A DNA stretch of 64,000 nt from [Clostridium] colinum (lineage in GTDB: Bacteria; Bacillota; Clostridia; Lachnospirales; CAG-274). Shown here piece after piece: positions 1 through 64,000 of this stretch. The notes under the pieces were generated by a model. That model ran no database searches. It was not told the origin of the DNA and was given only the letters and a program-made list of their open reading frames with translations. The first letter of the stretch is position 1. Each line of letters starts with the position of its first letter. The position numbers were made by a program, and so were the translations under genes. The stretch lies in contig NZ_OW712331.1 of the NCBI RefSeq assembly GCF_940677205.1, positions 1,240,001 to 1,304,000 on the forward strand, written 5' to 3'.

Positions 1-189
1 TAAAGCTAAGTTTTTAAGTGTTGTTTTATTAAAATGGTCGCTATGTATATGAGTTAATAAAACAAGTTGTATTTTTTTGTGATACCCCTTTATTTTTTTA
101 AAGGGGACACCACAATCAATTAATATGTTATCATTTATAATAGTGGCATTTCCGTTACTTCCACTACTTAAAATATTATAATTTATCAA
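1..189 (-). CDS. Metallo-beta-lactamase-fold hydrolase, phage early protein (N-terminal 63 residues; runs off left edge)
   Basis: The frame reads from a TTG at 187-189 inside the 3' end of recT and stays open to base 1. The protein starts MINYNILSSGSNGNATIIN and contains THIHSDH (about residues 46-52), the metal-binding THxHxDH motif of metallo-beta-lactamase-fold enzymes. SSGSNGNA near the N terminus is also typical of the phage and YycJ-like members. Such a gene often follows recT in Firmicutes phages. A GGAG lies about 10 bases upstream of the TTG. The substrate is unknown; a nuclease or phosphodiesterase role is family inference only. The C terminus is outside the window. Confidence 0.8.
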   Translation of the reverse strand, partial: MINYNILSSGSNGNATIINDNILIDCGVPFKKIKGYHKKIQLVLLTHIHSDHFNKTTLKNLAL

Positions 190-1087
190 AATTTATCTGC
201 TCCGTTTCATTAACTATTTCAGTTGGCGTTGGGTCATCTATAATTTCTGGTGCATCTGGTATATTTTCTGGAGTTTCTCGTAAAAACGAACCATTTTCTA
301 TATTTATAGAACTGTCTTCAAATTCAATAGCTTGTTGAAGTTCAGTTGACAACATTCCGTATTTTGAAAATAATTGTCTTAATATCGTTTTCTTGCCCAT
401 CTCATCAAAGTTTTTATACCAATTAGAAGAGTATTTATACAGTTCTTTTTCTGGTATTTGATTATTTTCTAATTTTCTTAAACTCTCTAAATTAAAAGCT
501 TGTGAATGCTTGTCTGCATGTGTTTCCATTTGTTTTTTGCTCCAATAAATTGCTTTTCTAAAGCCATTCACAAATTCAAACATACCATAATAACCTATTG
601 TTTTAGCTTGTTCCCTTTTGTCAAAATCTTCTATAAGTTTAACTTCAATTTCTTCTTCTAAAGGATTAAACTTGATAAGTTCCCCCTCTTTTATTTCTGT
701 TACAACTATTTTTTTATAGTAACCACTTCTAATAGCTAACTGTAAGTAACCCTTATATCCCAATATAAATTGTGCATTACTGTCTACAACTTTCCATTCA
801 TAACCACCCGTTTCTTTAGGTACTTTAACTTTTTTATCAAAAGGTATAAGATAATACTGCCCTAATACACCTGTTTTTAAGTTTAAAGTTTCTCCTAAAA
901 GTCCTGCTCCAATAATAGATTTTGCATTACATTTTTGTAATTCTGGATTAGCAATTACTGCTGAACTTATATTTGTGATAAAACTTTGTACTTTTTTTCT
1001 ATCTCCTAAAGTATCTAACATTAATTTTTGAATATCTGTAGTTTGAATAGCTACACTAAATTTACTTTTTTGAACTTGATTACTCAT
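176..1087 (-). CDS. recT: RecT-family single-strand annealing protein
   Basis: 303 residues from the ATG at 1087. GGAGG stands about 8 bases upstream of this ATG, so I prefer it to the ATG at 1102. The sequence is typical of RecT/Bet-like annealing proteins: an N-terminal region with ANPELQKCNAKSIIGAGLLG, then LIPF and GYKGYLQLAIRSGYYK. These proteins anneal complementary single strands during phage recombination and replication. The start overlaps the end of the DUF1351 gene by 8 bases and the stop overlaps the next gene, so the three are translationally linked. The partner exonuclease is not visible; it may lie beyond the left edge or be replaced by the DUF1351 protein. Confidence 0.9.
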   Translation of the reverse strand: MSNQVQKSKFSVAIQTTDIQKLMLDTLGDRKKVQSFITNISSAVIANPELQKCNAKSIIGAGLLGETLNLKTGVLGQYYLIPFDKKVKVPKETGGYEWKVVDSNAQFILGYKGYLQLAIRSGYYKKIVVTEIKEGELIKFNPLEEEIEVKLIEDFDKREQAKTIGYYGMFEFVNGFRKAIYWSKKQMETHADKHSQAFNLESLRKLENNQIPEKELYKYSSNWYKNFDEMGKKTILRQLFSKYGMLSTELQQAIEFEDSSINIENGSFLRETPENIPDAPEIIDDPTPTEIVNETEQINFDKL

Positions 1088-1898
1088 ACTTATATCCTCC
1101 ATTATTTAAAAATTCTTTTAATTGTCTTAACTTTTCCTTTGTTCCTATAACTGTGAAAGTTACTTTATATTCTTTTTCTTTCTCTTCCTGTATAATAGGT
1201 GGTGCTAGTTCTTTTTGTACCTCTTCAACTTTTTTAACAGTTTCTTGTTTTTCTTTTTCTTTTTGCTCTGCTAATTCTTTTACTTTTTGTTGTTCTTCAA
1301 TAGTTTTTTTTCTCTCATTAACTATTAACATTGAATTAGTTAAATCTAAACTTTTAGAATATTCGAACATTAAATCATCACTATGTACCATATTTTTAAT
1401 AACTTGAATATCATTATTTGACTTATCTAAAAATTCTTTAACCTTTTCTTTAAGACTTTTTAAACTAGCTGTTAAAGTAATGTTTAGATTTGCTTTTTCA
1501 TATGTAATAAATTCATATTGTAAACCTAAGTTTGCTTTATATTCTTCAAAATATAGTCTAACTTCTTGTTCTTTTTCATCTTTTAAAGCTAGTTCTACAT
1601 CTTTTATTCTTTTTGCTAGTTCTCTATCTGCAATATTGTAGTGTCCTGTTACCTCTTTATATACTTTTTCAAAATCTTCGTAAGGTTTAAGAACTTGTGA
1701 TTTTATTTTTTTTCTTAAATCTTCAAGTTCCTTAAATTCTTTATTAAGCTCTGCTCTAGTTTTCTTAATTTCTTTAAAAGTATCTTCTGTAACAACTAAA
1801 GATAAAGCTGTATCTGTTTTTTGTTTTATTGTAGTTTCTAATTCTTTTAATCTTTCTTCAATAATAGGTAATTGTTTTATCTGTATAATTTCACTCAT
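1080..1898 (-). CDS. DUF1351-type phage coiled-coil protein
   Basis: 272 residues, rich in Lys and Glu, with a long predicted coiled coil from about residue 10 to 110 and a second charged helix from about 200 to 240 (KKTIEEQQKVKELAEQKEK). The C-terminal tail is a small beta-rich segment (about 245-270, KVTFTVIGTKEKLRQLKEFL). DUF1351 proteins lie directly upstream of recT in many Firmicutes prophages, as here, and are assumed to help recombination or replication. No enzymatic motif is seen. A good ribosome site (AGGAGG) precedes the ATG. Family assignment rests on architecture and position. Confidence 0.75.
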   Translation of the reverse strand: MSEIIQIKQLPIIEERLKELETTIKQKTDTALSLVVTEDTFKEIKKTRAELNKEFKELEDLRKKIKSQVLKPYEDFEKVYKEVTGHYNIADRELAKRIKDVELALKDEKEQEVRLYFEEYKANLGLQYEFITYEKANLNITLTASLKSLKEKVKEFLDKSNNDIQVIKNMVHSDDLMFEYSKSLDLTNSMLIVNERKKTIEEQQKVKELAEQKEKEKQETVKKVEEVQKELAPPIIQEEKEKEYKVTFTVIGTKEKLRQLKEFLNNGGYKYE

Positions 1899-1907
1899 AT
1901 AAACCTC

Positions 1908-2090
1908 CTATAAACATCTGCATTCAACTACTGTAAAATCATCTAATTTATACTTTTCTTTAAATGCTAAAGCGCTTTTCTCACAACTAAATTTATAGGC
2001 TAAAATAAAGGTATCAACAATTTCCACGCCCTCTTTTTTATCAATTTGTTTTAAATAACCCCTATTATTTTTTAACATATAATAAATCAT
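1908..2090 (-). CDS. Small phage protein, 60 residues
   Basis: Starts at the ATG at 2090, with AAAGGA about 9 bases upstream, and ends 10 bases before the DUF1351 gene. It overlaps the preceding 58-residue gene by 26 bases in a different frame, a typical phage arrangement. The protein reads like a short alpha-beta domain (KNNRGYLKQIDKKEGVEIV, then AYKFSCEKSALAFKEKY) and ends in VVECRCL. I do not recognise a family. It resembles the 47- and 53-residue neighbours in pattern: a beta hairpin followed by one helix. Confidence 0.6.
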   Translation of the reverse strand: MIYYMLKNNRGYLKQIDKKEGVEIVDTFILAYKFSCEKSALAFKEKYKLDDFTVVECRCL

Positions 2091-2241
2091 TTATAAGTTT
2101 CCTTTCATAAATTGTATTTTGAAGATAATCTACAAAGAAAATATTCCAATATATGTTTTTCTCTTGTTCTGTTAAATTTTTATTACTACTAACAATTTCA
2201 AGTTTTTTATTAGCAAATTCTTCTGCTTTTTCATAGGTCAT
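2065..2241 (-). CDS. Small phage protein, 58 residues
   Basis: An open frame from the ATG at 2239-2241 to the TAA at 2065-2067. It begins directly after the stop of the zinc-binding neighbour, and a Shine-Dalgarno-like GAAGTGA lies within that neighbour's end. The product starts MTYEKAEEFANKKLEIVSSN and continues with a helical, Glu/Lys/Asn-rich stretch containing YWNIFFVDYL. No family recognised. Its support is tight packing with both neighbours and phage-like overlap; it is otherwise unproven. Confidence 0.55.
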   Translation of the reverse strand: MTYEKAEEFANKKLEIVSSNKNLTEQEKNIYWNIFFVDYLQNTIYERKLINDLLYVKK

Positions 2242-2460
2242 TTATATCACTTCTTTCTGCAACTTGAAAAATTCAATAATTTTACTAACCTCTACACTTT
2301 CCATACATTCAGTACAAATAGGCTTGTTATCGTCATTAACATACACTTCTTCTCCTTTTTCTAGTATATTTCCACATTGCGTACAACACTCTTTTTCTAT
2401 ATCTGCATCTGCATATGGGCATCTACTATCACATATATATTGATTACATTCATTACACAT
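2242..2460 (-). CDS. Cysteine-rich zinc-binding small protein
   Basis: 72 residues from the ATG at 2460; a GTG two codons earlier is possible, but AAGGAG is better spaced for the ATG. It has many paired cysteines: CNEC, CDSRC, CCTQC and CTEC, with the CTQC/CTEC pair resembling a LIM or treble-clef zinc ribbon around residues 26-55. The tail is one helix. A nucleic-acid or protein-binding role is likely for such phage zinc proteins, but none can be named. The start overlaps the end of the upstream 54-residue gene by 8 bases. Confidence 0.65.
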   Translation of the reverse strand: MCNECNQYICDSRCPYADADIEKECCTQCGNILEKGEEVYVNDDNKPICTECMESVEVSKIIEFFKLQKEVI

Positions 2461-2617
2461 TTTCACTGCACTCCTTTTTGTTTTTTATATTTGACTGCCA
2501 ATAAGGATTATCTGTATAAGGCACTAATGGTAATCCTTTAGCTTGTCTTAAAGAATTTAATAATCTATTACATAATTTCCATTTTTTAATATTATTGCTT
2601 TCTTTTTTTGTATCCAT
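2453..2617 (-). CDS. Small phage protein, 54 residues
   Basis: Reads from the ATG at 2615-2617, with GAGGAAA directly upstream, to the TAA at 2453-2455, overlapping the next gene. The N-terminal half is basic and helical (KKWKLCNRLLNSLRQ); the C-terminal half contains LPLVPYTDNPYWQSN. No function is known to me. The good ribosome site and the coupled end support a real gene. Confidence 0.6.
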   Translation of the reverse strand: MDTKKESNNIKKWKLCNRLLNSLRQAKGLPLVPYTDNPYWQSNIKNKKECSENV

Positions 2618-2651
2618 AAATTTTCCTCTTTTCTTTTTATAAAATTTATAG

Positions 2652-2708
2652 TATAATTTAACTGTGTTTATTTTTGTGTGTAACTGTGGCTTTTTTAAGC
2701 CACTTTTT
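2652..2708 (+). ncRNA. Possible tiny plus-strand RNA ending in an intrinsic terminator
   Basis: Inside the leftward operon, the plus strand shows TATAAT (2652-2657) and then, about 30 bases on, a perfect 7-bp hairpin (2686-2692 with 2697-2703) followed by five T residues and more T-rich sequence. The minus strand has no T run, so the hairpin would terminate plus-strand transcripts. No convincing -35 is visible 17 bases upstream of the TATAAT. It may be a short antisense RNA or only a stray terminator. Confidence 0.3.
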
Positions 2709-2713
2709 ATTGT

Positions 2714-2857
2714 TTAAATATCTTTTATGTATCTTTCTGCCCTTTCTATTGCTAGATTATAATTTTTTGTACCTAAATCTATTAATTTAAGCTTACCTTT
2801 ATAATCAAAATACATATAATACGTATTATCTATAATAGTAAGTTTATATTTTTCCAT
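2714..2857 (-). CDS. Small phage protein, 47 residues
   Basis: Start chosen at the ATG at 2857 because TAGGAGGGAG lies immediately upstream; a longer frame to 2908 has no such site. The protein (MEKYKLTIIDNTYYMYFDYK and a helical end, YNLAIERAERYIKDI) looks like a beta hairpin plus helix. No family recognised. It follows a 29-residue membrane peptide whose stop overlaps its ribosome site. Confidence 0.6.
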   Translation of the reverse strand: MEKYKLTIIDNTYYMYFDYKGKLKLIDLGTKNYNLAIERAERYIKDI

Positions 2858-2865
2858 ACTCCCTC

Positions 2866-2955
2866 CTAAAATATCATTTTGCCTACTATATAACCTATAA
2901 AATAACAAACAATAATAACTACTCCAAAAGATAAACAGTTTTTTAAAAATCTCAT
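2866..2955 (-). CDS. 29-residue single-pass membrane peptide
   Basis: The ATG at 2953-2955 overlaps the TGA of the upstream gene (ATGA junction), with GGGGTG about 6 bases before it. The product has a short basic start (MRFLKNC) and then one hydrophobic segment (LSFGVVIIVCYFIGYIVG) filling most of the protein. It ends just where the ribosome site of the next gene begins. Coupling at both ends suggests it is translated. Small membrane peptides in phage early regions sometimes act on host membranes; that is inference only. Confidence 0.5.
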   Translation of the reverse strand: MRFLKNCLSFGVVIIVCYFIGYIVGKMIF

Positions 2956-3113
2956 CTTCTACACCCCATATTTAAAAGTTTAATATTTCCTTTATCATCT
3001 TTAAGTGCTTTAAATTCATCAAATGTCAAAGCTAGTTTTATAGCTTCTCTATCATCTTTTGCTGTTAACCCTATTTGATTGCTGTTTTCTAAAAATATTA
3101 AATAGTTTTTCAT
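2952..3113 (-). CDS. Small phage protein, 53 residues
   Basis: Start placed at the ATG at 3113 (protein MKNYLIFLENSNQIGLTAKD), preceded by TAAGGAGG 7 bases upstream; the frame extends to 3137 but has no better site there. It resembles a beta hairpin followed by one helix (DREAIKLALTFDEFKAL). No family recognised. It is part of the tightly packed leftward early operon. Confidence 0.6.
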   Translation of the reverse strand: MKNYLIFLENSNQIGLTAKDDREAIKLALTFDEFKALKDDKGNIKLLNMGCRR

Positions 3114-3130
3114 TTGTTTTTCCTCCTTAC

Positions 3131-3283
3131 TTACCATCTATTTGGTAGAACAATAAGCACTTCTTCGGCACTCATTCTATTTGTGCAACGCATACAATAG
3201 TTGTATGTTAAGTCTGTCCCGTATGGTTTTTCTTTTGAGAACTCCCTCCCACACAAATCGCAATAATATTTATTTTTTAACAT
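3131..3283 (-). CDS. Zinc-finger small phage protein, 50 residues
   Basis: Start at the ATG at 3283 with AAAGGAGGGG about 8 bases upstream. The upstream part of the frame runs into the tmRNA gene and is not coding. The protein holds CDLC (about residues 8-11) and CMRC (about 28-31), a two-knuckle zinc site. Translation would begin about 27 bases past the 3' end of the tmRNA, so this gene and the tmRNA probably share a transcript. Confidence 0.6.
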   Translation of the reverse strand: MLKNKYYCDLCGREFSKEKPYGTDLTYNYCMRCTNRMSAEEVLIVLPNRW

Positions 3284-3309
3284 AATAATTTCCCCTCCTT
3301 TCATTTTTA

Positions 3310-3612
3310 TGGAAGTGGGGGGAATTGAACCCCCGTCCAAACCAATTACTAAATAAAAATACTTTTACACCATTTAATTAAGGATTTCTCCTATCTCCAC
3401 CACTTAATTTTTTAAAAAAATCAAGAAAAATAATACTGTTATTCCCTGACCCTCAAATATTTACCAACAGTATGGATATTGTTTTGGGGTAACTTAAATT
3501 AAGCTACAGATAAATATTGTTTGTCTTTTATTTTTAAAATGTTTAGCTGTTAAGGTTGCTATCCTAGTGATATTTTTATTTTTCATTAATCTGTCGAACC
3601 CTTTACACTCCC
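3310..3612 (-). ncRNA. ssrA: tmRNA (ssrA), apparently phage-borne, with atypical tag
   Basis: The minus strand folds as a one-piece tmRNA of about 303 bases. The 5' GGGAGTG (3606-3612) pairs over 7 bp with CACTTCC (3311-3317). The third pair is G-U, the alanine identity element, and the discriminator is A; CCA is not encoded. The T arm is GGGGG TTCAATT CCCCC (3318-3334), and GGGTTCGACAG near the 5' end matches the conserved D-loop region. A long helix 2 forms from AAATAAAAATA near the 5' side with TATTTTTATTT near the 3' side. The resume frame begins at GAC, base 88 of the RNA, and reads DKQYLSVA then TAA (3499-3501), giving the tag (A)DKQYLSVA. The exact resume codon is inferred from position. 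The RNA would rescue stalled ribosomes with SmpB. Confidence 0.9.
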
Positions 3613-3881
3613 TTATTTAAAATATTAGTTATAATTTCCAATCTATCTTTATATAGACACTTATCACAATTTGATACATTATTAATAAGTGCATTATATA
3701 TATTTTTTTCTACATAAACGGCACAAAGACCACCTTTTTCATAAATGCCATCTATTTTTCCAAACTCTATCCAACGTTTAATTTTGTCGTTGTTAAATTC
3801 TAAAATGCCTAGTTTTTTAATTAATTTTTTAAAGTCTTTTAAATCTATCAAAAATTGATTTTCATTTTCACTTATAATCAT
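3603..3881 (-). CDS. Phage protein of unknown function, 92 residues
   Basis: Start taken at the ATG at 3881 (MIISENENQFLIDLKDFKKL), with GGGTGGG upstream; a GTG at 3899 is the alternative. Its stop lies 10 bases inside the 5' end of the tmRNA, so the two overlap. The middle reads like a small winged-helix or MerR-like DNA-binding fold (KIKRWIEFGKIDGIYEKGG), and a CDKC pair occurs near residue 73. The fold is a guess; no family recognised. Confidence 0.5.
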   Translation of the reverse strand: MIISENENQFLIDLKDFKKLIKKLGILEFNNDKIKRWIEFGKIDGIYEKGGLCAVYVEKNIYNALINNVSNCDKCLYKDRLEIITNILNKGV

Positions 3882-3929
3882 AAATAAACCCACCCACACT
3901 TTGTTTATTTTATTTTTATATTTTATTTA

Positions 3930-3958
3930 TTGTTATTTTTTTCCTTTTCTTGTATAAT
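3930..3958 (+). promoter_or_regulatory. Plus-strand sigma-A-type promoter for the 137-residue gene
   Basis: TTGTTA (3930-3935), a 17-base spacer and TATAAT (3953-3958). It drives a single gene against the direction of the surrounding early operon. The spacer and -10 overlap the left arm of a 14-bp inverted repeat. Confidence 0.6.
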
Positions 3959-4015
3959 TTTTGTATCCATATTTTAAAACTGCCATTTTAGGATATGGAA
4001 ATATACAAGAAAAGG
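3943..4015. repeat. 14-bp perfect inverted repeat spanning promoter and ribosome site
   Basis: CCTTTTCTTGTATA at 3943-3956 is exactly repeated in inverse at 4002-4015. The left arm covers the end of the spacer and the -10; the right arm contains the AAAGG of the Shine-Dalgarno sequence of the next gene. It could be an operator, or in read-through transcripts a hairpin masking the ribosome site. Confidence 0.6.
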
Positions 4016-4028
4016 AGGTGTACAGAAT

Positions 4029-4442
4029 ATGCCTAATGAAAGTTCTAATACTAAACCCATTGATTATTATATTGCTAGAATAGATAATACTAATTTTGGT
4101 AATATAATTAGAGAAACAATACATATTGTTATTTTAAGTGAATTATCCAAAGAGCAATTATTTGAAATTGCTATAGTAGAAACAGAAAAATACATTTCTA
4201 AAAATAAAGTTAACTCTCTTACAATCGGATTTTATGACAAAAGTGTATTAAAAAATAATGAATGGTATAATTCTGGTTTTACTCATGGACATGTTGATTA
4301 TTTACCAAATGGGTCATGGACTGACACTTCACGTGTTAAATCTGGAGATTATAGAACATTCCAATTCGTTAATAAGATAAAATTATTTCAGTTTACAGCA
4401 GGAATGCCTCCAGAGATTTTCTTTGAAAAATATAACAGTTAA
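4029..4442 (+). CDS. Uncharacterised prophage protein, 137 residues
   Basis: It has its own promoter (3930-3958), a strong AAAGGAGG ribosome site 13 bases before the ATG, and its own terminator (4469-4494). It is the only rightward gene within the leftward early region, which suggests expression in the lysogen (a moron-like gene) or control independent of the lytic switch. The sequence (IDYYIARIDNTNF, then SELSKEQLFEIAIVETEKY) has no motif I recognise. The C-terminal half contains GFTHGHVDYLPNGSWTDTS, possibly a metal- or substrate-binding loop, but I cannot support an activity. Confidence 0.65.
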   Translation: MPNESSNTKPIDYYIARIDNTNFGNIIRETIHIVILSELSKEQLFEIAIVETEKYISKNKVNSLTIGFYDKSVLKNNEWYNSGFTHGHVDYLPNGSWTDTSRVKSGDYRTFQFVNKIKLFQFTAGMPPEIFFEKYNS

Positions 4443-4468
4443 AAATGTTAAATATTATGTTTTTGTCG

Positions 4469-4494
4469 GGACTACTTTTATGTAGTCCTTTTTT
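4469..4494 (+). terminator. Intrinsic terminator
   Basis: GGACTAC (4469-4475) pairs with GTAGTCC (4482-4488), followed by six T residues. It ends the 137-residue gene. Confidence 0.85.
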
Positions 4495-4561
4495 ATTTAT
4501 TAAACATCTTTAAGATTTTATGTTATTCATAACACCCCCTTTATTCAATTTTCAATGTACT

Positions 4562-5284
4562 TTAAATAGCAAGTTGTAAATTTTCATTTTCTATCTCTTG
4601 AAGTAAATACATTGGTGGGACATATGATTTTATAATTTCTATAACTTTATCACATTGATTTCTTTTTATAGCTTTATATGTTTCAACACCGAATTGTCTT
4701 TTTATTTCTCTTGACATATCTTGATATACTTTACTTCTCAAAGACCTATTTTTATATGCATTACTATCTTTTCCACCTAAAACATTTACTGCTGTTCTAT
4801 TTCTAGCATTTTTTATCTTATCTATTTCTAAAGCTAATAAAGGCATATCTTGTTTAAAATTCTCTAAATCTTGTTTTACTTCTTCTACTTTATTATCAAC
4901 TTCCTTTATTGCTTGAAATTCAAGTTCTAGTAATTGCATTGGTGTTTTGGGTTGTATTGTGTATACACCAGTCTTTCTTATGGTTGGCAAAATTTCATTT
5001 GTTACCCAACGTTTAAATTCTTTTGCTTGTGGTAATTTGCTTGATAAGATAAGCGAATATAAACCACTTTCGTTTATGATAGTCATATTACGATTTTGAC
5101 CTGATGCACTAATTTGATGCATTAGCTTATCCTCTTCATCTATATGGCTTCTAATAGCATTGTCAGGTCTTTCATATCCTAAGGCACTAGCCACATCTTT
5201 ACCAACAAACCAAACTTCATCATTAACAAGTAAAGTTCTAATTTCTCCAAAACTTTCGTTTTTGAATAATTCTATGTCGTTCAT
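4562..5284 (-). CDS. Phage antirepressor (BRO-N plus ORF6C-type)
   Basis: 240 residues. The N-terminal half (about 1-115) is a BRO-N domain: FGEIRTLLVNDEVWFVGKDV, ALGYERPDNAIRSHIDEEDK, INESGLYSLILSSKLPQAKE, FKRWVTNEILPTIRKTG. A coiled coil follows (about 125-165), then a C-terminal ORF6C-like helical domain (about 165-240, AYKNRSLRSKVYQDMSREIK). Such proteins counter the lysogenic repressor or act on early genes. It is the second gene after the Cro-like gene on the leftward early transcript, as expected for an antirepressor. Confidence 0.88.
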   Translation of the reverse strand: MNDIELFKNESFGEIRTLLVNDEVWFVGKDVASALGYERPDNAIRSHIDEEDKLMHQISASGQNRNMTIINESGLYSLILSSKLPQAKEFKRWVTNEILPTIRKTGVYTIQPKTPMQLLELEFQAIKEVDNKVEEVKQDLENFKQDMPLLALEIDKIKNARNRTAVNVLGGKDSNAYKNRSLRSKVYQDMSREIKRQFGVETYKAIKRNQCDKVIEIIKSYVPPMYLLQEIENENLQLAI

Positions 5285-5318
5285 AGTATCTCTCCTTTGT
5301 ATTTAATTTTAATGTTCG

Positions 5319-5561
5319 TTAAGATGTCTTAGCGACGGAACTATCTAATTCTTCAAACAAATAATTTAAAGTTGAATCTGGAAAAAATTTTCTTGATAGC
5401 AATAGTGCCTCATCTAAATTTATTTGTCTTCTCATTGATAATTTATTAGCTAATGTATCTCTCGAAATTCCTAAATAATCAGACATTTCTTTAATAGTTA
5501 CTTGATTACGAGCCATTTCTGCTCTTAAATTTTGAAATGCTACATTATTTATTCTAGCCAT
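5319..5561 (-). CDS. Cro-like helix-turn-helix regulator
   Basis: 80 residues with one HTH: VTIKEMSDYLGISRDTLANK at about residues 21-40. It is the first gene of the leftward early transcript, opposite the repressor, which is the position of Cro. AAAGGAGG precedes the ATG. Its promoter (TTGACA, 17 bases, TATAAT) carries an operator copy in the spacer, and another copy lies just downstream. Expected role: repress the lysogeny promoter and limit early transcription. Confidence 0.82.
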   Translation of the reverse strand: MARINNVAFQNLRAEMARNQVTIKEMSDYLGISRDTLANKLSMRRQINLDEALLLSRKFFPDSTLNYLFEELDSSVAKTS

Positions 5562-5579
5562 TTCACATTCCTCCTTTCG

Positions 5580-5669
5580 TGCAATGCACTATTTATGATG
5601 TTATTATATAGCGCATTGCATAATTTGTCAATGCTTTTTCTTGACTTTTTTTGTGCAATGCATTATTAT
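5580..5669. promoter_or_regulatory. Divergent lysogeny-switch promoters with three operators
   Basis: Leftward promoter: TTGACA as complement of 5626-5631, 17 bases, TATAAT as complement of 5603-5608. Rightward promoter: TTGACT (5641-5646), 17 bases, TATTAT (5664-5669). Three 9-bp operators of the form TGCA(A/T)TGCA lie at 5580-5588, 5612-5620 (one mismatch) and 5654-5662. The second lies in the spacer of the cro promoter, the third in the spacer of the repressor promoter, and the first at the start of the cro transcript. Binding should block both promoters. Confidence 0.85.
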
Positions 5670-5703
5670 TATGTTAAAATACAAAAAATAAGGAGGTTAA
5701 ACA

Positions 5704-6363
5704 ATGTATTTTTTTGAGATTCTTGAAAATATAATGAGTGATAGGAACCTAAAAATATCAGATATTTCAAAAATGACAGACATACCTGATTCTACATTAA
5801 GAAGTATTATAAATAGAAAAAATAAGACTGTTGCATTAGATGTGGCTTTTAAAATTTCTAAAGGGTTAAATATACCTATCGAAGAATTAAATAATAAAGA
5901 AGATTTATATTATAAAAATACAGAAAAAAAGGAATGTAATAAAATTAATAATATAAAAATAGGTGAAAGAATAAAAACTTTAAGAGAAGAAAAAGGTATA
6001 ACGCAAGATGAGTTAGCTACTAAATTAGGTTACACATCTCGTTCCAGTATCGCTAAAATAGAAAGTGGTAAAACAGATATAAGTCAAAGTAAAGTTAAAG
6101 AAATAGCAGAAATATTAAATACTACTACTTCATATTTAATAGATGGTACTGAAAATATCTTAACTCAAAAAGATGAAAAAGATATAGCTAAAAAAATGGA
6201 TAGTCTTATAGAACAAATAGATACACAAGATGCTCTTATGTTTGATGGCGAACCATTAGATGAAGAATCTAAAGAACTTTTGAAAGCCTCTTTAGAAAAT
6301 AGCTTAAGAATGGCAAAAGCTATTGCTAAACAAAAATACACACCTAAAAAATATAAAAAATAG
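5704..6363 (+). CDS. Phage repressor with two helix-turn-helix domains
   Basis: 219 residues. The first HTH lies at about residues 14-60 (LKISDISKMTDIPDSTLRSI, then FKISKGLNIPIEEL). The second is a classical XRE domain at about 85-145 (RIKTLREEKGITQDELATKL, then AKIESGKTDISQSKVKEIAE). A helical acidic tail follows; there is no LexA-like peptidase domain. AAGGAGG precedes the ATG. The adjacent ImmA-like peptidase gene suggests the repressor is inactivated by cleavage, as in the ICEBs1 ImmR/ImmA pair (established knowledge for that family). Two HTH units in one chain may read paired operators. Confidence 0.85.
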   Translation: MYFFEILENIMSDRNLKISDISKMTDIPDSTLRSIINRKNKTVALDVAFKISKGLNIPIEELNNKEDLYYKNTEKKECNKINNIKIGERIKTLREEKGITQDELATKLGYTSRSSIAKIESGKTDISQSKVKEIAEILNTTTSYLIDGTENILTQKDEKDIAKKMDSLIEQIDTQDALMFDGEPLDEESKELLKASLENSLRMAKAIAKQKYTPKKYKK

Positions 6364-6376
6364 GAGTGTGATTATC

Positions 6377-6805
6377 TTGAGAGAATTAATAAATAAACTA
6401 TGTAAAAAATATTATACCACAAACCCAATAGAACTAGCTAAATGTTTAAATATAAATGTAATATTTGAAGAACTAGGTACTATTAATGGATACTATAACA
6501 CTGCATTTAGACAAAAATTTATACATATTAATTCTAACTTAGAAGAACATAAGCAAAAATTTACTATTGCTCACGAACTTGGGCACGCAATATTACACCC
6601 AAAAGCTAACACACCATTTCTTCGAGAAAATACCCTATTTTCAATAGATAAACTAGAAGTTGAGGCTAATTTATTCGCTGTTAATTTATTAATATCTGAC
6701 GAAGATTTAAAAGAATATCAAGATTTTACCATAAATCAATTATCGTCTATTTTTGGAGTACACCAAAAATTAATTGAATTAAGATTAAAATCTAACCTAC
6801 CATAA
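6377..6805 (+). CDS. ImmA/IrrE-family metallopeptidase (anti-repressor protease)
   Basis: 142 residues from a TTG at 6377, chosen because TAGGAGTG lies 10 bases upstream, right after the repressor stop; upstream parts of the frame overlap repressor codons. It contains FTIAHELGHAILHP, the HExxH zinc motif of the ImmA/IrrE (DUF955) family, with a downstream Glu in EVEANLFAVNLL as likely third ligand. The family cleaves the cognate repressor to induce the element. Gene order repressor-ImmA is conserved in Gram-positive prophages and ICEs. Confidence 0.9.
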   Translation: MRELINKLCKKYYTTNPIELAKCLNINVIFEELGTINGYYNTAFRQKFIHINSNLEEHKQKFTIAHELGHAILHPKANTPFLRENTLFSIDKLEVEANLFAVNLLISDEDLKEYQDFTINQLSSIFGVHQKLIELRLKSNLP

Positions 6806-7021
6806 TCAATTACAGTAGATTTTTATTGATAAAATTTATATTTAAATGTAAAATTTTTTTGAAATTAATTAATGTAAAAAATAATAATGGGTTATATCTA
6901 AATAGTATCTCTACTTATAAATTATATTAATTTTTAATAATTATAAAATTTTTTGTAAAATTGTTGATTTTTGAGTTTTTTTGATATAAAATCTAACTAA
7001 ATATTTTAGATGAGGTGTATT

Positions 7022-8329
7022 ATGTCAATTTTAGATATTTTCAAAATAAAAGAATTTAAAGAAAAGATTAACAACTTAGAAAATGAATTAAAAGACATAA
7101 AAGAAAAAATAACTCCTGAGATACAGCAAACTATTGATTTTAAAAAAATAATAAATGAACTTAACTATGAAATAGAATCAAAAAATGATGAGCTAAATAA
7201 AGTTAATAGCAAAATAGAAAATTTAAATGAAATTATTTATCAAAAAGAAAAAGAACTTGTGATAACAGATGAAAAAATACTTATGCAAGAATTTAATCTA
7301 TATGAACCAAGATTTGACTTTTGCAATAGTGATTTATATAAATCCGAAATAGATGATATTCGTTCACAACAAAAAAATTTAATAAAAAATGACTTTGCTG
7401 TAAATAGTGCTACTGATTGGACTGTTAATGGAAGTAAAACTGAAGGTAAAAAAATGATAAAAGATATGAAAAAATTATTACTTCGTGCATTTAACTCGGA
7501 ATGTGATGAGATAGTATCAAAAGTTAAATATAACAATTTTGACCAAAGTTTAAAAAGATTACAAAAAAGTAAAGAAACTATCTCAAAATTAGGAAAGATT
7601 ATGAATATAAATATATCTGCTAGCTATTATAATTTAAAAGTTGATGAACTATCACTAGCTTTAGAGTATAAACAAATAAAACAAAAAGAAAAAGAAGAAG
7701 AGAGAGAAAGAAGAGAAGCTTTAAGAGAAGCTGAAAGAGTTGAAAAAGAAATTAAAGAGAAAAGATTAGCAATTGAAAAAGAACAAAAACAATATCAAAA
7801 AGAATTAGATAGAGTTAAACAAAAGTTAGAAAAATGTAATTCTGAAGAAGAAAAAATTATATTACAAGAAAAGCTAAATGAATTAAATGTAAATTTAAAA
7901 GAAATTGAACAAATTTTTGAAGATTTAGATTATAGAGAAGCAAACAAAAGAGCTGGGTATGTTTATATTATAAGTAATATAGGAGCTTTTGGAGAAAACA
8001 TATTTAAAATAGGGTTAACAAGAAGATTAGAGCCTCTAGAAAGAATAACTGAATTAAGTGGAGCTTCTGTTCCGTTTAAATTCGATTTACACGCGCTTAT
8101 TTTTTCGGAAGATGCTCCTGCTTTAGAAAGTGCATTACATAAAGCATTTAATAAAGATAGAGTTAATCTTATTAATAATAGAAAAGAATTTTTTAGAACA
8201 ACTCTTGAAGAAATAGAAAAAGTTGTTAAACAAAACTATGATAAAACAGTAGAATTTAATCGAATAGCTGATGCACAAGAATACAGAGAAAGCATACAAA
8301 TTTTAAAAAATATTGAAAATGAAGCATAG
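7022..8329 (+). CDS. Coiled-coil protein with C-terminal T5orf172/Mug113 GIY-YIG-like domain (DUF4041 type)
   Basis: 435 residues; start at the ATG at 7022, with GATGAGGTG 6 bases upstream. Layout: an N-terminal coiled coil (about 5-90), a DUF4041-like central region (about 95-220, containing SATDWTVNGSKTEGKKMIKD), a long charged coiled coil (about 220-310), then the T5orf172 domain (about 315-415): AGYVYIISNIGAFGENIFKI, GLTRRLEPLERITEL, and EFFRTTLEEIEKVV. This domain is GIY-YIG nuclease-like. Position between the repressor genes and integrase fits lysogenic cargo. A role in excluding other phages is possible but only inferred. Confidence 0.8.
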   Translation: MSILDIFKIKEFKEKINNLENELKDIKEKITPEIQQTIDFKKIINELNYEIESKNDELNKVNSKIENLNEIIYQKEKELVITDEKILMQEFNLYEPRFDFCNSDLYKSEIDDIRSQQKNLIKNDFAVNSATDWTVNGSKTEGKKMIKDMKKLLLRAFNSECDEIVSKVKYNNFDQSLKRLQKSKETISKLGKIMNINISASYYNLKVDELSLALEYKQIKQKEKEEERERREALREAERVEKEIKEKRLAIEKEQKQYQKELDRVKQKLEKCNSEEEKIILQEKLNELNVNLKEIEQIFEDLDYREANKRAGYVYIISNIGAFGENIFKIGLTRRLEPLERITELSGASVPFKFDLHALIFSEDAPALESALHKAFNKDRVNLINNRKEFFRTTLEEIEKVVKQNYDKTVEFNRIADAQEYRESIQILKNIENEA

Positions 8330-8344
8330 GTTTAACCCTATGCT
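8323..8344. terminator. Hairpin between convergent genes
   Basis: AGCATAGG (8323-8330) pairs with CCTATGCT (8337-8344), overlapping the stop of the rightward gene. It lacks a strong T run, so it is a weak terminator at best. Confidence 0.4.
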
Positions 8345-8354
8345 TACATTAATT

Positions 8355-8747
8355 TTAATAATACAAATCTGGTAATTTTAATATCCATACTAAATCCACT
8401 ATAAAAAATATTATATATATTCCTATAATAAGAAATAACGCTTCACCTAATGTAGCTATTAGTATAACTGGTGTAACTAAATTACTTATTATATAAAATA
8501 CCCCCATAAAATAATCACCTTTATAAATATGATGCAAACCTATCCATCCAAAAAATATCCATAGTACAAAAGTAACCCATTTCTTTTTTATTCTTTTATA
8601 ACTAAATTCTTGTGTATTAAGTATTTTAGTATTTGATAAATTTGTATCATTGTCTAATATATCACTATCTTCTTTTATACTTAAACCACAATTAACACAA
8701 AATTTATCATCATCATTAACTCGTGTACCACATTGTCTACAAAACAT
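8355..8747 (-). CDS. Zinc-ribbon TM2-domain membrane protein
   Basis: 130 residues. The N terminus is a zinc ribbon (CRQCGTRVNDDDKFCVNCG, about residues 3-21), followed by a disordered linker and a TM2 domain (about 55-130) with two to three membrane helices and the typical FFGWIGLHHIYKGDYFMGV. TM2 proteins are of uncertain function and common in prophages and hosts. It stands alone, leftward, between two rightward lysogenic genes. Confidence 0.82.
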   Translation of the reverse strand: MFCRQCGTRVNDDDKFCVNCGLSIKEDSDILDNDTNLSNTKILNTQEFSYKRIKKKWVTFVLWIFFGWIGLHHIYKGDYFMGVFYIISNLVTPVILIATLGEALFLIIGIYIIFFIVDLVWILKLPDLYY

Positions 8748-8824
8748 AATTATCCCACCTTTCTGTTAAAATATACCATATTATATACAAAAAGTAAATA
8801 TTTTGTTGTTTATATATTAAATTG

Positions 8825-8853
8825 TTGACAGTATAATATTTTAAGTTTATAAT
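8825..8853 (+). promoter_or_regulatory. Consensus promoter of the antitoxin RNA
   Basis: TTGACA (8825-8830), exactly 17 bases, TATAAT (8848-8853): a perfect sigma-A promoter with no open frame behind it, which points to an RNA product starting near 8860. Confidence 0.85.
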
Positions 8854-8859
8854 AATAAT

Positions 8860-8990
8860 ATACTTAACCACTAAAAAAGGCTACTGCGTCAACAGTAACC
8901 TTTGATTAATACTTTAGTGGTTAGCTTTAACAAATTTGATATATTAAAGGTTTGCCACTTATATAATCATATAAGTGGTTTATTTTTTGT
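8860..8990 (+). ncRNA. Putative antisense RNA antitoxin (type I system)
   Basis: The start is inferred from the consensus promoter at 8825-8853. The end is at a perfect 10-bp hairpin (8955-8964 with 8969-8978) followed by a T-rich run. The roughly 130-base RNA is complementary to the last codons and 3' tail of the toxin mRNA on the opposite strand. This is the convergent arrangement of txpA/RatA and bsrG/SR4 in Bacillus. Expected effect: block or degrade the toxin mRNA. Confidence 0.7.
8873..8900 (-). terminator. Intrinsic terminator of the toxin mRNA
   Basis: On the minus strand GGTTACTG (complement of 8893-8900) pairs with CAGTAGCC (complement of 8879-8886), all paired if one G-U is allowed, followed by six T residues. 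Toxin transcripts reading through the first hairpin would end here, near 8873. Confidence 0.75.
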
Positions 8991-9057
8991 TATTTCTAAC
9001 TATTTCAATTAATGTTAATAATAAAATTATTAATGATAATATTTCATAGCTAGACAT
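8980..9057 (-). CDS. Type I toxin, holin-like TxpA/BsrG-type peptide, 25 residues
   Basis: The ATG at 9055-9057 has AAAGGGGGTGAG just upstream; the TAA is at 8980-8982. The peptide begins MSSYEILSLIILLLTLIEIV and ends in a basic RNNKK tail: one membrane helix with a charged end. The M-(S/T)-x-Y-E-x-L opening is the signature of the Bacillus/Clostridium holin-like toxin group (TxpA, BsrG, YonT). Expression would depolarise or disrupt the membrane unless the opposing RNA silences it. In prophages such pairs stabilise the element. Confidence 0.75.
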   Translation of the reverse strand: MSSYEILSLIILLLTLIEIVRNNKK

Positions 9058-9119
9058 AGCCTCACCCCCTTTCATTTAGGGGTAAAGCTAACCACTTATA
9101 TTTCGTATTAATCTTTTGC

Positions 9120-9149
9120 ATTATAACATATATTGTTATATTTTGTCTA
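9120..9149 (-). promoter_or_regulatory. Promoter of the toxin mRNA
   Basis: On the minus strand TAGACA (complement of 9144-9149), 18 bases, TATAAT (complement of 9120-9125). The 5' leader of about 55 bases contains a sequence (AAGTGGTTAGCTTTA, complement near 9083-9098) closely matching AGTGGTTAGCTTTA on the opposite strand at 8924-8937. This could give the leader and the antitoxin region extra pairing. Confidence 0.6.
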
Positions 9150-9157
9150 TATTTCTA

Positions 9158-9186
9158 TTTACAAAACAAAAAAATCTTTATATAAT
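9158..9186 (+). promoter_or_regulatory. Integrase promoter
   Basis: TTTACA (9158-9163), 17 bases, TATAAT (9181-9186). A perfect small hairpin (AGCTCC at 9193-9198, AGGAGCT near 9204-9210) follows at the likely transcript start and could modulate integrase expression. Confidence 0.65.
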
Positions 9187-9264
9187 AAAAATAAGCTCCT
9201 AAAAGGAGCTAAGCATTTTACTTATACATCAAACCTACCCACACATAAGAAAGGATTTGATAAT

Positions 9265-10461
9265 ATGAGTAAATTAAATATATCTAATATAGATTTAAAG
9301 TATCTTAACTTTAACATAAAAGAGTTTAAAAGTCAAGGATATACTTATTATAGAATACAAAAACAACTTGACAAAAACAATAAAGTTAGTGTTACAGGTA
9401 AATCTAAAGATGAAGTAAAAGAAAAGTATTTTAACAAGTTGGAAGAATTTTTAAACAATGATATATCAAATTTAGATATTAAAAATATGACTGTTTCCGA
9501 ATTTGTAAGATACTATTTATTTGAAATAGTGCTACCTAGTAATTCTGTAAAGCAAAAAACATTTTCTGGATATGAAGCTATTTATAGAATTCATATAAAA
9601 GAAAGTATTATATCCAATATAAAACTTATAGATTTAAAAAGAGAACATCTTCAAAAGTATTTTAATAATTTATTAAATACTAACTTAAAGCTCTCCACTA
9701 TAAAAGTTATTAAAACATTTTTAAGCACTATATTAACTTATGCAACAGAAGAAGACTATATTACAAAAAATTATTGCTATTCTGTTAAGTTGCCTAAAAA
9801 AACTGAAAATAAAGCTAATAAATATCTTACAGACGAAGACATACAATGTATTTTTAATAATTGTGATAATAAAAGATTGCTATTAATTATAAAAATTGCT
9901 TTATCTACTGGTATGAGAATAAATGAAATATTAGCATTGACAGAAAAAGATATATGCTTTGATAATTTTTCCATAAATATTAATAAAACTGTGTCTAAAT
10001 CCAAACATTTTAAAAATGAGAAAAACTATGAAACAAAAATTGTTATAACTACACCCAAATCTAATAGTAGTATAAGAACTGTATATTTTAATCCTAATAT
10101 ATCTAAGGACATAAAAAAGTATATATCATTAGAAAAAGAACGTTATTTAAAATTTGGTAAAAGATATACCTCAAATACATTAATTTTTACAAATAGAAAC
10201 TTTGGTTTGATTTATTCTACTTCAATAAATTATTCCTTAACAAAACTTTTACAGAAGTGTAACATAAATTCTAGTGGATTTCATATATTTAGACATACAA
10301 GTGGAAGCAAACTATATGAAATGGGTGTAAATATTAAAACTATCTCTGAACAATTAGGACATTCTAATGTAAATATAACGAGTAATATCTATGTACATTT
10401 AGATGAAGAGAAGAAAAAAGAAGCAATAAAACATTTAGATAAATATTTTGAAACTGTATAA
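9265..10461 (+). CDS. int: Tyrosine-recombinase integrase of the prophage
   Basis: 398 residues from the ATG at 9265 (GAAAGGA 8 bases upstream); the frame extends further upstream, but without a ribosome site and into the promoter. It has an Arm-binding N terminus (about 20-70, containing YTYYRIQKQLDKNN), a SAM-like core-binding domain (about 75-175) and the catalytic domain (about 185-395). Catalytic residues are visible: R in STGMRINEILAL, HIFRHT, GHSN (HxxR and later H), and the Tyr in SNIYVHL. It mediates integration and excision. No excisionase is evident. Lying at the edge of the phage genes, it marks the right end of the element. Confidence 0.93.
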   Translation: MSKLNISNIDLKYLNFNIKEFKSQGYTYYRIQKQLDKNNKVSVTGKSKDEVKEKYFNKLEEFLNNDISNLDIKNMTVSEFVRYYLFEIVLPSNSVKQKTFSGYEAIYRIHIKESIISNIKLIDLKREHLQKYFNNLLNTNLKLSTIKVIKTFLSTILTYATEEDYITKNYCYSVKLPKKTENKANKYLTDEDIQCIFNNCDNKRLLLIIKIALSTGMRINEILALTEKDICFDNFSININKTVSKSKHFKNEKNYETKIVITTPKSNSSIRTVYFNPNISKDIKKYISLEKERYLKFGKRYTSNTLIFTNRNFGLIYSTSINYSLTKLLQKCNINSSGFHIFRHTSGSKLYEMGVNIKTISEQLGHSNVNITSNIYVHLDEEKKKEAIKHLDKYFETV

Positions 10462-10718
10462 TATACATATTGTATGTATAAATATTAATATTGTATATTC
10501 ATCTTTAATTTAATAATTAGTAAAAAAGTTAGTAAAAAAATATCTTTAAAGCTATAAAATATTGATTTTTAAGGTATTTTGGGGTAATTTTTATTATTTT
10601 AATGCAAAGGCATAAATAATTACTATTATAAAATAATTAAATTTAATAAATAATTATCAAAAAATTAAGTTTATATATAAATAATGATCAAACACTCTCT
10701 ATTTTTATTTATATATAT
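10462..10718. other. Non-coding right end of the prophage (attachment site expected here)
   Basis: No gene or tRNA seen. The attachment core should lie between the integrase stop and the first chromosomal gene, but the left end of the element is outside the window, so the repeat cannot be defined. The sequence is AT-rich with near-repeats such as TTAGTAAAAAAGTTAGTAAAAAAA (two TTAGTAAAAAA units near 10518-10540). Confidence 0.4.
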
Positions 10719-10755
10719 AAAGGCTACTATTTTAATAATAGTAACCTTTTTTGTT
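10719..10755 (+). terminator. Intrinsic terminator (probably bidirectional)
   Basis: AAAGGCTACTATT (10719-10731) pairs with AATAGTAACCTTT (10737-10749) with one mismatch on plus and a G-U on minus. A strong T run follows on the plus strand. It lies at the boundary between prophage and chromosome. Confidence 0.7.
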
Positions 10756-10764
10756 TTTAATTTA

Positions 10765-11079
10765 TTATGTCAAAACATGTGTTAATAATGTAATTAAAAA
10801 TAATATAATAAAAAATAAATGTGAATATTTATTTTTTAATTTATATTTATTCTTACCTGTATAGTAAATTCCTATCAAACTAGGAATTATTAATAAAATA
10901 AAAGCTTCTCTATCAATAATATAATCAATAATACTATATCCAATCATATAAATTATAAAAATAGTTCCCAAAATTTTATGAGTTTTAATAAGATCAAATT
11001 TATTTTTTAATTTAGTCTTGTTAAGTAATATTCCTATTAATATGATTGTAAAAAAAATCGAACTAAATCTATGTCCCAT
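10765..11079 (-). CDS. Small multi-pass membrane protein of unknown function
   Basis: 104 residues with three to four hydrophobic segments (about 7-20, 37-52, 58-70, 86-102) and the start MGHRFSSIFFTIILIGIL. Short basic loops (KTKLKNKFDLIKTHK, KNKYKLKNKYSH) separate them. No family recognised. It may be the first chromosomal gene next to the prophage or a last prophage cargo gene. It is leftward, unlike the integrase. Confidence 0.55.
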   Translation of the reverse strand: MGHRFSSIFFTIILIGILLNKTKLKNKFDLIKTHKILGTIFIIYMIGYSIIDYIIDREAFILLIIPSLIGIYYTGKNKYKLKNKYSHLFFIILFLITLLTHVLT

Positions 11080-11553
11080 TATCTACTCCTATAATAATTA
11101 TTATTAAATTATAAAATCACTTATATTATGTAAGTGTGTAAATAATTATAACATAAATAGACAAAAATGTTAAGTATTTTATTTATTTTTAATATATAAT
11201 TTTAATTTATATGGATTATCTATGTCAATATTTTGGTCGAAAATATGTATAATAATGTATATTCTTTCAAAAAATAAAAGACTAAATAAAATATCTAGCA
11301 CCTAAAAAATCATACATTGTACTATAACATAAATTGCTATATACTTTTTATTTATAAGTTTTAATCCTTTTTATATATTATATATGTCCTTTATATATTA
11401 TAATTTGTTTCTTTGACTATATCTTTAAATTTTAGATATATCTGTAATATAAAATCATAAAGTATAAAAATAAGTATTAACAATAATTTAGATATTATAA
11501 AAAATAAATCTATTTTATCGTTAATACTGTTTTTGTTTATACTCTATAAAAAA
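11080..11553. other. 474-base AT-rich intergenic stretch, nothing identified
   Basis: I see no open frame with a ribosome site, no RNA gene, no clear promoter pair and no terminator for asnB beyond weak AT-rich pairing. It could hold decayed sequence next to the prophage. Confidence 0.5.
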
Positions 11554-13410
11554 TTAAATATTTATTTTTAAATGATATTTATCTAACCAATAATTTATCT
11601 GTATAAAATATGCCATAAGTTGTGGTCCTGACATTAATTGTCCAAACCAAGGTTTATCATAATTAGTAGGCATTTTAACAAATTCTAATACTTTATTTTT
11701 GTCTATTAAATCGTTTATAGGTAAATTATTATTATTTATTATAGATGTTAATTCGTTAATTAAAAGTTTTTCATAGTTAGGATTATACGTTTTAGGATAT
11801 GGGCTTTTTTTACGATTTAAAAGCTCATTAGGCAATAAATCTTTTGTTGCATCTCTAAGCAATCCTTTTTCTATATTATTTTTATATTTCATATCCCAAG
11901 GAACATTCCAAAGATACTCTATTATTCTATGGTCTGCAAAAGGTACTCTAGCTTCTAGCCCATTATACATACTCATTCGGTCCATTCTTTCTAATAATGT
12001 TGACATAAACCATTTTATATTTAAATATGCTATTTCTCGTCTTCTACACTCTTCTTTATTTTCTCCATATAAATAAGGTGTTTCTTTTATAGAATTTTCA
12101 TAATTTTGTAAAGAATATTCACTTAAATTTAGTTTTATTTTTAAATCTTCTTGTAAAAATAATTCTCTTGTATCCATATTTTTAGACCAAGGAAAAGAAG
12201 TAGAATTTAATAAATCTTCTCTATAAAACCACGGATAACCTCCAAATATTTCATCTGCACATTCGCCTGTTAAAGCAACTTTGTTTTGTTTTGAAACTAA
12301 CGAACAAAAATATAACATAGATGCATCTACATCTGCCATTCCAGGCAAGTCTTTAGCATCTACAGCTTCATATAATAAACTCACAAGATTTTGTTCATTA
12401 CATTCTAAATAATTATGATTTAAATCATAGTTATTTAACATAATATCAACATATGGTTTATCTCTTTCTGGTTGAAAACTATTAGATTTAAAATAAATAT
12501 CATTTTCTTTAAAGTCAAACGAAAAAGTATTTAATTTTTTATTAAATTTGCTTAAATATTTAGAAGAAACTGCAGTAACTATACTAGAATCTATACCACC
12601 AGATAAAAATGTACATATTTCAACATCTGATACCAATTGTCTCTCTATAGCATCTCTTACAAGAAAAGATACTTTTTCTACAGTTTGTTCATAACTATCT
12701 GTGTGATAATCACTTTTTAATTCCCAATATTGTATTTCTTTAAACCCATATTTATTAAAAATACCAAAATGACCTGGTTTAATTTCAAATAAATCTTTAA
12801 AAACACCTTTTCCAGCTATTCTAGCTGGACCTAAACTTAATATTTGCTTTAAGCTATCTATATCTATTGTAGGTGTAATGTTAGGATATTCAAAAATTGC
12901 TTTAGGCTCAGACCCAAAAACTAAAGTTTTATTATTTATTGTATAAAATAAAGGTTTTACACCAACTCTATCTCTAAATAAATACAAAGTTTCTTCTTGT
13001 GTATCATATATAGAAAAAGCAAAAATTCCATTTAAATAATCTACACATTTTTCTTTATATTCTATAAATAAATTTAAAATAACTTCTGTATCTGTTGTAG
13101 TTGAAAAAGAATATCCTTTATTTTTTAACTCTATTTTTAGTTCATCTACGTTATATATTTCACCATTATATACTATTATATATTTATTATCATTTATAAT
13201 TTTTATCATAGGTTGATTACCATTTTCACTTAAATCTCTAATAGATAATCTACTATGTGATGCTCCAAAATGATTATCTAAATAAATTCCATTTGCATCA
13301 CTTCCTCTTCTATTTAAAGATTTTCTCATATTATCTAAAATATTTTCAAAAAAACTTTGTTTGTTTAAAAAATTTTCTTCAAAATTTATAAACCCCGATA
13401 TTCCACACAT
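11554..13410 (-). CDS. asnB: Asparagine synthetase, glutamine-hydrolysing
   Basis: 618 residues. The N-terminal class II glutaminase domain starts MCGISGF with catalytic Cys2; SRLSIRDLS and VYNGEIYN follow. The C-terminal synthetase domain (from about 230) has the PP-loop FLSGGIDSSIV (about 262-272) that binds ATP and activates aspartate. Length and domain order match the AsnB family. It converts aspartate plus glutamine to asparagine. Some homologues amidate peptidoglycan precursors or act in secondary metabolism, so the gene symbol is family-level. It is monocistronic here. Confidence 0.9.
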   Translation of the reverse strand: MCGISGFINFEENFLNKQSFFENILDNMRKSLNRRGSDANGIYLDNHFGASHSRLSIRDLSENGNQPMIKIINDNKYIIVYNGEIYNVDELKIELKNKGYSFSTTTDTEVILNLFIEYKEKCVDYLNGIFAFSIYDTQEETLYLFRDRVGVKPLFYTINNKTLVFGSEPKAIFEYPNITPTIDIDSLKQILSLGPARIAGKGVFKDLFEIKPGHFGIFNKYGFKEIQYWELKSDYHTDSYEQTVEKVSFLVRDAIERQLVSDVEICTFLSGGIDSSIVTAVSSKYLSKFNKKLNTFSFDFKENDIYFKSNSFQPERDKPYVDIMLNNYDLNHNYLECNEQNLVSLLYEAVDAKDLPGMADVDASMLYFCSLVSKQNKVALTGECADEIFGGYPWFYREDLLNSTSFPWSKNMDTRELFLQEDLKIKLNLSEYSLQNYENSIKETPYLYGENKEECRRREIAYLNIKWFMSTLLERMDRMSMYNGLEARVPFADHRIIEYLWNVPWDMKYKNNIEKGLLRDATKDLLPNELLNRKKSPYPKTYNPNYEKLLINELTSIINNNNLPINDLIDKNKVLEFVKMPTNYDKPWFGQLMSGPQLMAYFIQINYWLDKYHLKINI

Positions 13411-13523
13411 AAAAAATCTCCTTATAAATTTATATTATTATATTATTCAAAAATTATTAATATTATTAATCAATTAAATAATTAAATTAATTTATATAAA
13501 TATTTTTATCATATACTAAAAAA

Positions 13524-13802
13524 TTATTTTGTATAAAGTATAATTTTTTCATCATAATTTATTATTTCTTCAGATGGTGGAAATTGAGTTCTAACTGTAC
13601 TACCCTCTCCCATTATTTCAAATTTAATTTCTTGCTCTTCTAATAATTTTTTAGCTTCATTTACATCCATTTCTATAAAATTAGGAACTTTTATCTCTCT
13701 TGTTTCTTCCATTTCTAGTTCTTTTTCAGTATATTTTTTTTCTATATTTAAGTATGGTAATATATTTTCTAATAACTCTTTCATTACTGGACCTGCTACT
13801 TG
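13524..13802 (-). pseudogene. Detached C-terminal PASTA tail of the SpoVD-like PBP
   Basis: The frame reads QVAGPVMKELLENILPYLNI from codon CAA at 13800-13802, right after a TAG, and then a PASTA domain (about the last 55 residues: VPNFIEMDVNEAKKLLEEQE to YDEKIILYTK). VAGPVMKELLENIL is the conserved link that follows the YYGG motif of the transpeptidase domain in SpoVD/FtsI proteins. The protein at 26148-27818 stops exactly at YYGGQ. Joined at CAA, the two would restore one continuous PBP. An internal ATG exists (13784) but no ribosome site is obvious, so this piece is probably not made alone. Confidence 0.85.
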
Positions 13803-13938
13803 CTAAGCTGTAAAGACAGGGCATTTTTAATATAGTTTATACTCAAAATAAATAAAACTAAAATTTTTATTAAATTTAAAATAAAAATTTATTTATAATC
13901 ATTAATAAAAAAAATTAAATCCTATTTTAATTAATATT

Positions 13939-13969
13939 AAAAAGCTACCAATTTACATTAGTAGCTTTT
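13939..13969 (-). terminator. Intrinsic terminator of the VanW gene
   Basis: Complementary arms AAAAGCTAC (13940-13948) and GTAGCTTTT (13961-13969); on the minus strand the stem is followed by a T run. Confidence 0.8.
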
Positions 13970-13983
13970 ATTTAACTAAATTT

Positions 13984-15570
13984 TTATTCAGTATGACTAC
14001 TTTCAATAGTTTCTTCACTAGTTGTTTCAGTATTAATAGTTTCATCAACAATAATTAAATCCAAATTACTTTCTGTTGTAGTCTCTATAGATGTTTCTTC
14101 AATTTTTTCATTACTTATTTGCGTAGTATTAACATTATTTTTTATAGAATTTTTTTCATCTAAATTAATAACTTGCTCAACCTTTTTAGTACCAACTAAA
14201 ACTTCTTCTGTTCTAGGTTTATAATAACTATTATTAATTAATACTTTTTCAGTAAGTTTGTTATCAATATAAACTAATTTATATAATTTATACTTATATC
14301 CTTTTAAAGGTTTTACTTCTACTTTTTCTTTACCTTCAGCAAGTTCATCTGTTTCCTTAACTATTTTAGGGCTTGGCTCAATAACCTCTACTAAGGCATT
14401 TTCAAATTTTAATGTACGATTTTTAGGTCTTTCTTCATATCCATATATGTTACAAATAACTTCATTATCTGTAAGATAGCTTTCTATATAAATAGGATAT
14501 TGATTAGAATTTTTAAATTTAAAATCTATATAATCACCAGCTAAAACAGCATCATATCCATAATCTAAATATCCAACTTTTAAAGAATGATTTTGCCTTT
14601 CTACAATTTCAAGCTCTGAATATAAAACAGCATTATATAATGTGCTAGAAACTTGGCAAACTCCACCACCATATTCATCTACAAATTTTCCATTTATTAT
14701 TGTTGGTGCTGGTTTATATCCATTCGATTTAGTAGTAGCTCCAAATTTTTTAATTGTTGAAAATACTTCACCTGGATATAAAATAGTTCCATTTATTCTA
14801 CTTGCTGCAACTTTCATATTTGTAATACGATTAGCATCACTTTCACCTTTTTTTGTATATTTAGTAGAAAAAGAGCCTATTTTATCTTGAACTTTACTAA
14901 GATATTTAGAGCTATATTTAGGCTCTACTTCATTAACAATTATTTCTACATTTGTATCTCCTTGTAATAATAAAGCATCAACTAAATCTTTATATGTTTT
15001 TTCAAAATCTACTGAAATACCATTATTGCCTTCTATAATATTAAATGTATCATTATTTTTTTCTAAAGTAGCATTTTTAGCCTCTATATTTATATCTTTA
15101 GATATTTCTTCAAGTTTAGCTTTTACAACTTCTTCTTGTATATTTCTTTCTATAGATATTTCTTCAATATCTTTTTCTAAAGATTTTATTTTATTTATTC
15201 TTTCTTTATCCGAACCGGTTCTTCCAACATTGTAAGCTTTATCTAAAGCTTGTTGCTTATCTAGCGTAACTCCAAAATCTGATTTATTAAAAATATATTG
15301 CTTATCTTTATATGTTAAAGTAATTTTTTCATTTATCTCTAGTTTATCTAATTCTAATTTTGCTTCTTCTTTTGACATATTAGAAACATTTATATCATTT
15401 ATTAATATATTATTATATATATTAGGGTTATTAAGCATTTCTTTTTTGTTAGCTTGATTAAAAATAAACCATAAACTATATATTATTGCTAATCCTAATA
15501 TTATAAATAGTATAACAATTATATATGTCAATATATTTTTATTTTTTTTATATTTCAGATTTATTGACAA
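13984..15570 (-). CDS. VanW-family cell-surface protein with putative peptidoglycan-binding and G5-like domains
   Basis: 528 residues from a TTG at 15570, chosen because GGAGGGG lies 6 bases upstream; a TTG 15 bases earlier overlaps that site. Order: short cytoplasmic start, one membrane anchor (about 15-37), putative peptidoglycan-binding domain (about 80-215), VanW domain (about 245-380, with GATTKSNGYKPAPTIINGKF, DEYGGGVCQVSSTLYNA and ERQNHSLKVGYLDYG), a G5-like domain (about 390-465), and a Thr/Glu/Ser-rich tail. VanW function is unknown; family members are surface proteins of Clostridia. It follows the DUF4097 gene by about 23 bases. Confidence 0.88.
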   Translation of the reverse strand: MSINLKYKKNKNILTYIIVILFIILGLAIIYSLWFIFNQANKKEMLNNPNIYNNILINDINVSNMSKEEAKLELDKLEINEKITLTYKDKQYIFNKSDFGVTLDKQQALDKAYNVGRTGSDKERINKIKSLEKDIEEISIERNIQEEVVKAKLEEISKDINIEAKNATLEKNNDTFNIIEGNNGISVDFEKTYKDLVDALLLQGDTNVEIIVNEVEPKYSSKYLSKVQDKIGSFSTKYTKKGESDANRITNMKVAASRINGTILYPGEVFSTIKKFGATTKSNGYKPAPTIINGKFVDEYGGGVCQVSSTLYNAVLYSELEIVERQNHSLKVGYLDYGYDAVLAGDYIDFKFKNSNQYPIYIESYLTDNEVICNIYGYEERPKNRTLKFENALVEVIEPSPKIVKETDELAEGKEKVEVKPLKGYKYKLYKLVYIDNKLTEKVLINNSYYKPRTEEVLVGTKKVEQVINLDEKNSIKNNVNTTQISNEKIEETSIETTTESNLDLIIVDETINTETTSEETIESSHTE

Positions 15571-15593
15571 TGTTTTCCCCTCCAAACATAATA

Positions 15594-16664
15594 TTAACTT
15601 AAAATTATGGTGGAATTAGTTGTTTGTAAAGTTAAATTTAAACTCTTAAATAAATTGTTATTATGTTCTGTTTTAGCAACAACATTATAGTCACTTTTTT
15701 CAGAATAAATGAGATTATTTTTTAATACAGTAACTTTTCCTAATGATGTTTTAGCATTTAAATTATAATTAACATTGTCTGTATTTATTTCTACATTTAT
15801 AGGATTATTTTGTGTTTCTATATTCCAATTATATATATCAAATAAGTTTAAATAATCATTTATAACATCTATTTCCCCATTTAAAACATCAATAGACATA
15901 TTTTCAACATCAACATTATTTAATTTAACATAATTATTTATATTACATATTTTTAAATAATTTGCTTTAATATTTCTAACAATTATTTTTCCATTAATAT
16001 TGTTTATACTTATATTCTTACCTTCACTATTTTCTATTATACCATTACATTTAGTTGTTTCACAAAATACATTTTCAAAATAAACACCATCTAAAGAAAA
16101 ATTAGAATTTATAGCCTTTAAAGATATATTTTTAAAATATTTTTTAGGTACTAATACTTCTAATGAAACTTTATCAAAGTTTTCTTCTTTAAAATCGAAT
16201 ATAAATTTTTTATTTTCAGTATTGTAAAAATCAATAGTGTTATTAATATTTTTAGGTATATATAATACATTTAAAGTTAATTTATCACCATTATAACCTT
16301 TTAAAACCATTTCACCATTTAATGATTTTAACTCTAAATTGTTATCCATTTCATTTAAAACAAAGTTAAATTCTTTACAAAGATTATTTTTATTATTAAA
16401 GTTACTAGAACTTTTTATAATATTTTTAACTTCTTTTTCTAAATTCCCATATATTTTAGATGTTTTTTTAGCTAAAACTTGCGTAGTATTAGTTATTTTA
16501 TTTATAATTTTTGTAAAGTCTATAAATTGATTGTTTTTATTATTATTTTCATATGCCTGTTGATTATATTTACCTTCTAAAGCAGATAAAAGCATACTTG
16601 CTTCATCTGCTGTTATTTCCCCCTTCTCTAGCATCTCTAATATTTTTACTCTTTCAGTTTTCAT
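15594..16664 (-). CDS. DUF4097-type beta-helical protein with SHOCT-like N terminus
   Basis: 356 residues; start at the ATG at 16664, with AAGGAGTG 8 bases upstream. The first 30 residues (RVKILEMLEKGEITADEASM) match the short helical domain at the start of YvlB/LiaX proteins. A linker follows, then repeated beta strands rich in Asn and Ile (about 100-355) as in DUF4097 proteins, predicted to form a beta-helix. LiaX-like proteins sense cell-envelope stress in Firmicutes; a similar role is inferred. No membrane segment is seen. Confidence 0.75.
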   Translation of the reverse strand: MKTERVKILEMLEKGEITADEASMLLSALEGKYNQQAYENNNKNNQFIDFTKIINKITNTTQVLAKKTSKIYGNLEKEVKNIIKSSSNFNNKNNLCKEFNFVLNEMDNNLELKSLNGEMVLKGYNGDKLTLNVLYIPKNINNTIDFYNTENKKFIFDFKEENFDKVSLEVLVPKKYFKNISLKAINSNFSLDGVYFENVFCETTKCNGIIENSEGKNISINNINGKIIVRNIKANYLKICNINNYVKLNNVDVENMSIDVLNGEIDVINDYLNLFDIYNWNIETQNNPINVEINTDNVNYNLNAKTSLGKVTVLKNNLIYSEKSDYNVVAKTEHNNNLFKSLNLTLQTTNSTIILS

Positions 16665-16730
16665 TAAAATCACTCCTTAAATTTTTCTTATACGATAATA
16701 CGAAAAAAAATTTAGTAAGTTTAATGATTT

Positions 16731-18746
16731 TTATTTAATTATTTCGTCATAATTTATAGTCCATTTATCCTCAACATTATTAGCTTTTATCTTATGTGTT
16801 TTGTATAAAACTTTAATATTTCCTTTTTCTTCTATCTGTATAGCTTCTTGAACAATAGCTTCTAAATTATCTTTTTCTATATTTTTAGAAATAATACTTA
16901 TTGTATTTTTCTTTTTACCTTTTGGTAAAGTTGCATATTCGTTTGTTAAGTTTTGATTATTTAAAACCTCGCTAGAAAAACCTGTAACTTTATTTGTTAA
17001 TCTAGATGCAAATGCTTCTTTTAATTGTTCTTCTACTATTTGATGAGATATTATTTCTCTTTCCATAGCTCTATTTAAATTAATAGGTATACTAACACTT
17101 TTTTCATTAACAAGTATTGATTTAATATTAATAAATATATTATCTGCCGATAAACTATTTAATATACCCATTTGATTTGTATCTAATTTGAAAATTATGT
17201 CTGTTCCATATCTAGCAGATCTTATCTCTGTAGGAGATATTATAACCTCCACTCCAGTATTACTAGTAGCTATTATTTCTGTATCTATTTTAGTCTCTAT
17301 ATGATTAAAATCTTCTGGTCTATTTTCTGTATTTATACTAGTATCTTCTGCGTGTAATACCAAAACATATGTATCTCCAAAATTTGGCATACCTTCTATA
17401 AAAACTTTGTATTTATCAAAATTATAAGATAAATTTCCAGCCCTAATATCTTTTAAAGATACCTTTTTATTTAATGTGTACTTTTTGTAAATATTATCAA
17501 AATTTAAAACAATATTTTCTTCGTTTTCTTTAATATTTTTAAAGTCCATTCTTCCTATAATTTTATTGTCTATAACAGCTGTTACTGGTTTATTACTAAG
17601 TGGTTGTATATGTGTTTCTCCTTGCTTAAGAGTTAAATAATTTGTTTCTCCTAATGCTCCTTGTTGTATTTCATAACTTACACCTTCGTTAGGTTCTATT
17701 GTATAGTCTATCCTTGATGATGAATCTGAAAATTGTGCATAATTAATATTTATGCTATAATCTCCAAAATTATTAGATATATCACTATTTATGTATTTTA
17801 CTTTTTTGGTTTCTAATTTAGTATCAAAATTTAAATTAAATACTGCTTTTTCTCCAGTAGATATACTTTCAAAAGTTAAAATAAACTCCTCTATTTTTCC
17901 ATCAATAGCACCAAATCTTAATATAGTATTTTGTGAATCATTACCATCTTTAGTAAAGTTTAAATCCATTGGATATAAGTTATTATCTTTATCTGTAAGT
18001 ACAATATTATATTTCATAGGTTCTATTTTATTTTTAAAATAAAATGTAGTATTTAACTCATTTATATGCATTTTTTCTAATACTAATGTTTGTCCATCTA
18101 TATTTTGTGCCATATCAAAATAAACAGTATTTTTATCTTCTGGTACATATTTTGATATTAAATTATCTTTTTCTATTTGATTTTGTATAACAATACTATT
18201 TGCTTTTTTTATAGATATTGTAAAAAATATTATGGTTAATACAATTAGTGCACTTAAAAATACTATTAACGATATAATTATTACTGTAGATTTTTCTATT
18301 TTTTTATTTTTATTTTTTTCTTTTTTAGATTCTTCAACAAGATTTTTAAATTCTTCCTCTGTTATTTCTTCTATACCGTCATCTAAATTATTATCTGTCT
18401 CATCATTTTCTTGTTCATCTTCTTCTGTTAAACTTTCTTCTTCCAAATCTTCTAATTTTTCTAAAACTTTTTCTTCATCTATAGTTTTATTATCATATAC
18501 AGACACATCATTTATAACTTCTGTATCTATATCATCTGTTGAGATTTCATCATCTTGTTTCATTAAAATATCAAGTTCTTCTTGAGATAAACCTTCAAAT
18601 GTATCTGTATTGTCACTTAAATTTATTATTTCCTCCTCTGAAGAATTTAATAAATTTATTATATCTTCTAGTTCTTGATTATCTTTATTATTTTCCCCTT
18701 CATCTTTTGATAACCCAAGTTGTTTTTCTAATTCTTCAATATCCAT
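16731..18746 (-). CDS. Large single-pass membrane protein with acidic cytoplasmic domain, 671 residues
   Basis: Residues 1-150 are very acidic (runs of Glu/Asp with Asn) and probably disordered and cytoplasmic. One membrane helix follows (about 153-178, VIIISLIVFLSALIVLTIIF). The rest (about 180-671) is a large extracellular, beta-rich region without cysteines. The sidedness is inferred from the basic KKIEKS before the helix. AGGAGG precedes the ATG. I recognise no family; it resembles the extracellular DUF4179-like architecture only loosely. It lies between a 37-residue membrane peptide and the DUF4097 gene, on the same strand. Confidence 0.65.
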   Translation of the reverse strand: MDIEELEKQLGLSKDEGENNKDNQELEDIINLLNSSEEEIINLSDNTDTFEGLSQEELDILMKQDDEISTDDIDTEVINDVSVYDNKTIDEEKVLEKLEDLEEESLTEEDEQENDETDNNLDDGIEEITEEEFKNLVEESKKEKNKNKKIEKSTVIIISLIVFLSALIVLTIIFFTISIKKANSIVIQNQIEKDNLISKYVPEDKNTVYFDMAQNIDGQTLVLEKMHINELNTTFYFKNKIEPMKYNIVLTDKDNNLYPMDLNFTKDGNDSQNTILRFGAIDGKIEEFILTFESISTGEKAVFNLNFDTKLETKKVKYINSDISNNFGDYSININYAQFSDSSSRIDYTIEPNEGVSYEIQQGALGETNYLTLKQGETHIQPLSNKPVTAVIDNKIIGRMDFKNIKENEENIVLNFDNIYKKYTLNKKVSLKDIRAGNLSYNFDKYKVFIEGMPNFGDTYVLVLHAEDTSINTENRPEDFNHIETKIDTEIIATSNTGVEVIISPTEIRSARYGTDIIFKLDTNQMGILNSLSADNIFINIKSILVNEKSVSIPINLNRAMEREIISHQIVEEQLKEAFASRLTNKVTGFSSEVLNNQNLTNEYATLPKGKKKNTISIISKNIEKDNLEAIVQEAIQIEEKGNIKVLYKTHKIKANNVEDKWTINYDEIIK

Positions 18747-18761
18747 AATTTTTTCCTCCTC

Positions 18762-18875
18762 TTAAGCAAAAATTCCTAAAAATGGTATAATAAAACTAAG
18801 AAACATAGATAAAATTAATAAAATAGCCACTATTTGTACTATTATTTTTTTTTGTTCTTTTTTATTTTTTTTCAT
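18762..18875 (-). CDS. 37-residue single-pass membrane peptide
   Basis: ATG at 18873-18875 with AGAGGTGATATT just upstream, overlapping the uvrD stop region; TAA at 18762-18764. It begins with MKKNKKEQKK, very basic, then one hydrophobic helix IIVQIVAILLILSMFLSFII, then PFLGIFA. The organisation resembles tiny DUF4044-like membrane proteins of Firmicutes, though I cannot confirm membership. The stop overlaps the ribosome site of the 671-residue gene, suggesting coupling. Confidence 0.6.
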   Translation of the reverse strand: MKKNKKEQKKIIVQIVAILLILSMFLSFIIPFLGIFA

Positions 18876-18879
18876 AATA

Positions 18880-20727
18880 TCACCTCTTAATTTTTATCAA
18901 TTTATTTAAAAATCTACTAGGTATTACATTATTATCATATTTAGTTTTTAGTATTGATATATATAATAATTTTTTTGCTCTTGTTAAGGCTACATAAAAT
19001 AGCCTTCTTTCTTCTTCTATTTCTTCATATGTTTTGCTTTTTTCATGTGGTATAACCCCATCTATACAACCTATAACAAATACCACATCAAACTCTAGCC
19101 CTTTTGCACTATGCATAGTTGTTAAAACTACACCTTTTTGATTATTTTTATCTTTTTTTATTATTTCATTTTTAATATTGTTTAAATAATCTAAAAAATT
19201 TTCTAGGTTATCATATCCTTTAGAAGATTCTAATATTTCATTAGATATTTCTAACAATCCTTTTATTCCTATATTTTTAAAATTAGCATAGTCTTCTAAA
19301 TAATCTTCATAGCCTACATTATTAAAAATATACCTTATAGCATCATAAGAACTTTTACCTTTAATTTTTCCTAAATGAAATAATAAGTTATTTATATTTT
19401 CTAACTGCCAAGATTTTAAATCGGCTTTACAATATAAATATTCTAAAGCTGATTCTTTATCTTTACATATATTTACAGCATTTGATATTATGTCTTTACT
19501 TAAAAATCTTTTTGGTTTATTAGCTATCCTTACAAAAGATTCATTATCACTCTTATCTATTGATAGTTTTATGTATGCTATTATATCCTTAGCTATAAAA
19601 TGGTCATAAATGCTAGGTATTTTATCCTTTAACTGATACTCTATGTTATAATCAATAAGTTTTTCTACAATTGCTCTTGTTTGTAAATTAGTTCTATAAA
19701 TTATAGCTATTTCATCTAAAGGATAAGTTTTTTTTAATATTTGTATTTTTTCTATAATTTTTTTTCCTTCTTCATATGTATCATATGCTCTAATTAACAC
19801 AGGTGGTTTAAAGCTTTTATCTGTACCTATAATATTTTTTTTATATCTATTTTTATTATCATCTATTATGTTATTACATAAATTTATAATTTGATTAGTC
19901 GAACGATAATTAACATTTAAAACAACTTTTTTTGCATAAGAAAAATCTTTATGAAAAGATAGTAAAAATTCTGGCCTTGACCCTCTAAATCCATATATGC
20001 TTTGGTCATCATCTCCAACTACAAATATGTTATCATCTTTAGGTACTAACATTTTTATACACTCGTATTGAACTCGATTTATATCTTGAAATTCGTCTAT
20101 AAGAACATATTTATATTTATTTTTCCAAAATTGTCGTAATTGAGCATCTTTTTTTATAGTATTGTAACATATTACTAGCATATCATCAAAATCTATCTTT
20201 TTATTTTGTGTTTTTATCTGTTCATATTCATTATAAATATCAGTAAAACTACTACTATTTATACATTTTGAATTATAATATATAGGATTTATAATTTCAT
20301 TTTTTACTAAAGATATTTCGCTTATAATATCTTGTACTAATTCCTCATAATTATCAGAAGAAATTTCATTTTCCAACAGTATTTTTCTTATAATATCTAT
20401 TTTTTCGTTATCATCTAAAACATTTGCTAAATCATATTTGTAATACTCTCTTATGATTCTAAAAAAATACGAATGAAATGTTCCAAAGGAAACATTATAG
20501 CTATAATCACATATACTATTAAATCTTTCCTTCATCTCTTCTGATGCTGCTTTTGTAAAAGTAATAACTAATATATCCTTAGGCAACACCCCTAAATTTT
20601 CTATTAAGTTTTTTATCCTATATGTTATAACTGTTGTTTTACCACTGCCTGGTCCAGATAAAACCATCATTGGCCCTTTGTTATGTAAAGTTGCTTCTGT
20701 TTGGCTTTTATTTAATGTTAATTCCAT
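18880..20727 (-). CDS. UvrD/PcrA-family superfamily I DNA helicase
   Basis: 615 residues. Helicase motifs in order: Walker A GPGSGKTTVITYRI (about 26-39), DILVITFTKAASEEMKERF (Ia), IDEFQDINRVQ (Walker B), VVGDDDQSIYGFRGS (III), VVLNVNYRST (IV), TTMHSAKGLEFDVVFVIG (V), and RLFYVALTRAKK (VI). It is shorter than PcrA (about 720 residues) and lacks the PcrA C-terminal extension. A role in repair or replication-conflict resolution is expected. Its stop is TGA, which shows that TGA is a stop codon in this genome. Confidence 0.92.
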   Translation of the reverse strand: MELTLNKSQTEATLHNKGPMMVLSGPGSGKTTVITYRIKNLIENLGVLPKDILVITFTKAASEEMKERFNSICDYSYNVSFGTFHSYFFRIIREYYKYDLANVLDDNEKIDIIRKILLENEISSDNYEELVQDIISEISLVKNEIINPIYYNSKCINSSSFTDIYNEYEQIKTQNKKIDFDDMLVICYNTIKKDAQLRQFWKNKYKYVLIDEFQDINRVQYECIKMLVPKDDNIFVVGDDDQSIYGFRGSRPEFLLSFHKDFSYAKKVVLNVNYRSTNQIINLCNNIIDDNKNRYKKNIIGTDKSFKPPVLIRAYDTYEEGKKIIEKIQILKKTYPLDEIAIIYRTNLQTRAIVEKLIDYNIEYQLKDKIPSIYDHFIAKDIIAYIKLSIDKSDNESFVRIANKPKRFLSKDIISNAVNICKDKESALEYLYCKADLKSWQLENINNLLFHLGKIKGKSSYDAIRYIFNNVGYEDYLEDYANFKNIGIKGLLEISNEILESSKGYDNLENFLDYLNNIKNEIIKKDKNNQKGVVLTTMHSAKGLEFDVVFVIGCIDGVIPHEKSKTYEEIEEERRLFYVALTRAKKLLYISILKTKYDNNVIPSRFLNKLIKIKR

Positions 20728-20951
20728 AATTATTCACCTATGTAAATTTTGCTTATCAATTATATATTATAACTTAATAATATTTAATCTTCAAGTACAA
20801 TTTATTACTTTTAATAATTTCCAAAATGATATCTTTTTTTACATTATTTTGTATTTTAAAATATTTTTAATATAAATTTAATAATATTTTATTACATCAA
20901 TTTAATTTTTATGTTATAATATATAAGTAAATAAATATTATAGGTGTTTTT

Positions 20952-21617
20952 ATGTTATTTTTATTATTAATTAGTATTATTATAGGATTTTTATCAAATT
21001 TTATTATTTACATTTTTTGTGAAAATAAACTTTCTTTAAAAAATTTATTTTCTTTAAATGCAATAAAAAATAAATTTTTAACTAGTTTAATCATAATAAT
21101 AAATATGTTACTTTATTTATTATTATATTTTAAGTTTGGTAAATCTAACTTATCTTATATATATGGGATTATTTTTTCTTTATTAGTATGTTTAGCTATT
21201 ATAGATTTAAAAAAAGAAATTGTACCTGATAGTATAAATATTACAATATTTTTAATAAGTATTATTTTTATACTTATAACTAAAAAAAATATTATATATC
21301 ATACTTTAGGATTCTTTTTAGTTAGTGTTCCATTTTTTATAATATCTATTTTAACAGATGGTATTGGCGGTGGCGACATTAAGCTATTTGCTGTCACCGG
21401 TTTATTTTTAGGAGCTTTCCATATATTTTTAGCAATGTTTTTTTGTTGTTTATTAGCCTCTATTATTGGCTTAATATTAAAACATTTTAACAAACTTAAT
21501 ATGCAAAATAACAAATATTCTCTCCCTTTAGTTCCTTATATATCTATTGGAGTTATTATTTCTGCTTTATATGGTGATAAAATTCTAAACTGGTATTTTT
21601 CTAAATTTTTTTATTAA
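20952..21617 (+). CDS. Type IV prepilin peptidase-like protein (A24), short form
   Basis: 221 residues, with six to seven hydrophobic segments. The two catalytic aspartates are visible: IIDLKKEIVPDSINI (about 80-94) and the GxGD motif in DGIGGGDIKLFA (about 136-147). It lacks the cytoplasmic cysteine-rich N-terminal region and methylation loop of PilD, as in short A24 enzymes that only cleave. It would process class III signal peptides. No pilin gene is nearby; the PEGA gene follows after 9 bases and may be co-transcribed. A TATAAT at 20915-20920 lies upstream. Confidence 0.85.
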   Translation: MLFLLLISIIIGFLSNFIIYIFCENKLSLKNLFSLNAIKNKFLTSLIIIINMLLYLLLYFKFGKSNLSYIYGIIFSLLVCLAIIDLKKEIVPDSINITIFLISIIFILITKKNIIYHTLGFFLVSVPFFIISILTDGIGGGDIKLFAVTGLFLGAFHIFLAMFFCCLLASIIGLILKHFNKLNMQNNKYSLPLVPYISIGVIISALYGDKILNWYFSKFFY

Positions 21618-21626
21618 GGAGGATAT

Positions 21627-23147
21627 ATGAATAATAAAACAAAAAAAAGTTTTAATGATATGCCTTTAACAGATTTAGATTATAAAGGTGTTATATATGA
21701 GCCTAGTAAAGAGGCTAAAAATTTTAAAAAAAATAAGAAGAATATTAAATTTAAAGAAAATGCTGATAAACCTAAAGCAAAAATTAAAAAAGCACCTAGC
21801 TTTAACTTTAATTTATTTTTAGGTTTAACTATTTCTATAGGTATTGCTATATTTGTTATTGTAACTTCTTTAACATATTCTTCCATATCTTCTTATGTGG
21901 GCTTACCAAAAGCAGACCCTAACCAAAATTCACCTATTATTTCTAATAATAATAATGAGCTTATATTAAATTCTAATACAAATAAAAATATATTAGGTGT
22001 TATAAAAAACATAAACTACGAAACAAATTTATTTACACTTACAGATATAAATACTAATAAAAATTATACATTAAAATCAAAATCTTCAACTATATTTAAA
22101 GATAAATATGGAAATATGCTAACTATGTTAGAGATAAAAAAAGGAGCTATTGTAGACTTTTCTTTTGATGATAAAAATCAAATAAACTATATTAATGAAA
22201 ATTCTGATGCTTTCTTATTAGAAAATATATCTAATGTAAAAATAGATAATGAACTAAAAACTTTAAAAGTAAACGATAAAATGTTTAAAATAAATAATAA
22301 CGCTATTGTGGTAAAAAATAATGAGCCTTACGAACTTACATCTATCTCTCCCCTAGACGTAATAGATATAAAAGGATATAATGATACAGTTTATTTTATA
22401 GAGTTAAAAAAAGGTAATGGTACATTAAAATTAGAAAATAAACCTAATTTAAATAAATCTATTATAGAAATTGACCGTGATATTTTTAAATCTTTAGATG
22501 AAATAAACTCTATAAATTTACCAGAAGGAAAACATAAAGTAGTTATAAGAAGTAATGACACGTTATCATTTGTAAAAGAAATTGAAATTTTATCTGGTAA
22601 AGAAACTATATTAGATTTAAGTCAAATACAAAGTAAATCTGGTAAATTATTTATCAAAAGTAATGTTACAGACTATACACTGTATGTAAATGATAATATA
22701 GAATCTTCTTCAAGTGTTTTAACTCTACCTTATGGGACTTATAATATAAAAATAGAAAAAGAAGGTTATACACCTTTTCAAACTCAAATTTCTATAAACA
22801 GTCCACAATATAACCTTAATGTATCACTTGAAAAAATAGAAAAAGTAGGTAAAATTATTATTTCTTCAACACCAGACAATGCTGAAGTTTTTGTTAATAA
22901 TATGCTAGTTGGTTATACTCCTTTAACTTATAAATTACCTCAAGGTGTTCATACTATTACGTTAAAAAAACAAGGCTATAATGATTTTGTTTTATCTAGT
23001 GTTACTATTGGCGAAGAAGAAAGCTCATTTAATATAACTATGCATAAATCACAAAATGAATCTAGCAATACTACAAATAATACAACAAGTGATACTACTA
23101 CCTCTACTTCTTCTACAGAAGCTGTAATAACTGAACCTACTATATAA
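21627..23147 (+). CDS. PEGA-domain surface protein with one membrane anchor
   Basis: 506 residues. The N-terminal 50 residues are basic and cytoplasmic, with one membrane helix at about 55-78 (FLGLTISIGIAIFVIVTS). A beta-rich extracellular region (about 110-330) precedes two PEGA repeats (about 345-400 and 408-470), each with the pattern V.VNN..VG.TPL.Y.L..G.H.I...K.GY. The tail is Ser/Thr/Asn-rich, as in cell-wall proteins. AAGGAGG stands before the ATG. It may anchor or interact with surface polymers; the specific role is unknown. Confidence 0.82.
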   Translation: MNNKTKKSFNDMPLTDLDYKGVIYEPSKEAKNFKKNKKNIKFKENADKPKAKIKKAPSFNFNLFLGLTISIGIAIFVIVTSLTYSSISSYVGLPKADPNQNSPIISNNNNELILNSNTNKNILGVIKNINYETNLFTLTDINTNKNYTLKSKSSTIFKDKYGNMLTMLEIKKGAIVDFSFDDKNQINYINENSDAFLLENISNVKIDNELKTLKVNDKMFKINNNAIVVKNNEPYELTSISPLDVIDIKGYNDTVYFIELKKGNGTLKLENKPNLNKSIIEIDRDIFKSLDEINSINLPEGKHKVVIRSNDTLSFVKEIEILSGKETILDLSQIQSKSGKLFIKSNVTDYTLYVNDNIESSSSVLTLPYGTYNIKIEKEGYTPFQTQISINSPQYNLNVSLEKIEKVGKIIISSTPDNAEVFVNNMLVGYTPLTYKLPQGVHTITLKKQGYNDFVLSSVTIGEEESSFNITMHKSQNESSNTTNNTTSDTTTSTSSTEAVITEPTI

Positions 23148-23226
23148 AAATATTGACAAAAATATATTATTTATGCTATTATCTAATTTATAAAAATATT
23201 TAGTGTTTATAATGTAATAATAATAA

Positions 23227-23279
23227 AATAGCTCATTATCAAAAGTTGATAAATTATCAACTATTGACAATGAGCTATT
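23227..23279 (+). terminator. Large nested hairpin after the PEGA gene
   Basis: Outer arms AATAGCTCATTATCAA (23227-23242) and TTGACAATGAGCTATT (23264-23279) pair with one mismatch or G-U. Inner arms AGTTGATA and TATCAACT complete a stem-loop of about 52 bases, followed by T-rich sequence. It is probably a terminator; the size is unusual. Confidence 0.55.
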
Positions 23280-23320
23280 AAAATGATTTTTTTAATTTAA
23301 ATCTTAAAAAGGAGAATTTT

Positions 23321-24682
23321 ATGGCTAGAAAAAAATATATAGAACAAGTTGTTAATATAGAGCAAACAGAATTTCCTAATTATGGTATAGGTTATTTTGA
23401 AGGGAATAAAGTTTATATAAAAAATACTATTACCGGGCAAAAAGTAAAAACTCTTATTAAAAAGAAAAAACAAAAATATGAAGGAAGATTATTAGAAATA
23501 TTAGAAAAAGCCGACTACGAAATATCTCCTGACTGTGAATATTCTGGAATATGTGGAGGTTGTACTTACCAAAATATTACATATGATAAAGAACTTGAAA
23601 TAAAAAAAACTAATGTACTTAATATATTAAAAAATGAAAATATAGAAGACTTTGAATTTTTAGGAATAAATAAAAGTCCTAATATAGATTGTTATAGAAA
23701 TAAAATGGAATTTTCTTTTGGAGATACTGGAAAAGATGGTGAACTATGCTTAGGTGTAAGAAAAAGAAATAGCTATTATGAAGTTATAAATGCTTCTAAC
23801 TGTAAAATTGTATCTGAAGACATTAGAAAAATTGTAAAATGTGTTTTAGATTACTTTAAAAATACAAATGAAACCTTTTATAATAGAATGAAAAAAACAG
23901 GAACTCTTAGACACTTGATAGTTAGACAAGCCTTTTTTACAAAAGAAATAATTATTGGTTTAGTAACCTCTAGCCAATTTAATATAGACTTAACAATGTT
24001 AAAAGAAAACTTATTAAATTTAAATTTAGATGGAGAAATAAAAGGTTTTTTACATTTATTAAATGATTCTAATGCAGATGTTGTAAAAGCAGATAATATA
24101 AATATTATATATGGAAATGATTATTTTTATGAAAAACTACTAGGGCTTGATTTTAAAATATCATTGTTTTCATTTTTCCAAACTAACTCGGCTGGAGCTG
24201 AAAAGTTATATAGTATAGTTAAAAAATTTGTTGGTGCAGTAGATAATCAAACTGTTTTTGATTTATATTGTGGTACAGGTACAATAGCTCAAATAGTAGC
24301 TAAAGATGCTAATAAAGTTATGGGTGTAGAACTAGTAGAAGAAGCCGTAGAGGCTGCTAAAATAAATGCTTCTCTAAACGGTATAAAGAATTGTGAATTT
24401 ATAGCAGGTGATGTATATAAGGTTGTTTCAGAATTAAATATAAATCCAGATTTAATAATTTTAGACCCACCTCGAGAAGGAATAAATCCTAAAGCAATAG
24501 AAAAAATAGTTGAATTTGATGCAAATAGAATTATTTATATATCTTGTAAAGCTTCTTCCTTAGCAAAAGATTTAAAAATATTTATAGAAAATGGATATAA
24601 AATAGATAAATTAGAAATGATGGATATGTTTCCTCGAACATATCATATTGAAACTATTGTATTGTTATATAAATTAAAATAG
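23321..24682 (+). CDS. rlmD: 23S rRNA (uracil-C5)-methyltransferase, RlmD/TrmA family
   Basis: 453 residues. N-terminal TRAM-like domain (about 10-60), Fe-S cysteine cluster CEYSGICGGC (about 73-82), and Rossmann methyltransferase domain with FDLYCGTGTIAQIVA (about 312-326). LDPPREGINPKAI and YISCKASSLA supply the catalytic cysteine loop. It methylates a uracil in 23S rRNA (or tRNA in some paralogues) with S-adenosylmethionine. AAAAGGAG precedes the ATG. The RlmD label is family-level because Firmicutes have RlmCD-type paralogues. Confidence 0.9.
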   Translation: MARKKYIEQVVNIEQTEFPNYGIGYFEGNKVYIKNTITGQKVKTLIKKKKQKYEGRLLEILEKADYEISPDCEYSGICGGCTYQNITYDKELEIKKTNVLNILKNENIEDFEFLGINKSPNIDCYRNKMEFSFGDTGKDGELCLGVRKRNSYYEVINASNCKIVSEDIRKIVKCVLDYFKNTNETFYNRMKKTGTLRHLIVRQAFFTKEIIIGLVTSSQFNIDLTMLKENLLNLNLDGEIKGFLHLLNDSNADVVKADNINIIYGNDYFYEKLLGLDFKISLFSFFQTNSAGAEKLYSIVKKFVGAVDNQTVFDLYCGTGTIAQIVAKDANKVMGVELVEEAVEAAKINASLNGIKNCEFIAGDVYKVVSELNINPDLIILDPPREGINPKAIEKIVEFDANRIIYISCKASSLAKDLKIFIENGYKIDKLEMMDMFPRTYHIETIVLLYKLK

Positions 24683-24693
24683 GAGGTAACTAG

Positions 24694-25596
24694 ATGAATT
24701 ATATTTTACAAACTACAAAGCTTAGTAAAAAATACAAAAAAACAATATTACATGAAATTGATTTAGAAGTACCTAAAGGATCAATTTATGGTTTAGTAGG
24801 AAAAAACGGTGCTGGAAAAACAACTTTAATGCGTATTATATGAGGATTAACTTATCCCTCTAGTGGAAATTATACTATATATGGTAAAGCCCCTTCAAAC
24901 AATATAAGAAGACAAATTGGAATGTTAATTGAACAACCTGGTCTTTATCCTTATATGACTGCATTAGAAAATTTAAATTACTTTTGTTGAGTATATAATA
25001 AAGATTCTTCACATAATAAAAACTTACTTCACTTTGTAGGGTTAGAAAAAGCTGAAAATAAAACTATAAAACAATTTTCATTAAGAATGAAACAACGATT
25101 AGGACTTGTACTTGCATTAGTTGGAAATCCTGAATTATTAATATTAGATGAACCAATCAATGGTTTAGATCCCGAAGGTGTTTATGAAATAAGAAAATTA
25201 TTAAAAGAATTAAACCATACCAATGGAACTACTATTATTATTGCAAGTCATATACTTAGTGAATTATATAAATTAGCAACTGATTATGCAATAATTGATA
25301 ATGGTCATCTAAAATCACGCTTTTCTAAAGGTAAACTTGAATGAGAATGTGTAAGTAGTAGCTATATTACTGTAAGTATAGATCAAATTAATACTGCTAA
25401 AGAATTATTCGAAAATAAGTATTCAAATATTCCTTATAGTATTTGTACCGGTAATACTATAAGAATATATTCTCCTATTGATTTATCTGAATTAAATAAT
25501 TTATTTGTTTCAAAAGGCTTATCAGTATATGAATTAGGTATCAATCAAGAAGATGTAGAACGCTTTTTTGTAAATCAATTATTCGGAGGCATATAA
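24694..25596 (+). pseudogene. BcrA/lantibiotic-type ABC transporter ATPase with three in-frame TGA codons
   Basis: Over 301 codons the frame never slips, but TGA occurs at codons 50 (24841-24843), 99 (24988-24990) and 217 (25342-25344). Between them the protein is a clear bacitracin- or lantibiotic-type ABC ATPase: Walker [18 protein letters not shown], Walker B LLILDEPINGLDPEG, H-loop IIIASHIL. The signature is altered (FSLRMKQRL where LSxGMKQRL is usual). Codon 50 is often Cys in relatives (RxxCGL). AGGAGG precedes the ATG. The uvrD gene here ends in TGA and the permease downstream is wrecked, so decay is likely; recoding is not excluded. Confidence 0.8.
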
Positions 25597-25597
25597 T

Positions 25598-26020
25598 ATG
25601 AATAATATTTTTATTGCTAATTTTTATAAACTAAAAAGAGGAATCCTTTTTTAAATTATGTCTATTTATATATTTTTTATTAATTATTATTGATATTTAC
25701 GTTAACTATTTTAGCCAATATAAAGTGTATACAAGTAGTGTAAACATTTTTACTTCTTATCTTTCTGAAAATAAAATTTAGCAATATCTTTTTATGATGT
25801 TAGCTCCAAACCAAATTGTTAATGATTATTCTACTGGTGTTATAAAAAATATTATTTAAGCATTATATTAAACAATACTATTAGTTGTTATAGTAATATT
25901 GTATTTTCCCAAGATGCTACAACACTTGAAGTTGTTCTAGCATTTGCGATAACTTTTCTATATTTTATCATTAGTTACAATATAGGAATAAAAATATTTA
26001 AAAATCAAGATATTAAATAA
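25598..26020 (+). pseudogene. Decayed ABC-2 type permease
   Basis: Starts MNNIFIANFYKLKRGILF, typical of the permease partner of a BcrA-type ATPase, one base after the ATPase stop. TAA follows at codon 19, then further TGA, TAA and frame changes. Hydrophobic pieces recur in different frames (IMSIYIFFINYY, later FAITFLYFIISYNIGIKIF). It is far shorter than an intact permease of about 240 residues, so there are internal deletions as well as stops. Together with the ATPase it is a dying antimicrobial-peptide transporter operon. Confidence 0.75.
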
Positions 26021-26102
26021 AAAACAAATTTTAATATTTTAATCGATATTTTTTATATGAAAATATACATATAAAACTAGCTATTTAATTATTTAATAAA
26101 TT

Positions 26103-27818
26103 TTAATTTAAAAGTGTATTATAATTTTGCCCTAATATAACACACTTTTGCCCACCATAATAAACACCTTGTGGTTCATCAACTAAAACTAAAGCAATCA
26201 CTTGTGGATTTTCTGCTGGTGCAAAAGCACAAAAAGATGCAATATATTTACCTGTTCTTCTTGGTAATTTTTCACTTGTTGCTGTTTTACCACCTATCCT
26301 AAATCCTGCTATATAAGCTTTATTACCAGTACCTTCTGATACAACACTTTCAAGTATCCATTTCATCTGTTTAGATGTTTCTTTAGATACAGTTATTCTA
26401 TTATTATCATATTTTAACTCTTCTATAACTTCTCCATTCTCATCTAAAATTTTAGTACCAAAATGAGGTGTTATAAGCTCACCACCATTTATAACAGAAG
26501 ATATAGCTCTTAATAATTGTAAAGGTGTAATTTGAAAAGATTGACCAAAGCTCATAGTAGCAAGCTCTACTGGACCTACATTTTCTTTTTTATGCATTAT
26601 ACCTACGGCTTCTCCAGGTAAATCTACACCAGTTTTTTCATTAAATCCAAATTTTTGCATATATTCATAAAATTTATCTGCTCCTAATTTTTCCCCTATC
26701 TCCATAAATACTGGGTTACAAGAATTTTGTACACCTTGTGCAAAAGTTTGACTTCCGTGACTTCTAGGTGAACGCCAACATTTTATATATCTACCAGCAA
26801 CTGTTTTTCCACCACTACAATTAAAATGTGTTTCTGGTGTTATAATTCCTTCCTCTAGTCCCATCGCTGATGTAAGTACTTTAAAAGTTGAGCCAGGCTC
26901 ATATGTATCATTAATACTAAAGTTTCGCCACATTTGATTTAAAGCATTATTTTTGTCTTTTTCAGACATATTATCCCAATTTGCTTTTAGATCTTCATCA
27001 TTTATAGTAAATGGTTCATTTAAATTGAAATCTGGTTTATTTGCCATAGCATAAATTTCACCGTTTTGTGGATTCATTAATACAATTGCTCCTCTTTTTG
27101 CTCCTTTTGCCTCCACAACTTTTTCTAATGTTTGTTCTGCATATTTTTGCATATTTATATCTATAGAGGTTACTAAAGTATATCCATTTGTTGGAGCAAC
27201 TCTTTCTTGATTTCCATTATTAATCTCTATACCACGAGAATCTGTTTCTGTTAAAATTTTACCTTGCTTCCCTTTTAAGTATTCATCATATTTTGCCTCC
27301 AAGCCTATTATGCCTTGATTGTCTTTCCCTACAAATCCTATTACCTGAGATGCCATATTTTCATTAGGATATATTCTTTTTATATCTTCATCAATCATAA
27401 CACCATCTAAATTTAAATTTCTTATTGCATCTGCTGTTTCTTTATCAACTTTAGTTTTTATTCTTTCTAAAGCAACTTTTTTATTTACTTTTTTTAAAAC
27501 ATCTTCATATTTTAACTCTAACTTTTCAGATAAAAGTGTTGCAACCTTTTCTGGTTCTTTTATTTGAGAATTTATAACACTAATAGAATAAACACTTTCA
27601 TTAGTAGCTATAACATTATTATTTCTATCAACTATCTCACCTCTTTTAGGAGATATTAATCTGTCCCTTGTCTGTTGTTCATAAGCCATTTTTTGATATT
27701 CTTCATCTTTTATAAATTGTATAAAAAATACTCTAAATATAAGAAATGCAAAAAATGCTTGAAAAACAATTAAATAAAATATAATTTTTTTCTTATTACT
27801 TATATTTAATTTATCCAT
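26103..27818 (-). CDS. SpoVD/PBP2-like transpeptidase, truncated at the insertion junction
   Basis: 571 residues, of which 1-557 are native. One membrane anchor (about 14-35), PBP dimerisation domain (about 50-200), and transpeptidase domain with the active site STFK (310-313), SCN (366-368) and KTA (511-513, in IGGKTATSEK). Homology stops at VYYGGQ (to residue 557); the last 14 residues are read from the inserted segment. The missing piece, with the C-terminal helix and PASTA domain, is at 13524-13802. The catalytic motifs are intact, so partial function is possible. It is not in a dcw cluster, so it is an orphan PBP. Confidence 0.88.
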   Translation of the reverse strand: MDKLNISNKKKIIFYLIVFQAFFAFLIFRVFFIQFIKDEEYQKMAYEQQTRDRLISPKRGEIVDRNNNVIATNESVYSISVINSQIKEPEKVATLLSEKLELKYEDVLKKVNKKVALERIKTKVDKETADAIRNLNLDGVMIDEDIKRIYPNENMASQVIGFVGKDNQGIIGLEAKYDEYLKGKQGKILTETDSRGIEINNGNQERVAPTNGYTLVTSIDINMQKYAEQTLEKVVEAKGAKRGAIVLMNPQNGEIYAMANKPDFNLNEPFTINDEDLKANWDNMSEKDKNNALNQMWRNFSINDTYEPGSTFKVLTSAMGLEEGIITPETHFNCSGGKTVAGRYIKCWRSPRSHGSQTFAQGVQNSCNPVFMEIGEKLGADKFYEYMQKFGFNEKTGVDLPGEAVGIMHKKENVGPVELATMSFGQSFQITPLQLLRAISSVINGGELITPHFGTKILDENGEVIEELKYDNNRITVSKETSKQMKWILESVVSEGTGNKAYIAGFRIGGKTATSEKLPRRTGKYIASFCAFAPAENPQVIALVLVDEPQGVYYGGQKCVILGQNYNTLLN

Positions 27819-27929
27819 AGCTTCCTCCTTTATAAATTTTAATATTTTATATTATATAGTTAAATATCTTCTTATATTCTATCCTAAATAAAATTATAAT
27901 AAAATTATAATTATTAATATATTTTGTAG

Positions 27930-27959
27930 TTGACAATAATAAAATAGTTTATATATAAT
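27930..27959 (+). promoter_or_regulatory. Promoter of the alpha/beta hydrolase gene
   Basis: TTGACA (27930-27935), 18 bases, TATAAT (27954-27959). Confidence 0.65.
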
Positions 27960-27984
27960 ATAAAAAAATAGCTTGGAGGTAATT

Positions 27985-28731
27985 ATGAAATCACTTTTAA
28001 AAAAATCTATATTAGGTTTTATTTTTTTTATATTATTAGTTTTTATAATATTTTTAATTTATTCTTCAAAGTATTATAAAGCAGATGAAATTGCTAATAA
28101 AATTTTATCTGAAAATAATATAAAAATAGAAAAAAATACTATAACTCTATATCCAGATAATCCATCTAATATAGGTATAATATTTTATCCAGGTGCTAAA
28201 GTAGAATATATTTCATATTTACCCTTATTAAAAAGTTTAACTCAACAAGGATACACTTGTATTTTAGCTAAAATGCCTTTTAATTTTGCATTTTTTAATT
28301 ATAATATTGCAGATAAAATAATTAAAAATAATCCTAGTATTAAAAATTGGTATATGTCTGGCCACTCATTAGGTGGTGCTATGGCTAGTTACTATACTTC
28401 AAAAAATTTAGATAAAATAAATGGCATAATTTTATTAGGAGCTTATGTTTATGGTGATATTCCTTTAGATAAAACATTAGTTATATATGGTTCTAATGAT
28501 TTAATTTTAAATAAAAATAAATTGAAAAATACAACTAATGAAATATCTATACCTGGTGGAAATCATTCTATGTTTGGTAATTATGGTAATCAAAAAAATG
28601 ATGGTATTGCAAATATTACACATAAACAACAACAAGATATAACTATTAAATTTATAACTGAGTTTATAAATAAACATAAAAATATTCCAAATACAAAAAG
28701 CACTAGTAAAACTAGTGTTTTTTGTATCTAA
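27985..28731 (+). CDS. Alpha/beta-hydrolase-fold membrane-anchored protein
   Basis: 248 residues from the ATG at 27985 (TTGGAGGT upstream). One N-terminal membrane segment (about 8-27), then an alpha/beta hydrolase: IGIIFYPGAKVEYISYLPLL, the nucleophile elbow SGHSLGGAMA (about 128-137), an acid in YGSNDLIL and the catalytic His in PGGNHSMFG. It is probably a lipase or esterase facing the outside. The last codons overlap the stem of the terminator. Confidence 0.82.
   Translation: MKSLLKKSILGFIFFILLVFIIFLIYSSKYYKADEIANKILSENNIKIEKNTITLYPDNPSNIGIIFYPGAKVEYISYLPLLKSLTQQGYTCILAKMPFNFAFFNYNIADKIIKNNPSIKNWYMSGHSLGGAMASYYTSKNLDKINGIILLGAYVYGDIPLDKTLVIYGSNDLILNKNKLKNTTNEISIPGGNHSMFGNYGNQKNDGIANITHKQQQDITIKFITEFINKHKNIPNTKSTSKTSVFCI
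28701..28723 (+). terminator. Intrinsic terminator overlapping the end of the hydrolase gene
   Basis: CACTAGT and ACTAGTG arms (28701-28717) extended by A/T pairs, followed by six T residues; the coding frame stops inside the T run. Confidence 0.75.
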
Positions 28732-28733
28732 AA

Positions 28734-28961
28734 TTATAAATTTTCTATATATTTAGTTAAACACTCTTCCAAAGTTGGAGCATTTTCATCTTCATTAAAA
28801 AATACATTTACTTGAAAATTTTTATATTTATAACAATAAGGATTTTTTATTTGTTTTATGTAATCTTCTATTCTTTCTTCTTTTGTTAAATCAGTATGTA
28901 CATTAACATCTCTTATATCTACAAGTTCATCTAAATCTATATTTTTTTCTAAATTTTCCAT
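28734..28961 (-). CDS. Small acidic protein (DUF6870-like)
   Basis: 75 residues: LVDIRDVNVHTDLTKEERIE (about 12-31), QIKNPYCYKYKNFQV and a C-terminal helix APTLEECLTKYIENL. Similar short proteins with VDIRDV and NPYCY motifs are common in Lachnospiraceae, frequently on mobile elements. I recall them as DUF6870, but I cannot confirm it. Function unknown. It starts about 130 bases from thiI on the same strand. Confidence 0.6.
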   Translation of the reverse strand: MENLEKNIDLDELVDIRDVNVHTDLTKEERIEDYIKQIKNPYCYKYKNFQVNVFFNEDENAPTLEECLTKYIENL

Positions 28962-29070
28962 TAATTTTACTCCTTAATTATCTTATTTATATATATCTAT
29001 TAATCTTGTACAAAAAAAATTACTATTAATTAATATAAAAATAAAAAATTAAGTTTTTAATTAATAATTA

Positions 29071-30252
29071 TTAAATTATTATAGTTTCTATTTCACTTAT
29101 AGCCTTTTCAAGTAAATTATCTAAATTTTCTATGTTTTTTTCAATATTTTCAATAATACTCTTTTTAGGCTTAGTTTCTGGGTATTTTGCTACAAATATT
29201 GTACAACAATCTTCATAAGGTCTAATAGATATATCAAATGTACCAATCTTTCTAGCTATATCTATTATTTCTTGCTTATCTAAGCTACATAAAGGTCTAA
29301 AAACTGGTAAAGTAGAAACTGCAGAATTTATAGCCTCTATAGCTTGCATTGTTTGACTAGCAACTTGCCCTATACTATCCCCTGTAACAATACCTTGTGA
29401 TTTATTTTTTATAGCTATTTTTTCTGCTATTTTAAACATAGCTCTTTTTAAAATAATAGTCATTTTTTCTGGCGAAACACTTTCATATATTTTTAATTGT
29501 GTCTCTGTAAATGGTACTATATGTAATTTTATTTCTCCAGTAAATGTAGAAAGTTGATTAGCTAAATCTATAACTTTTTGTTTAGCTCTATCAGAAGTAT
29601 AAGGAGGACTATGAAAATAAACTGCTTCAACAGAAACTCCCCTTTTTGCCATCATAAAAGCCGCCACAGGGCTATCAATACCACCAGATAATAATACAGT
29701 TGCCTTACCAGATGTACCAATAGGTAATCCTCCAAAGCCTTTTATTAGCTTACTATATATATACACATAATTTCTTATTTCTACCATTAATGTTATATCT
29801 GGATTTCTTACATCAACATTTATATTATCCATATTATTAAAAATATATCCACCTATATCTGTTGATATTTCTCTAGAATCCATAGGATATTGCTTATCTG
29901 AGCGTTTTGTTTCTACTTTAAATGTATAATTTTTATCTTTCCAATGCTGTTGCATATGTAAAAGTGCTTTTTCTCTTATATTTTCAATTTTACTATCATC
30001 AAGTTTTATAGCAGGACAAACTGCTGTTATGCCTAATACATTTACAACTAAAGGTATAACTTTGTCATAATCAAACTCGTTATTGTCTTCTTTACTTTCT
30101 ATTAATATCCTGCCTTGCTCTTTAGAAACATAATATTTACCAACTTTATCTAGATTTTTAGATATAGTTTTTAAAAGTGCATTTTCTATCAAATGTCTAT
30201 TTTTGCCTCTAAGAGCAATTTCTCCGTATTTAGCTAATAAAACATTTTGCAT
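29071..30252 (-). CDS. thiI: tRNA 4-thiouridine / thiazole sulfurtransferase ThiI
   Basis: 393 residues. N-terminal ferredoxin-like and THUMP domains (about 1-165) bind tRNA; the PP-loop domain (about 170-390) starts with TVLLSGGIDSPVAAFMMAKR. There is no C-terminal rhodanese domain, as usual in Firmicutes; CEDCCTIF near residue 346 may carry the needed cysteine, by inference. It adenylates U8 in tRNA for thiolation. It lies 12 bases after the cysteine desulfurase gene, its usual sulfur donor. Confidence 0.95.
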   Translation of the reverse strand: MQNVLLAKYGEIALRGKNRHLIENALLKTISKNLDKVGKYYVSKEQGRILIESKEDNNEFDYDKVIPLVVNVLGITAVCPAIKLDDSKIENIREKALLHMQQHWKDKNYTFKVETKRSDKQYPMDSREISTDIGGYIFNNMDNINVDVRNPDITLMVEIRNYVYIYSKLIKGFGGLPIGTSGKATVLLSGGIDSPVAAFMMAKRGVSVEAVYFHSPPYTSDRAKQKVIDLANQLSTFTGEIKLHIVPFTETQLKIYESVSPEKMTIILKRAMFKIAEKIAIKNKSQGIVTGDSIGQVASQTMQAIEAINSAVSTLPVFRPLCSLDKQEIIDIARKIGTFDISIRPYEDCCTIFVAKYPETKPKKSIIENIEKNIENLDNLLEKAISEIETIII

Positions 30253-30264
30253 AATTTTCTCCTA

Positions 30265-31401
30265 TTATCTTTTTTTATAAATTCTAAGCATAGGTATAAG
30301 TTCTAAAATGGTCTTGTTAAAAATTTTTGCCTCTTCTATAGTATTATCTGAAGAAAAACTTAATCTTATAGTATGTCCAATATTTTCAGGATTAACATAA
30401 TGTATTGTAGAAAAATCTTTTTTACTTTTTGAGCTACAAGCTGCCCCTGTAGATACAAAAATACCTTTATATTCTAATGCGTGTAATAAAACTTCTCCTT
30501 TAACATCTTTAAAACTAAGACTTAATATATATGGTATTCCATTACTTTCATCACCATTTATATAAATATCATCAACTAAATTTTTTAAATTTAATATTTC
30601 ATTTTTTACTTTTAATACTTTTTCAAAGTTTTCATCTAAATTTTTATAAGCTACTTGGCTAGCTTTACAAAGTCCAATTATCCCTTCATTGTTTATTGTT
30701 CCAGAACGAAGCCCTTTTTGTTGCCCTGCTCCAAACATTATATTGTTAACTCTTATACCATTTTTTATATATAAAAACCCTATACCTTTTTGTGCGTGTA
30801 TTTTATGACCACTAACACTCATTAAATCTATATATTTTACATTTATTTTAAGTTTTCCAAATGCTTGTACAGCATCTGTGTGAAAAATAGTATTTTTATT
30901 TTTTTCTTTAATTCTTTTGCCTATTTCATTAATATTTTGTATAGTTCCAATTTCATTATTAACATACATAATACTAACAAATATTGTATTTTCATTTATT
31001 TCATTTATAAGATTATCTATATCAATATACCCTTTATCATCTACGTCTAAATAACAAACTTCAAATCCTCTATTTTCAAGCTCATTAAAACATTTTAAAA
31101 CTGATGGATGTTCTATTTTTGTCGTTATTATTTTATTTCCATATTTTTTATATGCCTCACAAACACCTAAAATAGCAATATTATTAGATTCTGTACCACC
31201 AGATGTAAAATAAATTTCATCTTCTTTACTATTTATAATATTTGCAATAGTTTTTTTAGCGTCTATTATTTTTTGTTCTGCCTCATATCCTAATCTATGT
31301 AAAGATGATGCATTAGCAAAATTATTTTTAATACTATCAATTATTTGATTTAAAACTTCATCACAAACTTTAGTTGTTGCCGAATTATCAAAATAAATCA
31401 T
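30265..31401 (-). CDS. Cysteine desulfurase (NifS/IscS family), partner of ThiI
   Basis: 378 residues; start at the ATG at 31401, with GGAGGAC 4-5 bases upstream (protein MIYFDNSATTKV). PLP lysine in SGHKIHAQKGIGFLY (about 200-214). The active-site cysteine is in STGAACSSKSKKDFS (about 322-336). It removes sulfur from cysteine and passes it on as persulfide. Pairing with thiI suggests a NifZ-like donor for 4-thiouridine rather than Fe-S assembly; that is inference from position. Confidence 0.92.
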   Translation of the reverse strand: MIYFDNSATTKVCDEVLNQIIDSIKNNFANASSLHRLGYEAEQKIIDAKKTIANIINSKEDEIYFTSGGTESNNIAILGVCEAYKKYGNKIITTKIEHPSVLKCFNELENRGFEVCYLDVDDKGYIDIDNLINEINENTIFVSIMYVNNEIGTIQNINEIGKRIKEKNKNTIFHTDAVQAFGKLKINVKYIDLMSVSGHKIHAQKGIGFLYIKNGIRVNNIMFGAGQQKGLRSGTINNEGIIGLCKASQVAYKNLDENFEKVLKVKNEILNLKNLVDDIYINGDESNGIPYILSLSFKDVKGEVLLHALEYKGIFVSTGAACSSKSKKDFSTIHYVNPENIGHTIRLSFSSDNTIEEAKIFNKTILELIPMLRIYKKR

Positions 31402-31402
31402 A

Positions 31403-32131
31403 TTAGTCCTCCAACTCATAAAGTAAAATTGCAGTTGTTATAAATCCTGCTGTTTCTGTTCTAAGTATTCTTTTGCCTAAAGTTATAGGTTTAACATTAT
31501 TATTTATGGCAAATTCAATTTCTTTTTCGCTAAACCCACCCTCTGGTCCTATGAAAATTCCTATACTTTTACCATCAAAGTTCTTTATTGCATTTTTTAT
31601 ACCGTTTTTTTGTTCTTTTTCATAAGGTATAATGTTTAAATCATTTTTACTTGCCTCTTTAATTGCATCACAAAAATTCATAACTTGGCATACTTTAGGT
31701 ATTTTACCACGTCTAGATTGTTTTGCGGCAGACTCTGAAATTTTGTTCCATCTAGCTATCTTTTTTTCTTCTTTACCTGCTAATTTAACAATTGTTCTGT
31801 CTGTATTTATTGGTATAATCTCATCTATTCCAAGTTCTACACATTTTTGTATAATAAGCTCCATTTTTTCAGATTTCGGTAAACCTTGATAAAGTGTTAT
31901 TTTAATATTAGGTTCACTTTCATTACCAAAACAATCAATTATTTTTGCTAAAACTTTATCTTTTTCAATTTCTTCTATTTTGCAAATATAATCATACCCA
32001 TCACCTGAAGAAACTTCTATCTCTTCACCTATTTTACAACGAAGAGCATTTATAATATGATTTGCATTTTCACCAGTTATAAAAATTTTATCATCTTTTA
32101 TTAAATCACTAGAAACAAAAAATTTAGCCAT
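31403..32131 (-). CDS. rsmE: 16S rRNA (uracil1498-N3)-methyltransferase RsmE
   Basis: 242 residues from the ATG at 32131. N-terminal PUA-like domain (about 1-70), and SPOUT domain with SAAKQSRRGKIPKV (about 146-159), IGIFIGPEGGFSEKEI (about 193-208) and LGKRILRTETAG (about 221-232), the knotted SAM site. It methylates U1498 of 16S rRNA. It follows prmA, a common arrangement in Firmicutes. Confidence 0.95.
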   Translation of the reverse strand: MAKFFVSSDLIKDDKIFITGENANHIINALRCKIGEEIEVSSGDGYDYICKIEEIEKDKVLAKIIDCFGNESEPNIKITLYQGLPKSEKMELIIQKCVELGIDEIIPINTDRTIVKLAGKEEKKIARWNKISESAAKQSRRGKIPKVCQVMNFCDAIKEASKNDLNIIPYEKEQKNGIKNAIKNFDGKSIGIFIGPEGGFSEKEIEFAINNNVKPITLGKRILRTETAGFITTAILLYELED

Positions 32132-32149
32132 ATACACACTCTTCCTATA

Positions 32150-33133
32150 TTATTTTTTTATTTTAGATACAATACAAACCCATTCGTCCTTTGTAATAGT
32201 GTCTACCACTTCAAGCCCATTTTCATTTAAAGCATTATATACATCTTCTATTCTATCTTTTATAATACCACTAGATATAAAAATACCATCTTCTTTTAAC
32301 TGTTTAGGAACAACAGGAGATATAAAACATATAACATCTGCTATAATATTAGCTAATACTATATCATATTTTTTATACCCTATTTCATCTTTTAACTTTT
32401 CATCTGTAACAACATTTCCTGAAGTTACGTAATACTTATCATTATCTATACCATTTAATTTTGCATTATCATAAGCAACTTTTACGGCATTTTCATCTAT
32501 ATCAACAGCAAAAGCACTTTTAGCCCCTAATAAAAGCGAAATTATAGATAATATACCACTTCCACAACCAAGGTCTAAAACAACACTTTCATTTGTTACA
32601 TATTTTTCAAGATTTGTTATACAAAGTTGTGTTGTTTGATGAAGCCCTGTTCCAAAAACGTGTCCAGGATTAATATTAAATATAACTTTATTGTTAGTAT
32701 TTTCTACCTCTTCCCAAACTGGCTTTATAAGTATTTTTTCTCCTAATGTGAAAGGTTTATAAAATTCTTTCCATTTATTAAGCCATTCTTCATCATTTAA
32801 GTTAGATTTTATTTCTATATCTAATCTTCCTAAATCTAGTCCTATTTCATTTTCTATATTTTTTAAATTTTTTATAGCTTCTTTTACGTTTAATAAAATT
32901 TCATTACCATAAGGATTATCACTAACATAAATTTTTAGCTTAGTTTCTTCTTTTTCTTTGTTTAAAAGTTCTTCATCTACATAGTCCCAATACATAGAAC
33001 TTTCTTCAAGATATTCTTTAAGCTCATCATCATCTTCAACTTGTATACCAGTTATACCTGTTTCTAATAAAACTGCACTAACTGGCTCTATCCCCTCTCT
33101 TGTTGTATATATTTTAGCTTCAATCCATTCCAT
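32150..33133 (-). CDS. prmA: Ribosomal protein L11 methyltransferase
   Basis: 327 residues. The N-terminal substrate domain (1-120) is followed by a Rossmann methyltransferase domain: VLDLGCGSGILSIISLLLGA (about 183-202), VDIDENAVKVAYDNAKLNG, and the NPPF-like DIVLANIIADV. A glycine-rich FNINPGHVFGTGLHQTT (about 152-168) is typical for PrmA. It trimethylates L11. A good ribosome site precedes the ATG. Confidence 0.95.
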   Translation of the reverse strand: MEWIEAKIYTTREGIEPVSAVLLETGITGIQVEDDDELKEYLEESSMYWDYVDEELLNKEKEETKLKIYVSDNPYGNEILLNVKEAIKNLKNIENEIGLDLGRLDIEIKSNLNDEEWLNKWKEFYKPFTLGEKILIKPVWEEVENTNNKVIFNINPGHVFGTGLHQTTQLCITNLEKYVTNESVVLDLGCGSGILSIISLLLGAKSAFAVDIDENAVKVAYDNAKLNGIDNDKYYVTSGNVVTDEKLKDEIGYKKYDIVLANIIADVICFISPVVPKQLKEDGIFISSGIIKDRIEDVYNALNENGLEVVDTITKDEWVCIVSKIKK

Positions 33134-33199
33134 TTATACTGCCTCCAATTATTTTAAATATATAAACATTTTAAACTATTAATCTTATTTTTACTAATA

Positions 33200-34888
33200 T
33201 TACATACTTTCTTTAATTTTTTTAGCTTGTTGTATCATCTCATTAGAAGATGCTAATGTAAAATCTGTTATAGTAGCTCCACCTGTCATTCTTGCTATTT
33301 CATTAACTATTTCATCATCTTTTAAACGTTCTATACTAGTTTTAGTATTTTTATCATCAGATGATTTATTTATCAAAAAATGTTGGTCTCCCATAGCTGC
33401 TATTTGTGGTAAATGTGTTATACAAATTATTTGATTATTTTTAGATAATAAAGACATTTTTTCAGCTACCATTTGAGCCGTTCTACCACTAATACCTGAA
33501 TCTATTTCGTCAAAAATAAATGTATCTATGGTATCTACAAAAGATAAAACAGCTTTTAAAGATAACATAACCCTACTCATTTCACCACCTGAGGCTATTT
33601 TAGAAAGAGGTTTAACATCTTCGCCTAAATTTGTACATATTAAAAATTCTACTTTATCAAATCCATTTTGATTAAAAGTATCTTTCGTTTTTATATCTAT
33701 TTTAAACTTAGAATTTTGCATTCCTAAATCAAATAAATGTTTTTCAATATTTTTTTCTAAATATTTTGCTTTTTCTTTTCTAATGTTACTTATATTTATA
33801 CAAGATTGTTTAATCTGTTTTTCAATATATTCTTTTTTTTCATATAGTTTTAATATTTTTTCTTCACTATTTATTAAATTATCTAATTTTATTTTTATTT
33901 CATCTTTAAACAATAAAACTTCTTTAATATTAGAACCATATTTTCTCTTTAACTTTTGTATTAAATCTAGCCTGTTTTCTATTTCATTAAGTCTGTCTTC
34001 GTTATAGTCTATATTATCATCATATTTTTTTAAATCTCTTATTATTTCTTCTAGCTTAGCATATATATCTTGTAAATCATCATATATATATTTTTTTTCA
34101 TTATCTATACTACTTATCGTTTGTATATTATTTAGTGCAACCCCTATTTTATCAAGAGCCGATAAGTCTTCATCACTATATAAAAGTGCTAAGCTTTCTG
34201 TATAAAGAGATTTTAATCTTTCTGCCTCAGACAAAATTTTTCTCTCTTCTAATAAAATATTTTCTTCATTCTCAGAAAGTTTAGCATTTTCTATTTCACT
34301 TATTTGATAATTAAAAAAATCTATTAAATCTTCTCTATCTTTTCCCATAGATAAATCTGATATTTGCTTTAACACCTGCTTATATTCTTTAATTAAATTT
34401 AAAAGATTTGTTTTATGCTCTAATAAATCATCTTCACAAAATCTATCTAATAATAATATGTGTTTAGCTGGATTTAATAAAGATTGATGCTCGTGTTGTC
34501 CATGAATATCAATAAGTTTTTCACAAATTTCTTTTATCATGCCAAGAGTGGCTGGTCTGCCATTAACTTTACAAATATTTCTTCCAGATTTATTAAAAGT
34601 TCTAGATATAAGTACACAACTATCTTCATCCATATCAACACCAAGTTCTCTAATTTCATTTTTTATAGTTTCAGATTTTAAGGTTAACAAAGCTTCCACC
34701 ATAGCAAAATCTTCACCTTTTTTTATAAAATCTTTTGTAGCTCTAGCTCCCAAAACAAATGATAAAGACCCAATAACTATAGATTTACCAGCCCCTGTTT
34801 CACCAGACAATATATTTAAGCCTTTATCAAATTCTATTAATTCTTCGTTTATTAAAGCTACATTTTTTATGTATAGTTGTTGTAACAA
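33200..34888 (-). CDS. recN: DNA repair protein RecN (SMC-like ATPase)
   Basis: 562 residues: Walker A LSGETGAGKSIVIGSLSFVL (about 28-47), two long coiled coils (about 150-370), and a C-terminal ATPase half with LSKIASGGEMSRVMLSLKAV (signature) and DTFIFDEIDSGISG (Walker B). It acts early at double-strand breaks. Its neighbour argR lies upstream, the classical argR-recN pair. Confidence 0.96.
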   Translation of the reverse strand: MLQQLYIKNVALINEELIEFDKGLNILSGETGAGKSIVIGSLSFVLGARATKDFIKKGEDFAMVEALLTLKSETIKNEIRELGVDMDEDSCVLISRTFNKSGRNICKVNGRPATLGMIKEICEKLIDIHGQHEHQSLLNPAKHILLLDRFCEDDLLEHKTNLLNLIKEYKQVLKQISDLSMGKDREDLIDFFNYQISEIENAKLSENEENILLEERKILSEAERLKSLYTESLALLYSDEDLSALDKIGVALNNIQTISSIDNEKKYIYDDLQDIYAKLEEIIRDLKKYDDNIDYNEDRLNEIENRLDLIQKLKRKYGSNIKEVLLFKDEIKIKLDNLINSEEKILKLYEKKEYIEKQIKQSCINISNIRKEKAKYLEKNIEKHLFDLGMQNSKFKIDIKTKDTFNQNGFDKVEFLICTNLGEDVKPLSKIASGGEMSRVMLSLKAVLSFVDTIDTFIFDEIDSGISGRTAQMVAEKMSLLSKNNQIICITHLPQIAAMGDQHFLINKSSDDKNTKTSIERLKDDEIVNEIARMTGGATITDFTLASSNEMIQQAKKIKESM

Positions 34889-34907
34889 GTTGACACTTCC
34901 TTTTATA

Positions 34908-35360
34908 TTAAGAATTTATTTTAGCTCTTAGTCTTTCTACAAGTTTTATAGCTTTTTCTTCATTTTTTACTACACAAAAAATATTATCATCACCTGCTAT
35001 ACTTCCTATTATTTCATCATTTCCCATAGAATCTAAAGCAGTAGCAACACCCATAGCCATACCATTTAATGTTTTTATAACAATAATATTTTGTGCATAA
35101 TCTATGCTTACAACACCGTCTTTAAAAACTCTTATAAACTTTTCAGAGATTTTTTTATCTTCTTGTAAAAAAACTTGATATTTTTGTTTTCCTTCGCTAT
35201 TTGTAACTTTTGTAAGCTTTAGTTCTCTTATATCTCTAGACACTGTAGCTTGTGTAACATCAAATCCTGCTTCTCTAAGCTTTTTTGTCAAATCATCTTG
35301 TGTTTCAATATCATATTCTGTTATTAATTCTTTTATTTTAGAATGTCTTTTTGTCTTCAT
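34908..35360 (-). CDS. argR: Arginine repressor ArgR
   Basis: 150 residues. N-terminal winged helix (about 1-70, FDVTQATVSRDIRELKLTKV) and C-terminal oligomerisation and arginine-binding domain (about 80-150), ending with IGSIAGDDNIFCVVKNEEKA, where family members usually have GDDT. It controls arginine metabolism with L-arginine as corepressor. It lies between nadK and recN. Confidence 0.94.
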   Translation of the reverse strand: MKTKRHSKIKELITEYDIETQDDLTKKLREAGFDVTQATVSRDIRELKLTKVTNSEGKQKYQVFLQEDKKISEKFIRVFKDGVVSIDYAQNIIVIKTLNGMAMGVATALDSMGNDEIIGSIAGDDNIFCVVKNEEKAIKLVERLRAKINS

Positions 35361-35364
35361 AAAA

Positions 35365-36207
35365 TCACTTCCTTATCTCAAACATTTTTCTCCTTAGTAT
35401 ATCGTAAAAACTATGTTGAGTTGTTTTTATAATATTAGTATAAAAAGAAGATTTTTTAATATAAACACTATCTCCATAGTTAATAGGTATAGAACTTTGT
35501 CCATCTAAAGATAAATAAGCAACACTATCTTCATTTACAACATAGGCTCTTATTTTATCATTTGCAGATATTACATATGGTCTAGAAAATAATGCATGTG
35601 GACAAACATAAGTTATTGCAATAAGCTCTGTATCCGGTTTTAAAATAGGCCCACCTGCCGATAAATTATAAGCAGTAGACCCTGTTGGAGTAGATATAAT
35701 TAGCCCATCTGCACTAAAAGCCTCTACAAATCTATCATTTATATCAATAGCAATTTTTACCATTCTAGAAATATTTCCGTTGTTAATATTAACTTCATTA
35801 AGGCAAATATATTCTTTATCATTAATTGTAGCACTAAGCATCATACGTTTTTCCACATTATATTGATTATTTAAAACTCTTTTTATAGCCAAAGTTCCTT
35901 CATCTTTCTCTACATCTGTTAAATAACCTAAATTTCCTATATTTATTCCTAAAATATTTTTATTAAATTTAGATATTTTTTTAGCCCATCTAAGTATAGT
36001 TCCATCTCCACCAAGTATAACTATAAAATCTGATTGCTTAAAAAGCTCTTCTTCATCTAAAAATAAAACTTCTTTGCTATTTATAAAATTTTTAAATGTT
36101 TTTAATATTATAGGTTTAGTGTTTTCTTTTAATATAAATTTTATTAAATTATTAGTATATTCAAAGTCTTTATCTTTATCTTCATTTGTTATAATACCTA
36201 TGTTCAT
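35365..36207 (-). CDS. nadK: NAD kinase
   Basis: 280 residues. IVILGGDGTILRWAKKI (about 63-79) with the catalytic Asp of GGDG, NIGNLGYLTDVEKDEGT, and the NAD-binding FSADGLIISTPTGSTAYNLS (about 162-181). It phosphorylates NAD to NADP. Gene order with tlyA and argR is the usual Clostridial one. Confidence 0.95.
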   Translation of the reverse strand: MNIGIITNEDKDKDFEYTNNLIKFILKENTKPIILKTFKNFINSKEVLFLDEEELFKQSDFIVILGGDGTILRWAKKISKFNKNILGINIGNLGYLTDVEKDEGTLAIKRVLNNQYNVEKRMMLSATINDKEYICLNEVNINNGNISRMVKIAIDINDRFVEAFSADGLIISTPTGSTAYNLSAGGPILKPDTELIAITYVCPHALFSRPYVISANDKIRAYVVNEDSVAYLSLDGQSSIPINYGDSVYIKKSSFYTNIIKTTQHSFYDILRRKMFEIRK

Positions 36208-36220
36208 AATGTATTCTCCT

Positions 36221-37003
36221 TTATTTCAAGTTTTCAAAAGCCTCAAAAACTATTTTTTTAAAAGGTAAATCTTTATTTTCAAAATGTTTATTTAAACAAA
36301 TAAGATACTCTATATTTCCTTTACCACCTTTTATAGGAGAATAAGTAAGCCCTTGTATAAAAAATCCGTGTTCTTTACAAAAATTTGATATATCTTCTAA
36401 AACTTTTATGTGTACATTTTTATTTTTAACAATACCATTTTTATCAATATTTTCTCTACCAGCTTCAAATTGTGGTTTTATAAGCAATGTTATAATCCCT
36501 GTGTCCTTTATAAAATCATTTAATTTATAAATAATTTTTTTTAATGATATAAAAGAAACATCTACAGATATAAAATCAAACTTTTTATCTATTACAAAAT
36601 CTCTTATGTCCATATTTTCAATAGATATGACTTTAGAATTATTTATAATTTTTTCATTTAATTGACTATCTCCAACGTCTATGGCATAAATCAAATTAGC
36701 TTCATTTTGTAACATACAATCTGAAAATCCACCAGTAGATGCTCCTATATCCATACAGTCTTTATTTTTAATACATATATTAAAATATTCTAAAGCTTTT
36801 TCTAACTTAAACCCACCTCTACTTACATATTTAGGTATAGCTTCTTTAGATAATACTATAATATCTGTATCAGCAACTTTAAATGAAGGTTTTTTAATAT
36901 TTTTGTTATTAACCTTAACGTATCCTTTTAAAATTATTTCTTTGCTATATTCTCTAGAATATCCATATTTTTCTTTAATAGCTATATCAAGCCTATTTTC
37001 CAT
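36221..37003 (-). CDS. TlyA-family S4/FtsJ RNA methyltransferase
   Basis: 260 residues. S4 RNA-binding domain (about 1-62, MENRLDIAIKEKYGYSREYS), then an FtsJ-like methyltransferase domain (about 65-250) with DIGASTGGFSDCML, YAIDVGDSQLNEKI and FISVDVSFISLKKI. TlyA homologues 2'-O-methylate rRNA and in some species act as hemolysins. It overlaps dxs by 11 bases. Confidence 0.9.
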   Translation of the reverse strand: MENRLDIAIKEKYGYSREYSKEIILKGYVKVNNKNIKKPSFKVADTDIIVLSKEAIPKYVSRGGFKLEKALEYFNICIKNKDCMDIGASTGGFSDCMLQNEANLIYAIDVGDSQLNEKIINNSKVISIENMDIRDFVIDKKFDFISVDVSFISLKKIIYKLNDFIKDTGIITLLIKPQFEAGRENIDKNGIVKNKNVHIKVLEDISNFCKEHGFFIQGLTYSPIKGGKGNIEYLICLNKHFENKDLPFKKIVFEAFENLK

Positions 37004-38879
37004 TTTTTATATTTCCAATCTTACTTTTAATAGTTTCATATATTCCATTTTTATCTAGTTTATATTTTTGATGTATTTCTTTTATAGTTGCTTGCTCTAT
37101 ATATTCATCTGGAAAAGATAAATTGTATATTTTTTTATTAAAAATTTCATTCTTAATAAGTTGAGATGAAAGATTTGAACCAAATCCACCTTTAAAAACA
37201 TTGTCTTCAACAGTAAAGATATAATCAAAGTTATTTTTTATATTTTCAATAAGACTTTCATCTATTGGAGATATAAATCTTGCATTTATTAAGGAAATTT
37301 CATAACCCTCACTTATTAATTTATCATAAGCTGGTTTAACATTTTCTATCATAGTACCAACAGATATAATACATATATTACCTTTTTGATTTATAACTTC
37401 ACACTTATTATAAATAACTTCTGGTTCATTTTCGCTATATATATTATTAACCGTCCCTTTTGGATATCTTATAGCTATTGGCCCTTTATGTTTGTTTATA
37501 GCATAGTCTAACATTTTTAAAAGTTCCGTTTTATTTTTTGGTGATAAAACAGTTAAATTTGGTATATGAGAAAGATATGATATATCGAATATACCTTGAT
37601 GTGTTTCACCATCATCACCAACAACTCCTGCTCTATCTATTGCAAAAACAACATGTAAATTTTGTATACATATATCATGTATTATTTGGTCATATCCTCT
37701 TTGTAAAAAGGTAGAATAAACTGCAAAAACTGGTATAAATCCACTCATAGCAAGCCCACCAGCAAATATAACAGCGTGTTCTTCTGCTATTCCAACATCA
37801 AATATTCTATCTGGATATACTTTTGAAAAAAAAGATAAACCTGTACCAGAAGGCATTGCAGCAGTGATAGCTAAAAGTTTTTTATTTTTATTAGCTTCTC
37901 TAACCATAAATTTTCCAAAAACTTCTGAATATGTTTCAGATTTATTAAAACTAATAGGTTTACCTGTTTCCATATCAAATGGAGCTACTCCATGATAATT
38001 ATATGGTTCGTTTTCTGCATGTATATAACCAAACCCTTTTTTAGTAATTATGTGCAATAATACTGGCTTGTTTATATTTTTAACATTATTTATAGCTTTT
38101 ATAAGGCCAGATATATCATGCCCATCTATTGGTCCTATATATTTTATTCCAAGTTGCTCAAACATTACATTAGGTAAAATTGCATATTTTATGCCTTCTT
38201 TTGTTTTTTCTAATACTTTATTTATTTTATCTCCAACTATATTAAATTTTTCTAAAAACTGTCTTACATCTAATTTAGCTTCTATATATTCTGGTGCCAA
38301 ACGTAAACTACTTAAATGTTTGCTCATAGACCCTACATTTTCAGATATAGACATTTGATTATCATTTAATATGATTAAAAGTTTTTTATTATTAGCTCCA
38401 GCATTGTTCATAGCCTCATAAACCAAGCCTCCTGTCATAGCCCCATCGCCAATAACAGAAACTACGTTATAATCTTTTCCTAATAAGTCTCTAGCTGTTA
38501 CAAACCCAAGGCTTGCCGATATAGATGTAGAACTATGCCCTGTGTTAAAATGGTCATATATACTTTCTTCTGTTTTTGGAAAGCCACTAAGTCCATCTTT
38601 TTTTCTAAGGCTATCAAAAAAATTTTTTCTTCCTGTCAAGATTTTATGTGTATATGCTTGATGCCCTACGTCCCATATAATTTTATCTTTTGAAAAATCA
38701 AAACAATAGTTAAGTGCAATCGTAAGTTCTATAACGCCTAAATTAGATGCTAAATGTCCACCTGTTTTAGCTAAAGAGCTTATTAAAAAATCTCTTATTT
38801 CTTTTGCTAAACAATTTAACTCATCTATGTCAAGTTTTTTTAAATCAGACGGACTATTAATATTATCTAAATATGCCAT
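36993..38879 (-). CDS. dxs: 1-deoxy-D-xylulose-5-phosphate synthase
   Basis: 628 residues; start at the ATG at 38879 with AAAAGGAGGAC upstream. Thiamine-diphosphate motif VIGDGAMTGGLVYEAMNNAG (about 144-163); the transketolase-like pyrimidine domain has AEEHAVIFAGGLAMSGFIPV and DRAGVVGDDGETHQGIFDIS. It makes DXP for the MEP isoprenoid pathway and for thiamine and pyridoxal. It is grouped with ispA. Confidence 0.96.
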   Translation of the reverse strand: MAYLDNINSPSDLKKLDIDELNCLAKEIRDFLISSLAKTGGHLASNLGVIELTIALNYCFDFSKDKIIWDVGHQAYTHKILTGRKNFFDSLRKKDGLSGFPKTEESIYDHFNTGHSSTSISASLGFVTARDLLGKDYNVVSVIGDGAMTGGLVYEAMNNAGANNKKLLIILNDNQMSISENVGSMSKHLSSLRLAPEYIEAKLDVRQFLEKFNIVGDKINKVLEKTKEGIKYAILPNVMFEQLGIKYIGPIDGHDISGLIKAINNVKNINKPVLLHIITKKGFGYIHAENEPYNYHGVAPFDMETGKPISFNKSETYSEVFGKFMVREANKNKKLLAITAAMPSGTGLSFFSKVYPDRIFDVGIAEEHAVIFAGGLAMSGFIPVFAVYSTFLQRGYDQIIHDICIQNLHVVFAIDRAGVVGDDGETHQGIFDISYLSHIPNLTVLSPKNKTELLKMLDYAINKHKGPIAIRYPKGTVNNIYSENEPEVIYNKCEVINQKGNICIISVGTMIENVKPAYDKLISEGYEISLINARFISPIDESLIENIKNNFDYIFTVEDNVFKGGFGSNLSSQLIKNEIFNKKIYNLSFPDEYIEQATIKEIHQKYKLDKNGIYETIKSKIGNIKNGK

Positions 38880-38903
38880 ATTAGTCCTCCTTTTCAATAA
38901 ATT

Positions 38904-39347
38904 TTAAAACATAACTATAGCAACAGCTATACCAAGTATAGCTCCTGCAAAAACTTCAATAGGACTATGCCCTAAAAGCTCCTTTAGCTTAGAATCTATT
39001 TTTATTCCGTGTTTTTCAAAATTTGCTATAAATATATTAAGCACTTCTGCTTGTTTACCAGCTGCTCGTCTAACTCCAGATGCATCATACATAACAACCA
39101 TACTAAGAACAAAAGTAATAGCAAATAATGTTGAAGAAAAGCCTTCTTTTAGCCCAGTTGCACAAGCAAGCGAAGTCACAAAAGAACTATGAGAGCTTGG
39201 CATACCACCAGAGCTTACTATAAGTGCTGGATTTATAGTTTTATTTTTAATACAATCTATAATTATTTTTATCATTTGTGCTATAAACCAAGATAAAGCA
39301 GATGTTTGTATTATTTTATTATTAATAATTTGAAGAAAGATTGTCAT
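38904..39347 (-). CDS. Divergent PAP2-family membrane protein (DUF212)
   Basis: 147 residues with hydrophobic helices and the family pattern SSGGMPSSHSSFVTSLACAT (about 45-64) and VMYDASGVRRAAGKQA. These residues recall the phosphatase signature of PAP2 enzymes. It lies between dxs and ispA, as in many Clostridia, and may dephosphorylate polyprenyl phosphates; that is inference. Confidence 0.88.
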   Translation of the reverse strand: MTIFLQIINNKIIQTSALSWFIAQMIKIIIDCIKNKTINPALIVSSGGMPSSHSSFVTSLACATGLKEGFSSTLFAITFVLSMVVMYDASGVRRAAGKQAEVLNIFIANFEKHGIKIDSKLKELLGHSPIEVFAGAILGIAVAIVMF

Positions 39348-39380
39348 AATATCACCTTAATTCCATTTGTATTTTATATA

Positions 39381-40259
39381 TTAGTTATCTCTATTAATTA
39401 GGTTTTTAATGTAAAAGTAAATTTGTTTTTCGCCAAAGCCTAATTTTTCTAATCCTTCTAAAGCCTGTGATGATAATAAAATATAATCTTTTTTTGCTTT
39501 TTCTGAACCATAAATACTAACATATGTACATTTATCATTTTTTATATCACTATTTATTGGTTTGCCTATTTTTTGTTGGTCTCCTTCTATATCTAGTATA
39601 TCATCTTGTATTTGAAAGGCAATTCCAAGATTATAAGCTATCTGTTCTACTAATTTTATTTGTTCTTCATTAGCTCCACCTATAATAGCTCCTACTTTCA
39701 TACTTGCTAAAATTAACTTTCCTGTTTTATTTTCATATATATCAAAAAGTTCATTTTTATTAATTTTTTTACCTTCAGCCTTAATATCTAAAGCTTGTCC
39801 TTTTATCATACCATTTGTACCAGATGCATTAGCTATACATTGAATAGCATCTAAATATTTTTTTTCAAAATTATTTTTTAATTTGTCAATCATAATTTCA
39901 AATGCAATATTTAAAAGTCCATCACCAGTTAAAATAGCTGTTGCTTCATCAAACTTTATATGACATGTTGGAAACCCTCTTCTAAGATCATCATTATCCA
40001 TAGCTGGTAAATCATCATGTATTAGAGAATATGTGTGTATACATTCCATAGCCACGGCAAAAGGAATAGCATCTTCATAGTTTTTACTAAAAGCATCACA
40101 AGTTAATAACATTAGCATAGGTCTAAAACGCTTTCCCCCAACTTTTAAACTATATTCCATAGGTAAATACATTTCTTTACTAGCATATATGTTCAAATAT
40201 TTTAATATATTTTGATTTATAATATCAAATATATGTTTTCTCATTTCTATATTATCCAT
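39381..40259 (-). CDS. ispA: Farnesyl-diphosphate synthase type polyprenyl synthetase
   Basis: 292 residues. First aspartate-rich motif in LIHDDLPAMDNDDLRRG (about 86-102), second in FQIQDDILDIEGDQQKIGKP (about 226-245). It condenses IPP with allylic diphosphates to make FPP. The start overlaps the stop of xseB by one base, and dxs lies downstream on the same strand. Confidence 0.94.
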   Translation of the reverse strand: MDNIEMRKHIFDIINQNILKYLNIYASKEMYLPMEYSLKVGGKRFRPMLMLLTCDAFSKNYEDAIPFAVAMECIHTYSLIHDDLPAMDNDDLRRGFPTCHIKFDEATAILTGDGLLNIAFEIMIDKLKNNFEKKYLDAIQCIANASGTNGMIKGQALDIKAEGKKINKNELFDIYENKTGKLILASMKVGAIIGGANEEQIKLVEQIAYNLGIAFQIQDDILDIEGDQQKIGKPINSDIKNDKCTYVSIYGSEKAKKDYILLSSQALEGLEKLGFGEKQIYFYIKNLINRDN

Positions 40260-40495
40260 TAACTTTCCTCCATATCATAAAATGGGTTAAGTTTAAATAT
40301 ACCAGCAGCATCTTTTTGAAGAATAGCTACTTGTTGTTCCATATCTTTTAAAAAGTTGGCACAAAAAATAGCTTCTTCTACTCCTTCTTTGTATAGCTTT
40401 AAAGAATTTTCAAGACTTATATCATTTTTTTCCATTTGAATTGATATTTCTTCTAGTCTTTTTAAAGAATTTTCAAAAATTTTTTTCTTTACCAT
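40259..40495 (-). CDS. xseB: Exodeoxyribonuclease VII small subunit
   Basis: 78 residues; FENSLKRLEEISIQMEKNDI and LENSLKLYKEGVEEAIFC are the two conserved helices of the XseB family. It binds XseA, encoded just upstream. The AT-rich leader has a weak ribosome site. Confidence 0.93.
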   Translation of the reverse strand: MVKKKIFENSLKRLEEISIQMEKNDISLENSLKLYKEGVEEAIFCANFLKDMEQQVAILQKDAAGIFKLNPFYDMEES

Positions 40496-40502
40496 AAAAA
40501 CC

Positions 40503-41696
40503 TCATTCTATTATTTTTGCTTTTTTATCTCCGTCATAAAAGTTTATTTTTATTTCATCATCTTTTTTTAATTGCTTTGATGAAATAATATTTTTATTAT
40601 TTTTATCAGATATTAAAGTATATCCATTTTTTAATATATTCATAGGAGATAAAGCCTCTATTTTATCTATATTAGAATTTAAAATAAGTTTATTTTCTTT
40701 CATTTTTATGTGTATATTTTTATTTATATTATTAAAATTACTTTCTGTAATTTTTTTATAATCTAAAATTTTATCAAAAAAATTAGTAAAACAACTTTTA
40801 TTAATATTTATATTAAAATTAAGTTTATTTTCATTTATCTTTTTATTAATATTGTTATTTAAATTATTAAATGTATTACATATCTTTTCTTTTAAAGCAT
40901 CAGCCTCTGGCAAACATACCTCTATAGCTGCAGATGGTGTTGGTGCTCTAAAATCTGCTACAAAATCTGCTATTGTAAAGTCTATCTCGTGGCCTATTCC
41001 TGTTACAATAGGTATAGAAGAATAAAATATAGCTCTTGCTACATTTTCATCATTAAACGCCCATAAATCTTCTTTACTACCACCACCACGAGCCAAAATA
41101 ATAACATCTAATTTTTTATATTCGTTAGCTATATTTATTGCATTTATAATGCCATTTGGAGCATCTTTTCCTTGTACTAATGTTGGTATTAATATTATTT
41201 TAACGTTAGGATTTCTCCTTTTAGCAACATTTAATATATCTCTTATTGCAGCACCTGTTTCTGAAGTTATAACACCTATTGTTTTTGGTATTTTAGGTAT
41301 CTCCATTTTATAAACATTATCAAATAGTCCTTCATTTTTTAATTTTTCTTTTAATTTTTCAAAGTCTAAAAAAACATTACCCACTCCGCTACATTTAATA
41401 CTTATAACATATAGTTGATATTGTCCAGTTTTAGGATAGGAAGATATATACCCACAACAAATAACTTTTGTACCATTTTGAATATTATCTTCCATTAATA
41501 ATGTATTTTGTTTATACATAATAGCATTTATAGAACATTCTTCATCTTTTATAGTAAAATATATATGCCCAGATATATGTCTTTTAAAATTAGATATTTC
41601 ACCTTCTATATATATATTATTTAATAAAAAATCATCTTCAAAAACTAATTTTATATAATTATTAACTTGTGTAACTGTATAAATATTATTTTTCAT
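40503..41696 (-). CDS. xseA: Exodeoxyribonuclease VII large subunit
   Basis: 397 residues from the ATG at 41696 (MKNNIYTVTQVNNYIK); an ATG at 41726 exists but overlaps nusB and lies outside the conserved part. N-terminal OB fold (about 1-95), catalytic core with GVITSETGAAIRDILNVAKR, LARGGGSKEDLWAFNDE and ATPTPS-like FRAPTPSAAIEV, then coiled coils. It degrades single-stranded DNA in repair. It overlaps no neighbour but is packed between nusB and xseB. Confidence 0.94.
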   Translation of the reverse strand: MKNNIYTVTQVNNYIKLVFEDDFLLNNIYIEGEISNFKRHISGHIYFTIKDEECSINAIMYKQNTLLMEDNIQNGTKVICCGYISSYPKTGQYQLYVISIKCSGVGNVFLDFEKLKEKLKNEGLFDNVYKMEIPKIPKTIGVITSETGAAIRDILNVAKRRNPNVKIILIPTLVQGKDAPNGIINAINIANEYKKLDVIILARGGGSKEDLWAFNDENVARAIFYSSIPIVTGIGHEIDFTIADFVADFRAPTPSAAIEVCLPEADALKEKICNTFNNLNNNINKKINENKLNFNININKSCFTNFFDKILDYKKITESNFNNINKNIHIKMKENKLILNSNIDKIEALSPMNILKNGYTLISDKNNKNIISSKQLKKDDEIKINFYDGDKKAKIIE

Positions 41697-41703
41697 AATG
41701 TTT

Positions 41704-42168
41704 TTAAATTTTTGCAAGCACTGCATTTACAAATCTATAAGACTTTTCTGAGCTATATTCTTTTGAAAGCTCAATAGCCTCATTTATAGCAACTTTTGCT
41801 GGCACATCATCAAATAAAATTTCATAAATAGCTAATCTCAAGATAGCTAAATCAACTTTATCAATACGAGATATATCCCAACCTTCAGAATTTATTATTA
41901 TTTTTTTATCTATATCTTCTAATTTATTTATTAAATCAAAAATTTGCTTTTCTATAATAGATTTATTTATTTTTAAAGGAATATAATTTTCATCTTTTTT
42001 ACTTTCTAAAACAACTTCTGTTTCTAAGATATCATAATATTTATTTAAAATTTGTTTCATTTCATCTTTATCAAAAAACTCTAATTGAAATATTAAATTA
42101 AAAACGTGATTTCTTGTATTACTTCTTGTTTCAAGCTTTTGTCTAACGGGCATATGTAAGTCTTGCAT
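41704..42168 (-). CDS. nusB: Transcription antitermination factor NusB
   Basis: 154 residues. Family pattern TRNHVFNLIFQLEFFD at the N terminus and RIDKVDLAILRLAIYEILFD, VPAKVAINEAIELSKEYSSE and YRFVNAVLAKI at the C terminus. It binds boxA RNA with NusE in rRNA antitermination. GAGGTGATAATAT precedes the ATG at 42168; a start a few codons later is possible. Confidence 0.94.
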   Translation of the reverse strand: MQDLHMPVRQKLETRSNTRNHVFNLIFQLEFFDKDEMKQILNKYYDILETEVVLESKKDENYIPLKINKSIIEKQIFDLINKLEDIDKKIIINSEGWDISRIDKVDLAILRLAIYEILFDDVPAKVAINEAIELSKEYSSEKSYRFVNAVLAKI

Positions 42169-42197
42169 ATATTATCACCTCTATTTCTATAAAAATT

Positions 42198-42551
42198 TTA
42201 TTCTTCTTTTTTATCTATTTCAACAGAAACAATATTTATATTTATTTTTTCTATTCCTAATCCTGTCATATTTTCTATTGCATTTTTAACTTTATTTTGA
42301 ACATTTTTAGCAACTTCTAATATTTTATAATTTTGTTTTATAGATAAATTTATATTTATTGTAAGTTTATTATTTTGGTTAAGAATATTAATTCCTTTAG
42401 AATTTTTCTTACCAAATTTACCTATTATCTCACCTGCTAAGCTAGAATTAATAGAATGAACACCTTCTATTTCTAAAGTAGCTGTTTGAACAATAGCTAC
42501 TAAAACATCATCAGATATTTGAACTATACCATTATTATTTGTAAACGCCAT
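42198..42551 (-). CDS. Asp23/Gls24-family envelope-stress protein
   Basis: 117 residues from the ATG at 42551 (TTGGAGGT upstream). VQISDDVLVAIVQTATLEIE and the C-terminal GLGIEKININIVSVEI are Asp23 features. These proteins coat the membrane in staphylococci through AmaP; here no AmaP is visible. Its place ahead of nusB is usual in Firmicutes. Confidence 0.92.
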   Translation of the reverse strand: MAFTNNNGIVQISDDVLVAIVQTATLEIEGVHSINSSLAGEIIGKFGKKNSKGINILNQNNKLTININLSIKQNYKILEVAKNVQNKVKNAIENMTGLGIEKININIVSVEIDKKEE

Positions 42552-42786
42552 ATTAACCTCCAACTAATATATAATAATCTCTTAACAATCAAATTATCTT
42601 TATTATATCAAAATTTTTAACCTTTGAAAAGATAAATATAAATATATTTTATCCTAAATCTATATATAATACACAAATTTATTATCTACAAAAATTTTAA
42701 CATAATATATAAAAAGATTAAAGTTTACAAAATAACTAAGTTTTTATATAATTATAGTATAAAATATAAAATGAAAGGAAGATATT

Positions 42787-43650
42787 ATGAAAATAGGTTC
42801 TCATGTGTCTATATCTGGTGGACTTATAAATGCTGCTAAAGAGGCATATTCTTATGGAGCTAATACATTTATGATATATACTGGTGCTCCTCAAAATACT
42901 AAACGTTCTCCTATTGAAAAATTAAAAATAGAAGAAGGTAAAAATTTTATGAAAACACATAATATAAGTGATATAGTAGTTCACGCACCATATATTATTA
43001 ACTTAGCATCTTATAAAGATGATACATATAGCTTAGCAATAGATTTTTTAAAACAAGAAATAGAAAGAACAACTGCTATTGGGTCTGATTATATTGTATT
43101 ACACCCAGGTTCTTTTACAGAAAAAACTTTAGATTATGGAATAGAACGAATCGCAAATGGACTTAATTCTGTTTTGAAAGATGATACAAAACCCTTTATT
43201 TGTTTAGAAACAATGGCTGGCAAAGGCTCTGAAGTTGGGAAAAATTTTGAGGAATTAAAATTAATTATAGATAAAGTAGAAAAAAAAGAAAAAATAGGTA
43301 TATGTCTTGATACCTGTCATCTTCACGATAGTGGCTATGACATTGTAAATGATTTTGATAACGTAATGATTGATTTTGATAATATAATAGGACTTGATAA
43401 AATAAAAGTAGTACATATAAATGGGTCTTTAAATAAATGTGGAGCAAGAAAAGATAGGCACGCAAATTTAGGTGCAGATGAAACAAATCCAAAAGGCAAA
43501 GATTTTATAGGTTTTGATGCTATTTATAATATAGTACATTCAAAATATTTAAAAGATAAAATTTTTATATTAGAAACACCTTGGCTAGATACAAAAACTA
43601 ATTTATATAAAGAAGAAATTGCAAGGCTTAGAGGTGAACATATTGTCTAA
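42787..43650 (+). CDS. nfo: Endonuclease IV (AP endonuclease)
   Basis: 287 residues. MKIGSHVSISGGLINAA start, and metal ligands in IVVHAPYIINLAS, YIVLHPGSF, CLETMAGKG, GICLDTCHLHDSGYDI and HINGSLNKCGARKDRHANLG, typical of the TIM-barrel family. It cleaves at abasic sites. AAAGGAAG precedes the ATG. Confidence 0.96.
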   Translation: MKIGSHVSISGGLINAAKEAYSYGANTFMIYTGAPQNTKRSPIEKLKIEEGKNFMKTHNISDIVVHAPYIINLASYKDDTYSLAIDFLKQEIERTTAIGSDYIVLHPGSFTEKTLDYGIERIANGLNSVLKDDTKPFICLETMAGKGSEVGKNFEELKLIIDKVEKKEKIGICLDTCHLHDSGYDIVNDFDNVMIDFDNIIGLDKIKVVHINGSLNKCGARKDRHANLGADETNPKGKDFIGFDAIYNIVHSKYLKDKIFILETPWLDTKTNLYKEEIARLRGEHIV

Positions 43651-44374
43651 AGTAGTATTTGTTACTGGTTCATCAAGAGGTATAGGTAAAGAAATTGCAA
43701 AAATATTTGCTTTAAACAATTTTAAAGTTGTTATTAACTGTATAAATAGAAAAGATGATTTAGATAAAACTTATACTGAATTAAAAAAAATTAATCCTAA
43801 TATATTAGCATTACAAGGTGATATTTCTGACTATTTAACAGCGCTTAATATATTTAAAGAAATAGAAAAAACTTTTGGTTGTGTAGATATTTTAATAAAT
43901 AATGCAGGCATTTCTCATATAGGTCTTTTTAATGAAATAACGCCAGATATTTGGCAAAAACTCATAAAAACCAACATAGAAGGTGTTTTTAATTGTTCTC
44001 ATATAGCTTCTAAAAGTATGATTAATAAAAAAAATGGTATAATAATAAATATTTCTTCTATATGGGGAAATGTTGGTGCATCTTGCGAAGTTGTATATTC
44101 TTCTACAAAAGGTGCTATAAATTCTTTTACAAAAGCATTAGCAAAAGAGCTTGCCCCTAGCGGTATACGCATTAATGCTATATCTTGTGGTGCTATAGAT
44201 ACCGAAATGAATAACTTTTTATCTGCAGAAGAAAAAGAAGCATTTATAGATGATATACCTTATATGCGTTTTGGTAAACCAGAAGAAGTAGCAAATTTAG
44301 CTTATTATCTAGCTTCTAACAATTCTTCATATCTAACAGGGCAAGTGATAACATTAGATGGTGGTTTAATATAA
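43643..44374 (+). CDS. Short-chain dehydrogenase/reductase (FabG-like)
   Basis: 243 residues from a TTG at 43643, chosen because AGAGGTGA lies 6 bases upstream; it overlaps the nfo stop by 8 bases. NAD(P)-binding TGSSRGIGKEIA (about 7-18), NNAGIS (about 86-91), and catalytic Ser in NISSIWGNVG and Tyr/Lys in YSSTKGAINSF. The end GQVITLDGGLI is typical. It is similar to YmfI and FabG; substrate unknown. Confidence 0.9.
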   Translation: MSKVVFVTGSSRGIGKEIAKIFALNNFKVVINCINRKDDLDKTYTELKKINPNILALQGDISDYLTALNIFKEIEKTFGCVDILINNAGISHIGLFNEITPDIWQKLIKTNIEGVFNCSHIASKSMINKKNGIIINISSIWGNVGASCEVVYSSTKGAINSFTKALAKELAPSGIRINAISCGAIDTEMNNFLSAEEKEAFIDDIPYMRFGKPEEVANLAYYLASNNSSYLTGQVITLDGGLI

Positions 44375-44376
44375 TT

Positions 44377-44429
44377 AAAACTAAAAAAGAGTAAATTTAT
44401 AGAAACAAAATATACTCTTTTTTAGTTTT
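44377..44429. terminator. Long bidirectional terminator between convergent genes
   Basis: AAAACTAAAAAAGAGTA (44377-44393) and TACTCTTTTTTAGTTTT (44413-44429) are perfect 17-bp complements. A/T runs on both sides let it work for the SDR gene (plus) and the large gene (minus). Confidence 0.85.
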
Positions 44430-44434
44430 GTTAA

Positions 44435-47400
44435 TTAAATAACTTTATTAAAATTATTATCAAAGTCTTTAAACTTTTCTTCTATATTTAAAATATTATC
44501 TTCTTTATATAAATCTTTTGGATTATCTACACTATATGTAATATTATCTGGATATATATTAAAATTACTTAAAATATTTAAAACATCTTTTTCATAATTT
44601 TGTATATCGCTTGTTGTATCTGTTACAATATCAACTATTGTTCCGTCATTAAATACTTTAACATAAGCCTCAATAGATTTATTATTATCATTTTCAAAGT
44701 TTAAATATAAATTTAAGTTTTTATCATTTAATGCCATGTCATTTAATATATACATATTAAGGTCTGTTATTTTACCTGTAGATAATTTCATAGGTAATGT
44801 ATATTTACCATTTTTTATATTATTATAATCTTGCATAAAATTAATATTTGAAGATACTTTTTTATTTTTTAATATCATATATTTTATATCATCTAAATCT
44901 TCTAAATTTATTATCTCATCAAACACTTGTTGATTTTCTTGGTTTAAATTTTCCATTGTATTAAGCAATTCTTCTTTTGTCATATTTTTATCATCTTCAA
45001 TATTAAAAATACTTTCACCAAAAGAAATATCTCTTTTTTCTAATTCAGATTTAAAATCATCTATATCCTTACTAAGTTTAGTATTTTTCTTAATAATATT
45101 TTCCATTATTTGAATATTATCAAGAGTAATTGGAAGATTATTTTTTGTTAAATAATTTATAGTATCTATATCTACACTTTCTAAACTTTGTATAGATTTA
45201 ATTAAATCACTTTGTGTATTATTAGATATAGTTTGTTTATCTTTATCTTTTAATTTATCTAAAATATTTTCAATATTAGTATTAAAATTATCAATTTGTA
45301 AAATTTTATCTGGATTTGCATAATTTAATATTTGATTTAAAATAAATTTATTATAATTTTCATTAGCTTTTTCTATTCCAGATTTTATAGCATTAGTGAT
45401 ATTATCTTCTGGTATTATTTTTTCACTTTCACCTACTGATTTATCTATCTTTTTGTCAAAGCCTATATTTTTTCTGCTTTTTTCATATATTTTAGATGCC
45501 TCTAAAAGGTTTGATAAAGTAACATTTTTTTCTGCTTTTAATAAATTTCCAATAGATGCACTATCTCCTTTTTGAACAATATTTAGCATTCTATAAACAG
45601 CAATTATAGCATTTCTTTCTTCTTTAGACAATATGTTTTCTCTATCTATATCTAATATTTGCTCTGCTATTTTTTCTCTAGATGTTTGTCCAAATTTGTT
45701 ATTATCTATATAATCTATAACTTCATCTATTTTTCTATCCATAGGGTTAAAATTATATTTTAGCATTTTTGCAACTGTTAATGGATGTAAATTATTTGCT
45801 ACATAATCTATTTTATTATCTAATAATTTAATATTTAAAATATTTTCTTCTGTAAAATCTATATTATTAAGTGATAAAATTTTTAATGCTTTTATATTAT
45901 GTTGTGTAGGTTCAAATCCATTTTTTATAAGTAAATCTTTAAAATCTTCTGTAAGTTTATTAATACTATCACCAAAAGATTTATTAGGTGTAGTTTTAAA
46001 AGTTTCAAAGGTATCAATAATATTTTGAGATTTTAAACTTTTATTAATGCCAGATAATGAAAAATCTATTTTTTTATCTATTATATCTTTAAATGTATTA
46101 TAAACTGCATTTGGATAAAAACTTTTTATAGTTGAAAATACATTTTTCATTGTTTCAACATTATTTTGTGTAGGTTCTACTTTATTTATTTGTAGATATT
46201 TTTTATAATTTTCTTGTTCTATATTTTCAAGATAATTTATAACATCTTTTAATGGTTTTGTATCTATATTTATACCTTTATCATAAAGTGAATACATAGC
46301 CTCTGTTGTAAGCTTTAATTGAATTTTAGAAAGATTTAATCTTTCAGATATAGCTTCTTCAGTAACATTAATATTTTGTATATTAATATTTTTATAATTA
46401 TTTTCTATATTTTTAAGATTTATATTTATATTCTCATCAATAAGCCCTTGTATATGCTCTGGCAAAATTTTTGGTAACATATTTTTATATTTAATATATT
46501 GTTCTATAGTTTCATTATTAAATATATCTATGTCTAATACATTTTCATTTTTTAATATATTGTTAGCACTTTTTTCTAAAATATTTTTAATATCTATTTC
46601 TTGTTTTATATTTGCTAACTTTTTATATTTTTTTATATTTTCAGAAGATATATCAACTTCACTTTTTATAAAATCTTTTGCAATAGCTATATTTTCTTCA
46701 TGAATCTCTATATCATTTTGGTTTAATATATTTTTTATTTGTTCTTCAAGGTTTTCTATATTTTCTATATCTATACTATCTTTATTAGACACTCTTGAAT
46801 ATTTAGATGAGTATAAATCCTCTATTGTTGTTTTATTTCCTTTTTTTATAATATTTAAGCTAGTGTCTTTGTCAATATTTTCTATATTATCAATTTTATC
46901 TTTTACATTTTTTAATGCTGATATATTTTTATCTGTATTAGGCAAACCAACTTTAGATAAAATATCTTCAAAATTAAATAAGTCCTCTTCGTCTAGCCCG
47001 TTCATATTTAAGTCCATTTTAATAGCCTTTTTTTTATCTTCTTTTAACTCTTGTAAAGTTTTTTCTTCTGGCTTTTCTTTGTTTTCTACGTCTACACCTG
47101 TGCTAATACTTAAATAATCACTAAATGTTAATACATCTACTTTTTTAGGGTCAACTCCATTATTTATCAAATTTTGTAAACTTTTTTTATTTACTGTATT
47201 AGATAAATGAGATAATTTATTTTTTATTTTAGAATTGTATAAATTATTTTCTTGTACTGATGGTTGACTATTTTTATCTAAAAAAAGTTTATATTGTTGT
47301 TGAGCTCTATTATTTAATAATGTATTTTTATCTAAGTTTCTTTTAATTTTTATATTGTTTATATCATTATTTAAATTATCTTGGCTTTCAGTATTAAAAA

Positions 47401-47632
47401 TTTGTTTTAAAGTGTTTTTCTCATCTTCTACTCTAAAATATACAGTATCTCCTACTTTGTTTGAAATTTTATCTTTATCTACATTTATGTAATATTTGTC
47501 TTCTAAATGTATTATATATTTATTATCTTTTAAAGACTTTATTTCTCCAGATATAATATCTCCTTTTTCAAAATTAATAATTTCATTATTTACAGTATTT
47601 GTATTGTTATTATTTATTTTTTCTATCTTCAA
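44435..47632 (-). CDS. Very large helical-repeat protein (1065 residues), possibly FliK/DUF6240-like
   Basis: Asn/Lys/Ile-rich throughout, without membrane segment or signal. An N-terminal beta domain (about 15-75: FEKGDIISGEIKSLKDNKYI) precedes roughly 850 residues of helices. A recurring pattern is visible: T..NI.ALK.......I..ENI...K.L (for instance TDKNISALKNVKD, TQHNIKALKILSLNN, TEENILNIKLLDN, TLDNIQIMENIIK). The C-terminal domain (about 945-1060) has KLSTGKITDLNMYIL and EAYVKVFNDGTIVDIV, which recall hook-length or DUF6240-type proteins. Function is unknown; a flagellar link is only a guess and no flagellar gene is near. It is monocistronic. Confidence 0.55.
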   Translation of the reverse strand: MKIEKINNNNTNTVNNEIINFEKGDIISGEIKSLKDNKYIIHLEDKYYINVDKDKISNKVGDTVYFRVEDEKNTLKQIFNTESQDNLNNDINNIKIKRNLDKNTLLNNRAQQQYKLFLDKNSQPSVQENNLYNSKIKNKLSHLSNTVNKKSLQNLINNGVDPKKVDVLTFSDYLSISTGVDVENKEKPEEKTLQELKEDKKKAIKMDLNMNGLDEEDLFNFEDILSKVGLPNTDKNISALKNVKDKIDNIENIDKDTSLNIIKKGNKTTIEDLYSSKYSRVSNKDSIDIENIENLEEQIKNILNQNDIEIHEENIAIAKDFIKSEVDISSENIKKYKKLANIKQEIDIKNILEKSANNILKNENVLDIDIFNNETIEQYIKYKNMLPKILPEHIQGLIDENININLKNIENNYKNINIQNINVTEEAISERLNLSKIQLKLTTEAMYSLYDKGINIDTKPLKDVINYLENIEQENYKKYLQINKVEPTQNNVETMKNVFSTIKSFYPNAVYNTFKDIIDKKIDFSLSGINKSLKSQNIIDTFETFKTTPNKSFGDSINKLTEDFKDLLIKNGFEPTQHNIKALKILSLNNIDFTEENILNIKLLDNKIDYVANNLHPLTVAKMLKYNFNPMDRKIDEVIDYIDNNKFGQTSREKIAEQILDIDRENILSKEERNAIIAVYRMLNIVQKGDSASIGNLLKAEKNVTLSNLLEASKIYEKSRKNIGFDKKIDKSVGESEKIIPEDNITNAIKSGIEKANENYNKFILNQILNYANPDKILQIDNFNTNIENILDKLKDKDKQTISNNTQSDLIKSIQSLESVDIDTINYLTKNNLPITLDNIQIMENIIKKNTKLSKDIDDFKSELEKRDISFGESIFNIEDDKNMTKEELLNTMENLNQENQQVFDEIINLEDLDDIKYMILKNKKVSSNINFMQDYNNIKNGKYTLPMKLSTGKITDLNMYILNDMALNDKNLNLYLNFENDNNKSIEAYVKVFNDGTIVDIVTDTTSDIQNYEKDVLNILSNFNIYPDNITYSVDNPKDLYKEDNILNIEEKFKDFDNNFNKVI

Positions 47633-47711
47633 AATATCACCCCTACATATATATAATATATATCGGTATATAATTTATTTTAATTAACTTTATATATAAA
47701 AATTTAATTTT

Positions 47712-48200
47712 CTATAATATCTTATATAAAAATATTACATCTAAAAAAGTATTATTTTTATATCCTATTTGTTCAAAAATACCTTTTATATCATATCCAA
47801 ATTTTTTATGTAAATTAATACTAGCCTCATTACCACCTGTTATAGCAGATACTATTGAATGAAACCCTCTTTCTCTAGCTTCATATTCTATTTTTTCTAA
47901 TAATAAACTACCTATTCCCATTTTCTTATATTCATTTTTTACATATAAAGATACTTCTACTGTTTTATCATAGCCTCTATAATCTCTAAATTTAGATAAA
48001 GATGCCCAACCTACTACTTTTTGACCTATTAAACATACTATTATAGGTAAATTATTTTCTATATGTTCATTATACCATTTTTTTGTATCTTCTAAAGTTT
48101 TTGGTTCAAAATTAAAATTAAAATTTGTATTTATTATAAAATAATTTGTTATTTCATTTATTTCTTTTAAATGCTTTTCATCTGCTTTTTGTATTATCAT
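47712..48200 (-). CDS. GNAT N-acetyltransferase, phosphinothricin acetyltransferase type
   Basis: 162 residues from the ATG at 48200 (AAGGAGAATAAA upstream). KKMGIGSLLLEKIEYEARER (about 97-116) carries the acetyl-CoA binding Q/RxxGxG/A equivalent, and the end GGNEASINLHKKFGYDIKGI is typical of PAT proteins. The acceptor amine is unknown. It is the last gene of the cobalamin operon direction but need not belong functionally. Confidence 0.88.
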   Translation of the reverse strand: MIIQKADEKHLKEINEITNYFIINTNFNFNFEPKTLEDTKKWYNEHIENNLPIIVCLIGQKVVGWASLSKFRDYRGYDKTVEVSLYVKNEYKKMGIGSLLLEKIEYEARERGFHSIVSAITGGNEASINLHKKFGYDIKGIFEQIGYKNNTFLDVIFLYKIL

Positions 48201-48255
48201 TTTATTCTCCTTATATTTTATCCTTTTAAATATTTTTAAGGGCATAGTCTATAAA

Positions 48256-49137
48256 CTATACCCTTAAATTTAAAATATCATAAATTTTTTTCATATCTAA
48301 ATTTGATTTAAAATTATTTGCTAACAAATCAAACTGTTCTTTTAAATATTTTATATATAAATCTTCTGTTTTTTCACCTTTTAGATTTTGTATTAAAATT
48401 TCTTTTGTCTTCATTTCTCCACTATCTACAAGGCTATCTTCATCTTCAATATTTATATCAAAATATGGTAATATGCCTAAAACATCTTTTTTACAAATAT
48501 CTTCTATAATATTTTTACCATCTTCAAAATAATTAATATTACCTTTAAACTTGTTTATAATAATACCTTTTATAAGAGACTGTTCTATTTCTGTCATAAG
48601 TTTTATAGTTCCATATAAAGACGCAAAAATACCACCTCTTGATATATCTGATATTAATAATACGGGGGCATTTACTATTTTAGCAAAGCCCATATTTACA
48701 ATATCATTTTTTATAAGATTAAGCTCAACAGGGCTTCCGGCTCCCTCAATAACAACTATATCATTTTGCTCACAAAGACTATCAAAAGACATTTTAGCTT
48801 GATTTAAAAAGTCTGTTTTAACTTCCTCATAACCAAATCCGTCCATATTTCCCTTATATTTACCGTTTAAATAAACTTCTACATTATTTTTTGTAGGTAC
48901 TAATAATATTGGGTTCATTTTATAATCTGGTTCTGTGTTACAAGCGTAAGCACAAATAGCTTGAGAACGAGCCATTTTATTTCCATCTTTTAAAATATGT
49001 GCATTAGAAGACATATTTTGTACTTTAAATGGTGCTACTTTATATCCATCTTGAGTAAAAATTCTACATAAAGCAGTAGCAAATATAGACTTTCCTACAC
49101 CAGATGATGTACCTTGTATCATTATTATTTTAGACAT
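48256..49137 (-). CDS. Short CobQ-like cobyric acid synthase lacking the glutaminase domain
   Basis: 293 residues, whereas CobQ is about 500. The N-terminal ATP-binding domain is complete: IQGTSSGVGKSIFATALCRI (about 7-26), KVQNMSSNAHILKDGNKMAR, EGAGSPVELNLI. At about residue 240, after DEDSLVDSGEM, the sequence jumps to the usual last helix of CobQ (EQFDLLANNFKSNLDMKKIY). So the GATase domain (about 220 residues) is missing without a frame break. It may use free ammonia or an unlinked glutaminase. Confidence 0.8.
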   Translation of the reverse strand: MSKIIMIQGTSSGVGKSIFATALCRIFTQDGYKVAPFKVQNMSSNAHILKDGNKMARSQAICAYACNTEPDYKMNPILLVPTKNNVEVYLNGKYKGNMDGFGYEEVKTDFLNQAKMSFDSLCEQNDIVVIEGAGSPVELNLIKNDIVNMGFAKIVNAPVLLISDISRGGIFASLYGTIKLMTEIEQSLIKGIIINKFKGNINYFEDGKNIIEDICKKDVLGILPYFDINIEDEDSLVDSGEMKTKEILIQNLKGEKTEDLYIKYLKEQFDLLANNFKSNLDMKKIYDILNLRV

Positions 49138-49145
49138 ATTTTCAC

Positions 49146-50099
49146 CTAATTTTCAAATAATTCAGGATATAATGCTTTTGCTATATTTTCAAAAGCTACA
49201 ATAGAATTTTCATTTGCTCTTGAGCTAGTATTTTTTTCTATTAAATATACTTTATTGTTTTTAACTGCATCTATATTTTCCCAACCAGCTCTCTTTTTTA
49301 TATCTTCAACTGGTGTTTCTAAAAAGTCTGCGTTTGTAAGTATAACACTAGGATTTTTAGCAACTACTTGCTCTTCAGAAACTGGTATCCAACCATCTTG
49401 TTCTTCAAAAATATTTTTTGCACCTAATAAATTAATCATATCATTTAAAAATGTATTTTTTCCAAAAGTATAAGCATCTGGCATTGGAGAAGTTTCAAAA
49501 TATACACTTATAGGATTTTCTTGTTTTACTGTTTTTACTTTGTCTAAAATAGAATTCATTCTTTCTTCATAATCACTAACTATTTTTTTAGCTTCTTCTT
49601 CTTTTTTTGTAACTTTACCTATAAATAAAATATCTTCTTTTATACCTTCAACACTTGTAGAAGTAGGTACAACTGTTACAAAAGCTCCCATTTCTACCAT
49701 TGGTGCAAAAGGGTCTGTACCATCTGATTTGCTCATACCAGTACCAAATATAATATCTGGTTTTAATGCAACAATATTTTCAGCATCTGGAGTCATAATA
49801 TCAAATATAGGTAAATCTTTATTTACTCCGTCTACTTTTAAAGAATATTTATCTACTGCCACAAGGTTGTCTGCAAGACCTAAGTTAACTAATGTTTCTG
49901 TTATACTAGGTGCTAATGAAATTATTTTATCTGTTTTTTCTGGTAAAATAACTTCATTACCCTCTCTATCTAGCACTATATTACTATTTTCTATAGTAGT
50001 ACTTTCTATGCTACCTTCTTGTTCATTAAAAATACAACCAACTAATAATGTAGACAATAAAATAGCAAAAATTAAAATTAAATTTTTAAACTTTTTCAT
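49146..50099 (-). CDS. Periplasmic-binding lipoprotein of an ABC transporter (BtuF-like)
   Basis: 317 residues. Lipoprotein signal with lipobox STLLVGC (Cys at about 22). The two-lobed class III binding domain contains IISLAPSITETLVNLGLADN (about 63-82), ENIVALKPDIIFGTGMSKSD and AKNPSVILTNADFLETP. Such proteins bind vitamin B12 or siderophores. Within a B12-riboswitch operon a corrinoid is the likely ligand. The cognate permease and ATPase are not in the window. Confidence 0.87.
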   Translation of the reverse strand: MKKFKNLILIFAILLSTLLVGCIFNEQEGSIESTTIENSNIVLDREGNEVILPEKTDKIISLAPSITETLVNLGLADNLVAVDKYSLKVDGVNKDLPIFDIMTPDAENIVALKPDIIFGTGMSKSDGTDPFAPMVEMGAFVTVVPTSTSVEGIKEDILFIGKVTKKEEEAKKIVSDYEERMNSILDKVKTVKQENPISVYFETSPMPDAYTFGKNTFLNDMINLLGAKNIFEEQDGWIPVSEEQVVAKNPSVILTNADFLETPVEDIKKRAGWENIDAVKNNKVYLIEKNTSSRANENSIVAFENIAKALYPELFEN

Positions 50100-50110
50100 A
50101 GTTTTTCCTC

Positions 50111-50713
50111 CTAAATATTTTTATAATTTTTATATTTATTTTTAAAGATTATAGTATATCCTCTGCCATAACTAGGCAACCAATCATAAAAATTTTTACT
50201 TTTTTCTTTAAATAAATACATCATTATAATTGATATTACTCCACTATGACAAATGACTACTACATCTTTAATTTTCTGTTTTTTACAATGATGAAATAAA
50301 TCTTCAAAAGCTTTTATAACTCTGTTTTCAAACTCTTTTTTTGTTTCACCATTAGGTATATTATTTTCATCTATATTTTCAATCCATTTTTTATAATCTT
50401 CATTATTTTTTAACTGTTTATAACTTTTAAGCTCAAAATCACCAAAATTCATTTCTTTAAAATTTTCATTTACTATATAATCTACTTTTCCAAAAAGTAT
50501 ATTTAATGTTTCAATAGTTCTTTTAAGCCCACTTGTTATAAAAAGACTAGGCATTTCATATTGTATAATATTTTTCAAATGGTATAACTCTTTTATCCCA
50601 TTTTCGCTTAACGCTATATCTGAAAATCCATAATATAGCTTTTGTTCATTTGCATATGTTTTACCGTGCCTTATTAAATTTATTTTTATTTTATCTCCAT
50701 TGGTATCCCACAA
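50111..50713 (-). CDS. cobC: Alpha-ribazole phosphatase-type histidine phosphatase
   Basis: 200 residues. INLIRHGKTYANEQKLYYGF (about 11-30) holds the phosphohistidine RHG motif; VVICHSGVISIIMMYLF holds the second His. In a cob operon it would remove the phosphate from alpha-ribazole-5'-phosphate or adenosylcobalamin phosphate. The TTG start at 50713 has a GGTGG site 10 bases upstream and overlaps the preceding gene by 28 bases. Confidence 0.85.
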   Translation of the reverse strand: MWDTNGDKIKINLIRHGKTYANEQKLYYGFSDIALSENGIKELYHLKNIIQYEMPSLFITSGLKRTIETLNILFGKVDYIVNENFKEMNFGDFELKSYKQLKNNEDYKKWIENIDENNIPNGETKKEFENRVIKAFEDLFHHCKKQKIKDVVVICHSGVISIIMMYLFKEKSKNFYDWLPSYGRGYTIIFKNKYKNYKNI

Positions 50714-51066
50714 AATAATCTAACCACCTTATCACTATTTTTAGATAATATAGATAAGCTATGCCCTATACTTTCTCTTAAAAGACGCATTTCATATTCT
50801 ATTGGTACAATACCACAAGATATATCTTCACAAGTTATTATTTTATCTCTAAACCTATCTATATTTTCTTTTATGTATATTATAGGTTCTTTATTGTTTT
50901 TTATCATAGCCAAAATAAATTTATCTATATTAGCTATTATTTTTTTATTAAAATCTATTTGGATATTTTTATCATCACAAAAAAATACATTACTATCATC
51001 TATATTAAACTTATCTTTAGCGTAACTTAATTTACCTTGATAAGCTCCTCCTATAATAAGTATCAT
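50686..51066 (-). CDS. Short CobU-like protein (126 residues)
   Basis: Starts MILIIGGAYQGKLSYAKDKF, where CobU has GGxxxGKS, then drops to about 70% of CobU length. It ends with CGIVPIEYEMRLLRESIGHS and VVRLFCGIPMEIK, matching the C-terminal part of CobU relatives. The guanylyl-transfer region is reduced. A full CobU gene (51810-52361) is in the same operon, so this is a paralogue of unclear duty. GGAGGAA precedes the ATG. Confidence 0.7.
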   Translation of the reverse strand: MILIIGGAYQGKLSYAKDKFNIDDSNVFFCDDKNIQIDFNKKIIANIDKFILAMIKNNKEPIIYIKENIDRFRDKIITCEDISCGIVPIEYEMRLLRESIGHSLSILSKNSDKVVRLFCGIPMEIK

Positions 51067-51075
51067 AAATTCCTC

Positions 51076-51813
51076 CTATAATATTGATAAAAAAAGTATA
51101 GATGTTAAAGAACTTGTTGTTATTATAAATCCACATAAATCTCCAGATATACCTTTTAAATCTTTTATACAAAAAGTAGCAAAAATAAAACAACTTAATA
51201 TATTTATTAAAATTATTTTTAATATGCTAAAATAATATGATAAAAATAAAAACATTAATAAAATTATTAAAATAGTATAAAAATGCTTATTATTTAAATC
51301 TTTTTTAAAATTAGCTATAAACCCTTCTTTAGATATAGGATTAACTTTTATAATAAATAAGCTAGTAATACCTCTTGAAAACAAAGGTATAAATATTAAA
51401 GAGGTTATATTTTTATCTTGTTTTAATATTTCATAAATACATACATAGTATATAACATTTATTATTAATAATCCTATTACTGCAAATGCCCCAACACAAG
51501 AATCTTTTAAAATTTTATATTTTTTTTCTAAACTAGCTCTTGAAAATATAGCATCACAAGTATCCATATACCCATCTATATGAATAAATCCACTTAAAAA
51601 TAATGGTATTAAACATACTAATGCTGACTTTATAGTTATTGGTATATTAAAATTACTTATTATATTTATACCCAAAAACCATATTAATCCAATAACTAAT
51701 CCTACAAACTGTAAATAAACTATAATAAAAGGAAAATTTTTTTCTTCCCATTTTACTTGAGGCATAGGTATTGTTGTATACATAGAAAAAGCCATAAAAA
51801 GTCCATTTATCAT
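51076..51813 (-). CDS. cobS: Cobalamin synthase (adenosylcobinamide-GDP ribazoletransferase)
   Basis: 245 residues, multi-pass membrane protein. The N terminus (MAFSMYTTIPMP) and the conserved SGFIHIDGYMDTCDAIFSRA (about 74-93) with KILKDSCVGAFAVIGL are typical for CobS. It joins adenosylcobinamide-GDP and alpha-ribazole. Its start overlaps the stop of cobU by 4 bases. Confidence 0.94.
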   Translation of the reverse strand: MINGLFMAFSMYTTIPMPQVKWEEKNFPFIIVYLQFVGLVIGLIWFLGINIISNFNIPITIKSALVCLIPLFLSGFIHIDGYMDTCDAIFSRASLEKKYKILKDSCVGAFAVIGLLIINVIYYVCIYEILKQDKNITSLIFIPLFSRGITSLFIIKVNPISKEGFIANFKKDLNNKHFYTILIILLMFLFLSYYFSILKIILINILSCFIFATFCIKDLKGISGDLCGFIITTSSLTSILFLSIL

Positions 51814-52361
51814 AATTTTATTTCATCAAACCTTTCTTTGCCTTTATGCACTATAATGTTGTTGTAGCATACTTCTATTAAAACATCTGCATTTTTAACA
51901 CAAGATTTATCTATAAAAGCTAGCCCTTTTTTATATGTGTTAGTTATTTCATCATATTTTATACTGTCAGAAAAAATATAGTCAGAAACTAATACCACAT
52001 TTCTCATTTTACTTATTATATATAATAAATCCTCACTAACCTTTTTATAAGCCTCTAACATTAAATTATCTTTAAACATCTCATTAGCTAAAAGTGCTGT
52101 AACGCTATCTATTAAAAATGTTCCTTTTAAATCACATAAATTTTCTATATTTTTAATATCTTTTTGTATTTCTATTGTTTTAAAATTTAAATGTAATCTA
52201 TTTTTTTTATGTTTTTCTATTCTTATTAAGTCTTCTTCATCTGTTGGACACATAGTTGCTATATAATAAAACGGTTTATCTTCTTCTTTTAAAGAAAATG
52301 CTATTTTTTCTGCTATACTAGATTTTCCATTTTTACAACCACCAGAAACATATACAATCAT
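51810..52361 (-). CDS. cobU: Adenosylcobinamide kinase / guanylyltransferase
   Basis: 183 residues. P-loop YVSGGCKNGKSSIAEKIAF (about 4-22), FLIDSVTALLANEMF and VVLVSDYIFSDSIKYDE are CobU family motifs. It phosphorylates adenosylcobinamide and transfers GMP to it. It sits between cobT and cobS. Confidence 0.93.
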   Translation of the reverse strand: MIVYVSGGCKNGKSSIAEKIAFSLKEEDKPFYYIATMCPTDEEDLIRIEKHKKNRLHLNFKTIEIQKDIKNIENLCDLKGTFLIDSVTALLANEMFKDNLMLEAYKKVSEDLLYIISKMRNVVLVSDYIFSDSIKYDEITNTYKKGLAFIDKSCVKNADVLIEVCYNNIIVHKGKERFDEIKL

Positions 52362-52369
52362 AAAAGCAC

Positions 52370-53437
52370 CTACTTTAAATTATTTAAATAATCGGTATCT
52401 ATTTTAGCTTCATCAAAAGTTGCCATATTTTTAAACATAGCAACAGATGCTTCCATTATAGAAAACATTAAAGGGCAACCACTACCTTCGCCCAATCTCA
52501 TTTTTAAATCTAAATAAGATGGTAGTCCTATTTCTTTTTGTGCTAAAATATATCCTTTTTCCATAGACTTATGAGATAAAAACATATATCCTTTAATATG
52601 TTCATTTAGCTTAATAGCACATAAGCCTGCTACTATTGCTATAAATCCATCTACAACAACAGGAATTTTATTGTATGCACACCCTATATATACTCCTATC
52701 ATTGTAGCTATATCAAATCCACCAACTTTTGTTATAATATCTATAACATCATTTTGATTAGGTTTATGTTTTTTTATAGCTTTTTTTATTATGTCTACTT
52801 TTTTATTGTAAGCATCTTTAGTAAGACCAGCGCCAACACCTACAACACTTTCTATTTCATCTTCTTTTAAGCCTAATATAGACGCTAAAATAGCACTACT
52901 TGTTGTCGTATTGCCTATTCCCATTTCTCCAGTACCTATTATGCTATATCCATCTTTTTTAGCTTGGTTAACAAGTTCAATACCTATATTAATAGCTTTT
53001 ATAGCTTCATCTTTTGTCATAGCCTCTTGTTCAAAAAAATTATTAGTAGATTTTCGTATTTTTTTATTTATAAGTTTAGGATGATTTATATCACATTTTA
53101 TGCCTACATCACAAACTAAAACATCTGTATTAAATTGTTTAGCTATGACAGATACACCTGTTTTACCTTCTAAAATATTTATTGTTTGTATAGCTGTTAC
53201 CTCTTGTGGTGTAGATGCTATACCTTCTTCAAATATACCATTATCACTTGCTAAAACTATTATAGCCTTTTTGTCTATATTTATGTTTAAACTATTATAT
53301 ATACTACAAAGTTTTGCAGATATTTCTTCAAGTTCTCCTAAACTACCTATAGGCTTTGCCAAAAAATCTATATATTTTTTAGCTTCATTATAAATATTTT
53401 CATTTATTTTTTCTATATTTTTTAAATAATACTCCAT
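52370..53437 (-). CDS. cobT: Nicotinate-nucleotide dimethylbenzimidazole phosphoribosyltransferase
   Basis: 355 residues. FLAKPIGSLGELEEISAKLC (about 25-44), ASDNGIFEEGIASTPQEVTA and GTGEMGIGNTTTSSAILAS are CobT hallmarks; the C terminus keeps RLGEGSGCPL with the catalytic Glu. It makes alpha-ribazole phosphate from a lower-ligand base. First gene after the riboswitch; its ATG lies about 10 bases after the terminator T run. Confidence 0.95.
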   Translation of the reverse strand: MEYYLKNIEKINENIYNEAKKYIDFLAKPIGSLGELEEISAKLCSIYNSLNINIDKKAIIVLASDNGIFEEGIASTPQEVTAIQTINILEGKTGVSVIAKQFNTDVLVCDVGIKCDINHPKLINKKIRKSTNNFFEQEAMTKDEAIKAINIGIELVNQAKKDGYSIIGTGEMGIGNTTTSSAILASILGLKEDEIESVVGVGAGLTKDAYNKKVDIIKKAIKKHKPNQNDVIDIITKVGGFDIATMIGVYIGCAYNKIPVVVDGFIAIVAGLCAIKLNEHIKGYMFLSHKSMEKGYILAQKEIGLPSYLDLKMRLGEGSGCPLMFSIMEASVAMFKNMATFDEAKIDTDYLNNLK

Positions 53438-53447
53438 ATAAACACCT

Positions 53448-53473
53448 AAAAAAGCCTTAGTATAACCTAAGAC
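53448..53473 (-). terminator. Intrinsic terminator, expression platform of the B12 riboswitch
   Basis: On the minus strand GTCTTAG (complement of 53467-53473) pairs with CTAAGGC (complement of 53454-53460) with one G-U, followed by six T residues, right before cobT. It is likely formed when the riboswitch binds cobalamin. Confidence 0.7.
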
Positions 53474-53627
53474 TTATAACTTTCTATTTTATTATGTATA
53501 GCATAAAATAGTATTATTAAATAATTTTAATATATAATATTAATAGCTATGTAAATAGATAAGTTATAAACCTCAATAACCTGTGAGTTTTAAAACTAAA
53601 ACTTGCATAATATAGTTATATTATTTT

Positions 53628-53797
53628 TTGGCAGGTATTCCGACTAAGACATCAACATTTATTTAGCCTTCCCAGTTTAACCCAGTGGCATATATAAATA
53701 AACTCCTTCATCACGGCAGCAAGGTCTGTTTAAGATTTTAACTCAATTCCCTATTATCGTTAAAACGCACCAGCAAGTCTATCTTAATATTTAATTA
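53628..53797 (-). promoter_or_regulatory. Cobalamin riboswitch upstream of cobT
   Basis: Reading the minus strand from about 53797, the conserved blocks appear in order: GGTGCG near the 5' end, GGGAA, TTGCTGCC, then GCCACTGGG, GGGAAGGC and finally AGTCGGAATACCTGCC (complement of 53631-53646). The last three are the B12 box and the closing strand of the cobalamin aptamer. High cobalamin should shut off the cobT-to-CobQ operon. Confidence 0.93.
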
Positions 53798-53803
53798 TTA
53801 TAA

Positions 53804-53832
53804 ATTATACACACAATATAAATTATTGTCAA
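53804..53832 (-). promoter_or_regulatory. Promoter of the cobalamin operon
   Basis: TTGACA (complement of 53827-53832), 17 bases, TATAAT (complement of 53804-53809), placing transcription start just before the riboswitch. Confidence 0.8.
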
Positions 53833-53854
53833 CACATACAATTACAGTACAATA

Positions 53855-53883
53855 AATAAGATAAGAATATATCTTACCTTATT
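53855..53883 (-). terminator. Terminator-like hairpin after the antiporter gene
   Basis: AATAAGATAAGA (53855-53866) pairs with TCTTACCTTATT (53872-53883), one pair a G-U or mismatch depending on strand. It is placed between the antiporter stop and the cob promoter. Confidence 0.6.
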
Positions 53884-53897
53884 TATTATATAAAAAA

Positions 53898-55448
53898 TTA
53901 ATGATTTTTATTCAATTCTTTTTCTGTTTTTAAATATAAAACAAATAAAATTATAAGCATACTACCTAATGCAAATATCCAAGTTAATAAAAGGTTAGCC
54001 GTTATACCTGCTACAATATATCCTATTACACAACTTATAGCCACAACAAATGTATATGGTATTTGTGTTGCAACGTGGCTTATATGATTACATCTAGCTC
54101 CTGTAGATGATAATATGGTTGTATCTGATATAGGGCTACAATGGTCCCCAAAAACAGACCCTGCTAAAACAGCTCCTAATGATGTTATTGTAAGTTGTGG
54201 TGCTGTATTTTCACATACAACAGCTATTATAGGTATTAATATACCAAATGTACCCCAAGATGTACCCATAGAAAAGGCAAGTAGCCCAGCAACACAAAAT
54301 GCTACAACTGGTATTAACATTCCTGCCACACTAGACCCTTCTACAAGCCCACCTACATATCCACCTGTATTTAATAAATCTCTACAAACACCACTTATTG
54401 TCCAGGCTAATATAAGAATTATATAAGCAGATACCATAGACTTAACACCTGTAGCTATGCCAGACATAAACTCTTTAAAAGTTAATACTTTTCTTGGGAT
54501 AAATAATAAAAATGTAACTATTAATGTAAAAAATCCACTCATAGCAAGTGCTGGCCCTGCATTAGTGTTACCAAAACTTTCAGATAAAGTCATACCACCA
54601 TTAAAATAACCACCAACATATAACATTGATAAAATAGATGAAACTATTAATACTAATATAGGTATAACTAAATCAAACACCTTACCTTTTTCTGATATAG
54701 ATATTTTACTAAGCTCATCATCTTCATCTAGTGCCTCAAAGTCATCATTTTTTTTGCCTTCTAAGGCTAAATATTCACATTTTGCCATTTTACCAAATTC
54801 TAATTTTGTTAAACATACGATTAAAACCATAATCATTGTTAAAATAGCATATAAGTTGTAAGGTATAGTTCTAACAAAATCTTGTATACCATTTAAACCA
54901 CTATCTGTCATTTGAGATATAACAGATGCTGCCCAAGAAGAGACTGGAGCTATTATACATATAGGTGCGGCTGTTGCATCAATAATGTATGCAAGTTTTT
55001 CACGAGATATTTTATATTTATCTGTAACAGGACGCATAACTGTACCTACTGTTAAACAGTTAAAATAGTCATCAATAAATATAATAACACCTAATACCGC
55101 CGTTGCTAACTTAGCCCCTTTTCTAGATTTTATTTTTTTTACCGCCCATTCACCATAAGCCTTAGAGCCACCAGCTTTTGTTATAATAACAACTATAGCC
55201 CCAAGAATTCCTAAAAATATTATAATAGAGCTGTTTTCTGAAAGTTTTTCTGCCATAAGGTTCATAGTAACTTCAATAGTTCTAGTACCAACTTGTATAA
55301 CTCCATCTGTATCATATATAGAATATATTAATGTTCCAGATAAAATACCTACAATAAGCGAAGATATAACTTCCTTTGTTTTAAGCGCTAATATAATAGC
55401 AATGATAGGTGGGAGCAAAGATAAAATACCCACCGTGTGTATTTCCAT
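53898..55448 (-). CDS. NhaC-family sodium/proton antiporter
   Basis: 516 residues, about 11-12 membrane helices. Family features: IDDYFNCLTVGTVMRPVTDK (about 125-144), DATAAPICIIAPVSSWAAS (about 155-173), AFSMGTSWGTFGILIPI, VFGDHCSPISDTTILSSTGA. NhaC-type proteins exchange Na+ for protons, some malate or lactate. Standing alone, it has no cobalamin link. Leader 55449-55620 is AT-rich without clear signals. Confidence 0.92.
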   Translation of the reverse strand: MEIHTVGILSLLPPIIAIILALKTKEVISSLIVGILSGTLIYSIYDTDGVIQVGTRTIEVTMNLMAEKLSENSSIIIFLGILGAIVVIITKAGGSKAYGEWAVKKIKSRKGAKLATAVLGVIIFIDDYFNCLTVGTVMRPVTDKYKISREKLAYIIDATAAPICIIAPVSSWAASVISQMTDSGLNGIQDFVRTIPYNLYAILTMIMVLIVCLTKLEFGKMAKCEYLALEGKKNDDFEALDEDDELSKISISEKGKVFDLVIPILVLIVSSILSMLYVGGYFNGGMTLSESFGNTNAGPALAMSGFFTLIVTFLLFIPRKVLTFKEFMSGIATGVKSMVSAYIILILAWTISGVCRDLLNTGGYVGGLVEGSSVAGMLIPVVAFCVAGLLAFSMGTSWGTFGILIPIIAVVCENTAPQLTITSLGAVLAGSVFGDHCSPISDTTILSSTGARCNHISHVATQIPYTFVVAISCVIGYIVAGITANLLLTWIFALGSMLIILFVLYLKTEKELNKNH

Positions 55449-55627
55449 TAAAATCTCTCCTTTGTATATATTTTGGGCTCTTTTTCAAAATTGAGGTAAA
55501 TTTTAAATTTTAATAAAATTATAACATCTCAATATTTATTGAACCATTATTTTTATAATTTTATCACAAAATATTTATATATGCAAATTTTTAAATATTT
55601 ATTAATAATTTTATTAAAATAATATAA

Positions 55628-55664
55628 CAAAAACTAGTATTTAATTATAAAATACTAGTTTTTG
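55628..55664 (-). terminator. Intrinsic terminator of the chaperone operon
   Basis: CAAAAACTAGTATTT (55628-55642) and AAATACTAGTTTTTG (55650-55664) are perfect 15-bp complements with A/T runs at both ends, 22 bases past the TPR gene. Confidence 0.85.
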
Positions 55665-55685
55665 TATAAATTTGTATATTTAAAA

Positions 55686-56858
55686 CTATTTTACATTGTT
55701 ATTAGTATACAAATTTTGCCTATATTCTTCACTAGATTTTTGTACTATTTTAGATAATATACTTTGATATTCTTTAAATTTACCTTGAGCCTTTTTTATA
55801 AGAGATTGCTCAAACAATACTCTTTCGTTATCTGGTGCTAAAGTATATGCTTTAGCTATAGCTCCTTCTGCTTTTAAAAGATTATATTCTTGCCTGTAAT
55901 ATTTAGCTAACTTAAGCCACAATATATAATTATTTCTATTATAAAAATTTGCTTTTTCTATACATTTTATAGCTTTAGGTATATTATTAAGATGTTCGTA
56001 TATATCACTTTTAGCTATTAAAATATCAACATTTTTATCTTCTATAATTTCTAAGCACTTCGTAGCTCTATCATATAAATTAAGCTTTACATAACAATTA
56101 GCAATTTTTAATAATATATCATCTGATTTATTAAACAAATGTGCTTGTATAAATAAACTTTTAGCTTTATCAAATTCTTTCTTTTTAAAATATAATTCGC
56201 CTAAATAATAATATTTTTTATACACAATATCATCATTTAATTTGTTTATATTTTCCTTAGCATCGTCAAAATCTTCTTTTTCTATTAATAATTCTATTAG
56301 GTTAAATAATATGTCTAAATTATTGTTAGATAAATTTATAGCCTTTTTTAAATATGTTAATGCTAAATCATATTGTTTAAGTCTTATATAGCAAATTCCT
56401 ATATTATTATATAAAATATAATTTGAAACATCAAAGTCTAATGCATCTTTATAAGACTTTATAGCTTTTTCAAACATATTTTCTTTAAAAAATCTATCTC
56501 CTTTAATCTTTTTTCGCTCTACTTGTCCTCTTTTTTCCCAATTAAAAAGTTCTAGCGAGATACTTTCTATTTCTTCTAATGTATAAAAATCATTAATAGT
56601 TAAAAATTCTATACTTCTTTGATAAAAACTTTCTTGTTTTTTTATTTCAATCAATTTGTTAGCTATATCAACATTTAAAAGGTCATTATATACCCAGTTT
56701 ATAAACTTATCTTCAAAAAAATCTGTACTATACTCTTTAAAATTTTTATAAAAAAGATATATAGCCTCTTCTATCGAATAAATATTTATACCATTTGTAA
56801 GTTTATATGGAGATATATTTTTATCTTCTGCCAAACTTTGCTTTAAGCTAGCAACCAT
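55686..56858 (-). CDS. TPR-repeat protein, last gene of the Hsp70 operon
   Basis: 390 residues. N-terminal part (about 1-110) with DnaJ/ARC6-like helical content but no HPD motif; then about seven tetratricopeptide repeats (about 115-385), for example KIKGDRFFKENMFEKAIKSY, NIGICYIRLKQYDLALTYLK, YYLGELYFKKKEFDKAKSLF. Such proteins act as adaptors for Hsp70 partners, binding tails or clients. It lies 13 bases after the Hsp70-vWA gene with AAGGTGG before its ATG. Confidence 0.85.
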   Translation of the reverse strand: MVASLKQSLAEDKNISPYKLTNGINIYSIEEAIYLFYKNFKEYSTDFFEDKFINWVYNDLLNVDIANKLIEIKKQESFYQRSIEFLTINDFYTLEEIESISLELFNWEKRGQVERKKIKGDRFFKENMFEKAIKSYKDALDFDVSNYILYNNIGICYIRLKQYDLALTYLKKAINLSNNNLDILFNLIELLIEKEDFDDAKENINKLNDDIVYKKYYYLGELYFKKKEFDKAKSLFIQAHLFNKSDDILLKIANCYVKLNLYDRATKCLEIIEDKNVDILIAKSDIYEHLNNIPKAIKCIEKANFYNRNNYILWLKLAKYYRQEYNLLKAEGAIAKAYTLAPDNERVLFEQSLIKKAQGKFKEYQSILSKIVQKSSEEYRQNLYTNNNVK

Positions 56859-56871
56859 ATAACCACCTTCT

Positions 56872-58962
56872 TTATAATCTTATTAGTTCTGTTATACTTC
56901 TAGCTATATTATCTAATATATCATAAAACTTATCTTTTAAGTCATAATATTTTCCATTTGGAGCAGTAACTGGGTCGAAAGATTTTAGGCTTTCTTTATC
57001 ACGCCTTGCTACAACATATGTTGTAACTTTTGCCTGTTTTAGCATATTACAAATATCTTCAACACTTTTACCACTATTAGTAGGAACATGAGGAGGAGCA
57101 TCTGTTATTAATATAAATATGTTTTGACTATCTGGCTCTAAATCAGAATTTTGTAAAAGTTGAACACCTGTTTCTAAGGCATCAAGTGATGATTCAGGTA
57201 TATCTCCACCATAAGTTCTTGGTATATTTTTTACTTGACGTTTAAATTTTTCTATATCATTTGTAAAATTATATACACTAGGTTTTTCTTTTTCATTTAA
57301 ATCTCCAAATCCTATAAGCCCAAGTTTAAATTTAGCCCCTCGTTCACTTAATATATTTGAAAATTCAATTGCTCTGTCTTTAACACCATTTATATAGCTA
57401 TCCATACTACCTGTTGTATCTATTAAAAATGTAATATTTACATTTTCTTTACCTACAAGCTTAACATCTTCTTTTTCAGGTGGTAAAGAAAATTTTGTTC
57501 TATCAAATTCTTTTATTTTTATTTTACCTGTATTTATATCTTTTAAATATACTTCAAAAAGGTTATTTTCATCAATAGCATATGTTATTTCTATTTGAGA
57601 TTCACCTTTAAGATTGTCCAAAATAGCTGTACCTATATATTTTTTATTTTCTTCATTTCCTTGTTCCCATTGATAAACATCAACTGCTACTGTGCTAGCA
57701 CCATTAGCATTAGAAAATTTAGAATCTGAAAATTTACTTGGTATAGGGCTACCCATAGGTATAATAGGTATAAGTCCTCTTTCCATTGTATCTATATTTA
57801 TTATAGCCTCTGTTCCAAAAATTTGTCTTGTTATTTGCCCTACTTTAACATTTCTATTAGGTAAATGTATAAGATAGTTATAAATAGCTGCTCCCATAGC
57901 AACACTTTTAGCTGGGTCTGTTGCTCTATAAGGCTCTTTTACAAATCCGGCTACCATTCTTTTAACCATTGGTATTAGTGTAGACCCGCCTACTAATATA
58001 ACTTTTGATATTTCATCTGGCTCTTTATTTGCTCTTTTTAATGCTTCTTCTAAAATTTCTCGGCTTCTTTCTACATATTTTCTAATAAGTGCCTCAAAGT
58101 CTTCTCTTGTTATATCAATAGATAAATTTTTAGGTACACCATCAATAATTACAAGTGGATTTATTTTTATTGACACTTTTCCTGTACCAGATAATTTTTT
58201 CTTAGTTTGCTCTGCTTCTTGTTTTAATTTTTGCATAACTGTTTTTCTGTCTAAATCATCTAAGCTATCTATATCTATGCCACTATCTTGCATAAATTTT
58301 TCTTTCATAAACTTTATAAGCTCTGCATCAAAATCATCTCCACCAAGGTTCATATCCCCAACGTCTGAAAGCTCTTGAAAAATTTCTTCCCCATTTTCAT
58401 CAATGCTAACTTTTAAAACACAAGCATCAAAAGTTCCACCGCCAAAATCATATACAAGTAAAGTTTGTGCATAGCCTTGTTTATATCCATATTCAATAGC
58501 TGCAGCCAATGGTTCAGATAAAAGATAAACATTTTTAAATCCTGCTAATATACCCGCTTGTTTTGTAGCAAAAATTTGTCTATCGTTAAAATATGCTGGG
58601 TGTGTTATAACAACTTCATCAAAAGTTTCTCCAGATTGCTCTTCTGCAGATTTTTTTAGTTTTTTTAATATTTCTGCACTTACTTGCTCTGGAGTTTTTT
58701 CTTCTCCATTTATAATAACTTTTTCATCTGTTCCTATTTTTCTTTTTATAGATATAACAGTACTTTCTGGGTAAATAATAGATGCTAATTTAGCCTCAGA
58801 CCCTACTACTATTTCTTCCCCTTCTAATGTTGGATAATTAACAACAGAAGGCAAAACTTCGTCTGTACCATCTATTTTTACTACTTCAATTTTATCATCT
58901 CTATCTCTATATATTGTTGCAACGGAGTTTGTTGTACCTAAATCTATTCCTAAATATGCCAT
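56872..58962 (-). CDS. Hsp70 (DnaK-like) fused to a von Willebrand factor A domain
   Basis: 696 residues. Hsp70 ATPase with GIDLGTTNSVATIYRD (about 5-20), the phosphate-2 loop VYDFGGGTFDACVL (about 170-183) and VILVGGSTLIPMVKRM (about 321-336). Substrate-binding beta domain at about 380-500. Instead of the usual alpha-helical lid there is a vWA domain (about 507-696). Its MIDAS reads DTTGS (515-519, usually DxSxS), with a second aspartate in LITDAPP (about 618-624). The metal site suggests binding to a partner or client in place of a lid. GGAGG precedes the ATG; the upstream Hsp70 ends 3 bases earlier. Confidence 0.9.
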   Translation of the reverse strand: MAYLGIDLGTTNSVATIYRDRDDKIEVVKIDGTDEVLPSVVNYPTLEGEEIVVGSEAKLASIIYPESTVISIKRKIGTDEKVIINGEEKTPEQVSAEILKKLKKSAEEQSGETFDEVVITHPAYFNDRQIFATKQAGILAGFKNVYLLSEPLAAAIEYGYKQGYAQTLLVYDFGGGTFDACVLKVSIDENGEEIFQELSDVGDMNLGGDDFDAELIKFMKEKFMQDSGIDIDSLDDLDRKTVMQKLKQEAEQTKKKLSGTGKVSIKINPLVIIDGVPKNLSIDITREDFEALIRKYVERSREILEEALKRANKEPDEISKVILVGGSTLIPMVKRMVAGFVKEPYRATDPAKSVAMGAAIYNYLIHLPNRNVKVGQITRQIFGTEAIINIDTMERGLIPIIPMGSPIPSKFSDSKFSNANGASTVAVDVYQWEQGNEENKKYIGTAILDNLKGESQIEITYAIDENNLFEVYLKDINTGKIKIKEFDRTKFSLPPEKEDVKLVGKENVNITFLIDTTGSMDSYINGVKDRAIEFSNILSERGAKFKLGLIGFGDLNEKEKPSVYNFTNDIEKFKRQVKNIPRTYGGDIPESSLDALETGVQLLQNSDLEPDSQNIFILITDAPPHVPTNSGKSVEDICNMLKQAKVTTYVVARRDKESLKSFDPVTAPNGKYYDLKDKFYDILDNIARSITELIRL

Positions 58963-58965
58963 TTT

Positions 58966-60600
58966 TTAGCCCTCCAAAATTGTTTTATTAAATCTGCTTG
59001 GGTCAAAACTTTCACTATATCCAGAAGGTTCATATTCTGTACCATATCCCATATCGGTAACAGACCCTTTAACAAGGCCACCTTCTTCTTCTACTTGCAA
59101 TGTTATGTTAAGTCTTGTTTTACCACTAGGTCTTTCTGGTAAATCTTTTATTAAAACTTCGCCTATTAGTTTGCATTTTTCAATAGTATCTTCTTTATTT
59201 ATTCTTTCCATTATTTTTAAATTAAAGTTTGTCATATCCTCTTTTTCAGTACCAGAAAGAGTAAATATTTGTTCTTTTTTAGCTAATGCATATGGTGTTC
59301 CTCTTCTAATCATTGTGTAAAAAGATTTAACACCATTATTTTCTATTTCAAGCCCTATATCGTGAGGTACTGTAACCTCAAATTCTATAGACATTTTTTC
59401 ACTTTCTATATCTGGAGATGATAAAAGTCCCATTTTCATAGCTGCATAATATGTTGCACCAAGAGATATATCTAAAGCTGGTCTTTCAGATGTGTAAATT
59501 TTACTTTCATTATTAAAAATAGCTATAAGCATATCTTTTACCCACGGCATCTGAGAAGACCCACCTTCTAATAAAACTCTATCTATATCATCTGGAGTTA
59601 ATGCACCTGTATAAACTTCTCTTAAAGCCTTTAAAACAAGCTTTCTAGTTTCTTCTATAAAAGGGTTAATTATTTCTTCTAAATCATCTCTTGTCATCTG
59701 TTCTACAAAAGGTGGTATACAAAATGTAAAAGGTATTCTAAAAGTTTTTACTCCAGAAAGACGCTCTTTAGACTCTCTAGCACGGCAAATAAGCTCTACC
59801 ATATTTTCTGGGCTTAAATCTTCTCTTTTTTGATTAGCTTTTTCTTCTATAAAATTATAGCATCTATTTAAAATATACTCGTCCACATTATCTCCACCGT
59901 GATAGGCTTTTCCACCTTCACTTATAACCTGTAATTTTATATGCTTATCATCTTTTTCTAAAACATTAAATAATGTGATATCTAATGTACCACCACCAAA
60001 GTCAAAAACCATTATTTTTTCATCTTGATTTAATTGATGTCTAAAGTTATATGCAAGTGCCGCTGCTTTTGGCTCTTCTATAAGACAAATAAGCTTGTCC
60101 GATATTCCAGCTATTTCACAAGCTTTCATAGTTGCTTTTTTTGCGGCATCGTCAAAATCATAAGGAACAGAAACAACAAGTCCTACTATCTCTGCTTTAG
60201 GATTTAAACTTTTACAATGTTCTATAAGCTCTGTTAATATTTTAGCAGATATTTCTTCTGGTAAGTATTTTTTTCCATCTAGCTCAACTGTTTCATTAGT
60301 CCCCATTTTTCTTTTTATAGAACGTATAGTAGTTTCTGGATATATTTTCATTGAGCGAAAAGCTTCTTCACCTATAACCCACTCGCCTTCTCCTTCGTCA
60401 TCTTTTCTATATTGAACAACAGAAGGCATAGGTATTTTTCCAAATCCATTGCTTATATCTATTGGCTCTGGTTTTTCATTTATCATATCCCAATAGCTTA
60501 TTATAGAATTAGTTGTCCCAAGGTCTATACCTAAAATATAATAATCTTCCAATAAGTTTTTATTTTCTTCTATTTGCTTTTTATATTCTGTCCATTTCAT
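58966..60600 (-). CDS. Hsp70-family protein, ATPase and substrate-binding beta domain
   Basis: 544 residues from the ATG at 60600 (GAGGTG upstream). A short helical leader (1-20) precedes GIDLGTTNSIISYWD (about 24-38). The phosphate-2 loop FDFGGGTLDITLFN (about 199-212) and VLLEGGSSQMPWVKD are intact, so ATP hydrolysis is likely. The SBD-beta region follows (about 400-525), then a short tail; there is no long helical lid or acidic EEVD. It resembles HscA/HscC-type specialised Hsp70s. Confidence 0.9.
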   Translation of the reverse strand: MKWTEYKKQIEENKNLLEDYYILGIDLGTTNSIISYWDMINEKPEPIDISNGFGKIPMPSVVQYRKDDEGEGEWVIGEEAFRSMKIYPETTIRSIKRKMGTNETVELDGKKYLPEEISAKILTELIEHCKSLNPKAEIVGLVVSVPYDFDDAAKKATMKACEIAGISDKLICLIEEPKAAALAYNFRHQLNQDEKIMVFDFGGGTLDITLFNVLEKDDKHIKLQVISEGGKAYHGGDNVDEYILNRCYNFIEEKANQKREDLSPENMVELICRARESKERLSGVKTFRIPFTFCIPPFVEQMTRDDLEEIINPFIEETRKLVLKALREVYTGALTPDDIDRVLLEGGSSQMPWVKDMLIAIFNNESKIYTSERPALDISLGATYYAAMKMGLLSSPDIESEKMSIEFEVTVPHDIGLEIENNGVKSFYTMIRRGTPYALAKKEQIFTLSGTEKEDMTNFNLKIMERINKEDTIEKCKLIGEVLIKDLPERPSGKTRLNITLQVEEEGGLVKGSVTDMGYGTEYEPSGYSESFDPSRFNKTILEG

Positions 60601-60630
60601 ATATATCACCTCTTTTATCTACTATTTGTA

Positions 60631-62121
60631 CTATATATTTATAATAAATTGTTTTTTAAACTGAGTCTTAGGTCGTATATCACCAAATCCAAAATCTTCT
60701 ATATTAAAAATCATTTGTTTATTACTTTTAAACTCTACATACATTAAAAGTCTAATTGTTTTAACATCACTATTATCAAAATCTGAATAATCATTTAAAT
60801 TTAATTTTATATTTTCTATAACCTTAAAATTTTCGTTTTCTTGCAAAGCAATATTAATATCTATATTTTTATCATTAGTTAAACAAAATACTTTTTTATC
60901 AAATTTTTGCCAAATAAAACTATTTTTATAGACAAAAGGTTCAAATTTTACACTATCTAATTTTTTTATAAATATACCTATATTTGACTTTATTTGTTCT
61001 TCATCTTCTATATACATTTTATCTTTTGGTAAAACACCAAGCTCTTGACAAGCTGTTATGCAAGCTCCGTCTGATATAAATCTTTTTGCTTTTGTCTTAA
61101 AACTTTTTTCTAAATTAAACCTAGATTTTATAAACTTATGTATAAAATCTATCTCTATTCCACCACCTGTTAATATAATGTTTTTTATATCATTTTCTTT
61201 AATCTCTATATTTTGAAATAAGTCATTAAAAAATGTATTCATTTCTTTTTCAAAAAAAGAGATTATATCAAAAATTTCTTGCTTTGTTATTATCTTTTGA
61301 AATGGTGGATAAAAAAAGTTATAATATAGCTTTATATCCGACAAGCTTTGCCTTTGAAAAATAATATCAAATTGTTGGTATACAAAAGAATCTAAACTAT
61401 TTTTCTCATATTCTGTTAAATCTATCTTACCTGTTTCTTCTAAAAATTTTTTTGTTATTAAATTTTTTGTTATATTAAATAATCTTTGTTGTCCTATTTT
61501 TTCATTAAAATATGTTTTTACACATTTTATTTTGCCTTCTTCTTGTATTTTATAAATAGAAGCTCTAAGTTGCCTATTACTATAATCAACTATTAATATT
61601 TTATCTCCTATAATATCATTTTCATAAAAATAGCTTTTTAAAATACATTCTTTATCATTTGTAATTTTTAATAATAAATGGTCTATATTAGCAAGCTTAA
61701 AAGCTTCTTTTACATCATCATAATTAGCATAGGAAGATATAGATAAAACAATTCCTTCTATATTAGCATTAGGATTAATATTTTTTATATTTTCTATTAA
61801 AAATAATATAAATTTACTTAAAGCTAAAGTTAAACTTATGTTTTTATCTTTAACAGTATAAGTTAAACCTTTTCCAAGATTATCTACTATATTATCTATT
61901 ATTATTTCATTGGCAAATCCTTTATTTAATATAGCATATTCTCCAAAAATCCAATCTCCAGTGTCTATATTATAAGAAACAACTGTTGGCACACTAGCTT
62001 TTCCATATCCTCCGCTAACATCAACAACATCTATATCCATTTGGTTAAAGTCAAAATAAGATATAGTTGAGGTTAGGTTACCTAAATCTATTCCTATAAT
62101 AAATTTATTTTCATTAATCAT
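60631..62121 (-). CDS. Degenerate Hsp70-like protein
   Basis: 496 residues. The N-terminal GIDLGNLTSTISYF (about 10-23) and IILTGGGIEIDFIHKFI keep the Hsp70 fold. The phosphate-2 loop has become VDYSNRQLRAS (about 178-188), where Hsp70s have DxGGGTxD. The GGG and catalytic context are lost, so ATP turnover is probably reduced or absent. The C-terminal part (about 350-496) is a divergent beta domain. It may be a pseudo-chaperone that pairs with the active Hsp70s next to it. AGTAGGGG precedes the ATG. Confidence 0.85.
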   Translation of the reverse strand: MINENKFIIGIDLGNLTSTISYFDFNQMDIDVVDVSGGYGKASVPTVVSYNIDTGDWIFGEYAILNKGFANEIIIDNIVDNLGKGLTYTVKDKNISLTLALSKFILFLIENIKNINPNANIEGIVLSISSYANYDDVKEAFKLANIDHLLLKITNDKECILKSYFYENDIIGDKILIVDYSNRQLRASIYKIQEEGKIKCVKTYFNEKIGQQRLFNITKNLITKKFLEETGKIDLTEYEKNSLDSFVYQQFDIIFQRQSLSDIKLYYNFFYPPFQKIITKQEIFDIISFFEKEMNTFFNDLFQNIEIKENDIKNIILTGGGIEIDFIHKFIKSRFNLEKSFKTKAKRFISDGACITACQELGVLPKDKMYIEDEEQIKSNIGIFIKKLDSVKFEPFVYKNSFIWQKFDKKVFCLTNDKNIDINIALQENENFKVIENIKLNLNDYSDFDNSDVKTIRLLMYVEFKSNKQMIFNIEDFGFGDIRPKTQFKKQFIINI

Positions 62122-62128
62122 AAAACCC

Positions 62129-63826
62129 CTACTTTGCTGCTATAATGGTAGCCCTTTTTATAATTCCTTTATCTTTTTCCTTATATCCATAATTTACAAC
62201 TTTTATTATTTGACCTTTAATAAAATCTTCATTTTTTTCGGCTAATAAAACTTCGTGTTCTTTTGCATTAAACATATCGTGTGGATTTGGTTTTATAAGT
62301 AAAATATTATTTTGTGTCAAAATGTCTTCTATATCCATCTCAATATTATCTATATATTTAGTAAAATCTTTTATTTTTTCATCTTCACTATCTCTAAGCC
62401 TTACAACAGAATAATACATTATTTCTTGAAATGTGCTTATTTCAAATAAAATTGTATTTTTTATAAAATCATCTATCTTTTTTATGTAAAGGCTAAAAGT
62501 TTTTTCTAAATTACATAACATAGGCTCAATATTTATATGATTTTTTATATTTTCCATATTAAAATCTATTTTTAATGTATTATATATGGCATTAAAATCA
62601 TATTCTATATCATAATTTTTAAAAATTTTTAACTCTTCATTTATTTTTATATACATTTTATCTTTATCTAAAAATATTTCGTCTTCTTTTTCTTTTATAT
62701 TAATAGATTTAATATTTATACTTTCATATATTCCATCTATAATATTATATACATTATTTTTTTCATAAAATGACTTATTTTGCTCTATATATTGACAAAT
62801 CACATCAAATTTATTTCTAATATTTTGTGAAAAATTTAAAGATTTATCTATATTATTTTTAAATAAATTTATATTATCTTCTTCTTTTAATATAGTTTTT
62901 TCTTTTAATTCGGCTAGATATTTTTCAAATATTTTAAAAGCTTTTTCTTTAAATTTATCTTCGGGATTTTTAATATCTTTAAAAATCCCTATAATAAATT
63001 TTTCTATTTTTTTATTGTCTATATCAAAATCTATATTAATATTTGTATCTATTGATTTAATCTTTTTATTAAGCTCATTAAAGCTTTTGCTTGTTTGTTG
63101 ATAAGATTCTATTATAGGATTTAGTAAATTTTCTATATTAATTTTTTCATCATCATTCTCACAAAAGTCTTCTAAAGCCTTTATTTGAAATTTTATTATA
63201 GAAGTTAAAATTTCAATTTCTTCTTCTAAAACTTCCTTAAAATATTTTACTTGTTTTCTATTTTCTATATCATTAATAGAATTAAAGCAACATATCAGAT
63301 TTGTTTTATAATTAGATAATATATTTTCTATAATAGTGGTTATAAAATGTTGTTTAATATTTTTTAAATCTATATTTTCAAAACTATTATCCGATAAAAT
63401 ATCTAGATTTTTATAAATATTATCTACATATTTTGTTGTTACATTTTTCTTTTCTGTATAAATAGGATTTATATCCAAATTTTTATTATCAGAAAAAAAG
63501 CTAACTTGACTTTTTAAAACAGAAACTATGCCAGATAAATTTTTTAATAATTCATTATTAAATTTAAAATTCATATTTTCTATGTTATTTAAAAAAGTTA
63601 TATAATTATCAATAATTGTTTTATAAATGTTAAAAATCTCCTCATCAAATAATGCTAAGCTTTCATTATTTGATATATGATTCATAAATATAGATAAAAT
63701 GAGCCTTTTTAATTGCTTCTTACTAGATATAAACTTTTCTTTAAGCATACAAATATACTGTTTTTTAAAGCAATCTTGCTCCATAAAAATTTTTTCAAAT
63801 TCCATTTCTATGGTAGATTTACACAT
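62129..63826 (-). CDS. Long helical protein with GrpE-like C-terminal domain
   Basis: 565 residues. The first roughly 510 are Asn/Lys/Glu-rich helices without membrane segments. The final 55 (about 510-565) read HDMFNAKEHEVLLAEKN, FIKGQIIKVVNYGYKEKDKG, IIKRATIIAA. This matches the beta head of GrpE (FDP..HEAV..., GTI..V...GY...DRVIRPA.V.VA). So it may be a dedicated nucleotide-exchange factor fused to an elongated stalk, about three times GrpE length. GGGAGGAG precedes the ATG at 63826; the gene follows a fourth Hsp70 by 25 bases and precedes the degenerate Hsp70 by 7. Confidence 0.75.
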   Translation of the reverse strand: MCKSTIEMEFEKIFMEQDCFKKQYICMLKEKFISSKKQLKRLILSIFMNHISNNESLALFDEEIFNIYKTIIDNYITFLNNIENMNFKFNNELLKNLSGIVSVLKSQVSFFSDNKNLDINPIYTEKKNVTTKYVDNIYKNLDILSDNSFENIDLKNIKQHFITTIIENILSNYKTNLICCFNSINDIENRKQVKYFKEVLEEEIEILTSIIKFQIKALEDFCENDDEKINIENLLNPIIESYQQTSKSFNELNKKIKSIDTNINIDFDIDNKKIEKFIIGIFKDIKNPEDKFKEKAFKIFEKYLAELKEKTILKEEDNINLFKNNIDKSLNFSQNIRNKFDVICQYIEQNKSFYEKNNVYNIIDGIYESINIKSINIKEKEDEIFLDKDKMYIKINEELKIFKNYDIEYDFNAIYNTLKIDFNMENIKNHINIEPMLCNLEKTFSLYIKKIDDFIKNTILFEISTFQEIMYYSVVRLRDSEDEKIKDFTKYIDNIEMDIEDILTQNNILLIKPNPHDMFNAKEHEVLLAEKNEDFIKGQIIKVVNYGYKEKDKGIIKRATIIAAK

Positions 63827-63851
63827 AGGCTCCTCCCTTCATAATACTTTA

Positions 63852-64000
63852 TTAGTATAGCTCATCAACTGAAAGTTCTGTAACAATTCCACCATCACTC
63901 ATACTTTTAGCTGTAACTTTAAGCATATTATCTGGGCTAACACTAAATATTACTTTTACTTTTTCTTTTCCTTTTGGTCCTTGTGGTATCCCTCTTAAAG
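63852..64000 (-). CDS. Hsp70-family protein, C-terminal 49 codons (cut by right edge)
   Basis: On the minus strand the frame reads LRGIPQGPKGKEKVKVIFSV, PDNMLKVTAKSMSDGG and ends ELSVDELY then TAA (63852-63854). LRGIPxxPxGxxxxxVxFxx and LxVTAK are the end of the substrate-binding beta domain of DnaK-like proteins (DnaK: IRGIPPAPRG and LxVSAKD). It stops soon after, so it lacks the helical lid. It is a fourth Hsp70 paralogue in the operon. The N-terminal ATPase is outside the window. Confidence 0.85.
   Translation of the reverse strand, partial: LRGIPQGPKGKEKVKVIFSVSPDNMLKVTAKSMSDGGIVTELSVDELY

Follow-up and report, generated by a model that had tools for sequence, protein, structure and literature searches.

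An eight-gene operon of [Clostridium] colinum encoding four Hsp70-fold proteins, a GrpE-like protein and putative solenoid scaffolds

Hsp70 systems are usually viewed as the combination of one Hsp70, a J-protein and an exchange factor. Like DnaK-DnaJ-GrpE (KJE), the operon described here combines Hsp70 ATPase and β substrate domains with a GrpE-like exchange module. Unlike KJE, it encodes four Hsp70-fold subunits, one of them non-catalytic, which have no lid; it contains no J-domain gene, the J-contact residues and the linker are replaced, DUF5717 and TPR scaffolds are present and CIRCE is absent. The closest published analogue is the HSP70/GrpE theme among the GAP1-N2 GTPase systems described by Kaur et al. 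(2020; PMC7159879), in which HSP70 and GrpE are found with a second, truncated HSP70 and an FNIII-TPR or FNIII-DnaJ protein, and VWA occurs in the wider class. HSP70, GrpE, a second HSP70 copy, a TPR partner and VWA are thus common to both. However, none of the eight operon proteins matches a GTPase or GAP1 family in Pfam, there are four Hsp70s, the VWA domain is fused to an Hsp70, DUF5717 is present and the operon is conserved order-wide. CnuD of the CoCoNuT systems also has an Hsp70 fold with degenerate ATPase motifs and VWA genes in the same operons, but these are McrBC-like restriction systems with nucleases (PMC11090510), whereas our operon matches neither nucleases nor McrB/C and only one of its four Hsp70s is not of active type. 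MxDnaK2 of Myxococcus is likewise an additional Hsp70 that shares an operon with a GrpE homologue of its own, and it is not heat-induced (PMC11019930); there, one Hsp70 is paired with one GrpE, against four Hsp70s plus scaffolds here. In Pfam, DUF5716 and DUF5717 are listed as families of unknown function; HspB matches DUF5716_C and genes 1 and 2 match two DUF5717 models. In the part of the open-licence literature covered, we found no description of the gene set, no paper on DUF5717 and only an unrelated mention of DUF5716. The operon looks like a chaperone machine so far undescribed.

Organization and expression of the operon

The window, i.e. the whole 64,000-nucleotide stretch that was analysed, ends within the operon. 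A preliminary description listed six leftward genes. The places and strand of the five complete genes and of the Hsp70 cut by the edge were correct, but extension to the right of position 64000, as it had advised, brought in a promoter match and the first genes, and the operon has eight: DUF5717-N, DUF5717-C, HspA, GrpE-like, HspB, HspC, HspVWA and TPR.

55627..55665, minus strand: terminator-like hairpin at the operon end (16-pair stem, 7-base loop, T-rich tail)
55686..56858, minus strand: TPR protein, gene 8, 390 aa, last in the conserved order (Pfam TPR_2 3.7e-20)
56872..58962, minus strand: HspVWA, gene 7, 696 aa (Pfam HSP70 6e-92, residues 4-482; VWA_4 5e-12, residues 510-655)
56881..57450, minus strand: VWA domain of HspVWA, about residues 505-694, with a MIDAS metal site
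58966..60609, minus strand: HspC, gene 6, 547 aa, lidless Hsp70 (Pfam HSP70 2.6e-58)
60631..62121, minus strand: HspB, gene 5, 496 aa, apparent pseudo-Hsp70 of DUF5716 (Pfam DUF5716_C 6.6e-14, HSP70 4.8e-9)
62129..63826, minus strand: GrpE-like protein, gene 4, 565 aa (Pfam GrpE 9.5e-10, residues 479-562)
62141..62392, minus strand: GrpE module of gene 4, residues 479-562 (Pfam span)
63852..64000, minus strand: HspA, gene 3, 558 aa, 3' part in the window (Pfam HSP70 8e-70)
window-equivalent 65563-68223, minus strand: DUF5717-C, gene 2, 886 aa, upstream of HspA (DUF5717 Pfam model)
window-equivalent 68234-69415, minus strand: DUF5717-N, gene 1, 393 aa, upstream of DUF5717-C (DUF5717 Pfam model)

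HspA runs on to window-equivalent position 65528, and gene 1 starts at 69415 (position 14415 of L009, the stretch that holds the operon). The intergenic gaps measure 3 to 34 bases, close to the earlier estimate of 3 to about 30. The hairpin, previously called a strong terminator, was the only one found, against a mean of 0.0 in 50 shuffles. The labels given to the six genes (TPR, Hsp70-vWA, Hsp70, degenerate Hsp70, GrpE-like and cut Hsp70) are each backed by Pfam. Across the eight proteins the Pfam domains are only of Hsp70, VWA, GrpE, TPR and DUF5716/5717 types. Further matches are weak or secondary and belong to the same fold types. Pfam found no J-domain in any of the eight proteins, in agreement with what had been noted for the genes in view, and no hydrophobic stretch resembling a transmembrane (TM) segment was detected in them on a simple scale.

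A promoter-like sequence, TTGATA-17-TATAAT (σA-like), ends 54 bases before gene 1. No CIRCE element was found in L009; the control stretch L010, which holds the dnaK locus, has one CIRCE-like site. The combination of a σA-like match and no CIRCE suggests that the operon is expressed steadily and not on heat shock. The housekeeping dnaK locus lies elsewhere in the genome, with dnaJ inside the dnaK operon; the genes described here are thus not the only dnaK locus, and the claim that they are distinct from it stands. A J-domain search of the genome returned two genes, dnaJ and one in an unrelated, contractile-tail-like cluster. That cluster was considered as a partner of the operon and rejected as too rare. 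Its 725-aa protein was matched strongly in its own genome and in G611, as a fragment in G436 and weakly in four more genomes (E 2e-4 to 4e-4), 7 of 48 in total, so the cluster is not a general partner.

Hsp70-fold subunits, GrpE-like protein and scaffolds

All four Hsp70-fold proteins pass the PF00012 cut-off of 20.6 bits (309.3, 198.1, 35.4 and, for HspA, 236.1 bits). Where at least four Hsp70s had been announced, there are exactly four, one of them without catalytic residues. The Hsp70 ATPase residues D8, K70, E171, D194 and T199 are all kept in 38/38 HspA, 45/45 HspC and 46/46 HspVWA unique sequences. Judged by the tested ATPase residues, which are complete, these three are active-type Hsp70s. 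Among the 38 unique HspB sequences from outside f2, a family with a reduced gene set, K70 and T199 are never kept and E171 is kept in four. Rows open at a locus edge, scoring 100 bits or less, or shorter than 500 (HspA), 370 (HspB), 500 (HspC) or 640 aa (HspVWA) were dropped from these residue counts. HspB is apparently a dead enzyme, a pseudo-Hsp70, which provides a lead on DUF5716 as a pseudo-Hsp70 family. The paralogue tree places it as the sister of HspC.

The residues through which DnaK contacts the J-domain (R167, N170, T173 and D393) are kept in none of the unique HspA, HspC or HspVWA rows. The linker pattern [VIL][VIL]L[LVIM][DN] is likewise missing from all 42 HspA, 49 HspC and 50 HspVWA rows, and a narrower pattern that does not cover VVLLD forms gave the same zeros. 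RIINEPT and an ILLLD, VLLLD or VVLLD linker are present in 6/6 DnaK controls, two of which are identical. The β substrate domain is present in HspA, HspC and HspVWA, where the Pfam HSP70 match reaches profile position 485-492. Beyond it remain a median of 8 residues in HspA, 12 in HspB and 20 in HspC (rows that include four contigs read twice), and hence no helical lid. HspVWA has about 203 residues at this point, its VWA domain, where DnaK carries the lid. The MIDAS of this domain is a DTTGS variant: D515, T517, S519 and D621 are found in 50/50 aligned rows (4 repeats) and T583 in 47/50. The C-terminal VDxxY tail of HspA occurs in 42/42 rows. Secondary Pfam matches to MreB were also seen among the operon Hsp70s.

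An exchange-factor-like head had been proposed for gene 4. Its GrpE match (PF01025) scores 38.8 bits against a cut-off of 25.8 and covers only the C-terminal half of the profile (positions 82-162 of 165). The predicted structure lends weaker support: in the model (pLDDT 85.6) a long helical body leads to a putative GrpE-like module at the C-terminus, and the strands, at 508-563, lie in a part modelled with less confidence (block means of 48-73 from residue 511 on). Foldseek with this model returned GrpEL1 at ranks 1-3 and GrpE at rank 6. Gene 4 would thus consist of a GrpE-like end on a helical body of about 480 residues, with a predicted role in nucleotide exchange. TPR-type repeats and a predicted solenoid are found among the scaffold proteins, and the operon offers a lead on DUF5717 as a largely TPR-like solenoid. 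The conserved pattern of DUF5717-N could be a β-sandwich. Its assignment to an FN3 or Ig fold was unconfirmed, as sequence searches of Pfam and of solved sequences gave no FN3 match.

Distribution, inheritance and neighbouring genes

The carriers of the operon, which have it beside their normal folding chaperone, are a group of gut-type Clostridia. DUF5717 was found in 145 of 295 sampled genomes of the Clostridia order, about half. From these 145, 40 loci were picked for diversity and contig position, and are not a random sample. Among the 41 loci read, the strand and order of the genes are held in 29/29 loci outside f2, of which 15 hold all eight genes, 20 at least seven and nine two to six. 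Contig ends, splits or gene losses leave these last nine with so few genes that the order test is weak for them. The preliminary description would have been refuted by a sole dnaK locus or by genes lying singly in related genomes, and neither applies: in the relatives read the genes stay grouped, although some operons are split in at least two pieces. In G580, six genes lie on contig 4 (L063) and HspVWA-TPR on contig 8; in G596, the DUF5717 pair is on contig 5 (L084) and HspA-GrpE-HspB-HspC-HspVWA on contig 7, with the TPR gene found in neither stretch.

The operon occurs mostly as one copy per genome. Compared with L098, the active-type subunits are the most similar (HspA 79%, HspC 77%, HspVWA 74% identity), and DUF5717-C, the GrpE-like protein, HspB and the TPR protein reach 29-34%; DnaK of the genome is 70% identical to that of one order member. 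Of 398 phylum genomes, six match DUF5717: five belong to the order (our genome included) and one, outside it, matches weakly. Queried with HspVWA, a set of 348 phylum genomes gives Hsp70 matches everywhere; among the matches listed, the best non-self ones show 41% identity over residues 3-482, and only that of its own genome extends past residue 533. A mobile element was considered and rejected: none of 72,556 plasmid or 50,697 phage records covers 80% of HspVWA (289 and 41, respectively, have partial matches, those in plasmids being of Hsp70 type), and the GrpE-like protein has no match among the plasmid records. The gene set looks vertically inherited.

A TM coiled-coil gene, n2, lies ahead of DUF5717-N in the same orientation at 11 of 41 loci, adjoining it directly except in L092, where one small frame intervenes; a profile recognises it in L064 and L081 as well. 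It is found before the operon in several families and is absent from the window's genome. A second coiled-coil gene, n1, follows the TPR gene in 8/12 f2 loci and also in L078, L093 and L095; in L079 it lies one frame away from HspVWA. Across 295 genomes, n1 and DUF5717 occur together in 113, DUF5717 only in 32, n1 only in 48 and neither in 102, counts uncorrected for kinship. By eye, a valS-like gene is seen in 7/11 stretches around n1, DUF5717 being present or not. We treat n1 as a chromosomal neighbour and not as a member of the system, since its valS-like context is found irrespective of DUF5717. An aminotransferase and housekeeping-looking genes, again by eye, are other recurring neighbours. 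A link to sporulation was also rejected. SpoIVA is found in 42 of 48 family genomes and DUF5717 in 13; all 13 carriers of DUF5717 have SpoIVA, but so do 29/35 non-carriers, so SpoIVA does not explain the presence of DUF5717.

Proposed Hsp70 machine and alternative readings

With moderate confidence, we lean towards the operon encoding a dedicated Hsp70 remodelling complex distinct from DnaK, one that is inherited vertically, works independently of J-domains and is built on solenoid scaffolds. Of the separate chaperone complex described earlier, the separate, conserved and co-inherited gene set is borne out, whereas assembly into a single physical complex is our proposal; similarly, the TPR adaptor does carry TPR repeats, and its adaptor role is putative. 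Four Hsp70-fold subunits would assemble on DUF5717 and TPR scaffolds, HspB acting as a structural or allosteric subunit derived from an old HspC copy. ATP would be bound and hydrolysed by HspA, HspC and HspVWA, and the GrpE-like protein would push out ADP and reset them. Since the J-domain contact residues and linker motif of DnaK are gone, the trigger would be one another or the client and not DnaJ. The client may be gripped by the VWA domain, in a metal-dependent manner, and by the open β substrate domains, and HspA may dock onto a TPR protein through its VDxxY tail. Because n2 precedes the operon in several families, our guess is that the client is a membrane- or envelope-associated assembly.

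The Hsp70s could instead be private to one surface or membrane structure, as its assembly or secretion chaperone, a reading we find rather unlikely. It would account for n2 in front of DUF5717-N at 11 loci and for the presence of DUF5717 in 53/54 genomes with a strong n2 match, but n2 has no match in 229 of the 295 genomes of the order, including that of the window, the eight proteins have no TM-like stretch on the simple scale and the recurring neighbours besides n1 and n2 are an aminotransferase and housekeeping-looking genes. The preliminary description had hinted at a conflict system, and a defence system, related to the GAP1-N2 systems but without their GTPase, would fit the shared parts list (PMC7159879), together with the fast-evolving scaffold proteins and the possible β-sandwich in DUF5717-N. 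Yet DUF5717-N has no FN3 match in Pfam or in solved sequences, and in the eight proteins Pfam detects neither GTPase or GAP1 domains nor nuclease or pore domains. Pfam includes GAP1 and DO-GTPase models. The single copy in most genomes, the order fixed over many families and the lack of a visible variable effector slot also argue against it. When five of the eight proteins were scanned with PADLOC, the TPR protein matched PDC-M71B (2e-10) and two Hsp70s matched PDC-M61B (6e-8 and 2e-8), two more matches lay above 1e-4 and two proteins had none; these partial matches can be explained by shared TPR and Hsp70 domains. With a set that looks vertically inherited and in which Pfam finds only the domain types named above, the hint lacks support and we consider a conflict role improbable. 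Hsp70 and actin have the ATPase fold in common, and the lidless Hsp70s could be actin-like filament-forming or switch ATPases whose nucleotide exchange is regulated by the GrpE-like protein. The MreB matches, the missing lid and J-contact residues and the conserved pseudo-subunit are consistent with this, but the β substrate domains and the GrpE-type factor are both typical of chaperones, and we rank this reading as the least probable.

A stronger form of the remodelling complex, tentative and in our view doubtful, is a J-domain-free hetero-oligomeric machine in which three different active Hsp70s and a pseudo-Hsp70 form one assembly, with VWA in the position of the lid and with the ATPases reset by a GrpE head that sits on a helical body of 480 residues, the engine having been lost in one large family where the dead Hsp70 and the scaffolds became independent. 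A conserved operon with four Hsp70s and an exchange factor but without a J-protein would offer a test of whether Hsp70s can act in fixed mixed assemblies, and can do so without J-domains. The f2 loci hold only DUF5717, the pseudo-Hsp70 and TPR from the operon set. We think that this reduced set arose by loss of the other genes, and the f2 family would then be a natural experiment in the loss of the active subunits.

Organization of the operon

The preliminary description had placed a leftward operon of Hsp70 paralogues at 55686..64000 of the window, one Hsp70 gene being cut by the window edge. The coordinates, minus strand and gene labels of the five complete genes were borne out, and the operon proved larger. 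The genome is a single contig of 2.04 Mb, and inclusion of the sequence beyond base 64000 completed the cut Hsp70 (HspA, 558 aa) and revealed two more genes upstream of it, encoding 393 and 886 aa. The 393-aa product matches the N-terminal part of DUF5717 and the 886-aa product its N- plus C-terminal parts (Pfam). The eight genes are transcribed in the order DUF5717-N, DUF5717-C, HspA, GrpE-like, HspB (a pseudo-Hsp70, DUF5716), HspC, HspVWA and TPR, with intergenic gaps of 3–34 bases. A divergent aminotransferase gene lies upstream and a terminator closes the 3′ end. Directly downstream, window 51810–55448 carries an apparent NhaC-like antiporter gene and genes of probable cobalamin type, judged CobU- and CobT-like by eye. 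A σA-like match (TTGATA-17-TATAAT, 11/12) is located 5′ of the first gene, but is suggestive only, since five such sites were found in the region compared to a mean of 2.7 in shuffles.

The operon is distinct from the housekeeping dnaK locus. The latter, at about 99–105 kb of the genome, clusters hrcA (assigned by eye), grpE, dnaK and dnaJ; a CIRCE-like site bearing 2 mismatches is found immediately 5′ of hrcA. CIRCE was not found across 19 kb around the new operon.

Hsp70 residues and the proposed machine

The four Hsp70-fold proteins were aligned together with the DnaK of the genome, and unique rows were counted. Residues D8, K70, E171, D194 and T199 are intact in every unique row of HspA (38/38), HspC (45/45) and HspVWA (46/46). 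Among the 38 unique HspB rows from outside f2, the family whose loci hold only DUF5717, pseudo-Hsp70 and TPR genes, K70 and T199 are kept in none and E171 in four. The helical lid is absent from all four proteins. In HspVWA its position is occupied by a VWA domain with a MIDAS metal site, and HspA carries a VDxxY tail at its C-terminus in 42/42 rows. DnaK residues R167, N170, T173 and D393, which contact the J-domain, are retained in no row of HspA, HspC or HspVWA, although in HspA a Glu occupies position 393 and an arginine lies two positions ahead of E171. The broad linker pattern was found in 0/42 HspA, 0/49 HspC and 0/50 HspVWA rows. Both motifs are retained in 6/6 DnaK controls, two of which are identical.

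With the genes, residues, predicted folds and co-inheritance of the operon established, the interpretation with most support is an Hsp70 machine apart from DnaK, equipped with a dedicated exchange factor and scaffolds of its own and lacking a J-protein. The "separate chaperone complex" of the preliminary description is supported as a conserved gene set, whose products, we infer, would assemble as one complex. Its Hsp70 cycle would run J-independently, with the GrpE-like head performing exchange. The VWA and β domains may grip the client and the HspA tail could serve in docking. In some families the machine may act at the membrane, since n2, a coiled-coil gene with a TM stretch, is found 5′ of DUF5717-N in 11 of 41 loci read (a profile adds loci L064 and L081) and is almost exclusive to genomes with DUF5717, which account for 53 of its 54 strong matches. 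It was not found in the genome of the window.

Distribution and the three-gene form

DUF5717 was detected in 145 of the 295 genomes sampled from the order, in 13 of 48 from the family to which the window's genome belongs, in 6 of 398 from the phylum sample and in 0 of 14 controls. The DUF5717 match is absent from a congener, G592; one of its contigs starts within the HspB region, so this absence may correspond to an assembly gap. A probe made of the VWA half of HspVWA matched 76 of 218 genomes of the order, once each; none of those 76 belongs to f2, whatever the number of f2 genomes among the 218. The named records that carry the gene are metagenome bins under the titles Defluviitaleaceae, Candidatus Epulonipiscium, Eubacteriaceae, Clostridiales, Clostridia and Firmicutes. 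We take the order to be a Lachnospirales-like one.

Forty loci of relatives were read. Strand and order of the genes present are unchanged in 29/29 non-f2 loci, our own included. All eight genes are present in 15 of these, at least seven in 20 and two to six in 9, some of the last being truncated at a contig end. Some genomes have the set divided among contigs with the pieces retained, as in G596 (HspA-GrpE-HspB-HspC-HspVWA, no TPR gene found there) and G580 (HspVWA-TPR).

The f2 family, probably Lachnospiraceae, has DUF5717, pseudo-Hsp70 and TPR in 12/12 loci read; its DUF5717 is a fused frame of 1,175–1,204 aa in 10 of them and spans 853–897 aa in two. In a tree built by maximum likelihood from 53 rows (quick search, including one pair of identical DnaK rows), HspA (support 100), HspC (98) and HspVWA (100) each form a single clade apart from DnaK, with HspB sister to HspC (100). 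The f2 DUF5716 proteins are nested within HspB, beside those of f144 and f160, two families with the larger gene set; HspB rows form long branches of odd composition, which makes these details unsure. The coiled-coil gene n1 follows TPR in 8/12 f2 loci and in the larger form of f144 and f160 (L078, L093, L095), so that the two forms share one position on the chromosome. From the nesting and this shared site, we interpret the f2 form as what was left once the ATPases and the GrpE-like gene had been lost. In an f144 genome HspVWA and TPR are each broken into two frames (L078 6840–8884 and 5705–6731), consistent with operon decay.

Conservation is much higher for the active Hsp70s, with identity to locus L098 of 74–79%, than for DUF5717-C, GrpE-like, HspB and TPR, at 29–34%. 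In L098 (14554–18534) DUF5717-N and -C, separate genes in the genome of the window, form one 1,326-aa frame; fusion was also scored in 10 of the 12 f2 loci read. The n1 family, present in 161 of 295 genomes of the order and in our own (L141 7577–8941), has predicted TM stretches and matches no Pfam family above cut-off. In 7 of 11 stretches read around n1, a neighbouring gene looks valS-like by eye; L141 is not one of the seven.

Known systems and a further cluster

The closest parallel in the literature covered is the GAP1-N2 theme, which combines HSP70, GrpE and FNIII-DnaJ or FNIII-TPR proteins, a subset having a second truncated HSP70 (Kaur et al. 2020, PMC7159879). Unlike in that theme, GTPase and GAP1 were not found in the present operon. 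CoCoNuT systems (PMC11090510) are restriction systems with nucleases; they include VWA genes and Hsp70-like proteins whose ATPase motifs are poor. The hint of a conflict system in the preliminary description was not supported. A study of DnaK duplication reports an additional DnaK paired with a GrpE of its own (PMC11019930); the terms vWA, Lachnospir- and Clostridi- do not occur in its main text. DUF5717 was not found in the open-licence PMC literature, and DUF5716 appears there in one unrelated paper. The operon is built from known folds; the way they are combined, and the predicted lack of J-coupling, appear undescribed in the searchable literature.

Elsewhere in the genome, at about 1,115.5–1,131.3 kb (L134 3524–19312), a cluster encodes FHA, weak PP2C, VWA and J-domain proteins. 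It also includes two paralogues of 143–146 aa, one of which was scanned and gave a weak Hcp/TssD match (0.007), and a protein of 876 aa in which a motif looks Hsp70-like by eye but which has no Pfam match. A 725-aa protein, for which a tail-sheath-like nature is a guess (no Pfam match), has strong relatives in one further genome among the 48 of the family and a fragment in a second.
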